Origin: a bacterium | GTDB lineage: Bacteria > Patescibacteriota > Microgenomatia > Curtissbacterales > GWA2-41-24 | Length of the DNA: 36,974 nucleotides | Assembly (NCBI GenBank): GCA_021813125.1 | Contig: JAKALT010000010.1 | Span: 1-36,974, forward strand | Direction: 5' to 3' | In this document: in pieces, positions 1 through 36,974 of the stretch | Layout: every line of letters starts with the position of its first letter | How positions within the stretch are numbered: position 1 is the first letter of the stretch | The notes under the pieces: model-generated | What the model was told of the DNA's origin: nothing | The model's input: only the letters and a program-made list of their open reading frames with translations | Databases searched by the model: none | Made by a program: the position numbers and the translations under genes

Positions 1-245
1 ACTGAGAAGCGCTGAAAGCATCTAAGCGCCAAACAGGCCACAAGACTAGGTATCGTAGATCCCTGGAAGACTACCAGGTTGATAGGCGCCAAGTGTAAAG
101 CTAGTAATAGTTGTTCACGGGTGATCCGTGAGGTTGATCGGGTTATCGGGTCGTCGGGCTAGGAGAATGGATTTATCTATTTTCCGAAACCTGAATACCT
201 GAAAACCGGATTTTCAGCTAAGGCGTACTAATTGATCATCTGTCC
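1..245 (+). rRNA. 23S ribosomal RNA, 3' end (partial), with an expanded terminal helix
   Basis: Conserved 3'-terminal LSU motifs: 'ctgaaagcatctaagcgccaaac', 'cctggaagactaccaggttgataggc', 'gtgtaaagctagtaatag' and 'cagctaaggcgtactaattgatc'. The end coordinate is approximate. Confidence 0.93.
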
Positions 246-282
246 TTTTTCATTCCGTTTGGTTTTGAAAGCGTTAGATTAC

Positions 283-2112
283 TTACAATACTTCAGGGCA
301 ATTTTTGCCTACGAGGTTATTTATCTGTTGTTTCAAAGTATTGTTTTGGGGACTGTATAGAATTGTCTCTCTTGCGAATTCTTTGGCCTTTTGGCATTCG
401 TGTTTTGTTGCGTAAATTACTGCAAGCAGATAGTTATATCCCGATTTGTTGCCACTTATATTTTTTGATTCAATTGCCAGTTTTTCGGCGCTTTCCAGTT
501 GGTTTTCGTATAAGTAATAAAGTATTAATTGGGTACGTGCAAAATCATTTTTAGTGTCGTAATTTAGAAGGTTTTTAATTTGTTCTATTGCTTTTTCTTT
601 ATTCTTTTGGTCAAATTTCAGGTCGGATTTTTCGTAAGGATTAATAAGTGAAAGGTCTAAAGGATTTTTCTTGATGACATCTTTACGTGCATAGATTATG
701 GCGAGTTCGTTTACATATACGAGTTGCCAGTTATCGAGTCCTGCAACGTTTGTTGAGCTTTGCCACGCGAAGTTAGTCTGGGTGTTTACTATCGTGTCTA
801 TATCATATTTTGACAGCAACTGCTCGGAGTTATTTTCCGGCTTGACAAGAAAATTTTCGTCGATAAGGCTTTGGGTTGTTCTAAATAAGGGCATGGCATC
901 GGAAAAAGTTTTAACACCAACCAGATTCCAAATGTAATAATCATTCCAATTACTCATCGCAAATATTCTTTTAGTGTTGAGATTTTCTTTTATGAAAGAC
1001 TCTGTTCTTTGGGGGGAAAAGGCATTGGGGTTTTCTTTTCCTGATTCCAAGGTTTGTCCGATTAGTGCTGAAGTTAGAAAGAAAATTAAAATTGATATAT
1101 AAAGCCCCCTTAATAGCAAATTTGTTTTAATGCCACCGATATTATTTTTTAAAGAGTATATAAATTGTGGCCAGACAAGCAGTAGTGCAGGTGATATAAG
1201 CCTGAAATATTTTATTGGTGAAAGAAGAATTGCCAGGTAAAAAAAGTTGAGGAGGCTAATCTTTTTTGTTTTGATTAAGTTGAATATGTAGATGGCAACT
1301 ACCAGAAAATAAAGGTATATTTCAAAGTTTAAGTTACCCAGAACGCGATAATTGTTCTGATGAAGAATCCTGTTTTTTAGGCTGACCAGTTCAGCAATAT
1401 ACTGAAGGTTGGTTGCCTGAGTGAATAAAAAAACCTTATGGTATTGGATTACGCATGCTCCCGCTGAAATTAGAATCAGCAAAATAAATTTAAAATAACC
1501 TTTTTGCTCTAGATTTTCTAACTTATACTTATATGTAGCCAAGAATGTAAAAAAGGCTAGCAAACTCAGGCCAATCGCTGAATATGGATGCATGTTTGGC
1601 CATAATAGAAATATGAGTGGCAATAAGTAGGCTGCATTAGTTAGGGTTTTTTGGTAATAATATTTCAGGCAAACAAAGTTGGTTATGGTAATAAATAAGG
1701 TGCTGAATCCTTCTGGGCGGTTATTCAGTGTGTAGGAAATGATGTATGAGACGACAAAAAGAGATGCACCAAGAACAAACTTGTTATTTGTAATTAATAT
1801 AAGCGTTTTATAAAGAAAAAAAATGGTACTTATACCAATTAGAAGCCGTATTAGCGGAAAAGCGTAGTCGCCAAGCTTTGTATAAGCTTCGAAGTAGATC
1901 AGCCCGCTTAACCATTCCGATGACACATAATGGGTATCGGGGCTACCGTAAACAAAATTATCTTGAATTGGTATTTTTTTTGTTTGGGCAACCTCTCTGC
2001 CGACAGCCAAGTGCCAGTAAGTGTCATTAACAAAAAGGGAGTTTGTCCTTAAAAAGAATAGAGCACAAAATATGAATGTTACTGGTATTATCCAATTGTC
2101 ATTTTTAAACAT
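283..2112 (-). CDS. Polytopic membrane protein, GT-C glycosyltransferase-like, with C-terminal TPR-like region
   Basis: 609-aa ORF with many hydrophobic segments, an N-terminal 'NDTYWHLAVGREV' motif and a TPR-like C-terminus. Paralogous to the ORF at 3885..5777. Confidence 0.8.
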   Translation of the reverse strand: MFKNDNWIIPVTFIFCALFFLRTNSLFVNDTYWHLAVGREVAQTKKIPIQDNFVYGSPDTHYVSSEWLSGLIYFEAYTKLGDYAFPLIRLLIGISTIFFLYKTLILITNNKFVLGASLFVVSYIISYTLNNRPEGFSTLFITITNFVCLKYYYQKTLTNAAYLLPLIFLLWPNMHPYSAIGLSLLAFFTFLATYKYKLENLEQKGYFKFILLILISAGACVIQYHKVFLFTQATNLQYIAELVSLKNRILHQNNYRVLGNLNFEIYLYFLVVAIYIFNLIKTKKISLLNFFYLAILLSPIKYFRLISPALLLVWPQFIYSLKNNIGGIKTNLLLRGLYISILIFFLTSALIGQTLESGKENPNAFSPQRTESFIKENLNTKRIFAMSNWNDYYIWNLVGVKTFSDAMPLFRTTQSLIDENFLVKPENNSEQLLSKYDIDTIVNTQTNFAWQSSTNVAGLDNWQLVYVNELAIIYARKDVIKKNPLDLSLINPYEKSDLKFDQKNKEKAIEQIKNLLNYDTKNDFARTQLILYYLYENQLESAEKLAIESKNISGNKSGYNYLLAVIYATKHECQKAKEFARETILYSPQNNTLKQQINNLVGKNCPEVL

Positions 2113-2142
2113 TTCCTCAATATTAAACGAAATTTAGCTAGC

Positions 2143-2171
2143 TTGACAATTTTTTTGGAGGGGTTTTTAAT
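2143..2171 (+). promoter_or_regulatory. Putative sigma70-type promoter (TTGACA-N17-TTTAAT)
   Basis: TTGACA at 2143-2148, 17-nt spacer, TTTAAT at 2166-2171, upstream of the ORF starting at 2224. Confidence 0.55.
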
Positions 2172-2223
2172 ACGCTTATCCCACACCGCTATAGCGGGGC
2201 GAGGGATATTTTTTTTGGGAAGC

Positions 2224-2451
2224 ATGCCAAAGGATAACGAAAACATCACAAGAGCAGTACCAGAGAACCCTCATCCAGATATTGACGGGAGGATAGGTTT
2301 TATTCACACAACGTATCCCAAGCCGGGTGGACCCCGCCTTGCCCAAGCGCTAGAATCTACTAAAGGTTATATCAGGGGTACTAGAGCCCCTGAGTTGTTT
2401 CGGGCTTTGGAGCCTTATTTCAGGGCAAGAGCAGAGTCAACAAGGTCTTGA
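2224..2451 (+). CDS. Small hypothetical protein; may continue by +1 frameshift to 2569
   Basis: Most plausible start is ATG 2224 (MPKDNENITR...). After the TGA at 2449-2451, the +1 frame stays open to a TGA at 2567-2569 that overlaps the next ATG. Confidence 0.5.
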   Translation: MPKDNENITRAVPENPHPDIDGRIGFIHTTYPKPGGPRLAQALESTKGYIRGTRAPELFRALEPYFRARAESTRS

Positions 2452-2565
2452 TGATCGGTTGTCTCGGGTTGATGGAGTTTCGGTTGATTCCTGGCATGTT
2501 GATGGAGCAGATGGTGCTGTAAGCAGGGGCTTTAGAGCCAATTCGGGAAATTCTAGGAGGGGGAG

Positions 2566-2790
2566 ATGAACGGACCTGAAAATCCTAATTTGAATTTGGA
2601 AGTAGCGCTTGAGGGATTTGGTGCATCTGCCGGCAGAGCTGTTCCGGCTGAGTCCAGGGCAGCGTTTCGCCGTGCGGTAGATTTGTCTTTTGATGCGCAG
2701 GACCATGCAAGGAGAGTGGCCGTAATTCAGGAAATGATTGATGCCGGGGTTTTATATCAAAAACCAAGAGGTAGAAGGAAAGCAAGATGA
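2566..2790 (+). CDS. Small hypothetical protein (74 aa)
   Basis: ORF preceded by the purine-rich SD-like 'taggaggggg'. Its stop overlaps the next start (ATGA). Confidence 0.6.
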   Translation: MNGPENPNLNLEVALEGFGASAGRAVPAESRAAFRRAVDLSFDAQDHARRVAVIQEMIDAGVLYQKPRGRRKAR

Positions 2791-3005
2791 GCAGACCAGA
2801 CGCTGAGAGGAGAAGAGGGCAGACAAATTCTCCTGCTATTAGAGAAATCGCAGGAGTTCAAGGGAAAAATAGGAAGGATCTTCGAAGAATTGCAAGGTAT
2901 GCTGCGATGGGGCAGCAAGGGAATTTAGTAGCAGGCCAGGGATTTTTGCCGGAGAATATTGTTGGCGGAACACCAGCCCAAAATGAAGGACAACCTAAAA
3001 TTTAA
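2787..3005 (+). CDS. Small basic hypothetical protein (72 aa)
   Basis: ATGA overlap with the upstream ORF; followed by hairpins and a U-tract. Confidence 0.6.
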   Translation: MSRPDAERRRGQTNSPAIREIAGVQGKNRKDLRRIARYAAMGQQGNLVAGQGFLPENIVGGTPAQNEGQPKI

Positions 3006-3008
3006 AAC

Positions 3009-3058
3009 AGCCAAGTTTGTTCTTGGCTTGAGGTAATCCCTAAGGGGATTATTTTTTT
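3009..3058 (+). terminator. Rho-independent terminator region (two hairpins, U-tract)
   Basis: AGCCAAG-TTTGTT-CTTGGCT (3009-3028), then AATCCC-TAAG-GGGATT followed by ATTTTTTT (3035-3058). Confidence 0.75.
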
Positions 3059-3084
3059 GGAGAAATTATGCTTACAATGAATAT

Positions 3085-3609
3085 ATGGAGGGTAATGTGG
3101 TAGAAAAAATTGGCGGAAAGCCAAAGGAGAATGGGTGCAGCAGAGTTCTGTACTCGCAAATTGCTCACGGTATTGTTGACCATGAGCAATTGTCAAGGGA
3201 AGATCAAGTAGGTTTTAGGGCAGTAGACTTGATGCTTGCTGAGTTGAGACGAGACCCAGCTTTTGAAAGAAATTTTATGGAGACTCATGGTCTTACACTA
3301 AACAATAGAGATCGTTTATCTAATCCTCATGATCCTAATTACCGCAAAGATGTTTTATGGAGCGTCCATAACCCAGATGATTTCTTTTGTTCGGTAATTA
3401 TTTCCAGTAACGAGATTTTAGATGAAAAAAAGCACATCCAGGATTGGGGAAAGAGGTTGTTTTCTGTAGCAACCACTCATAATGGAGATGATGATGATAT
3501 AACCCGCGATGCAAGAAGACTGGTTGGGGATTTGATGCTCAAAGAGCAAGCACATTTTGACATTGATGTAGTAATGAGGCAACCGATTGCAGTACCTGCT
3601 GCAAGTTGA
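3085..3609 (+). CDS. Hypothetical protein (174 aa)
   Basis: Open frame with coding-like composition; no family recognised. Confidence 0.6.
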   Translation: MEGNVVEKIGGKPKENGCSRVLYSQIAHGIVDHEQLSREDQVGFRAVDLMLAELRRDPAFERNFMETHGLTLNNRDRLSNPHDPNYRKDVLWSVHNPDDFFCSVIISSNEILDEKKHIQDWGKRLFSVATTHNGDDDDITRDARRLVGDLMLKEQAHFDIDVVMRQPIAVPAAS

Positions 3610-3641
3610 TATTTCCCGTAAAATTCTGTAAAATTTCCAAC

Positions 3642-3755
3642 GTGGTGTCTCGAGCGACCTGGTACCACTCCATCCCATTCCGAACTGGATAGTGAAACGG
3701 GTCAGCGGTGACAATAGTATATGGGCAACTGTATGCGAAGATAGCTCGATGCCAC
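3642..3755 (+). rRNA. 5S ribosomal RNA
   Basis: Contains 'ccatcccattccgaactgg' and 'cagcggtgacaatagtat'. Terminal stem GUGGUGUC (3642-3649) pairs with GAUGCCAC (3748-3755). Confidence 0.95.
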
Positions 3756-3764
3756 ATCAATTTA

Positions 3765-3789
3765 CCTCATCCAGCGATGAGGTTTTTTG
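3765..3789 (+). terminator. Rho-independent terminator of the 5S rRNA
   Basis: CCTCATC-cagc-GATGAGG followed by TTTTTT. Confidence 0.8.
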
Positions 3790-3851
3790 ATGGTCATCTT
3801 GCTGCGGTGCTCGCTTCGCTGCGCGCCTAATGCTCGATGCCACATTAAAGT

Positions 3852-3876
3852 AGCTCATCCCAGGATGGGCTTTTTT
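3852..3876 (+). terminator. Second terminator downstream of a duplicated 5S 3' end
   Basis: GCTCATCC-ca-GGATGGGC followed by TTTTTT, preceded by a second 'gctcgatgccacat' identical to the 5S 3' end. Confidence 0.75.
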
Positions 3877-3884
3877 AATGGAAT

Positions 3885-5777
3885 TTATTGGCAACTCGAA
3901 ACGGCACTATCTGCGTAGCCTGAGATTATAGGATGGTGGAAGCTTTTGGTTTTTGCCTCTTGGGCAAAACTTTTTGCCCTTTGGCAGTCATTTAATTTTG
4001 CGTAGATTTCAGCTAAGTGCAGGCTAAAGACAGGATTCTTCGGATCTACTTGTCTTGACTCTTGGGCAAGGCTTATGGCTTTTTTAACATCATTTTCCAT
4101 GTAATAAAGTATAAGCTGGTCGCGGGCAAAACCGTTTTTGAGGTCAAACTTCAACAGGTTTTGAAGCTGGTTAACCGCTTCCGTTTCATCGCTTTTTTCA
4201 AATTTAAGTAGTGCAGGGAGTTCGGGCTTAATTTTTAAAAGGTTAACAGGAAGTGATTTAATAACATCATTTCTGGCATATAAAATGAATATGTCATCGA
4301 CGTAAACAAGTTTCCAATCGGCAAGTTTGTAGGCGGGAGTATAGACATATGCATCCGTAAAAGGCTGGCTGTTTATGACCGTGTCTACGTTTAGGGTTTC
4401 GATTTTTTTGTCCCAACCATCTTGACCGTAGGTAATTATGTCTTCGTTTTTCATATCGGCAGCCGTCATATTGTAGAAGAGGGCGTCGGCAAAAACTTGG
4501 GTTTTAGGCAGTTGCCAAATTAAGTAATTGTTCCAGGTGTCAGCTGAAAAGATACGTTTCGAGTCAAGATAGCCTTTGATAATTGGAGGCGCTTCCCGGG
4601 GAAATTCGTTTGCCCACCAGCGGTTGACAACTCCAATAGGTTGGTTGTTTGAAGTTATTACAAATGTCTTCTCGCGAGTTCCGATTATTTCTTTTTGGAT
4701 TGCCGAGCCCAACATCAATGACGTAAAAATTACAATCATGGCAATAGCTATCGGGGCGTAGATTTTTTGATTTATTGTAAGTTTTGTTTTGGCAATGTTT
4801 AGCAAATACGGAAGGGTTAAGAGTACGGATACGGGTATTAACCGGAAGTATTTTAAGGGCAAGAGAAGGACTGCTAAATAGAATAAAGAGAGCAAGACTG
4901 ATTTTAGCGACTTTGGTTTTTCAAACAGTAAAGTTAGTATCAGTACCGCGTAAATTAAAAGAATTAAAAGATATAAGTAGATTTCGATTGGGATCTGGTT
5001 TAAAACCTGAAAGCCGCCTGTTGTTAGAATACGCTCTTTAAGGGTCGTGAATTCAGTGAGTTTGAGAGCGGAAAGTTGACTTGCTTGAAGTGGAATAAAG
5101 AGTTTTTTGTACTGAACTAAGGATGCTATGAGCGAGAGGGCAGATAGAATTATAAATGTAGAAGCGCCGGAAAATTTTTCTTTGAATAAGGTAACTTGAG
5201 TAAAAACAAGGGCTGCAAAAAATCCAAAAACGGCAAGGCCGATTAGGGCATAAGGGTGAACGTTAGGCCAAGCAAGAAAGGTGATGGGTAGTAAATAGCT
5301 TGCGGCGGGCAATTTCTTTTTGAGAAAAAAGCTAAGGCAGAGATAGTTGATAAATGCCAGTAGCAGGTATGAAAAGGCTTCGGGCCTGTCATTTGATCGT
5401 GTTGCCATGATGTAGGCTGCTGTAAGCAGGGCGCAAGATTGAATTTTTGAGTTAGTGGTGAGTAATTTGAGGGTTAGGTATAGAAAGTAAAGGGTTGTGA
5501 TTGCTAGGATTAATCTTAGCGCAGTAAGGCCGTTTAGTCCCAGGTTTGATATAAAGGCAAAATAAACCAGATCAGCAAGCCATTCTACCGATATAAAATT
5601 TTTGTTTTCGGGGCCGTAAATAAACTCGTCAAATGATGGTATTTTTTGTTCCTGCCATGTTTGGCGACCGACTGCCAGATGCCAATATGTATCTGCGCTT
5701 TGGTTTATGGAAAAAGTGAAAAATACACCAATTAAAATAAAGGTAGAAAATATTAAGATGTTTAACTTTTTGATCAC
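3885..5777 (-). CDS. Polytopic membrane protein, GT-C glycosyltransferase-like, C-terminal TPR-like region (paralog of 283..2112)
   Basis: Shared 'DTYWHLAVGR', 'IP..D.F.YG' and 'EWL..L.YF' motifs and the same overall architecture. Confidence 0.8.
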   Translation of the reverse strand: MIKKLNILIFSTFILIGVFFTFSINQSADTYWHLAVGRQTWQEQKIPSFDEFIYGPENKNFISVEWLADLVYFAFISNLGLNGLTALRLILAITTLYFLYLTLKLLTTNSKIQSCALLTAAYIMATRSNDRPEAFSYLLLAFINYLCLSFFLKKKLPAASYLLPITFLAWPNVHPYALIGLAVFGFFAALVFTQVTLFKEKFSGASTFIILSALSLIASLVQYKKLFIPLQASQLSALKLTEFTTLKERILTTGGFQVLNQIPIEIYLYLLILLIYAVLILTLLFEKPKSLKSVLLSLFYLAVLLLPLKYFRLIPVSVLLTLPYLLNIAKTKLTINQKIYAPIAIAMIVIFTSLMLGSAIQKEIIGTREKTFVITSNNQPIGVVNRWWANEFPREAPPIIKGYLDSKRIFSADTWNNYLIWQLPKTQVFADALFYNMTAADMKNEDIITYGQDGWDKKIETLNVDTVINSQPFTDAYVYTPAYKLADWKLVYVDDIFILYARNDVIKSLPVNLLKIKPELPALLKFEKSDETEAVNQLQNLLKFDLKNGFARDQLILYYMENDVKKAISLAQESRQVDPKNPVFSLHLAEIYAKLNDCQRAKSFAQEAKTKSFHHPIISGYADSAVSSCQ

Positions 5778-5861
5778 TGATTAAATGTAAGTAAAGTTTT
5801 TGGAGTTTGCAAGCGTTGGCCTTTTTTTATCCTTTGAAAACTGATACAATACATGCCATCA

Positions 5862-5908
5862 GATGTTAGATTCTAGATCTTGGACTTTAGATTTTAGATT
5901 CAAAATGT
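5862..5908. repeat. Degenerate heptanucleotide tract (NNTAGAT-like)
   Basis: GTTAGAT TCTAGAT CTTGGAC TTTAGAT TTTAGAT TCAAAAT. Confidence 0.75.
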
Positions 5909-5941
5909 CAGAAATTTTAAAGATTAAGGAAGTGATTATGG

Positions 5942-7156
5942 TTGGCGAAATCATCTCAAGATACATCTAAAACGCAATCTTTTGCCCGTTCGACTTCGCT
6001 CAGGACGAATGATAAAAATTTATCATTCGCGGCGCTTTTTGAAGCATCCCAGAAAAAAGTTAGTTCACTCAGACGAAACCAGGAAGTAACTGGTAAGGTT
6101 GTTTCGGTTTCCCCGCAGGAAGTTTCAATTGATATCGGTGCCAAAAGCGAGGGGATTGTTTCCGGAAGGGAACTTTCGGCGGTTTCGGATCTGGTATCCA
6201 AACTTACTGTTGGAGATACGGTAGATGCAACAGTGCTTTATCCGGAAAACGATGCGGGGCAGGTAGTTTTGTCACTGCGCAAACTTTCAGGTGAGAAACG
6301 CTGGGCCGAGCTTGAGGAAAAGAAGGAAAATTCGGAAGATATCGAGGTTGTAGCTCTTGAGGTTAACCGCGGAGGAGTAATTTGCGATTATTTGGGAATT
6401 CACGGATTTTTGCCTTCTTCCCAACTTATAAAAGCACCTTCCAAGCTTACGGATTTAATCGGAAAGAGTTTGACTGCCAGAGTTATTGAAGTTGACAGGA
6501 ATTCCAACCGGCTTATTCTTTCGCAAAAGTCGCCAAACAAGCGCGATTTGGATGCGGTATTGAAGCTTCTTGCCAAGGTTAACATCGGCGACAAAGTTAG
6601 CGGCATTGTTTCTGCGGTATTACCATTTGGAATATTTGTGGAGATAGATTTGAAGAAGGTAGAAAACGTTTCGACAGGTCGAAATACACAAGCATCAAAT
6701 GTGTCGGAAGTAGAAGGCCAAAAAGGCGAAGAGGAAAAAGCAAAACTTGAGGGCTTAGTGCATATTTCCGAACTTTCATGGGAAAAAACAGAGGATCCTG
6801 GTAAGTTTTTCAAGGTAGGAGACGAGGTTGAGGTATTAGTAATTGCCAAAGACGAGACAACCGGAAGACTTAATTTGAGTATAAAACAGCTTCAAGAGGA
6901 TCCGTTCGGCAAAGTTTCAGAAAAATACACTAAGGATTTGGAAGTTTCCGGAATAGTTTCGAGGGTAACGCCTTTCGGGGTTTTTGTAAATTTGCCGGAT
7001 GGCATGGAGGGTTTAGTGCATATTTCCAAAATCCCGCCAAACGAAAATTTTGAGGTTGGCCAAAAAGTTGATTGCAGTGTTGAAGCTGTTGATACCAAGT
7101 CTAGGAGAATTTCGCTTGTTCCTGTGGTTTTAGAAAAGCCGATTCTTTACCGATAA
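5942..7156 (+). CDS. rpsA: 30S ribosomal protein S1-like protein, four S1 domains
   Basis: Repeated S1 OB-fold signatures (GLVHISELSW, GLVHISKIP, PFGIFVEI, PFGVFVNL). The reported start is TTG. Confidence 0.9.
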   Translation: MAKSSQDTSKTQSFARSTSLRTNDKNLSFAALFEASQKKVSSLRRNQEVTGKVVSVSPQEVSIDIGAKSEGIVSGRELSAVSDLVSKLTVGDTVDATVLYPENDAGQVVLSLRKLSGEKRWAELEEKKENSEDIEVVALEVNRGGVICDYLGIHGFLPSSQLIKAPSKLTDLIGKSLTARVIEVDRNSNRLILSQKSPNKRDLDAVLKLLAKVNIGDKVSGIVSAVLPFGIFVEIDLKKVENVSTGRNTQASNVSEVEGQKGEEEKAKLEGLVHISELSWEKTEDPGKFFKVGDEVEVLVIAKDETTGRLNLSIKQLQEDPFGKVSEKYTKDLEVSGIVSRVTPFGVFVNLPDGMEGLVHISKIPPNENFEVGQKVDCSVEAVDTKSRRISLVPVVLEKPILYR

Positions 7157-7210
7157 TCCTTATCGAGTTAAGCGAAGCAGCAGGTCAAGCGAAGGCTTGA
7201 CCTTTTTAGT

Positions 7211-8653
7211 ATGAGGGTGTTATCGGAATTTATTTGTCAGCAGTGCGGTTACAAATCACCTCAATTTTTGGGCAAGTGCCCGGAGTGCGGTGAGTGGAAT
7301 AGCCTCGTCGAGTCAATAGATTCAACTGAAACTCCAAACTCCAAATTCCAAGCACCAAACTTGGGAGAAGTATTAATAAAGCTTTCGGACGTTAAATCTC
7401 AAAAGTTTGCCAGAATTCCAACAGGATTTTTAGAATTTGACAGGGTTTTAGGTGGTGGAATAGTTGCCGGTTCCATAGTTCTTATTTCGGGGGATCCGGG
7501 GATTGGCAAAAGCACGCTGCTTTTGGAAACGGCGATGAAAATAGTAGAAGTATCAAACGCAGAAAACGTTTCGACAAGTCGAAATGCAAAAGGGTCAAAA
7601 GTATCAAAGGTTGATGATAGAAAAGTTAAAACATCTGATACCTTTGATACTCGCGATACTTTTAGAACTTCTGTTTTATATGTTTCCGGTGAAGAATCGG
7701 CGCAACAGGTCAAAATCAGGGCAGATAGAATCGGCAAAATCCCCAATAACTTATATATTTTGCCGGAAACTGATGTGGATGTTGTGGTCGGGGTTTCGGA
7801 AAAACTTTCGCCAAAGCTTATGATTATCGATTCCATCCAAACACTTTTTTCAACCAGGCTTTCGGGCTCGGCTGGAAGTGTAGGGCAGCTAAGGGAGTGC
7901 TCGCAAATCCTGCAAAGGCATGCAAAGCGAACCAATACGCCGGTTTTTATTGTAGGGCATGTTACAAAAGAAGGCAGTATCGCCGGACCAAAGGTGTTGG
8001 AGCACCTGGTGGACGCAGTTTTAAATTTAGAAGGCGACGAAATGCACGCGTTTAGGATTTTAAGGTCTAATAAAAACAGGTTCGGATCGACTTTTGAAGT
8101 TGGGGTTTTTGAAATGCAGGATGTAGGAATGGTAGAGGTTGCTAACCCTTCACAAATTTTTCTGGCCCAGCGAATTGCCAAAAAAGCGGGAAGTGTGGTG
8201 ACTTCGACTGTTGCGGGGGGAAGACCGATTTTGGCGGAAGTCCAGGCACTTGCGACGCCTACGATTTTTGGAATTCCTGCAAGAAGAGTGACGGGTTTGG
8301 ACTTCTCCCGAATGCAGGTTGTTATCGCTGCAGTTTCTAGGGCGGCCAAGCTTGCAATGGGTAATTTGGATATTTATTTGAATGTGGCAGGAGGTTTGAA
8401 AATTACAGAACCTGCTTGCGACTTAGCGGCTGCTCTGGCTATTGTTTCGGCAGTTGATCAGAAACCTGTTCGCGATGGGATTTGTGCTTTTGGGGAGGTA
8501 GGTTTATTGGGCGAGCTCAGGTCCGTCGGCAACGTCAAAAACCGGATTGCCGAGGCAAAACGCTTAGGATTTTCCGATTTTGTAACTAGTGAAAAGTTTA
8601 AAACTCTAGAGGAAGCAGTTTCTTATGCTTTAGGGGGAACAAATGAGGCCTAA
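7211..8653 (+). CDS. radA: DNA repair protein RadA/Sms
   Basis: N-terminal C4 zinc motif CQQCGYKSPQFLGKCPECGEW, Walker A GDPGIGKST, LYVSGEES and a Lon-like C-terminal domain. Confidence 0.95.
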   Translation: MRVLSEFICQQCGYKSPQFLGKCPECGEWNSLVESIDSTETPNSKFQAPNLGEVLIKLSDVKSQKFARIPTGFLEFDRVLGGGIVAGSIVLISGDPGIGKSTLLLETAMKIVEVSNAENVSTSRNAKGSKVSKVDDRKVKTSDTFDTRDTFRTSVLYVSGEESAQQVKIRADRIGKIPNNLYILPETDVDVVVGVSEKLSPKLMIIDSIQTLFSTRLSGSAGSVGQLRECSQILQRHAKRTNTPVFIVGHVTKEGSIAGPKVLEHLVDAVLNLEGDEMHAFRILRSNKNRFGSTFEVGVFEMQDVGMVEVANPSQIFLAQRIAKKAGSVVTSTVAGGRPILAEVQALATPTIFGIPARRVTGLDFSRMQVVIAAVSRAAKLAMGNLDIYLNVAGGLKITEPACDLAAALAIVSAVDQKPVRDGICAFGEVGLLGELRSVGNVKNRIAEAKRLGFSDFVTSEKFKTLEEAVSYALGGTNEA

Positions 8654-9539
8654 ATCGTTTTTAAGACTGGCCCTTTTTATTGTATTTGGCTTTATTGGCG
8701 CCTACGTTGCCAGATCCGGAACCCCACCGGATATATTTGCAATAACGGGCGGCTATTTTCTTTTGGCTGCAGTTTTAGCGTTTGCCACTCTTGGTTTTAT
8801 TCTTCCGGATGTGTTGGAGCTTGCAGGCAGAGCCGGAATTGCCGCTTTGGCACGGCAAATCGCAGAGCTTATTCCGGCCTCAAGATCGCAAATTTCCGTA
8901 TCCAGGTTCGCTTTTAGGAGAAAGAAGAGTGCCGACAAAGAAAAGTATGTAAATCCGCTTTTGGTTGACACATCTTCCCTTATAGACGGCCGGATTTTGG
9001 AAGTTGCCCAAAGCGGATTTTTGTTCGGAACGCTTCTGGTGATGCCGTCTGTTATAGATGAGTTGCATAAGCTTTCGGATTCCCGGGATGAGCTGAAAAG
9101 GAAGAAAGGCAGGCGGGGTCTGGATATCCTTTCCAAGCTCAAAAAGGACAGAAAAGTGAGGCTTGAGCTTTTGAGGGTGGATCCAAAAGAAAAAGACGTG
9201 GATGCAAAGCTGGTTACCTTAGCCAGAAAGCTAAAAGGCCGGATTCTAACTGTAGATTACAATTTGAATAAGGTTGCCAGTATCCGGGGAGTTTCTATTT
9301 TAAACATAAATGAGCTTGCTAACGCCCTCAAGGCGGCAGTTATGCCCAAAGACGTTTTAGAGCTTGTAGTTATGGAAAAAGGGCGAGAAAAAGGGCAGGG
9401 TGTAGGCTATTTGCCGGACGGAACTATGGTTGTTGTGGAAAAAGGTGCCGATTTGCAGGGCAAAAGCGTTCAGGTTGAAGTCCAGCGGGTTTTCCAGACG
9501 GCAGCAGGCAAGATGATATTTGCAAAGCTTATTAAGTAG
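8643..9539 (+). CDS. PIN domain protein with C-terminal TRAM domain (YacL-like)
   Basis: N-terminal membrane segments, PIN motif 'LLVDTSSLIDGRI', C-terminal 'GKGQGVGYLPDGTMVVVEKG' TRAM. Overlaps the radA stop. Confidence 0.88.
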   Translation: MRPKSFLRLALFIVFGFIGAYVARSGTPPDIFAITGGYFLLAAVLAFATLGFILPDVLELAGRAGIAALARQIAELIPASRSQISVSRFAFRRKKSADKEKYVNPLLVDTSSLIDGRILEVAQSGFLFGTLLVMPSVIDELHKLSDSRDELKRKKGRRGLDILSKLKKDRKVRLELLRVDPKEKDVDAKLVTLARKLKGRILTVDYNLNKVASIRGVSILNINELANALKAAVMPKDVLELVVMEKGREKGQGVGYLPDGTMVVVEKGADLQGKSVQVEVQRVFQTAAGKMIFAKLIK

Positions 9540-9850
9540 ATTTCAGGTTATAGATTTTAGATAGTATATTAGCTTAGTGCTGCACATGTTTTCTTGCCCA
9601 ATATCCAACATTTAACATTCGTCATTTTGCTTACGTATCTATAATTTACTGTATCTTTTAGCTTCAATTATAGCTCTTTAAAGGGCCGTTTTCCGGAAAC
9701 TTGGGTAAGACACCCATTATTAGACTTTATGAATAATAAATTTTGCGTTTGGCTTACTAGAAGTGGATAAAAGCCTTAGTGTTGTCAAAAAAAATAACTA
9801 CAGGATATGAAATTTAAGCAGGCAATTTTACTATCGGGCATTAAAGGGAC

Positions 9851-9879
9851 TTGACAATAATTATTGGTGGTGCTAAATT
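9851..9879 (+). promoter_or_regulatory. Promoter TTGACA-N17-TAAATT upstream of a candidate small RNA
   Basis: TTGACA at 9851-9856, 17-nt spacer, TAAATT at 9874-9879. Confidence 0.7.
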
Positions 9880-9885
9880 CTTTAA

Positions 9886-9960
9886 GCAGGCTGAAAGTTA
9901 CATCTATAGAAATATAGATGTTAAAAGCAGAAGCCTATTTTATAAGTAGGCTTTTGTTTT
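9886..9960 (+). ncRNA. Candidate small structured RNA (~75 nt) ending at an intrinsic terminator
   Basis: No ORF. Contains ACATCTATA-GAAA-TATAGATGT (9-bp perfect stem, GNRA loop), then AAGCCTA-TTTTATAAG-TAGGCTT followed by a U-rich tract. Confidence 0.55.
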
Positions 9961-10049
9961 ATAAAAGACCATGTTTTTCCCAAAAGGAAAGATTTGGAAT
10001 TTTGAAAACCTATTTGTTTTTTAAAAAAGAATAGATAGGGAAAATGGAA

Positions 10050-10150
10050 TAAGAAAAGAGCATCACTACCGCAGACTGAAACTCGAATAGCAATGCTCTT
10101 TTGAGGTGTAAGGGAAGCGACTTAGGGCAGCTAAGTTGCTTTCCTTTTTT
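10050..10150 (+). ncRNA. Second candidate structured RNA ending in a strong terminator (may just be a terminator)
   Basis: AAGAGCAT (10056-10063) pairs with ATGCTCTT (10093-10100). GGAAGCGACTTAG-GGCAG-CTAAGTTGCTTTCC is followed by TTTTTT (10113-10150). No clear promoter. Confidence 0.4.
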
Positions 10151-10328
10151 ACATTAGAACATCTTTACAACCTTGTCAAGTGGTAATGTTAAGTTACCGG
10201 AATTTAGCCTCAAATTGCCCCTGTTTTGCTCCCCTGAAAGGTTATTATGAGTAGAAAATTTATCCAATAAATAAACACCATGAAAAAGGATAGTTTTGGG
10301 GGTGTAAGTCGTTAAAAACCTTTCTCTC

Positions 10329-10375
10329 AAGGTCAGGTCTTAGGCAAACATTTTCCCAACAAAGGCCTGACCTTT
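10329..10375. repeat. Palindromic REP-like element
   Basis: AAGGTCAGGTCTT...AAAGGCCTGACCTTTGTTAG. Confidence 0.8.
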
Positions 10376-10437
10376 GTTAGTCATCTGTTTAATTATTCCA
10401 TTGCCAAGCCTTTATTAACATTACTAACCCATAGTAC

Positions 10438-10466
10438 TTGACAAGTTTATTTAATTAGTGTAGAAT
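10438..10466 (+). promoter_or_regulatory. Promoter TTGACA-N17-TAGAAT
   Basis: Consensus -35, exact 17-nt spacer and TAGAAT, upstream of the ORF at 10510/10519. Confidence 0.8.
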
Positions 10467-10518
10467 CCTCGACCTATAACTGGTTTCTGTCCAGTTCCAT
10501 ATAGAAAAAATGACATAT

Positions 10519-10836
10519 ATGCCCAAGAGTAAGCAAGTTTCGACGGAAGTTCGCGAGTTCGTTTACGGCTTAATGCAAGAGGCCGATTTGGATATTTTAC
10601 CGCCCAATTTAAAGCAGAAGATATACAACGACCTATTGACGCGTTTAGACGCTAAACTGACTATTGCGGCACTTTCGGCACTACCGAATAAAAAGATCGA
10701 TCTACTTAAAAGACTTCTTCTGGAAAACAAGACGCCATTTCAAGTTTCAGACTTTTTAGAAAAAAATGTAGCCAACATTGGTGAAGTTTATTCAATGGCT
10801 TTTGCAGATTTCAGAAAGGTGTATTTGGGGAAATAA
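10519..10836 (+). CDS. Small helical hypothetical protein
   Basis: ORF MPKSKQVSTEVREFV... with a promoter upstream; the next ORF follows immediately. Confidence 0.65.
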   Translation: MPKSKQVSTEVREFVYGLMQEADLDILPPNLKQKIYNDLLTRLDAKLTIAALSALPNKKIDLLKRLLLENKTPFQVSDFLEKNVANIGEVYSMAFADFRKVYLGK

Positions 10837-10837
10837 C

Positions 10838-13800
10838 ATGGCGATAGACCAAGAAAGAGTTAAAAACAATATTGTCCGGGCAGAGGTTGACGGTGACACG
10901 CTTAAGTTTGCTGCTGTTCCTCATGTTGTTACCGAGTCCGAAGAAAGCCGCAGGAAAAACAGGGATGTTTTGGCAGACAGGGCGACAATTGCCGGTGCTG
11001 CCGAACGCGGATTTATGGGTCGAATGTGGTATGGGCTAACCGAAACTTACCAGAGGTTAAGGCGAAGAGATGCTTTGCGGGAACTTCACGACAACGGGAA
11101 CGATATAAACTTAGGATCAGCTGCACTTGAGCGGGCGAAAGATCAGGTTAGGGAAATGATTACCCAGGAAAGGGACGAAATTACAGCTACCGCAATTTCC
11201 AGAAATATCAGTAATGACGTTGGCGAAGGCGACTCGACTTGGGTGCTGGACGAGGACACTGCAGGGTCCGAACGTCAGGAAGAGATTGTCGCTTGGGCAC
11301 GGTCGATAGTTTCCGAATACGCAACCGGGCAAATTGACCAGGCCAGGATGCGGGAGCTTTCGGAAAACCTTTCTTGCGAGCTTAGGGATGAGCTGCCAGA
11401 TTTGTTTACCCAAACCACAATTGGGTCGGACTTAACTTATATTGCGGAAGCTGCAAAGACTGCATATGTTGCCAACCAAGAGCGGATTAAAGCTGTGGAT
11501 TTGGATTTGCAGATTTGTTTTGGGCAGGTTGATGCCGGTATGGCAACAGCCGAGAAAAGGGATTTGGCAGACAGGTTGGTTGACTGGGCACAGGGCAGCA
11601 GAGCAAGGGCGGTTCTTGTAAATCCGTTGACTATTGGAGCATCTGCCAGTGCAATTGCAGTTGGTGCCAAAGCACCTTTTAGATCTATACCTGTGATAGG
11701 TGGTATAGCGGGAGGAGCTTTTGCGGCTGCGAGGCGCTGGTCCAAGGAAAATAAGGATAGGGATTTAAGAATAAGGGAAGAGGAAATTGGTTACGATGTT
11801 CCGGGACCCGCTCGACACACCGGTGTCGAGAGAGTTCTTTCGGGTTTGGTAGGTCAAACAGATTTTAGGGAAACTTCTTATCAGCCAAGAGCTGCACTAG
11901 AAGTGACTGAGCAGCTTGAGCAACTGGCTGGTGCTGATGCAGCCGAGAAACAGACCCAGGCATGGCGAGATAATGCCATAAATCTACTTGCCGATACTAG
12001 AGTGAGGTTAGCAGCATCAGAAGAACTTGGTGTTGGTTTAATTCGATATGGCCGAATACGTGGTGAAGACGGCCAGGTAGAAGTGACCGGTATTTCGACA
12101 ATCAACCAAGATAGGCTAGCTTTGATTTTGGCAGCGCGTGAGACACAAAGGCAGTTAGTTTCTGAGATTGGGCAAGCCGATTTTGACCAAAGATATGAAG
12201 CAACCGAAGACTGGGTTATGGACCAAGTTGCCGACCAGTACGAGGAAGCAGATTCCAGGTTTTTTAGAAGCAAGCTTTTGATGAGCGCCCGTTCCGGTGC
12301 TTTTGGATTCGGAGTTGGGGTGCTGGGCGGTTTGGGGATTCATGAGATTGGTGAAGGAATAGAGCATGTTTCCAGAAAAGTTGCAGACGTATTTCACCAG
12401 GCGCACGAACAAAGAATGGTGCCGGACCAAAAGGACGTTTCTCTGGGCCATGGCAACGTAATAAATGCTGATGGTACTAATGTTGGCCACCAGGGTTTAC
12501 AAGTTGATGTAGCTTCCGGGGTGAATGCCCATTTAGATGCGGCAAAACACACACTTTCCGTGGATGTGCCGGCAAACGGGGCGGATGCGGCTAAACATTT
12601 TGAGATTGCATACCAGCCCGGAATGACGCAAGACCAAATTCATGCGGCACTTGTTAAAGCAGGGTTAGAGGGCAAGGTTGATATTCTGCATTCAGGTATT
12701 AATGTGCCAAGCCATTTGAGTACAGATGATATCCTAAAGCAGGACTATTTGGCACAGCATCATCTAGTAGATGTTACAAACCAACCACACGGTATTGATT
12801 TCGGTCATGCCCAGTTTTTGGGTGACAGGCATGAATACAACGAGCTGACACTTTATCAGCATGATGCGACTCACTGGTCAATGGGACCGCACGGCCTGGA
12901 CGGATCGGCTCTTAAACCTTTTGTATATAAGAATGAGCCGGCATGGGCGGACCCGTCAATTGTTTCTAATGCGCCGGTTAATCCGGATTCACTGGTTGCG
13001 TTTTACCAAATTACCGATGCCCACGGCCAGCTGCACACCGTTTTGGCGCCGCAGACTGGTGGCCATTTCACCTTGCCTCAAGAGTTTGTGGATCCGGCAA
13101 CAGGAAAAGTTGATGGGGTTTCTATTATCGGCTACGGCATGGTTAAGGATGCCCATGGAAAGTTAATAGACGGGAACCAGGTTCTTACCCATCCGGAACT
13201 TATGAATGGAGCAACATTACACTCAATGGCTTCGGTAGCTGTGGAGCAAAAAGGCCATATGATTGCCGGAACTCATGTCGACATGTCAACTGTTAAAATT
13301 TCGGATTTGACAGCCCATGTGCCCGGATCTCATCCCGAAAGCTTTGATGTTCCGAATAAGTTTGTTTTTGACATTCCGCCTATTGCAACTCCATTTGCGC
13401 CAAGGTTGTTTCCTAAGATAGCAGAGGCTCCAGGGGTAACGTATGGAGAATATCCTGAATATCTCTATGGAGAGATACAGGAGCCTGATTACGGTGAACA
13501 ACTTACCGAAGAAGAGATAGCAAGGCGACAGGAGGATCAGGCCAGGGAATTATTGGGAAGAAGGTTAAGCGCCCAAGAATCTTACCTTACTACAATTAGA
13601 GATAAATATTCTTTGGATAATCAATCCAATCGATCGCAGATAATGCTGCAACGCCTAAATGGTCGGTCCAAGGGTTATCTGGATGAACTCGAGGAGGTTA
13701 ACCGAAGCTTACCTCCTATGTCTGAAAAAGCTAGGATGACTGTAGTAATTCCCGCGTTCAATGAAGAAGCAAAGATAGAAAAAACGCTAAGGAGCTGGAT

Positions 13801-15415
13801 TAATCAGCAAGGATTCAGGGGGGACGATTTTGATCCTGAACAAATCGAAGTAATAGTTCTTGTGAATAGGCCAAATTCCAATACCTCTTTTGACCGAACC
13901 AGGCAAGTTATTGAAGGCCTTAAAAGGGAGCCGTCTTTTGCAGGTTTTGCGATTCATGTTGTTGAGAAAACCTTCAATTTCCAGTCAAATTTAGAAACAG
14001 TGGCGTCTAGAGATGGCAGAGCAATTAAGGTTTTGCCTGGTGTGAGAATGGGTATGGTTTATAAGTATGCTGCCGACCTTGCCCTTCTTAGAAATGCTTC
14101 CCGAAAAGATCAGGAAAGGAAAGCGAGTCATCTTATAAGAACCGGGGGCGCTGATGTTTTTGGAAGGAACCCTTATTTTGCTTCGCGCGTCTTTTCGGTT
14201 TTTGAGGATAATCCTGCGCTTGAGCAGTATGTTTCAAGGTCAGATTACCATCCTTCCATATATCGCAAACTGCCACTTTTACACTTTGCCCAGAGGTTAA
14301 ATGAGATGATGAATCTGCAATACACGCGTAGGAAAAGCAATATAGGCCTTGGAACTTACAGGATGGCAATTTACGCCGAAGCCGGAGGGTTTGATCCAGG
14401 GAAAGATATAAGAGAAGAGATTGATTTAAGCTACCGGATCAGAAAGATAATCGAAAGAGAAGAAAAACAAGGAATAAAGGCAAGGGAAAGGCAGCTTGTT
14501 GTAAATGCCCTTGACGATCCAAGGCGAGCTATAGCAACCATTTGGGCTGGCAAGCCAATAACACAGTTATACGACAGTTGGGCAGACCAAGAAGTTAGGA
14601 GAATCGACGTTGCTGATGTCTTAAAGAAACGTGTTCCAAAGCAGGCAAGATTAACAAAGGAAAATGTTGAGAAACAAGTAGAGGCTGTTTTCAGATTTTA
14701 TTTCCGATACCTCTTGGATTCACCTTCTATGGCAAGAATTCCAAGAAAGCAAAAGGTTCTTAGGGCATATAATTTGGCGACAAGATACCTAAATCGTTCA
14801 CTAAAAGTTTTGGGGGTCGATAATTACGAAATATCACACAAAAAGGACTTAGCAATTGAATATGGCAAGAGTGACAGGCAACTGGCCGAAAATATTTCAG
14901 TTAGTGTCAAAGATATTAGTGAATTGAAGAGATTAGTAAAAAGATATCCAAAGAGAAAAAGACCAGAATGGATAGAACGAGTTGGTTTAAAGAGAGGTCA
15001 TGGTTTTGTGGAAGCTGAAAGAGGAAAGATGAAGTTTCTTCGTGCAGAAAGAATTGTACGTAGGTCTTTAGGACTGTCCGATCAGGAATTTGAGGAAGCT
15101 GCGAAAATTGCCTCAAAAAGAAGCTCTGCAGAACAAGAGAGAAGGCCGCTTTATGAGTGGGTAGTACTTTTACACAAGGCAAAGGAGCTTGGTGAAAAAT
15201 CTGAAGATTTAGATGAATTGAGCGATTTACCAGAGCTTTTAAAAGCCAGGAGGACAAGTGCCGAAATGCACCAAAAATTGACAAAACATGCGGCAGTTGC
15301 AGCAATAGCTCGAATGAGCCGCGAGCCGGTTAAAGTTGGCCGAGTTGCAAGTTTAAGGACAAAAGTTGTACAATCCGTGCCTGTTGTAAGAAAGGTGGCT
15401 CCCAGAACAAGCTAA
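10838..15415 (+). CDS. Very large protein with C-terminal family-2 (GT-A) glycosyltransferase domain
   Basis: ORF track starts at 10778, but ATG 10838 directly follows the previous stop. 'MTVVIPAFNEEAKIEKTLRSWINQQ' is a GT2 signature; two Gly/Ala-rich hydrophobic segments lie in the N-terminal part. Confidence 0.8.
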   Translation: MAIDQERVKNNIVRAEVDGDTLKFAAVPHVVTESEESRRKNRDVLADRATIAGAAERGFMGRMWYGLTETYQRLRRRDALRELHDNGNDINLGSAALERAKDQVREMITQERDEITATAISRNISNDVGEGDSTWVLDEDTAGSERQEEIVAWARSIVSEYATGQIDQARMRELSENLSCELRDELPDLFTQTTIGSDLTYIAEAAKTAYVANQERIKAVDLDLQICFGQVDAGMATAEKRDLADRLVDWAQGSRARAVLVNPLTIGASASAIAVGAKAPFRSIPVIGGIAGGAFAAARRWSKENKDRDLRIREEEIGYDVPGPARHTGVERVLSGLVGQTDFRETSYQPRAALEVTEQLEQLAGADAAEKQTQAWRDNAINLLADTRVRLAASEELGVGLIRYGRIRGEDGQVEVTGISTINQDRLALILAARETQRQLVSEIGQADFDQRYEATEDWVMDQVADQYEEADSRFFRSKLLMSARSGAFGFGVGVLGGLGIHEIGEGIEHVSRKVADVFHQAHEQRMVPDQKDVSLGHGNVINADGTNVGHQGLQVDVASGVNAHLDAAKHTLSVDVPANGADAAKHFEIAYQPGMTQDQIHAALVKAGLEGKVDILHSGINVPSHLSTDDILKQDYLAQHHLVDVTNQPHGIDFGHAQFLGDRHEYNELTLYQHDATHWSMGPHGLDGSALKPFVYKNEPAWADPSIVSNAPVNPDSLVAFYQITDAHGQLHTVLAPQTGGHFTLPQEFVDPATGKVDGVSIIGYGMVKDAHGKLIDGNQVLTHPELMNGATLHSMASVAVEQKGHMIAGTHVDMSTVKISDLTAHVPGSHPESFDVPNKFVFDIPPIATPFAPRLFPKIAEAPGVTYGEYPEYLYGEIQEPDYGEQLTEEEIARRQEDQARELLGRRLSAQESYLTTIRDKYSLDNQSNRSQIMLQRLNGRSKGYLDELEEVNRSLPPMSEKARMTVVIPAFNEEAKIEKTLRSWINQQGFRGDDFDPEQIEVIVLVNRPNSNTSFDRTRQVIEGLKREPSFAGFAIHVVEKTFNFQSNLETVASRDGRAIKVLPGVRMGMVYKYAADLALLRNASRKDQERKASHLIRTGGADVFGRNPYFASRVFSVFEDNPALEQYVSRSDYHPSIYRKLPLLHFAQRLNEMMNLQYTRRKSNIGLGTYRMAIYAEAGGFDPGKDIREEIDLSYRIRKIIEREEKQGIKARERQLVVNALDDPRRAIATIWAGKPITQLYDSWADQEVRRIDVADVLKKRVPKQARLTKENVEKQVEAVFRFYFRYLLDSPSMARIPRKQKVLRAYNLATRYLNRSLKVLGVDNYEISHKKDLAIEYGKSDRQLAENISVSVKDISELKRLVKRYPKRKRPEWIERVGLKRGHGFVEAERGKMKFLRAERIVRRSLGLSDQEFEEAAKIASKRSSAEQERRPLYEWVVLLHKAKELGEKSEDLDELSDLPELLKARRTSAEMHQKLTKHAAVAAIARMSREPVKVGRVASLRTKVVQSVPVVRKVAPRTS

Positions 15416-15436
15416 CGCTTGACAGAAGGTATTAAT

Positions 15437-16348
15437 ATGGATGTTATGAAAAATTCAAAACGAGAAACAGATATGCTCAATTTAATTAAACTCGGCTGGA
15501 AGACCGGGGCAACATTTCTTGTTGCTCTTTCGGTTTTTGGATTAGTTGTATTTTTGCTTTCGAAAAATGTTTCCGCCTGGGAGAACCAAAAGCAAACCGA
15601 CACGACCCATGAATCTTGTGATAGCGACAACGACAACGGGACTGACGAAAGCGACGATGTTTGTCCGACACCGACACCGACACCAACACCACAGCCGCAG
15701 AACCCGCCATCTTTTCCGCGATGCGGGGACCAAACCGGATTTGGTGACAAGGCACATTACAGCACCGGCTTACACCAAATCGTCGGTAACGGACTTTTAG
15801 AAGGCCAGGATGACGTTTACACACTTTCCAACGGCAACTTTTTGCAGTGTTACGTTCCACCCGCAAAAGACGTTTGTATTCAAACTAATTGGTGGAGAAC
15901 AGACCAGGTATTGGTAGGATGGTATTCGGTGAATGGTTCGCAGTGGAATTTAGGAAACTTCCATTATCTTGCCAAGAATCTTAATTACGATTGCCAACCG
16001 CAGCCAACGCCAACGCCGACACCTACGCCAGCAACCGGTGGGACAACTAACACGAACAATAACTCTAGCGAGCAGCATCAGGAACAGACACAAAACAACA
16101 ATCAAACCGTTAATGTTACGGTAAACCAGACCGTTACAAACGGACAGGTGGCAGGAACCCGCTCGGCAATTACAAAGTCTCCGGAAACCGGGTTATCTGT
16201 TCTTGCGATGACTACAATGTTTGGTATTTTGCCTTTCGGTCTGTTTTTAGCAAGATATGGAATAGGTAAGAAAAGAATTGTGCCTGAAAAAATTAGCCTT
16301 TCAGAACTGGGAAGTAGATTAGTCGGAAAAAGATTAAAGAGAGCATAA
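15437..16348 (+). CDS. Secreted/surface-anchored protein with Pro-Thr linkers and sortase-like C-terminal signal
   Basis: N-terminal hydrophobic segment, PTPTPTPTPQP and PTPTPTPTP linkers, C-terminal 'SPETG-hydrophobic-KKR'. Confidence 0.7.
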   Translation: MDVMKNSKRETDMLNLIKLGWKTGATFLVALSVFGLVVFLLSKNVSAWENQKQTDTTHESCDSDNDNGTDESDDVCPTPTPTPTPQPQNPPSFPRCGDQTGFGDKAHYSTGLHQIVGNGLLEGQDDVYTLSNGNFLQCYVPPAKDVCIQTNWWRTDQVLVGWYSVNGSQWNLGNFHYLAKNLNYDCQPQPTPTPTPTPATGGTTNTNNNSSEQHQEQTQNNNQTVNVTVNQTVTNGQVAGTRSAITKSPETGLSVLAMTTMFGILPFGLFLARYGIGKKRIVPEKISLSELGSRLVGKRLKRA

Positions 16349-16392
16349 AGATTGCCTTCCCCCGATTAATCGCGGGGTGAGGAGGCGCAAGT

Positions 16393-16460
16393 GGGCCGTA
16401 TGTAGGGCAGGCATACGGCCCCTTAAAAGGGACACATTTTACGATGGGCCCTTTTTAAGG
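16393..16460 (+). terminator. Tandem hairpins between the surface-protein gene and rho
   Basis: GGGCCGTATG/CATACGGCCC (16393-16421), then CCTTAAAAGGG/CCCTTTTTAAGG (to 16460). The two share a C at their boundary. Confidence 0.55.
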
Positions 16461-16467
16461 TTTTCAG

Positions 16468-16496
16468 TTGACAAAAGGTTATTTAGGGGATAGAAT
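16468..16496 (+). promoter_or_regulatory. Promoter of rho, TTGACA-N17-TAGAAT
   Basis: Exact -35, 17-nt spacer and TAGAAT, ~65 nt upstream of the rho ATG. Confidence 0.8.
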
Positions 16497-16561
16497 TTCC
16501 TTGGCTCCTAATGTAAGTTCCCAAAACGAGTGAGGGAAAGTTTTTCTGAAAATTAATACAC

Positions 16562-17887
16562 ATGCCGACTAAGGTTTCTGTGAAAGTTAAAAGTAAGGAC
16601 GAAGCGCCGGTTGGTGGCGAGGTTTCCGGTGTGGAGGAGACGATGACAAGATCGGTTATCGATTTAAGGTCCAAACAGTATTCGCATAATGACGGGGCCC
16701 AGGATGATCCCAGACGCGGCAGGTCTTACCAAAATTATGACGACAGGGACGAAGAATACCAGGGCGGGAGAGATGTACCAAGTATGGAAGTTAAGGGAAT
16801 CCTGGATATTATGGGTGACGGACACGGCTTTTTGAGACCAAAGTTCAGGCCTTCGGACGAGGACGTTTATATTTCCGCTTCCCAGATAAGAAAGTTCATG
16901 TTAAGGCCCGGTGACGATGTTATTGGTCTCGGCAGGCCGCCAAAAGAAAGCGAAAGATATTACGGACTTTTGAAAGTTGTAAATGTTAACGGGGTAGATG
17001 CCGAAAAACAGGAAAAAAGACCAAAGTTTGAACAGCTGACACCAATTTATCCAAACGAAAAATTGAAGCTGGAAACCGGCAAGGCGCCGCTTTCGACCAG
17101 AATGATCGATATTATTGCGCCAATCGGCAAGGGCCAAAGGGGAATGGTGGTTTCGCCGCCGAAAGCCGGTAAAACAACGGTGCTAAAGGATATTGCGCGG
17201 GGGATTTCGGAAAACTTTCCAAAGGTTCACTTGATGGCAGCTTTAATCGGTGAGAGACCGGAGGAGGTAACCGATATTTCCAGATCAGTAAAGGGTGAGG
17301 TTATTGCTTCCAACTTTGACGAGCCGGCGGAATATCAAACAAGGGTTGCCGAAATTGCCCTAGAAAGAGCTAAAAGGTTAGTCGAGAGGGGTCAGGATGT
17401 TGTGATCCTTTTGGATTCAATCACCAGGCTTGCCAGGGCTTACAACCTTTCGGTTCCACCTTCGGGAAGAACGTTAACCGGAGGTTTTGATCCGGCGGCA
17501 CTTTATCCTCCAAAGCGCTTTTTCGGTGCTGCCAGGAACTGTGAAGAAGGCGGATCACTAACTATTATCGGAACGGCACTTATCGACACCGGTTCGAGGA
17601 TGGACGATTTAATTTACGAAGAATTTAAGGGTACCGGTAACATGGAATTGCACTTGGACCGTAAGCTGGCCGAGCGCAGGATTTACCCTTCGATTGATGT
17701 AGAAAGGTCTTCCACCAGGCAAGAGCAGTTGCTGTTTTCGGAGACGGATTACAAAAAGATTGTGACAATGCGCAGGATGATTTCGGTTCTTAATCCGGAC
17801 GAGAGAACAGAGATTTTAATCGACAGGCTTTCCAAAACCGCTTCGAATGCCGAGTTTTTAGAAGGACTGGCAAAAGATATTAAGTAG
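16562..17887 (+). CDS. rho: Transcription termination factor Rho
   Basis: RNA-binding domain 'GILDIMGDGHGFLRP', Walker A 'SPPKAGKT', 'VILLDSITRLARAYN', 'SLTIIGTALIDTGSRMDD'. Confidence 0.96.
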   Translation: MPTKVSVKVKSKDEAPVGGEVSGVEETMTRSVIDLRSKQYSHNDGAQDDPRRGRSYQNYDDRDEEYQGGRDVPSMEVKGILDIMGDGHGFLRPKFRPSDEDVYISASQIRKFMLRPGDDVIGLGRPPKESERYYGLLKVVNVNGVDAEKQEKRPKFEQLTPIYPNEKLKLETGKAPLSTRMIDIIAPIGKGQRGMVVSPPKAGKTTVLKDIARGISENFPKVHLMAALIGERPEEVTDISRSVKGEVIASNFDEPAEYQTRVAEIALERAKRLVERGQDVVILLDSITRLARAYNLSVPPSGRTLTGGFDPAALYPPKRFFGAARNCEEGGSLTIIGTALIDTGSRMDDLIYEEFKGTGNMELHLDRKLAERRIYPSIDVERSSTRQEQLLFSETDYKKIVTMRRMISVLNPDERTEILIDRLSKTASNAEFLEGLAKDIK

Positions 17888-17922
17888 TAAACTCCAAATT
17901 CCAAATTTCAAACTCCAAAGTT
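17884..17922. repeat. Degenerate heptanucleotide tract (AAANTCC)
   Basis: AAACTCC AAATTCC AAATTTC AAACTCC AAAGTTA. Confidence 0.75.
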
Positions 17923-17946
17923 AAAGGGCAAAACTTATCTTAGCTT

Positions 17947-17994
17947 AAGGTCAGGCCTTTTGCTTGGAATTGGCCGACGCTAAGGCCTGACCTT
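17947..17994. repeat. Palindromic REP-like element
   Basis: AAGGTCAGGCCTT...AAGGCCTGACCTT with interior 'tgcttggaattggccgacgct'. Confidence 0.85.
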
Positions 17995-18030
17995 CGTAAA
18001 ACTGTCTGCCCTTTTTTGCGGGCCGCGGCT

Positions 18031-18059
18031 TTGAAATTGGCCATTTTTTCTGGTAGTAT
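18031..18059 (+). promoter_or_regulatory. Promoter TTGAAA-N17-TAGTAT
   Basis: 17-nt spacer. It lies only 3 nt upstream of ATG 18063, so translation may start further downstream. Confidence 0.6.
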
Positions 18060-18062
18060 GTG

Positions 18063-19193
18063 ATGTTGGAGCAGGCAGCAATGGACCAACGACCCCTTTT
18101 TTTGGAGTTTTTTTCTTTTATCCGCGACCTTTTTTTCTATATTACCCACAGATTACATAAGACGGGTCTGAACTTTGAAAAAGTTAAGAATTTAGTGGTC
18201 GACATTCTTATGGTAAGGCGGGGTGCAAATACCTCTCTCTTTGTGCACCTTTCAATTTTAGGTTTGGCGGCGGTTGTTCTTATTGGCGGGGGAGTAATAT
18301 CGCCGACGTCGGTGGTTTCGGGTTCATATCCGGGCGTGCCGGTTAATCCACTTATTGCTTCGTTCGGTGAGGAGGCAACAGCGCAGGGAGTAATTACTTC
18401 AACAATTACACCGGTTACTATTATTTCCGACAAACCCAGAGACAAAAGTGTCGATTATGAAGTTAAAAGCGGAGATACAATAGCTTCTATTGCCAGGGAC
18501 TGGGGTGTTTCTCAGGAAACAATTATGTGGGCTAACGACCTTTCTGCTTCCAGCCGTTTGACTATTGGCCAGAAGGTTAAGGTTTTGCCGGTTTCGGGTG
18601 TATCGCATAAAGTTGTTTCCGGGGATACGATTTATACTATCGCCAAAAAGTATCAGGCAAACCCTCAGGCAATAATTGATTTTCCGTTTAACGATATTGG
18701 TGACGATTTTCAGCTGCATGCGGGCGATGTTTTGGTGGTTCCGGACGGTGCGCCTCCCGCTGTTGCTAAGCCGGCGCCAACCCAATATTTGGCTTCGAGC
18801 CAGTTGAACCTTTCGGTTGAGGACCTGGGCAGCGCTCAGTTTGTCTGGCCGGCTGCCGGCGGTATCACGCAGTACTTTTCCTGGTACCATCCCGGTGATG
18901 ACATCGCTAATCTGGCGGGAGGACCGATCCACGCGTCCGATTCTGGGACAATTGTGAGTGCCGGTTGGGACTCTTCCGGATATGGAAACATGATTCTTAT
19001 AAACCATGGGAACGGTTTCGAAACAAGGTACGGCCATCTTTCGGTGATTAATGTTTCTGTTGGCCAACGCGTTGGCAAGGGAGAGGTAATTGGCATGATG
19101 GGTTCTACAGGAAGATCCACCGGAACACATCTTCACTTCGAGATTTATAAAGACGGAGCAAGGCTGAATCCACTATCGCTTTTGGGAAAGTAA
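18063..19193 (+). CDS. LysM-domain M23 family metallopeptidase (start uncertain; ATG 18081 is an alternative)
   Basis: Two LysM-like units ('YEVKSGDTIASIARDWGVSQETIMWAN', 'HKVVSGDTIYTIAKKYQANPQAI') and M23 motifs ('NHGNGFETRYGHLS', 'GSTGRSTGTHLHFEI'). Confidence 0.9.
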   Translation: MLEQAAMDQRPLFLEFFSFIRDLFFYITHRLHKTGLNFEKVKNLVVDILMVRRGANTSLFVHLSILGLAAVVLIGGGVISPTSVVSGSYPGVPVNPLIASFGEEATAQGVITSTITPVTIISDKPRDKSVDYEVKSGDTIASIARDWGVSQETIMWANDLSASSRLTIGQKVKVLPVSGVSHKVVSGDTIYTIAKKYQANPQAIIDFPFNDIGDDFQLHAGDVLVVPDGAPPAVAKPAPTQYLASSQLNLSVEDLGSAQFVWPAAGGITQYFSWYHPGDDIANLAGGPIHASDSGTIVSAGWDSSGYGNMILINHGNGFETRYGHLSVINVSVGQRVGKGEVIGMMGSTGRSTGTHLHFEIYKDGARLNPLSLLGK

Positions 19194-19231
19194 AGTAAAG
19201 GTAGTCGATCAAGATAACATACCCGTTTCCC

Positions 19232-19280
19232 AAGGTCAGGCCTTCTGCTTGGAATGGCGGATGCTAAGGCCTGACCTTTG
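19232..19280. repeat. Palindromic REP-like element (plus half-element AAAGGCCTGGCCTTT near 19303)
   Basis: AAGGTCAGGCCTTCTGCTTGGAATGGCGGATGCTAAGGCCTGACCTT; interior very close to those at 17947 and 31772. Confidence 0.87.
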
Positions 19281-19347
19281 TTAAGTCTCCAGTTTTACTT
19301 TCAAAGGCCTGGCCTTTTTCCTATTAGATCTACTATACTTTTTGGTA

Positions 19348-21423
19348 ATGAAGAAATACCTACCGGTTATTTTGGGCGTTTTTTCATTTTTACTGCCGCT
19401 TGGACTTTACCTTAAAACTTTATCGCCAACATATATTCCTGTTGACAGTGCCGAATTTACGCTCTGCATTAAATTTTGGGGACTTTGCCATCCGCCGGGC
19501 TTTCCGTTTTACATTTTTCTGGGGCATATTTTAACTTCTATTTTTGCATTTGGAAGTCTGATTTTTAGAGCCAATTTTCTTTCGGCTTTATATGCAGCCC
19601 TGACAGTTTTGGTTGTGTATTTGACTCTTCTTCGTGTTGGTGTAAAAAGCTCCCTGGCATTTTTGGTTTCAATGATCCTTGCGGTTTCTGCTGCTTTTTG
19701 GGAGTATTCGATTTCTGCCGATGTTTTTACTTTCGCAACATTTTTGGTTGCACTTTCTTTCCTTTTTGCTTTCTGGAATAAACCGTGGCCGGCATTTTTG
19801 GCATTAGGGTTTTCGGCTTCGCATTTTTACATCACCGTGATGCTTGCGCCAATTTTTGTATGGTATTTTTGGGGATTTAAGCCAAAAATACGCGATTTTG
19901 TCTTGGCAGTCTGCGTTTTTGCCTTGGGCTTTGTCGGCCAGGCAATGATGCTATTGCGGATGCAGCAGGATCCGGTTATCAACTGGGGACACGCCAAAGG
20001 GATTTCCGGTTATTTGTATTATCTAAGGCGCAAAGAGTTTGGTTCCATTTTCCTTATCAAAAACCCGGTCCTGACGTTTTCCTTGATTAAATACGCAAAA
20101 CACATTTATGTTTACATTTTGGATATTATTGTCGGGTTTGGGGTAGTTTTGCCCGTACTTGTGCCTTTGGGTTTGGTAAAGGAAGGTTTATGGAAGGAAA
20201 AGAAAGTTATTTTTCTTGTTTTCAGCTGGCTGACTGTAGTTTTGGTGCAGCTTTTTTTGCTTTCGACAATAGACCCGTTGGGGGCTGATAACCCCTTCCA
20301 AATTACAAAGTTTTACCTGGTTTCTTATATACCAATTCTTGTGCTGGTGGGGATGTCAACGCAAAAATTTGTTGACTGGTTTTTTGACGGCGACGGAACT
20401 TATGTCAATTTGCTTTTGGGGGCAGTTGTGGTTGTTTATCTAATGTCCAGTTTTAAATCGCATAACTTGAGCCAAAATTACTTCTCGGAGAAGATGGTAG
20501 AGGATGCCATGGACCAGCTGCCGCCGGGAAGCGTTGCTATAACCGTTTCCCATGTATTTTATTTCGGCGGTCTTTATGAGCAGAAGATTGACGGGAAGTA
20601 CGGGGGGATTACTCTTTTGTATTTCCCAAACGAATATAACCGGGACAACGAAAGTTACCATCCGGAACTTTTTTCCGGGAAGGTTGACGAGGGATTTGTT
20701 TCTAAGGTTAGTGATCAGAAGGAGCTAGGAAACGCAGAGAAGTATATCCTTTCCGTTTTAGCCAGAAACCCCGACCGTGATTTTTATATCTTACAGGGAA
20801 CGTTTGAAGAAGGGTTTTTTAAGTATCTGGATCCATATAAAGTGCCTTACGGTTTGTGGTGGAAAGTTACGAGAAGCCGAAATGAAAAGCCGGATTTGGG
20901 CAAGCTTGCCGGGCTCTTGGAAGGGTTGCGAAATAAAGATGTCAAATTCAACGATTTTGCTTTTAAACAACAGCAAATGGACACGATGCTTTATGCGGTT
21001 TCTTATAATTCGAGCGGTATTATCCTGGCTAGAAACGGTGATTATGACAAAGCTTTGGAGTTATTCAATAAAAGTTACGCGATTAAGCCGGATAATACTA
21101 ATGTCAAAAGCGAGATAGATTTGGTTGGGAAGATTAAAGATTTGGCAGGTCGCCAGACGGATTTGGTTGGCAAGAAAGATGCGGATACTTTGAATGAGCT
21201 TGGAAATAGTTTATTTACGCTCGGAAATTACAATGAGTGCGGTAGAGTTTATGCTGAAGCCTTGAAGATAGACCAGCGGGCTGTTTTCTACAATAATTTG
21301 GCTTCCTGCCAAGCTGCTGCCGGTAATTTGGGCGAGGCGCGCACTAATTACCAAAAGGCTCTTAGCATTGACCCGAACCTTAACTTGGCAAAGCAAGGAC
21401 TTGAGAATTTAGATTCTAGATGA
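19348..21423 (+). CDS. DUF2723-like membrane protein with C-terminal TPR repeats
   Basis: 'LSPTYIPVDSAEFTLCIKFWGLCHPPGFPFYIFLGHI' resembles the DUF2723 N-terminus; TPR-like C-terminus ('LNELGNSLFTLGNYNECGRVYAEALKID'). Confidence 0.8.
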   Translation: MKKYLPVILGVFSFLLPLGLYLKTLSPTYIPVDSAEFTLCIKFWGLCHPPGFPFYIFLGHILTSIFAFGSLIFRANFLSALYAALTVLVVYLTLLRVGVKSSLAFLVSMILAVSAAFWEYSISADVFTFATFLVALSFLFAFWNKPWPAFLALGFSASHFYITVMLAPIFVWYFWGFKPKIRDFVLAVCVFALGFVGQAMMLLRMQQDPVINWGHAKGISGYLYYLRRKEFGSIFLIKNPVLTFSLIKYAKHIYVYILDIIVGFGVVLPVLVPLGLVKEGLWKEKKVIFLVFSWLTVVLVQLFLLSTIDPLGADNPFQITKFYLVSYIPILVLVGMSTQKFVDWFFDGDGTYVNLLLGAVVVVYLMSSFKSHNLSQNYFSEKMVEDAMDQLPPGSVAITVSHVFYFGGLYEQKIDGKYGGITLLYFPNEYNRDNESYHPELFSGKVDEGFVSKVSDQKELGNAEKYILSVLARNPDRDFYILQGTFEEGFFKYLDPYKVPYGLWWKVTRSRNEKPDLGKLAGLLEGLRNKDVKFNDFAFKQQQMDTMLYAVSYNSSGIILARNGDYDKALELFNKSYAIKPDNTNVKSEIDLVGKIKDLAGRQTDLVGKKDADTLNELGNSLFTLGNYNECGRVYAEALKIDQRAVFYNNLASCQAAAGNLGEARTNYQKALSIDPNLNLAKQGLENLDSR

Positions 21424-21453
21424 TAGACTCTAGACTTTAGACTTTAGATTATT
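21412..21453. repeat. Degenerate heptanucleotide tract (NNNTAGA)
   Basis: ATTTAGA TTCTAGA TGATAGA CTCTAGA CTTTAGA CTTTAGA TTATTGA. Confidence 0.8.
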
Positions 21454-21810
21454 GATGGCGAATAATTTTGAAGATTTAATAGTTGGCGAAAATCTCACGA
21501 GTTAGTTCTTAGTATTTACAAAGCTACAAAAGACTTTCCGTCTCACGAGAAATACAGGTTAACGGATCAAGTTTGCAGATCAGCATCCTCTGTTGCCGCA
21601 AACATTGTTGAGGGTAACAGCAGGAAGCATTCAAAGGAGTATTTACAATTTATAAACACGGCTTATGCGTCTTTGGAAGAAACGAAATATCATTTACTTT
21701 TGGCGCGGGATTTAGGTTATCTTAAATCTAAAGATTATGAAGAGCTTATTGGTAAAGCAACAGAAATAAACAAGATGTTAAACTCTCTTAGAAAGTATTT
21801 AACCAGATAG
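21454..21810 (+). pseudogene. Four-helix-bundle protein (23S rRNA IVS protein / S23-like), frameshifted
   Basis: Frame 1 reads MANNFEDLIVGENLTS*. Adding one T at ~21483 gives ...FEDLIVWRKSHELVLSIYKATKDFPSHEKYRLTDQVCRSASSVAANIVEGNSRKHSKEYLQFINTAYASLEETKYHLLLARDLGYL..., a typical family sequence. Confidence 0.8.
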
Positions 21811-21823
21811 TTTTTTCAAATCC

Positions 21824-21856
21824 ATTATCTATAGTCTATAATCTATAATCTAACAT
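21824..21856. repeat. Degenerate heptanucleotide tract (NNNTCTA)
   Basis: ATTATCTA TAGTCTA TAATCTA TAATCTA ACAT, directly upstream of the obgE ATG. Confidence 0.78.
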
Positions 21857-22897
21857 ATGATTGATTTTGCGAAAATTATCGTCCGAGCGGGTGATGGGGG
21901 AAGCGGGTCGGGCTCTTTTGAGCACATTAAAGGGAAGAGGAGAGGAAAGGCGAACGGTGGAGACGGCGGGCGTGGCGGGAATGTTTACCTTGAGGCTACG
22001 AACGACTTAAGCACGCTGGAGCCGTTCAGATTTGTAAAGGAATACAGGGCAGAAAACGGGGGTAGCGGCCTTTCCAAGAAGCGTAAAGGGGCCGAAGGGG
22101 CAGATTATACAGTGCGTGTGCCTGTGGGCACGCAAGCCAAGATCTTAGATGACAGATCTAACATTATAAATGGCAATAAAACATTTACGATCCAGAATCT
22201 AGAACCTAAAGATTATGATCTTGCGGAGCATGGCCACAAAGTTTTGGTTGCGCGAGGCGCAGAAGGTGGCAGGGGGAATTGTCATTTGCGTGATGAATAT
22301 GGACGCCGGCCGTTTAAAGGGGAAGCTGGGGGTCAGGGAGAAGTTTGCGATCTGGTTCTTGAGCTTAAACTGATTGCCCAAGTGGGTCTTATCGGGTTAC
22401 CAAACGCCGGCAAATCTACACTACTTTCCAAGTTAACTTCGGCAAAACCCAAGATTGCCGATTATCCTTTCACAACTCTCGAGCCGAATATAGGGGTAAT
22501 GGATAGAAAGCAGAGACCAGAAGCCAGAGACCAGAGGGTAATTATCGCGGATATTCCGGGTTTGATAGAAGGGGCAAGTGAGGGTAAGGGGCTAGGGGAT
22601 TTGTTTTTGAGGCATATTGAAAGGACCAGGGTTTTGGTGCATTTGGTTGATGCCACGGGTAGTGATGCGTTTGGAAATTACCAGACAATCCGGCAAGAAC
22701 TAAAGGCATACTCCAAGGAACTTGCCAAAAAGCGGGAAATTGTCGCAGTTAACAAAATTGATCTTGCTGAATCTCAGGTTATTGGCCGGATAAAAGGGGA
22801 ATTTAGCGGCAAGAGGAAAAAGGTTTATTTGATATCGGCGGAGACAGGTGAAGGTGTTGACGAGTTGGTACGAGGGATCCTGAAGAGTTTAGGTTAA
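21857..22897 (+). CDS. obgE: GTPase ObgE/CgtA
   Basis: Gly-rich Obg fold 'GDGGSGSGSF...GGDGGRGGNVYLEA', G1 'GLPNAGKST', 'IADIPGLIEGASEGKGLGDLFLRHIERT'. Confidence 0.95.
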   Translation: MIDFAKIIVRAGDGGSGSGSFEHIKGKRRGKANGGDGGRGGNVYLEATNDLSTLEPFRFVKEYRAENGGSGLSKKRKGAEGADYTVRVPVGTQAKILDDRSNIINGNKTFTIQNLEPKDYDLAEHGHKVLVARGAEGGRGNCHLRDEYGRRPFKGEAGGQGEVCDLVLELKLIAQVGLIGLPNAGKSTLLSKLTSAKPKIADYPFTTLEPNIGVMDRKQRPEARDQRVIIADIPGLIEGASEGKGLGDLFLRHIERTRVLVHLVDATGSDAFGNYQTIRQELKAYSKELAKKREIVAVNKIDLAESQVIGRIKGEFSGKRKKVYLISAETGEGVDELVRGILKSLG

Positions 22898-22915
22898 GGC
22901 CAGAAAGCTTGGGTC

Positions 22916-23021
22916 AAGGCCAGGCCTTTGCGCTGGCATTTTGCTTTGGGAGAAGTCAACCTACCTCGTACTCAAGGTCAGGTCTTTTTCCATGAATAGG
23001 CTTGGTCAAGGCCTGACCTTT
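22916..23021. repeat. Palindromic REP-like half-element (22916-22928) and full element (22973-23021)
   Basis: AAGGCCAGGCCTT, then AAGGTCAGGTCTT...AAGGCCTGACCTTTGTTAAG. Confidence 0.8.
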
Positions 23022-23043
23022 GTTAAGATTCGTTGATAAATTT

Positions 23044-25365
23044 TTAGAAGCTTGGTCTTTGGGTTGGAGAAGCGCTTGGTGATGGGGAAGCTGATGGGCT
23101 CGGTGAAGGTGAAGGTGAGGGAGAAGCTTGCGTTTGTTGGCCCTGTTGCTTGGCTGCCTGTTCCTGAAGATCCCTCAGCTGTTTGTTGTAGTCTTCCAGT
23201 TTTTTGTTGATGTCGGAGATGGCCGGGTCGTCTTGCGGCAGGAATTGTTTGGCAAGAGAAAGTTCGTTAACAATTGTTGGGACGCTGCCTTTTTTGTCTA
23301 TCAAAAGGTTGGCCAGGTTGTAGTGTGCCGGGCCGTAGTCGCCCTTGGTGATGACGGCATCTTCAAACTTTCTTTGGGCAAGATCTGCGTTTCCAAGCCT
23401 TTGGTAAAGAACTCCAAGCCTGTTGTGCAGGATAGGGTTTTGAGGATCTAAGGAGACTGCCTGGGCTAAAGTGTTTGTGGCATGCACATCCGCGCCCTGG
23501 ACTGCGCCGATTAGTGCTTGGTAGACTGCACCCAAAGTTTCCCAGTTGGCAACGTTGGCTGCCGAAATGCCCGGAAGTTTAAGAGGCAGAATCTGATAGC
23601 CCGAGGCGGCTTTGCCCTGGTCAATTGAAACTTGCGCCAGCTGGCCCAGAAGCTGTTTCTGGTTGTCATTTAAGTCCTTTTGCTGACTTAGGTTGATTGC
23701 CGCGTTTAGGGTTGTCTGGGAAAGGGCGCGGTGATATGTGTCAATTGCCGGATTTGCCTGAATTGCTGCCTGCAGGAATTGGACGGTTTTATTGCCGTTG
23801 TTGGACTGGGCGGCCAAAAGTGATTGGCGGTAGTAGTATTCAGCTCTGTAGGCATTTACCTGATAGGCAAGTGCCAGGAAGGAAAGGACAACAACAATGA
23901 TTCCAAAGACTGCCGGCAGTATCTGCGATTTGGCTCCTTTTGCACCGGCTTCTGTTTTGAGAAGGGCTTCACCTTCACCTGGAGCTGCGATTGGAAACCA
24001 GGAGAAGCGGTTTTTTAAAGCAGCCAGTTCCAATGTTACTTCAAAGACATAATCTTCGCTGGTAGTTTTGGCAAGTACAGCCAACATGGCCAGAACCAGG
24101 AAGAATGAGGCAAAAGTCGCGAAAGAAGAAACTGTGAAGAAGCTGGCGATGACATATCCGAGAATGGCTGCTGCGACCGGCAGGTAAACCAAAGTGTGCT
24201 GGCTTTTGAAAATCAGGGACCATACGAAACGCAGGATTACAACTATTAAAAGGAGGTATGCCAGCACCCCAAAGACTCCGGTTGTGGCGATTACATCGGT
24301 GAAGTCGGACGAGGATTTGTCGAAACGGACTGCCCAGTTTTGGGTCCCGTTAATTGCCCGGGGCTTAAGCTGGGTGTAGACAAATTGATAGGTGCCGGGG
24401 CCTGTCCCGAAGAGAGGTTTTTTGCCGATTGCCTGGGCTGCAATGTCCCAAGCGGCGCCGGCGGGTACAAGCTGTTCTTTGGGTGTGTCGACTTGCTGCT
24501 GTTCGGTTAAGCCCTGATCTTTGCTGATAATCCACTGGTAAAGTGTGCCTTGAGCGACTTGAGGGACAAAGCGTATTACCAAAAAGAGAATTATAAAGAC
24601 CGCCAGAACTGCCGCGTGGCCTTGTTGGGTTTTGGTTAGTTTTACCCTAAGGGTGCCGACTGTCAAAAATACAAGGGCGATAGCGAGGCCAATATAAGCG
24701 GGCAAATCATTTATCAAGATGAAAGAGAAGGCAAGAATCAGAGTGCAACCTGTGGCGATTATTCTTATCAGTTTGTCCTTTTCGTAAATTGCCCAGGATG
24801 CGGCGATTGGAATAACAAGCGCTTCCAAAAGGGCAAGGCGGTTTATGATTCCGAGCGGGTTGAAAGAGCGGATGTGGGCAAAGTCAAATGGCAGGAAAGC
24901 GCCAAAGTAGGATGTTATGGCAACAAGAGCCCCAATCGTGGTTGCGCCGACCAAGGTCCAAAGAACCGTGTTTACCTGGCGTTTGGTTTTAAGGGTTGCA
25001 ACGGAGACGAAGTAAAATGCGGCGATTATAAATAGAGGAATGAAGCTTGGCCAAATTCTGCCCTGAGCGCCAAAGAAAGAAATGAACTGGTCTATTGATG
25101 AATAGGCAGCAATAAAGTAAACGGCCAAAAGTGCGAGGATTGGGATGTCTAAGGGGGTTCTGGTAAAGACAACCCTTTTTTCAAAAACCATTTTAACTGC
25201 CCATACAATAAAGGAGGCTATAGTGAGTATTAATAAGGCAGTTAATTTGTTGAATTCGAAAAATTCGGAGGTTGTCGGCAGAAAAAAGAGGGGAGTTAAA
25301 AAGGCCGCGGCGACTACCAGCGAAAAGATTATGGATTGCGAAAGCTTTAAGAAATTTTCTTTCAT
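23044..25365 (-). CDS. O-antigen ligase-like polytopic membrane protein with TPR-like region and Ser-Pro C-terminus
   Basis: Multiple TM segments, central 'GKKPLFGTGPGTYQFVYTQLKP' (Wzy/WaaL-type), TPR-like 'NPILHNRLGVLYQRLGNADLAQRKFEDAV', 'SPSPSPSPSPSASPSPSASP' tail. Track start is TTG 25371; ATG 25365 is more likely. Confidence 0.85.
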   Translation of the reverse strand: MKENFLKLSQSIIFSLVVAAAFLTPLFFLPTTSEFFEFNKLTALLILTIASFIVWAVKMVFEKRVVFTRTPLDIPILALLAVYFIAAYSSIDQFISFFGAQGRIWPSFIPLFIIAAFYFVSVATLKTKRQVNTVLWTLVGATTIGALVAITSYFGAFLPFDFAHIRSFNPLGIINRLALLEALVIPIAASWAIYEKDKLIRIIATGCTLILAFSFILINDLPAYIGLAIALVFLTVGTLRVKLTKTQQGHAAVLAVFIILFLVIRFVPQVAQGTLYQWIISKDQGLTEQQQVDTPKEQLVPAGAAWDIAAQAIGKKPLFGTGPGTYQFVYTQLKPRAINGTQNWAVRFDKSSSDFTDVIATTGVFGVLAYLLLIVVILRFVWSLIFKSQHTLVYLPVAAAILGYVIASFFTVSSFATFASFFLVLAMLAVLAKTTSEDYVFEVTLELAALKNRFSWFPIAAPGEGEALLKTEAGAKGAKSQILPAVFGIIVVVLSFLALAYQVNAYRAEYYYRQSLLAAQSNNGNKTVQFLQAAIQANPAIDTYHRALSQTTLNAAINLSQQKDLNDNQKQLLGQLAQVSIDQGKAASGYQILPLKLPGISAANVANWETLGAVYQALIGAVQGADVHATNTLAQAVSLDPQNPILHNRLGVLYQRLGNADLAQRKFEDAVITKGDYGPAHYNLANLLIDKKGSVPTIVNELSLAKQFLPQDDPAISDINKKLEDYNKQLRDLQEQAAKQQGQQTQASPSPSPSPSPSASPSPSASPTQRPSF

Positions 25366-25432
25366 TTTCAAGCTATATACCCATATAAGATTACTCGACT
25401 TTTTTTGTCAAGCACCAAATTGTAACTGGCCA

Positions 25433-25463
25433 TTTTTAGCTTTTAAGGCCTGGCCTTGAAACG
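25433..25463. repeat. Short palindromic element adjoining the RAYT gene (3' side)
   Basis: TTTTTAGCTTTTAAGGCCTGGCCTTGAAACG. Confidence 0.8.
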
Positions 25464-25521
25464 TTATTTGGAGAAGATTATAGGGTTTGTGAGATTATTT
25501 TATTTTGCTGGAGAAAGTTTG

Positions 25522-26124
25522 TTAGGATTCGTGGGGAAATATTAAGTGGCTGATATTATCGAAGTATTCCTCTTGGGATTTCACGAACTCTTTATAGGAA
25601 TTTCGTGCCTCATCGAAAGTCCCGTTTTTGGTTTTGAACATAGAAATTACAAATTTGCTTTCTGTGAGATCATCTTCGATTTCTTCAAGATAAGTAGGGT
25701 AACTGCTCCACTTATATGATGGTAGTTTAGTGACAATTTTTGCCGGATTTAGGTGGATGTATCTGGAAAGGTGCATTAAGTACTCGTCGCGGTCTATGAT
25801 TTTGGCTTTAAAACGGTCTTGGAAAATATGCCCTACCTGGCTATATTTTTTATTGAAATACATAGAGTAGGCGGTATGAAGCCTTTGGATGAAGGTACTG
25901 ACCGGCTCCGGACCGTTTTGCCTAACGAGCAGGTGTATATGGTTTGGCATTAGGCAATAGGCGAGTATAGAAATATTATGCTTTTTTCTGTACTCCTTCA
26001 TCTTTTCCAGGTATCGTTTGTAATCTTTATCGGAAAGAAAAATGTTTTGCTTGCGGTTGCCGCGGTTAAAAACATGGTAGAAGCCGCCCTGAATGAAGTT
26101 TGATTGCTGGTTTCTGGTTGCCAT
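25522..26124 (-). mobile_element. REP-associated tyrosine transposase (RAYT, Y1_Tnp / IS200-like superfamily)
   Basis: 'GGFYHVFNRGNRKQNIF', HUH motif 'MPNHIHLLV', catalytic region 'HLSRYIHLNP', 'YKWSSYPTYL'. Flanked on both sides by the GGCCTGGCC palindrome. Confidence 0.9.
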
Positions 26125-26138
26125 AGAGCTATTATAGC

Positions 26139-26166
26139 ACTTTTAGCTTCCAAGGCCTGGCCTTGG
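26139..26166. repeat. Short palindromic element adjoining the RAYT gene (5' side)
   Basis: CTTTTAGCTTCCAAGGCCTGGCCTTGGG. Confidence 0.82.
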
Positions 26167-26168
26167 GC

Positions 26169-26846
26169 TTAGAAGCTTTCAATGGTGACTTTGGTCATGA
26201 CGTCACCGGGCTGGATTTGGTCGACAATGTCCATACCTTGGGTAACATAGCCGAAGATGTCGTAATTTCGTGCGTGGTTTGGGTCGTCTGAGAGCATAAT
26301 AAAAAACTGGCTACCATTAGTATTTGGGCCGGCGTTAGACATGGCAACTGCGCCCCGTTCATAGTTGGCAATGAGAGGCTCATCCGGATAGGTATACCCA
26401 GGTCCGCCAGTGCCGTTGCCGTTAGGGTCTCCGCCTTCGATGGTAGTTGCCGTCCTTTTGTGGAATTTTAAGCCGTTGTAGAAGCCTTTTCCGGCAAGGT
26501 AAATAAAGTTAGAGCCGGAGAAGGGAGCTTCTTCTAATAACGTGAACACGATATCGCCTTTTGCTGTCGAAATCCTTATCTGTTTGCCTTTGATCTTACT
26601 TTTTTCCAAGACAGGGAAAGGAAATTGCGAAGCTTGAACCTGGCTGTTTCCGTTTGGCTGTTTTTGGCCGGGCGCAGTTCCGGAAAGATTTTTGGGAGCG
26701 GGTGACGGCTTAGCGATATTTTGTCCGGGCTTGCCTTTAATAGAGAAGAAAAGTATCAGCCCGATTATGGAGATTAGGCCGACTGCAAGGATTAAAGCGT
26801 TTCGCATGTAGGGCCTTAGTTTAAGAAAATGCCTGGCGGCTGTCAA
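26169..26846 (-). CDS. Peptidyl-prolyl cis-trans isomerase, cyclophilin type, N-terminally membrane-anchored
   Basis: 'GLKFHKRTATTIEGGDPNGNGTGGPGYTYPDE', 'VAMSNAGPNTNGSQFFIML', N-terminal TM segment. Confidence 0.92.
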   Translation of the reverse strand: MTAARHFLKLRPYMRNALILAVGLISIIGLILFFSIKGKPGQNIAKPSPAPKNLSGTAPGQKQPNGNSQVQASQFPFPVLEKSKIKGKQIRISTAKGDIVFTLLEEAPFSGSNFIYLAGKGFYNGLKFHKRTATTIEGGDPNGNGTGGPGYTYPDEPLIANYERGAVAMSNAGPNTNGSQFFIMLSDDPNHARNYDIFGYVTQGMDIVDQIQPGDVMTKVTIESF

Positions 26847-26855
26847 ATCAATGTT

Positions 26856-26950
26856 AAGGTCAGGCTTTTCAGCACGGGATTAGCCTTGGTTAAGGTCGGA
26901 CCTTTTGCTAACTTGCCCCTTTTAGCTTCCAAGGCCTGGCCTTGGAACGT
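26856..26950. repeat. Composite of palindromic elements
   Basis: AAGGTCAGGCTTTT...AAGGTCGGACCTT, then CTTTTAGCTTCCAAGGCCTGGCCTTGGAACG, nearly identical to the RAYT-flanking units. Confidence 0.75.
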
Positions 26951-27019
26951 GTTATTGGAACGTGTTTTGGGATGTAGAAGTGGAGGGATTTGATATAGTT
27001 AGCGCAACGCTTCTTGGGA

Positions 27020-28402
27020 TTATTTGATGTTGATTTTGCCTTTTAGGTTGATTTTTCCCTTGAAGTTAGTAACGTCGTTAGCTGTTGTAAGTTTGGGGAC
27101 GTATGTAGCACTTCCAGTATATGGCGAAACGTTATTTACCCCGGTTGCTGCGACCATTTGAAAGCAGTAATTGGTGTATATGTCGGCAAGGTAATTTTGG
27201 ACCACCCAATCCCATTCTCCTTTTTGGGTGTAATTAATTGCCGCTGGATTACTAGCTGAGGGGTTACTATCCTCGTATGTTTCACGGCTATTGCCTGTGG
27301 GTAGAAGAATACTTGGTATTTGAGTACCGTCGGTGGCTCCGGCGTTAATATAGCCTCGCCATGGGAAAGTGAGGTCCGTAGGTGCTCCAACATCGATCCA
27401 GACTTCATCTCCGCCGACGCAGTCGGCGCCGACCATTGCAGCGTATTGGAGTTTGAAAGATTCATCTGTAATGGTTAGATCGCCGGCTGTATTTGAAGCC
27501 AGGTGCATTCTTAGTCTAATAATATCGTTTCTATGGATATTTGTGGCTGCCACGTTTGTATTTGCCAGTGATGTAGTAGGGGTAATGCCATTTATATTTT
27601 GATACCATTGCCAATTTGTACCCGACATCGTTGTGCGGTAGTCGACGATAAGTTTGACAACCGTAAAAGAAACTGAGTCGAAGGTAGGGGTAGCAGCGCC
27701 ATCAGAATTGGTAAGGACATGAACCCGGACATAATTGGTAGCCCCTGTGCCCATTTGGGAAACAAGGGTATTCCAATCGGAGCTGGTGAGTGCAGAGCCA
27801 AGACCATCAGTAGAATTGCCATTTGTTCCCGCTACATAGTTTCTGATTGCCGAGGAACTAATGGTGAAGTTATAGGTTGTGGTGCCAGCGACGTTAGTAG
27901 TCCAATTGCTGCAGTACCAGTTAGTTCCGCTGTTTGGGGAATAGCAGCCTTGCATTTCGGGAGGGTTGCCACTATCGGCATTTGTGACAGAGCCTGTAGT
28001 GACTTGGATTACAACGTCTGAGATAGTTTCGTTTGCCGGCGTGAAATCAAATGTTACCCCGCCTGTATACGAGGTTGTAAACCATTGATATGCAACTGTG
28101 CCCGTGTCGGTTATCGTACCAGATTCCAAGTCGGAGCTGGTAAATGTATACGAATGGGTAAAGCGGGACTGGCCGGTGCTGGTATTCGTGTTTACTATTT
28201 CTGGCGTGTTTGGAGAGGTTATTGCTGGAAAAGGCTCAATTAATACTATTGAGGTTGAGATTGTAAAAAGCAGAATACAAATGAGGGTTGTTTGGCCGAT
28301 TGATAAAAGCTTATTGTACTTGCCTTTTTGGACAAGCCATAGGGAAAAAACAAGGCCGCTGACAGCGGGACCAAGAAGCGCAAGAAAATCACTTCCGTCT
28401 AA
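27020..28402 (-). CDS. Hypothetical surface protein; frame extends upstream of the tracked start and includes a TM segment (5' end uncertain)
   Basis: Tracked ORF begins at 28129, but the frame is open to 28402: LDGSDFLALLGPAVSGLVFSLWLVQKGKYNKLLSIGQTTLICILLFTISTSIVLIEPFPAITSPNTPEIVNTNTSTGQSRFTHSYTFTSSDLESGTITD... Confidence 0.6.
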   Translation of the reverse strand, partial: LDGSDFLALLGPAVSGLVFSLWLVQKGKYNKLLSIGQTTLICILLFTISTSIVLIEPFPAITSPNTPEIVNTNTSTGQSRFTHSYTFTSSDLESGTITDTGTVAYQWFTTSYTGGVTFDFTPANETISDVVIQVTTGSVTNADSGNPPEMQGCYSPNSGTNWYCSNWTTNVAGTTTYNFTISSSAIRNYVAGTNGNSTDGLGSALTSSDWNTLVSQMGTGATNYVRVHVLTNSDGAATPTFDSVSFTVVKLIVDYRTTMSGTNWQWYQNINGITPTTSLANTNVAATNIHRNDIIRLRMHLASNTAGDLTITDESFKLQYAAMVGADCVGGDEVWIDVGAPTDLTFPWRGYINAGATDGTQIPSILLPTGNSRETYEDSNPSASNPAAINYTQKGEWDWVVQNYLADIYTNYCFQMVAATGVNNVSPYTGSATYVPKLTTANDVTNFKGKINLKGKINIK

Positions 28403-29055
28403 TTAGGAGTAGTGCTTAAAAGCCACTGGTGAGCAAAATAGGGTATCTTATCCAGAATAAAACGGTTGATAAAAGGTGCCGATAGGGCAATAAAAGGAGC
28501 AACGGCAGCCTCTTTGCCTGTAAGTTTTAGAAGGTTTTTCAGGAGAAAAAATACCTCAATTACCAGAACGGGAAAGGCAAAAAATGTGGCAAAATGGATT
28601 GCGACTCCGGAGACAACTTTCATCTGGAAAGGGATACCGAGGAGCGGGTGCAGAAGATCTACAACAGGCATCAAAAGCCAGACAAACCAGAGGTAGAACA
28701 CGGCAACTTCTACACGTTTTAAGGAAATCTGCTTTTTGAAAAATTTGCCTAAATAGAAAAAGCAAAGTGATCCCAGGATCCAGGTACCTGCAGAGAAAAA
28801 CGGGACTGCCACAACAACCCCGGTGTCTTCCTTGCGCGGAATAATAGAAAGTGTGTGGTGAACCACGGGCAAATGGAGCGCCAAAAAGGCAAAGCCGGAA
28901 AGGAACATAAAGGGAATTAGCAGGCGGTAGTTTAATTTAGGGTTTTTGGGGATACGGCTAAATGTTTTATGGGGGATAATAATGGTTAAAAAAGCTTCTT
29001 TGAGAAGGGATTTGAGGGAAAGCGTCTTATTAGACTTATGGGTCGTATTGGACAT
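28399..29055 (-). CDS. Polytopic membrane protein (possibly Yip1-like)
   Basis: Likely ATG at 29055 (MSNTTHKSNKT), preceded by an AAGAAAGG SD-like sequence; several TM segments. Confidence 0.65.
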   Translation of the reverse strand: MSNTTHKSNKTLSLKSLLKEAFLTIIIPHKTFSRIPKNPKLNYRLLIPFMFLSGFAFLALHLPVVHHTLSIIPRKEDTGVVVAVPFFSAGTWILGSLCFFYLGKFFKKQISLKRVEVAVFYLWFVWLLMPVVDLLHPLLGIPFQMKVVSGVAIHFATFFAFPVLVIEVFFLLKNLLKLTGKEAAVAPFIALSAPFINRFILDKIPYFAHQWLLSTTPN

Positions 29056-29111
29056 GTTAACCTTTCTTATTTTATACAATTTAGATTTTAAAACAAGGCT
29101 TATTCTTTCTT

Positions 29112-29166
29112 AAGGTCAGGCCTTTAAGTTTTCCAAGGCCTGACCTTGGTTTAGCCTGACCTTAGG
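29112..29166. repeat. Palindromic REP-like element plus half-arm running into the upstream CDS
   Basis: AAGGTCAGGCCTTTAAGTTTTCCAAGGCCTGACCTT followed by TTAGCCTGACCTTAGG. Confidence 0.8.
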
Positions 29167-30002
29167 ATAAGCGCAAACAATGCATAGAGTGCAAATTCGT
29201 AGAGTGAAAGCCTTGGCGAGAGCAAATCCCGCCTTGTTTTCTGGATTTGTTCCTGTTTGAAGCCTTTTAAGGAGAGGATTCTCACTGCCGAAAAGAATGC
29301 TGTTATCAGGAAGATTGGGTAGAAGAGAGCAAAAACTAAAGAGACGGTGAGTGTGGCAAGAGGGGTAATTTTTAGGATTTTTACGGCAGATGCCTGGCTT
29401 TTAATTTTGCCTACCTCTTCCCCCGCCTGGAAGTCTTCAATTATGTGGAGAAGTTCCATATATAAATGAAAGAGGGCAACTATAATGGCCATAAAAAACA
29501 TTTGCAAAGTGAACTTTCCGAGAACGGTTTCGGCCTCTAAAAACAGAAGGGGAGCTGCTATAATTGCCGCAACAATGCCAAAATACCTAAGGTTTTTTAA
29601 AGCGGTGGGACCTGTTGAATAAAGGAGATTAAACACCAGGCTAAAGAAAAAGATAAAAATAGCCGTTCTTGAGCCTGTAAAAATAACATATGAACAGAAA
29701 ATCAGAGGTAGCAGGCAAAGAAGCAATGCTTTTTGGCGGGTCAGTTTGTTTTGTTTGATCTGGGCTGCCATAAAGTTTTCCTCCCCGGTTTTTAATGCTG
29801 CGAAGTCGTTTATGGAAAACCAAAACAGGAGTGCGCCTAAGACGGCTATGGTGTTGGCGGCTAGCGGGGCGATTTCGAATTTTGCGGCCATAAGATAGCC
29901 AAAGAAGGTGTAGCCCATTGGCCGGATTGAGGAAACTTTGTGCTTCCAGTTTAGGATGCGGTAGAAGAAGAGAAAATCTAATGGGTTCAAGTTAAGTTTC
30001 AT
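29151..30002 (-). CDS. UbiA-family prenyltransferase-like membrane protein
   Basis: Polytopic; UbiA-like polar motifs 'WFSINDFAALKTGEEN' and 'LLHIIEDFQAGEEVGKIK'; 'LVFNLLYSTGPTALKNL'. Confidence 0.65.
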   Translation of the reverse strand: MKLNLNPLDFLFFYRILNWKHKVSSIRPMGYTFFGYLMAAKFEIAPLAANTIAVLGALLFWFSINDFAALKTGEENFMAAQIKQNKLTRQKALLLCLLPLIFCSYVIFTGSRTAIFIFFFSLVFNLLYSTGPTALKNLRYFGIVAAIIAAPLLFLEAETVLGKFTLQMFFMAIIVALFHLYMELLHIIEDFQAGEEVGKIKSQASAVKILKITPLATLTVSLVFALFYPIFLITAFFSAVRILSLKGFKQEQIQKTRRDLLSPRLSLYEFALYALFALILRSG

Positions 30003-30048
30003 TTATACAAAAGTTACCTTGCTTTAACAAGTTAAGTGAGACCTTCTT

Positions 30049-30079
30049 AAGGTCAGTTCCGAAGCAAGGGAAGACCTTT
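30049..30079. repeat. Degenerate palindromic REP-like element
   Basis: AAGGTCAGTTCC...AAGACCTTTG. Confidence 0.55.
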
Positions 30080-30106
30080 GCTGATAATTTACACTACTTT
30101 TGTCTC

Positions 30107-30148
30107 AAGGTCAGGCCTTGGAAAACTGAAAGGCCTGACCTTCGTTAA
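30107..30148. repeat. Palindromic REP-like element
   Basis: AAGGTCAGGCCTTGGAAAACTGAAAGGCCTGACCTTCGTTAAG. Confidence 0.85.
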
Positions 30149-30170
30149 GCTTTCTGCTAGAATTTGGATT

Positions 30171-30971
30171 ATGAAGAAGCCTTTTGTGCTGGCAGTTTTT
30201 CTAACTGTTTGCGCTACCATTTTATTTTATCCGAGGCCCGGTTTTATAGAAGCAGCTTACAAGTTTAATTTTGTGCTTACTTTTTTAGTCTTATTTTTGA
30301 TTTTTTTGCTGATGGCAAATACAAATTCACTAAAAAGAAGCCTTATTTTTTTCGCTCTGTCCGTTTTTATTGCATTTGGCGCTGAGGCAAAGGGAGTAAA
30401 TTTAGACCATAAATTTGTATATGCACCTGTAAACCTTGAATTATTTAGGGTGCCTATTTCAATAATAACTTGGTGGGGGATTTTTATAAGTCTTTGCTAT
30501 TGCTTCACAAATACTTTTTTGGCTTGGACCAAAAATGCTAAACCAAGCCTTTTAAATAAGGGCAGCTTTAAGTTTATACCCCTAATGGTTGTTATAGATG
30601 CACTTCTGGTATCTTCCATAGGTCTTCTTGTCGAGCCTTTGGGGACTTATCTTGGAAACTGGAGATGGTTTTCTAATTCTGCTTATTTTGGGGTTCCTCT
30701 TGCTGATTTCCGGGGTTGGTTTTTGGTTTCAGGGCTTTGCTGTTTAATAATTCGGGTTTTTGAGTATTATTTTCCTGTAAATAAAAAGGCTGATTATTGG
30801 GCACACCTTTTGGTTGTTTTGCTTTTTGCATTTTTAAATTTGAATTTTGCCAGGATTGCTGCCGGCTATGGCTTGACTGGCGTAGCACTAGTGGGGATTT
30901 ATGTTACTTTACCGCTGGTTTTTGTGAATCTGATGCTGTTTTTATACCGCAAGCCTCCGAGTACTAAGTAA
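30171..30971 (+). CDS. Carotenoid biosynthesis-type membrane protein (CruF / Caroten_synth family-like)
   Basis: 'VEPLGTYLGNWRWFSNSAYFGVPLADFRGWFLVSGLCC' resembles the CruF/DUF422 signature (WxWx..YFGVPxxNFxGWF). Likely ATG 30171, not the tracked start 30078. Confidence 0.7.
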   Translation: MKKPFVLAVFLTVCATILFYPRPGFIEAAYKFNFVLTFLVLFLIFLLMANTNSLKRSLIFFALSVFIAFGAEAKGVNLDHKFVYAPVNLELFRVPISIITWWGIFISLCYCFTNTFLAWTKNAKPSLLNKGSFKFIPLMVVIDALLVSSIGLLVEPLGTYLGNWRWFSNSAYFGVPLADFRGWFLVSGLCCLIIRVFEYYFPVNKKADYWAHLLVVLLFAFLNLNFARIAAGYGLTGVALVGIYVTLPLVFVNLMLFLYRKPPSTK

Positions 30972-31038
30972 ATTCTAATATCTAATATCTAAACACTAAA
31001 CAAATTCTAAGCACTAAACTCTAAGTTCTAATATTTAG
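30968..31038. repeat. Degenerate heptanucleotide tandem repeat tract (TCTAATA/ACTAAAC-like)
   Basis: AATTCTA ATATCTA ATATCTA AACACTA ... AGCACTA AACTCTA AGTTCTA ATATTTA. Confidence 0.8.
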
Positions 31039-31045
31039 CTTTGTT

Positions 31046-31081
31046 AAGGTCAGGCCTTTAAGTTTTCTAAGGCCTGACCTT
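31046..31081. repeat. Palindromic REP-like element abutting the stop codon of the giant gene
   Basis: AAGGTCAGGCCTTTAAGTTTTCTAAGGCCTGACCTT, then TTA (TAA on the minus strand). Confidence 0.85.
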
Positions 31082-34000
31082 TACTGGGCGCTGCTAATTT
31101 GTTTCGTATTAACAATGAGCCAGTCGAAGGAAATTGGGGTTAGTGCCGGCGCGGTGCTGTCGACTGTTACCGTAAAGCCTTCAAAGTCGGACTTTGCCGA
31201 AACGTACAATTGGCGACCGCCGGTTGGAGTTGTCGGTGTAATCAGGATTTTGGCATTAGGTTCCAGTGCGGATGTAAAGACGGTGACCAGGTGCTGGTTT
31301 GCCGGTAATAATGCCGAGCCGACGGTCTTGGCGTTGGGATCGGAGGCATCGATGGTTATGCTCTTGGTCTCTACTTTTTCTGCCGTTATTATGCCTTGGA
31401 CGTTGAGGTTGCCGTGTTTGTCGAATGTTGCTTTGCCGCCGCCGATATCAACCAGAATACCGTTTTCCAGGTTGCCGGCAAACGGATCGTTTTGCAGGTA
31501 GAGGGTTGAACCTAAGACGTTTAACTGTTTGCCGTAGTCGATTATGAAAGTCCCATCCTGGCTAAATGTTCCGGCAACTTGAGTTTGGGCAAGTTGAGTG
31601 TTTCCAGAAACACTCAGAGTGTCAAGTGATAAGTGAGTAGTGGATAGTAGCTCGGTTAGCTTGTTTAGGGTGGCGGTAGTCTGGTCGATGATGGCTTCTC
31701 CGCTTGCGATGGCTGCCGATGTTGTGGCTTCTGCGGAACTTGAGGCTTCGGCTGAACCTGTCGCCTCACCCAAGGTCAGGCCTTCTGCTTGGGAACCGGC
31801 ATTGGCTAAGGCCTGACCTTCCGCCGGGACAGGAGCGGCTATTTGCTGACTGCTGACTGCTGACTGCTGACTGCTGGCCAGAATTTGGCCGACCTGTTTG
31901 GTGACTTCGTCGGCGACGAGTTTCTTTATTTGGTCGTTGTTCATGGTTGATGGTTCATGGTTAGTAGTTTGTGAGCTTGCTAAAGTACCGTCGGGGTTGG
32001 TGACCGTGATTAAGGCCAGGCCTTTTTGCCCGGAACCGGCAGACGCTAAGGCCTGGCCTTGAGCGTTGACAGCATTCATTGAGCCGTTTTGGGCAAGAGC
32101 AGAACCTAGGTACCAGCCGGGTTCGACGAAGACAGTGATGGTAGAGGTAGCAAAAGTATCAGGTGTATCAAAAGTATCAAAGGGTTCTAGGGCAATACCA
32201 ATGATTCTGCCTGCCTGGGTTGCTTTCATGCCCACACCGGGTGTAGAGGATGACGTAATCGGGTCGCCGGCTTTGATTGCGCCGTTTTCCAAAGATACTT
32301 TGGCAGGGACACGGCCGGCCAAGGCCAGTGGTTTGCCGCCGGCTTCCTGTGAATTCAAAGTGACGCCCGGAGCGGTTGAGATTATGCCCAGAAGGGTGTT
32401 CTGGTATGGCGAAGTAGATTTAATGACGTTCTGGGCGTTTGCGGGGTCAACGGCAACGATATCGCCTTCCGCAATTGAACTGTCGGCGGTTGGGAACTTT
32501 TCGGCCAAGTCGGCAGTGTGGCCGGTGTCGAAGGCATCGGCATAGACGGTGCCATTTACAGGGTTGGCAATTGAGCAGCTGCCGTTGTTGTTGACGCAGA
32601 TGTAGCCGTTGGTGACATTTAAGCTGGCGCCTGCGGCACTCAAAGTTTGGTTACCCTTCGAGTCAATCTTTATCAGCTCATTGCCCAGGGAATCTGTTAT
32701 CGAAAGCTTGTTGGTGCCTGCATTGTCGCCTAGAGCAACTGATAGATTTTGGTTTGCCGGAGCGGCAATTGAGCTTGCAGTCAGTTTGCCTGTAACAGTT
32801 AGGTTACCTGCCGCAGTTATGTTCTGGGCGGTAACATTGCCTGTTGCGTCGACCCCAAATTGTCCGCCGGCAACAGAAAGCGTACCGGCTGTTGCGACGT
32901 TCCCAAGTGCATCGATTGTAGTATTGCCGCCGCCCGCTGTTATTGCACCTGCGGTAATTAGGTTTCCGCCAGCATCAATTGTCATGCTGCCGGAAGCGGT
33001 CGAGAAACTCTTGGCGTTCAGGTTAAGGTCAGCATACTGAGTTCTTGCATCCGGACGCATCTCGGTTCCGACCTGCATTGTTATTTGGCCTTGGCCTGGG
33101 CCACTGAAGGCGCTTAAGGCTTTACCGATTGTTGTGCCAAACCTTGGGTCTGCCTTCATAGCAACGCCCGGAGTGGAGGAAGCAGTCAGCAGATCGCCGA
33201 TGGCAATCGGGCCGTTTTCGTCATTGACGTTAACAGGGACACGTCCGGCAAGTGCCATGCGGACGGACTGGCCGTTGTCAGTCCCATACGTTTGGGCAGG
33301 GTTTGTGGAAACGACACCTATTAGGCTTTGGTCATAGGAAGTTGTTGACTTCTGGACGGTTACAGGCTGGGCCGAGTTTAGGCTCAAGACATCACCCGGC
33401 ATCGGTGCGGTTCCGGCATACGGTACCCATTCGGCCAAGTCGAAGGTGTCCGAGCCTCCTGCGGTTGCAGAATTAACCGAAACAACCCTCCAGGCGCCAT
33501 TGATGTAAGCAACAGTGTAGCTTTCGGTAGCCGTTGTACCCAGCGTAGAATTTGCAAGTGTGCTAACGGTGCTTCCGTTTATATTGACAGTTATTGTTAG
33601 GGTACCGGCATTACAACCGCTGTTTGTGGCTTTTGTGACTACATAGGCGAAGGTCCCTTCCGTATTTGGTATTCCTGTAATATTAAAAGTCCTTGTACCG
33701 TTTGTGCTACAGTTTGCGGTGCCACCTGCAGTTGCTGTTGATTGAATGTAATAAGCCAGACTGCCACCTGAAATTGTCGTTGTACCTGCGCCGGGATCTG
33801 TTACTGCCGTAGTAGTAACATTTCCGTTCCAGGCACCGTTTCCGGTTGAGATGGCGTAGTTAGTTGTTGACCCGGTGACTGCACCAATAAGCAAGCCGTA
33901 GTTGGTGGTTCCTGCCCCCGAAATGGCGCCGATGTTGATTCCGTAGTTAGTTGTAGCGGTTGAGGTGTTTGCACCAATGGTCATGCCGTACGAGGTTGTG

Positions 34001-36963
34001 CCTGCGCCGGAAATGGCACCTAAGTTGATGCCGCCGAAAGTGGCGCTGGCAGCACCCGCGATTGTGCTTGTTGCGTACTGCCAACCTACGCCTGAACTTC
34101 CTGCGGTAATGGCGTTTCCGAAGATACCATAATTATTGTCGGCTCCCGAGGCTACTGTATAGGCACCATAGGCATTGCTTAGACCACCGGTGTCGCCTGT
34201 TGCCTTGAAGTAGCCGCCGTAGGTATTCGGTCTTGTTTTAGTGCCGGTATCAGGAGAGCCTGTAATGCTTGATATGCCACTTACACCAACTGCGAGGTCG
34301 TTAGCACCTACACTTGGCGTGAAGTTGTCGGCGCCTGTCTTGGTGACTAAGTTATATGAGCCGTAATAGTTAAATGACCGGCTGTTTGTGGCAGTAGTGT
34401 TGGTGCTGGTTGCTGTAAATGAATTGTAAATACCATATTCTGTGTGGGTGACATCGGAAAGTGAAGAGTCTGTGTAATTGAGGTTGAGGCCGTAGGCGTT
34501 AACAGCGCTGTTGACGGTATTTATTTGTAGTGTGCCGTTGGCTTGGGTGTTGGTGGTTGTTGAGGCATCGATTAAGACGTTGTCGCCTGCAGCCAGGACA
34601 TTCTTGATATTGCCGGCTGCTGTGTAGAGGGCGTAGTTATTGTTGGCGCCGGCGGCAGTTGAGTAAACGCCGTAAGCAGTGGTGGTGCCGGCTGTTGCTC
34701 CGGTTGCATTGAAATAGCCACCATAAGTGTTCCTGATTCCGGCAAGACCTGAATCGGTGTTGATATTTGATGCATTAACATAGGCACCGTAAATGTTTTG
34801 TGTTCCTGATCCGAATGCTACGAAATTGTCCGCTGCATTAAGGCTAATCGAACTATAAATGTTGTAGTAATTGGTTGGGTTGGTGTTCCCGGCAACATGG
34901 CTTGTGTTGTTGGTGAAAGCGGAATATATGCCATATTGATCCTCAACGCTATTACCTGTGGAGGTGTAATTAAAGCTGGCGCCGGTGTTGCCGTCAGTTA
35001 ACGATTTGCTGTTGACATAGAGGCTTGCAGTTGTTGTTGTAGTGTTGGTGCCAATTGCCGTGGTGTTGTCTATGGTGACAAAGTCTGTTACACCAAGGAT
35101 GTTTTTGATTTTACCTGCCGTGGTGTAGAGGGCGTAGTTTGAAGTGGCTGTTGTTGCCGATGCGACTATGCCGTAATTGTTGGTTGCCCCCGAAACGTTG
35201 CCTGTAAAGATTCCGTAATTAGCAGTTGTTGCGGATGAAATGGCTTCGACGCTTATGCCGAAGTTGTTGTCGCCGCCGGAGGCAGTTGCAGCTAGGCCAT
35301 AAGCGTTTCCGGTGCCGGAAGTTGTGCCGACTCCCTTAAAGTAACCGCCGTAGCTGTTGGCGGATGAGCCGCCGCCCGCGCTTTCGGTTGCCAGGCTGTA
35401 GACACCATAAAGGTTTTTGGTGCCGGTGGTGGCTGCTGCAGACTGGGCGAGAGTGATGTAGCTTCCATATATAGTATCTGCTGTTGTGGAGGAAGAAGTG
35501 ACTGTTGAAAAGTTTCCGAAGGCGACTTTTGCAGCGTTGCCGGAAAGGGCGACAGAAGTATAGTTGCCGTAGTCGGTGTTGGTATTGGCGGTGGAATCCG
35601 TTGCTGCCATATAAGTGCCATAGCCTGTGACACCGTTGCCGGTGAAGCCAGGGTTAAGGCTTAAGAGTGATGCACCCGAGCCAATTGCCGAAGTTAGCTT
35701 AACCAGTGCGTTGGTGGTGATGCCTGTTGAAGCCGGGCCGGTAAGACTCATGAGAATTCCAGTTGTCAGATTTGCACCGCTAAATGTCCAGAGGTTTTGG
35801 GTGTTGGCCGTTGAAGAGCTGAATGTTGTGGTATTTGTGAGCATGTCCAGTGATAGATTAGTGTTTGGTGCTGCGATTTGGTCCCACCTGAGGCCGCTGG
35901 CACAGCCGGTACAGGAAGAAACAGTTAGCGCGCCGTTAACGAATGTAGCACCATTGAAGTAGCCGGCATAGTTGGTTGAAGCCCCGCTGGCAGATCCGTA
36001 GACGCCATAAGCTGTAGATGTTCCATAAGTATCACCGGTTGCCGAGAAGTAACCGCCGTAGGTATTCTTGGTAACAGTACCGGCACCACCGTTAGTATTT
36101 GAAGCAATACCGTAAGTTGCAAAGAGGTTGCTGGTTGCAGAGGAATTATCTGCACCGGTTTTAGTGAGGGCGCTGTAGTTGCCGTAAATACTTTGAGTAC
36201 CGGAAGTTAAGGCAGTTGATGAAGCCCAGTTGTTGTAGATGCCATACTGGGTTGCGCCGGCACTCTGGGTATTGGAGGTTGTGATTGCCAAGACTCCACC
36301 CGTAGTAGTACTGGCAGTCGTTGAGGCGTCTATATATATTTGATCACCTGCCGACAAGACATTTCTAATGTTGCCGGCGGAAGTGTAAAGGGCGTAGTTA
36401 CTAGCGGCCGAAGTGACTGTTGAGAAGATTCCGTAGTTAGTGGTACCACCGCTGGCGGCAGTAGCGTAAAGGCCGGTGGCGATGTCACCGTTTGTGGCAG
36501 AGGCGTAAGCGCCGTAAGTGCTGGCGGTACCGTTGGTGTCACCGGTTGCGGAGAAGACGCCTGCATAGGTTGTATGGGTGCCGAAGTTACCCGAACCGGT
36601 ATTGGAAGCGCTTCCATAGACTCCGTAGCTGGTAACCGTGCCGCCGGTGTCACTACCGGTTTTGGTAACGGCAGTGTAGTCGCCGTAATAGAACGGAGTG
36701 GTGGATGCAACGGCACCGGTTGCAGTGTAGGTGTTGTAGACGCCGTATTGGCTGGTGTTACCAATGTTAGAGGTGCGGGATATTACGGATAGGACGCCTG
36801 CTGTGCCGGTATTGACGGTTGTTGAAGCGTCGATAGCGACGTTGTCAGAAGCACCAAGGACGTTTTTAATGTTGCCGTTTGCTGTATATAAGGCGTAGTT
36901 TTTGGAAGCGGAGGCAACGTTTCCGTAGATGGCAAAGTTATTGGTAGCTCCAGAGGCGGCCAA
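31081..36963 (-). CDS. Giant repeat-rich tail-fibre/adhesin-like surface protein (5' end outside the window)
   Basis: 1,960-aa open frame reaching the window edge. Recurrent 'YGGYFSATGDT..GTSTAYGVY..ASGA..NYALYTAAGNIKNVLAAGDN' units and two copies of a 'DLAE..P..GD(V/I)...STPGV.MKA' domain. Confidence 0.85.
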   Translation of the reverse strand: MAASGATNNFAIYGNVASASKNYALYTANGNIKNVLGASDNVAIDASTTVNTGTAGVLSVISRTSNIGNTSQYGVYNTYTATGAVASTTPFYYGDYTAVTKTGSDTGGTVTSYGVYGSASNTGSGNFGTHTTYAGVFSATGDTNGTASTYGAYASATNGDIATGLYATAASGGTTNYGIFSTVTSAASNYALYTSAGNIRNVLSAGDQIYIDASTTASTTTGGVLAITTSNTQSAGATQYGIYNNWASSTALTSGTQSIYGNYSALTKTGADNSSATSNLFATYGIASNTNGGAGTVTKNTYGGYFSATGDTYGTSTAYGVYGSASGASTNYAGYFNGATFVNGALTVSSCTGCASGLRWDQIAAPNTNLSLDMLTNTTTFSSSTANTQNLWTFSGANLTTGILMSLTGPASTGITTNALVKLTSAIGSGASLLSLNPGFTGNGVTGYGTYMAATDSTANTNTDYGNYTSVALSGNAAKVAFGNFSTVTSSSTTADTIYGSYITLAQSAAATTGTKNLYGVYSLATESAGGGSSANSYGGYFKGVGTTSGTGNAYGLAATASGGDNNFGISVEAISSATTANYGIFTGNVSGATNNYGIVASATTATSNYALYTTAGKIKNILGVTDFVTIDNTTAIGTNTTTTTASLYVNSKSLTDGNTGASFNYTSTGNSVEDQYGIYSAFTNNTSHVAGNTNPTNYYNIYSSISLNAADNFVAFGSGTQNIYGAYVNASNINTDSGLAGIRNTYGGYFNATGATAGTTTAYGVYSTAAGANNNYALYTAAGNIKNVLAAGDNVLIDASTTTNTQANGTLQINTVNSAVNAYGLNLNYTDSSLSDVTHTEYGIYNSFTATSTNTTATNSRSFNYYGSYNLVTKTGADNFTPSVGANDLAVGVSGISSITGSPDTGTKTRPNTYGGYFKATGDTGGLSNAYGAYTVASGADNNYGIFGNAITAGSSGVGWQYATSTIAGAASATFGGINLGAISGAGTTSYGMTIGANTSTATTNYGINIGAISGAGTTNYGLLIGAVTGSTTNYAISTGNGAWNGNVTTTAVTDPGAGTTTISGGSLAYYIQSTATAGGTANCSTNGTRTFNITGIPNTEGTFAYVVTKATNSGCNAGTLTITVNINGSTVSTLANSTLGTTATESYTVAYINGAWRVVSVNSATAGGSDTFDLAEWVPYAGTAPMPGDVLSLNSAQPVTVQKSTTSYDQSLIGVVSTNPAQTYGTDNGQSVRMALAGRVPVNVNDENGPIAIGDLLTASSTPGVAMKADPRFGTTIGKALSAFSGPGQGQITMQVGTEMRPDARTQYADLNLNAKSFSTASGSMTIDAGGNLITAGAITAGGGNTTIDALGNVATAGTLSVAGGQFGVDATGNVTAQNITAAGNLTVTGKLTASSIAAPANQNLSVALGDNAGTNKLSITDSLGNELIKIDSKGNQTLSAAGASLNVTNGYICVNNNGSCSIANPVNGTVYADAFDTGHTADLAEKFPTADSSIAEGDIVAVDPANAQNVIKSTSPYQNTLLGIISTAPGVTLNSQEAGGKPLALAGRVPAKVSLENGAIKAGDPITSSSTPGVGMKATQAGRIIGIALEPFDTFDTPDTFATSTITVFVEPGWYLGSALAQNGSMNAVNAQGQALASAGSGQKGLALITVTNPDGTLASSQTTNHEPSTMNNDQIKKLVADEVTKQVGQILASSQQSAVSSQQIAAPVPAEGQALANAGSQAEGLTLGEATGSAEASSSAEATTSAAIASGEAIIDQTTATLNKLTELLSTTHLSLDTLSVSGNTQLAQTQVAGTFSQDGTFIIDYGKQLNVLGSTLYLQNDPFAGNLENGILVDIGGGKATFDKHGNLNVQGIITAEKVETKSITIDASDPNAKTVGSALLPANQHLVTVFTSALEPNAKILITPTTPTGGRQLYVSAKSDFEGFTVTVDSTAPALTPISFDWLIVNTKQISSAQ
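31772..31820. repeat. Palindromic REP-like element inside the giant CDS, in-frame
   Basis: AAGGTCAGGCCTTCTGCTTGGGAACCGGCATTGGCTAAGGCCTGACCTT, translated on the minus strand as EGQALANAGSQAEGLTL. Confidence 0.88.
31843..31878. repeat. Heptanucleotide tandem repeat (GCTGACT)n within the giant CDS
   Basis: GCTGACT x4 then GCTGGCC; encodes the 7-residue periodic peptide SSQQSAV-SSQQ. Confidence 0.85.
32012..32060. repeat. Second palindromic REP-like element inside the giant CDS, in-frame
   Basis: AAGGCCAGGCCTTTTTGCCCGGAACCGGCAGACGCTAAGGCCTGGCCTT, translated as QGQALASAGSGQKGLAL. Confidence 0.87.
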
Positions 36964-36974
36964 GGCGTAAATGC

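Follow-up and report, generated by a model that had tools for sequence, protein, structure and literature searches.

In the 1.04-Mb genome of an uncultured bacterium of the Curtissbacteria (CPR), a resident single-copy gene for a RAYT-fold transposase lies between two direct copies of the palindrome CTTTTAGCYTYYAAGGCCTGGCCTTG, and inverted pairs of a 13-nt core shared with this palindrome are dispersed over the same genome in REPIN architecture. The locus is probably of the REPtron/TIRtron type with a family of non-autonomous passengers, and the approximately 75 dispersed pairs look like miniature mobile passengers of the RAYT. The overall reading given in the initial annotation of the window (the whole stretch of 36,974 nt analyzed) was supported, with the amendments described below. 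The nearest named relatives of the source genome (G000) are the Curtissbacteria MFBV01000037 and WY3.bin73, in line with the CPR host presumed in that annotation; all named relatives are Curtissbacteria or other Patescibacteria.

The two units initially quoted as flanking the Y1 ORF were both found on the + strand, and the third, near-identical one was located 753 nt off, also on the + strand (Table 1). The tagged 27-nt unit CTTTTAGCYTYYAAGGCCWGGCCTTGR occurs in eight copies in the genome, three of them within 1.5 kb around the RAYT gene. Because only eight copies of the full 27-nt unit are present in 1.04 Mb, the probability of finding one at ≤150 bp on both sides of the gene amounts to ~1e-6, and a chance similarity of the flanks, named initially as the outcome that would speak against the proposed unit, does not account for the bracketing. 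No second Y1_Tnp gene is encoded in the genome. The TATAAT hexamer is positioned six bases ahead of the RAYT start codon.

Table 1. Features of the RAYT locus and core repeats in the window.
Feature	Position	Strand	Basis
RAYT-like Y1 transposase, 200 aa (P0001)	25522..26124	-	PF01797 Y1_Tnp, 1.4e-17
Flanking palindrome TTTTTAGCTTTTAAGGCCTGGCCTTGAAACG, located downstream of the RAYT stop codon, with tag TTTTTAGC and 9-bp hairpin	25433..25463	+	Same place in G009 and G014
Flanking palindrome CTTTTAGCTTCCAAGGCCTGGCCTTGGG, located upstream of the RAYT start and directly oriented, with tag CTTTTAGC and 7-bp hairpin	26140..26167	+	Same place in G009 and G014
Third, single copy of tagged palindrome CTTTTAGCTTCCAAGGCCTGGCCTTGGAACG, perfect 9-bp stem, z -4.4	26919..26949	+	Sequence and fold
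TATAAT, likely -10 box of leaderless RAYT transcript	26131..26136	-	Inferred from sequence read
REPIN-like inverted pair of core in G.T wobble form with 20-nt spacer	10329..10374		Core search, fold
REPIN-like inverted pair, spacer 22 nt	17947..17994		Core search, fold
REPIN-like inverted pair, spacer 21 nt	19232..19278		Core search, fold
Single core AAGGCCTGGCCTT	19304..19316		Core search
Single core AAGGCCAGGCCTT	22916..22928		Core search
REPIN-like inverted pair in wobble form with 21-nt spacer	22974..23020		Core search
Probable degenerate inverted pair (AAGGTCAGGCTTT / AAGGTCGGACCTT)	26856..26904		Sequence read
Short inverted pair, conserved 10-nt spacer TAAGTTTTCC	29112..29147		Core search, fold
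Short inverted pair, spacer GGAAAACTGA, opposite orientation	30107..30142		Core search
Short inverted pair, spacer TAAGTTTTCT	31046..31081		Core search
REPIN-like inverted pair within 1960-aa ORF 31081-36963	31772..31820		Core search, fold
REPIN-like inverted pair within 1960-aa ORF 31081-36963	32012..32060		Core search

Elsewhere in the window, a 23S rRNA gene ends at position 150 and a 5S rRNA gene follows 3.5 kb further at 3641-3757; since a 609-aa minus-strand ORF lies between them, the two are unlinked. Low-complexity direct repeats, AGATTTTAGATTCT-like and AAACTCCAAATTCC-like, were observed between genes at 5861-5913, 7329-7362, 17889-17936, and 21404-21456.

The gene product, P0001, contains the motifs NHIH (residues 61-64), FQ (101-102), YIHLNP with the putative catalytic Tyr122, and SS; H62, H64, Y122, and N126 are unchanged across 54 relatives. 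With HUH and Y---NP motifs in a Y1_Tnp fold, it belongs to the RAYT/TnpAREP class 2 TnpAY1 proteins. Judged by motif alone, it falls into TnpAY1 subclass 2.1, for which NH[VYF]H, FQ, Y[IV]HLNP, and SS have been described (PMC6006769); many members of that subclass differ by a long C-terminal HTH domain, whereas P0001 has only 200 residues. The NF047646 model (REP_Tyr_transpos) scored the protein at 71 bits, under its cut-off of 80, which makes it related but outside the equivalog. An alignment-based AlphaFold model with a pLDDT of 91 was used instead of a single-sequence fold, which gave a pLDDT of 35. Among the solved structures of the PDB, this model is most similar to 4er8, in which the E. 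coli RAYT is complexed with a REP hairpin (E 9e-9); IS200/IS605 transposases come next. A phmmer search of the protein against PDB sequences yielded no match.

Orthologues from G009 (79% identity) and G014 (66%) form one clade with the RAYT of G000 (support 100/99). Both are bracketed on either side by the tagged palindrome TTTCAAGGCCAGGCCTTGRARGCTAAAA in direct orientation, and in all three genomes the RAYT precedes the same O-antigen-ligase gene. The bracketing is thus conserved in three genomes of two genera, and the presence of a single Y1_Tnp gene bracketed at three orthologous loci bears out the initial proposal of a resident RAYT. An alternative is that the unit at 25433-26166 is an IS200-like insertion sequence with the two same-strand hairpins as its left and right ends. 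The direct orientation of the hairpins on one strand indeed resembles IS200/IS605 ends, and the corresponding position ahead of the O-antigen ligase is taken in G011 by a RAYT from another deep clade, which is bracketed by AAGGTCAGACCTT. However, the unit is present in a single copy per genome, the orthologues keep the same neighbor in three genomes, YIHLNP is the motif of the TnpAREP and not of the IS200 class, and the NF033573 model scored only 23.6 bits versus a cut-off of 55. Neither the multiple near-identical copies nor the IS200-class tyrosine motif expected of IS200/IS605 elements were found, and this alternative appears very unlikely.

The other-clade RAYT of G011 (L079 / L283, G011:C43) has a palindrome of another sequence that shares the frame, as would result from a replacement or from repeated capture of the site. 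An identical 1152-nt RAYT unit in G011 and G046 was considered as a case of horizontal transfer and rejected: the two contig ends overlap over 2271 nt at 99.9% identity, so that one genome is split between two bins. The placement of L284 (G046:C12) and L283 (G011:C43) in different families reflects a binning error in one of these genomes.

The core was mapped over all contigs of G000, and AAGGYCWGRYCTT gave 108 forward matches genome-wide versus 0 for a reversed-pattern control. The related longer palindromes that had been noted initially are real but are not copies of the gene-flanking unit; each of the nine examples in the window consists of two inverted copies of the 13-nt core AAGGYCWGRCCTT with a spacer of 10 or 20-23 nt. 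This core is common to the doublets and the RAYT-flanking palindromes, and the extra tag TTTTAGCYTYY of the gene-flanking unit is missing from the doublets. A relaxed search, which demands complementarity, retrieved 77 inverted pairs in G000 and 78 in its congener G009. The arm starts are mostly 33-36 nt apart, with a minor class at 23 nt (spacer GGAAAACTGA), and the spacers are semi-conserved in recognizable subfamilies, e.g. TCTC-AAGGTCAGGTCTT-AGGCTNAGAATATCCCAACA-AAGGCCTGACCTT-TGTTAA. In each of the two genomes, 63 doublets are intergenic, with intergenic DNA accounting for only 11% and 8%, respectively, by a crude gene call; some are located inside genes. The two doublets within the 1960-aa ORF leave it unbroken and are absent at the syntenic place in the congener.

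A preferentially intergenic location and strong single-strand folds (z values down to -6 for doublets) would also be expected if the hairpins were only bidirectional terminators or RNA-processing hairpins that share their sequence by chance. This explanation is hardly tenable in view of the missing T run after the hairpins, the lack of an excess between convergent genes (9/62 doublets versus 44/375 gaps), and the conservation of a sequence, AAGGNCAGGCCTT, which is more than a stem. An Rfam search at the repeats retrieved no family.

As the relaxed search itself demands complementarity, covariation of the arms was counted separately with a pattern in which both arms were fixed beforehand except for one free base each. 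The free position was Watson-Crick matched in 63 of 68 doublets (TA 23, CG 22, GC 17, AT 1), and arm pairing exceeded that in all 500 re-pairings. Among 32 one-to-one orthologous sites of G000 and G009, 21 double compensatory changes that keep the pair were identified. The ability of the two arms of a doublet to pair is therefore maintained. The doublets show the properties of REPINs: an inverted arrangement, a variable spacer of set length, a pairing capacity for one hairpin, and compensatory changes. Syntenic sites, defined by neighboring orthologues in G009, were assigned for 74 of the 77 pairs in G000; 44 are occupied in both congeners and 30 are empty in G009, through gain or through loss, which two genomes with no outgroup do not separate. 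Several of the empty intergenic regions are 50-130 nt shorter; insertion boundaries and target sites were sought at the empty sites and were not definable there owing to excessive divergence of the congener. The distribution of doublets along the chromosome is strongly clustered, with 50 of 78 in 160 kb of G009 (C2:480000-640000; variance/mean 5.8 in 20-kb bins, the G009 C1 contig in this count including 72 kb of N) and clusters on contigs C28, C18, C15, and C5 of G000. Such clustering is not predicted by a model of random insertion. A replication-strand bias of G.T wobble doublets was suggestive in G000 and absent in G009, and was dropped.

These data bear on a further explanation, in which the palindromes serve the cell as binding or structural sites (hairpins for nucleoid, replication, uptake, or RNA stability), spread or kept for a function of their own, and the Y1 gene was merely inserted beside them or targets them. 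The 44 sites occupied in both congeners, the clustering, and the double changes, which look like selection on structure, are in accordance with it, as are the cores in two genomes with no Y1_Tnp (G116 and G066, see below). Compensatory change has, however, also been described for REPINs (PMC3116915), and the gene-bracketing copies are conserved along with the gene in three genomes of two genera. Moreover, different RAYT loci have different palindromes, which is unexpected of a shared cellular site, and only 0-8 copies are found in family members that lack this RAYT clade. Though less remote than the insertion sequence or the terminators, a purely cellular origin is unlikely.

The core was counted 99 and 101 times in the two genomes of genus g1 (G000 and G009), 12 times in G014 with the 66% identical RAYT, and 0-8 times in the 12 remaining family members, so that copy number tracks the presence of this RAYT clade, as the check proposed initially had asked. 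Among 280 genomes of the class, 57 contain an AAGGN5CCTT inverted pair and 190 a Y1_Tnp protein; all but one of the 57 with a pair also encode Y1_Tnp (56 genomes; Fisher p 6e-10, with all Y1 proteins counted and phylogeny uncorrected). The objection that the palindromes might be abundant in genomes without any RAYT thus largely fails; the part of it that stands concerns family f30, in which no Y1_Tnp was detectable in G116 (10 cores) and G066 (two copies, one pair). These cores represent orphan repeats or reflect incomplete bins. In G085, from another family, 65 cores were found, many paired at 35-36 nt, and a Y1 gene (C4:537-776) sits between AAGGCCTGGCCTT copies at C4:235 and C4:814; the complete arrangement recurs in this genome.

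In a comparison of the left and right 200-nt flanks of 106 RAYT loci, mostly from CPR, a shared segment with a score of at least 13 was present at 78 loci versus 1.5% of mismatched flank pairs. The segments are direct at 41 loci, inverted at 21, and undecided at 16, and the bracketing palindrome differs from locus to locus. A smooth coevolution of palindrome and RAYT was rejected: palindrome similarity rises above background only at >~60% protein identity, and a graded code is therefore unsupported.

The system is of a known kind (REPtron/REPIN) and differs by the absence of GTAG, by direct flanks, and by subclass 2.1 motifs. From the REPtron-like label of the initial annotation, the bracketing of the gene by a genome-repeated palindrome was confirmed; a GTAG-type REP is missing, the flanks are direct, and the motifs are those of a subclass regarded as REP-less. 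The sequence 5' GT[AG]G is not present at the hairpin foot, where the flanking copies have TTTTAGC and the doublets have no common tag. With Pseudomonas REPINs and REPtrons, the system shares the inverted arrangement of REP doublets around a less conserved spacer, compensatory changes, an extragenic location, and a single-copy RAYT (Bertels and Rainey 2011, PMC3116915); those units are based on 16-mers at a distance of 71 nt, whereas here the arms have 13 nt, the total length is 36-50 nt, and GTAG is lacking. The E. coli TnpAREP is the best structural match and has the HUH-Y core and flanking hairpins in common with P0001 (4ER8; PMC8266576), but sequence identity is 18%, DHLH/WE/YIHYNP are replaced by NHIH/FQ/YIHLNP, and the palindromes described here are perfect, odd, and without a bulge.

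Closer parallels exist to TIRtrons, in which a Y1 gene is flanked by GTAG-less repeats, some of them self-complementary, and members of some TIR families are scattered singly, as dimers, or in groups (Di Nocera et al. 2013, PMC3733652). Most TIRYTs belong to subclass 2.1, and Quentin et al. (2018, PMC6006769) suggested that the two groups, subclass 2.1 and the TIRYTs of Di Nocera et al., correspond to each other. They reported the absence of REP-like sequences near subclass 2.1 genes, a rule from which the present locus departs. TIRtron flanks are inverted, many with GGGGWSAS, whereas the flanks of this clade are direct AAGGCCWGGCCTT copies with a TTTTAGC tag and no GGGGWSAS; the 21 inverted cases are among other CPR loci. 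The abstract of PMC3733652 calls its TIR families moderately abundant; here, ~75 covarying doublets are present. TIRtron is a closer label than proteobacterial REPtron, and the comparison supports a system that works like a REPtron with REPINs and is closest to TIRtrons, minus their inverted flanks.

In related systems, TnpAREP proteins are established to recognize hairpins in single-stranded DNA and to cut them, and the moving unit is the REPIN, an inverted doublet marked as such by compensatory changes and excision traces (PMC8266576, PMC3116915). From the anatomy of the present system, we infer that the HUH/Y1 protein binds the hairpin formed by the AAGGYCWGRCCTT palindrome in single-stranded DNA, that Tyr122 would cleave near this hairpin with subsequent rejoining of the strands, and that core doublets (REPIN-like, ~36-50 nt) may have been copied or moved over time into intergenic sites. 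The gene itself would stay put as a resident, vertically kept single copy between two tagged palindromes. As the upstream palindrome overlaps the RAYT promoter region about where the -35 box would be, self-repression by the protein is plausible. Observed directly are the bracketing and its conservation in three loci, the RAYT fold, the dispersed doublets with their arm covariation, the occupancy differences between congeners, and the tracking of core number with RAYT presence; binding, cleavage, mobilization, and autoregulation would be activities of the predicted enzyme. A RAYT-dependent replication of the doublets is suggested by association. The chief problem within this model is posed by the TTTTAGC tag of the gene-bracketing copies, which the doublets do not have: if the tag were essential, the doublets would not be substrates.

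REPIN populations had been described in larger proteobacterial genomes, and a literature search, with most subscription papers and preprints outside its range, found no paper that ties RAYT or REP to CPR. The occurrence of REPIN doublets together with a subclass 2.1 RAYT in a 1-Mb CPR genome implies that REPIN-type passengers survive strong genome reduction and that GTAG is dispensable. With 78 bracketed loci of differing palindromes, hairpin recognition by RAYTs becomes directly testable with synthetic oligonucleotides. More tentatively, the RAYTs of CPR bacteria may form a large radiation, so far undescribed, within the supposedly REP-less subclass. Each RAYT would have a palindrome of its own that lacks GTAG and is built on an AAGG-N5-CCTT or related frame, with a center that changes with the enzyme; Curtissbacteria g1 and the G085 family would be lineages in which the palindrome has expanded into full REPIN populations with arms of 13 nt. 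If this radiation is true, dozens of enzyme/hairpin pairs would be available in nature for deciphering the hairpin recognition code.

Follow-up and report, generated by a model that had tools for sequence, protein, structure and literature searches.

Two palindromes read in frame within a protein-coding gene of a member of the Patescibacteria are very probably REPIN-like non-autonomous elements that are mobilized in trans by a REP-associated tyrosine transposase (RAYT), and whose copies persist as translated peptides where they keep the reading frame and fall in loops. REPINs are REP doublets that form hairpins and are associated with RAYTs (PMC3116915, PMC8049555). The initial annotation of the window, the 36,974-nt contig stretch analysed here, had proposed that REP palindromes were captured in frame in a single gene. 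The proposal is supported, and many conserved genes prove to hold such copies too.

The source genome (G000) is 1.04 Mb. Element counts for G000 cover sampled stretches totalling 697 kb, about two thirds of the genome, and apply to this sample alone. The paired-arm pattern was screened in 94 genomes, G000 included, and the genomes compared are metagenome-assembled, as far as their titles show. They include a sister species in the same genus (G001), a member of another genus (G007) and a member of another family (G086). A simple ORF caller was used. The names of genes hosting coding copies rest on sequence recognition; those of LepA, the CCA-adding enzyme (CCA), RecF, FolD and PriA are backed by PDB matches, and a PDB match by sequence was not found for ThyX. 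In some family searches, several proteins joined by runs of X were used as one query, and the matches were checked by translating the loci.

The two copies and their host gene are as follows.

31081 to 36963, minus strand: host CDS (ORF) of 1960 aa, without a Pfam match
31772 to 31820, minus strand: in-frame REPIN-like element of 49 bp, read as EGQALANAGSQAEGLTL
32012 to 32060, minus strand: in-frame REPIN-like element of 49 bp, read as QGQALASAGSGQKGLAL

The first consists of AAGGTCAGGCCTT, 23 nt and AAGGCCTGACCTT, and the second of AAGGCCAGGCCTT, 23 nt and AAGGCCTGGCCTT. Both lie without stops in one phase of the ORF, as originally described. The suggestion that copies use a common reading frame is correct for this pair but not as a trait of the family, as all three phases are found among the in-frame copies across G000.

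The general form of the element is an arm, AAGGNCWGNCCTT (13 nt), followed by a variable spacer (20-23 nt) and then by the arm's reverse complement, giving a total of 46-49 bp. A second size class of 36 bp has a 10-nt spacer close to GGAAAACTGA. There are 48 elements in the 697 kb of G000, and variants of the arm are the commonest 13-mers in this sample, the top two occurring in 41 and 24 copies. In the whole genome, the paired-arm pattern has 37 exact matches and the reversed control has none. Four complementary pair types are found at arm position 5, where 45 of the 48 pairs are complementary. Over the three variable positions (5, 7 and 9), 136 of 144 pairs are complementary, compared to a shuffle maximum of 117, and these compensatory changes are those of a conserved hairpin stem. 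As in REPINs, two inverted REPs thus surround a short, diverse spacer, mostly unique to each copy, in a predicted hairpin with compensatory changes.

The majority of the G000 copies are intergenic, and 10 of the 48 are inside CDSs. The other elements in the window are listed below.

10329 to 10374: intergenic element of 46 bp, from the paired-arm survey
17947 to 17994: intergenic element sharing the spacer subfamily of the two coding copies, from spacer comparison
19232 to 19278: intergenic element sharing the spacer subfamily of the two coding copies, from spacer comparison
19266 to 19316: chain of arms overlapping the element at 19232 to 19278, from the pattern search
22974 to 23020: intergenic element of 47 bp, from the paired-arm survey
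29112 to 29147: intergenic element of the 36-bp class, from the pattern search
30107 to 30142: element of the 36-bp class, located where ORF 30078-30971 begins; the true start codon probably lies downstream of it
31046 to 31081: element of the 36-bp class directly next to the host CDS stop codon, from the pattern search

The claimed kinship of the coding copies with the intergenic copies at 17947 and 19232 holds, because the spacers of all four match one another best, above the 99th percentile of shuffles. Coding status was rejected for the element at 30107 and for an edge case at L018 3922, where start codons are probably wrongly assigned. We also rejected the idea that the elements are pre-adapted to coding, as intergenic copies have 2.46 open frames of six and random intergenic 47-mers have 2.28. 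An arm variant of the form AAGGGC...GCCCTT (18 copies of its 13-mer; L015, L018, L026 and L028 of G000) was not found in any CDS within the sample.

Among the 94 genomes, the pattern is abundant only in G000, G001 and G086; G008 has four copies, and three further genomes have one match each. The 13 elements in G086 have the arm AAGGCCAGGCCTT, as in G000, but their spacer is conserved (AAAACGGCTTGGCC...), unlike the drifting spacers of G000. Two G086 elements called as coding were excluded as N-terminal and probably spurious.

The window also includes a RAYT gene, flanked on both sides by single arms.

25522 to 26124, minus strand: RAYT, Y1_Tnp, with HUH and Tyr conserved (Pfam and alignment)
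25445 to 25457: single REP arm on the 3' side of the RAYT gene
26152 to 26164: single REP arm on the 5' side of the RAYT gene

The ORF matches Y1_Tnp (Pfam, E=1.4e-17), and H62, H64 and Y122 are invariant in seven relatives. Both flanking arms have one orientation in G000, and this arrangement of single arms on the two sides recurs at the orthologs of G001 (79 % identity), G008 (67 %), where one flank has one mismatch, and UBA10118 (71 %). The flanking arm of the UBA10118 RAYT is the GGGC variant, i.e. the AAGGGC...GCCCTT type of G000. Many relatives have RAYTs but not the AAGGNCWGNCCTT arm family, and more distant RAYTs have other short palindromes as flanks. A GTAG/CGTC tag at the end of the palindrome was not found in G000, where the doublets are untagged and GGAAGCTAAAA follows the single arms beside the RAYT; only the distant G081 RAYT has a GTAG-like tag. 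In several other Patescibacteria, RAYTs at L174, L180, L185, L188, L192 and L220 adjoin palindromes that fit the more general form AAGGNCNGNCCTT, an indication that the phylum has a broad class of arms. G024, G032 and G092 each contain 20-31 RAYT-like matches, compared to a single copy in the window genome.

The two inverted 13-nt REP arms and the short spacer can fold as a hairpin in single strands, and the elements would be mobilized in trans by the cognate RAYT, the gene of which lies between single arms. Most surviving copies are intergenic, and copies in genes would persist if the net insertion keeps the frame and hits a flexible loop or linker, where they would be translated as loop peptides, also in conserved proteins.

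The refuting condition set in the initial annotation, one peptide at one position in all orthologs across distant lineages, did not appear in this comparison, as carriage varies at both sites in the window protein. At the 31772 site, G001 has one arm only (36 nt shorter and still in frame), whereas the element is complete in two G008 paralogs and missing from G004. At 32012 the element is common to G000 and G001 and absent from G008 and G004; the armless linkers of the latter are about as long as the G000 linker, and this element is therefore not a simple added segment. A further element in the same protein is found only in G001, where G000 has the repeat-like peptide FDTFDTPDTF.

The ten in-frame copies within true CDSs of the G000 sample are in nine genes, several of them probably essential: LepA, CCA, RecF, PriA, ThyX, FolD, CysS, a glycosyltransferase (GT) and, twice, the window protein. 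Family alignments within the same Patescibacteria family include insert-free orthologs for LepA, CCA, RecF, PriA, ThyX, FolD and GT. In G001, copies occupy the corresponding positions of CCA, FolD, PriA, RecF, ThyX and CysS, including chains of arms in FolD (five arms), PriA and ThyX (several), and the GT copy is absent. In G008, LepA contains an element at the position found in G000. A clean pair of empty and filled sites with exact junctions or a target duplication was not found among the orthologs compared. Judged from these alignments, carriage tracks the genomes that own a matching RAYT/REP pair and not an ancestral domain sequence. The CCA enzyme was modelled with AlphaFold2 (14 sequences, mean pLDDT 69); the insert is placed between strands 125-128 and 150-153 and most of it has a pLDDT below 50, so that the peptide is predicted to sit in a low-confidence loop.

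Other repeats also occur in coding sequences. The heptamer repeat (CCAGAGA)n is mostly within CDSs in the G000 sample (10 of 13 copies of one 13-mer) and encodes PETRDQ-like peptides, as in the L041 FolD (PETRDQ) and ObgE at 21857-22897 of the window (RPEARDQ). HEPSTMNN, SSQQSAVSSQQ and FDTFDTPDTF are other repeat-like peptides in conserved proteins.

Divergence was examined for six coding elements common to G000 and G001, the G001 copies having been found by protein orthology and not by the arm pattern. The arms differ at 4 of 156 sites, the spacers of the 48-bp class at 48 of 108 and the flanks at 89 of 456 (66 of 152 at third codon positions). The difference between arms and flanks (Fisher p=1.2e-8) is only indicative, as sites within an element are not independent and the flanks were hand-chosen. 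The CCA spacers differ at 12 of 20 positions between the two genomes, and insertions at this site may have been independent. Arm DNA in coding copies is thus nearly frozen while the spacers drift. As conservation at synonymous sites is not explained by selection on the peptide, we infer that the most likely cause is continued recognition or re-copying of the hairpin.

A second, independent system was found in G007. The FolD loop that is filled in G000 holds a different palindrome in this genome, one of 18 doublets with the arm CACCCCNGGGGTG. These are 46-49 bp with compensating centre bases, and have the architecture of the G000 elements but an unrelated arm. A G007 RAYT (36 % identical to that of the window) is flanked on both sides by CACCCCTGGGGTG, so that in this system too the cognate RAYT is flanked by the same REP. 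Eleven of the 18 doublets are in frame within genes, read as GAPDH, CysS, ClpC, RF1, PurL, Fmt, FolD, a TrmH-like methyltransferase and three others, and orthologs of five of these genes have element-free sites. The L286 and L284 copies were discounted as coding on grounds like those for the two G086 calls. All 11 in-frame doublets have lengths of 1 mod 3, compared to 2 of the 7 others (p=0.0025), as selection for frame predicts provided that every insertion adds 2 nt (mod 3). The coding copies of G000 do not follow this rule, perhaps because they are older.

Further fillers of the same loops were seen. The LepA loop of G010 contains another palindrome, found at approximately 8-11 places in that genome, and the RecF and ThyX loops of G004 contain hairpin-forming sequences of their own. 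The G004 hairpin pattern has only six matches in the genome and one control match, which makes this case weaker.

Against RAYT-dependent mobilization, the peptides could be ancestral sequence of a repetitive protein that resembles palindromes by chance or through internal duplication. The length and internal repetition of the window protein and the likeness of its two spacers would fit this, but it is highly improbable given that the same 13-nt arms are found in eight unrelated CDSs and at dozens of intergenic sites, that orthologs lack the arms and that the arms are conserved at synonymous sites. It is also unlikely, though less so, that the host has recruited the elements, either as useful loops or as DNA or RNA hairpins (acting, for instance, on supercoiling, on the stability of mRNA or on pausing in translation), with the arms under host selection. 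Nearly frozen arms within genes would be expected of such a role, as would the retention of the RecF, PriA, ThyX, CCA, FolD and CysS copies in both species of the genus. However, other genera fill the same loops with unrelated palindromes or with none, the genus has both gained and lost copies, and arms of two unrelated sequences follow one pattern.

Spread of the arms without transposition, by slippage, template switching or hairpin gene conversion, would make the RAYT neighbourhood incidental. Local growth of this kind is suggested by the arm chains in single genes of G001 (FolD, ThyX and PriA) and by the site with a single arm in G001 and a doublet in G000. As a full account it is slightly less likely again than host recruitment, because in two independent systems the arm flanking the RAYT is the arm dispersed in the genome, and this match is as in known REP/RAYT pairs (PMC3116915; PMC2817692). 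Mobilization by the RAYT followed by persistence in loops remains the favoured reading. A stronger version, in which RAYT/REPIN systems with unrelated arms have, in this family of Patescibacteria, repeatedly and independently built identical loops of essential enzymes, and in which ongoing RAYT-dependent re-copying or conversion preserves the arm DNA inside genes, is offered tentatively, as we consider it rather doubtful.

The elements resemble REPIN/RAYT systems in their inverted REPs, short diverse spacer, compensatory stem changes and single-copy, REP-flanked cognate RAYT. They differ in arm sequence and total length, and in location: known REPINs lie almost entirely outside genes, with 14 of 1,067 16-mers overlapping genes in SBW25 (PMC3116915, PMC8049555), compared to the 10 of 48 elements in G000 and 11 of 18 in G007. 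Intragenic GTAG/CGTC REPs and REP dimers, often in replication or repair genes, were reported in 2013 for Opitutus terrae, Rickettsia conorii, Thauera and others, and two Xanthomonas species have different REPs at approximately the same recB site (PMC3733652). REPs and dimers within known genes, and the reuse of about one site by different REPs, are shared with our systems, whereas the G000 arms have no tag directly at the palindrome and the hosts are Patescibacteria. Beyond that study, the present analysis measured how arms and spacers evolve within genes, in G000 and G001.

The initial annotation had likened the window copies to Rickettsia palindromic elements (RPEs), palindromes of approximately 105-150 bp that a reduced genome carries in frame within many conserved genes unrelated to one another (PMC10969869, PMC2229807). 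The likeness holds for this in-frame tolerance across unrelated conserved genes but not for type, as the G000 elements are RAYT-linked REP doublets of 46-49 bp, about one third of the RPE length. The G000 element therefore appears to work like an RPE but is not classed as one. The principle is already known from intragenic REPs (PMC3733652) and, earlier, RPEs (PMC10969869, PMC2229807). Literature searches for RAYT with Patescibacteria returned chance word matches only, and those for Curtissbacteria with palindromic returned nothing. To judge from this literature, new features are the host group, the arm families, the large fraction of copies in genes, the independent systems in one FolD loop and the nearly frozen coding arms.

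Mobile DNA is normally purged from essential genes, above all in reduced genomes. Here, two unrelated element families supply predicted loops in enzymes of translation, replication, repair and central metabolism, and the same loops are filled differently across lineages. The main interest lies in this recurrent use of the same loops and in the frozen arms: the arms evolve at a lower rate than neighbouring third codon positions, so that selection acting on DNA hairpins can here be told apart from selection acting on peptides. It makes testable how REP/RAYT populations persist and what share of protein loop variation in Patescibacteria is repeat-derived. If upkeep of the arms does depend on the RAYT, a mobile element, rather than protein-level selection, would be what preserves part of each such coding sequence.
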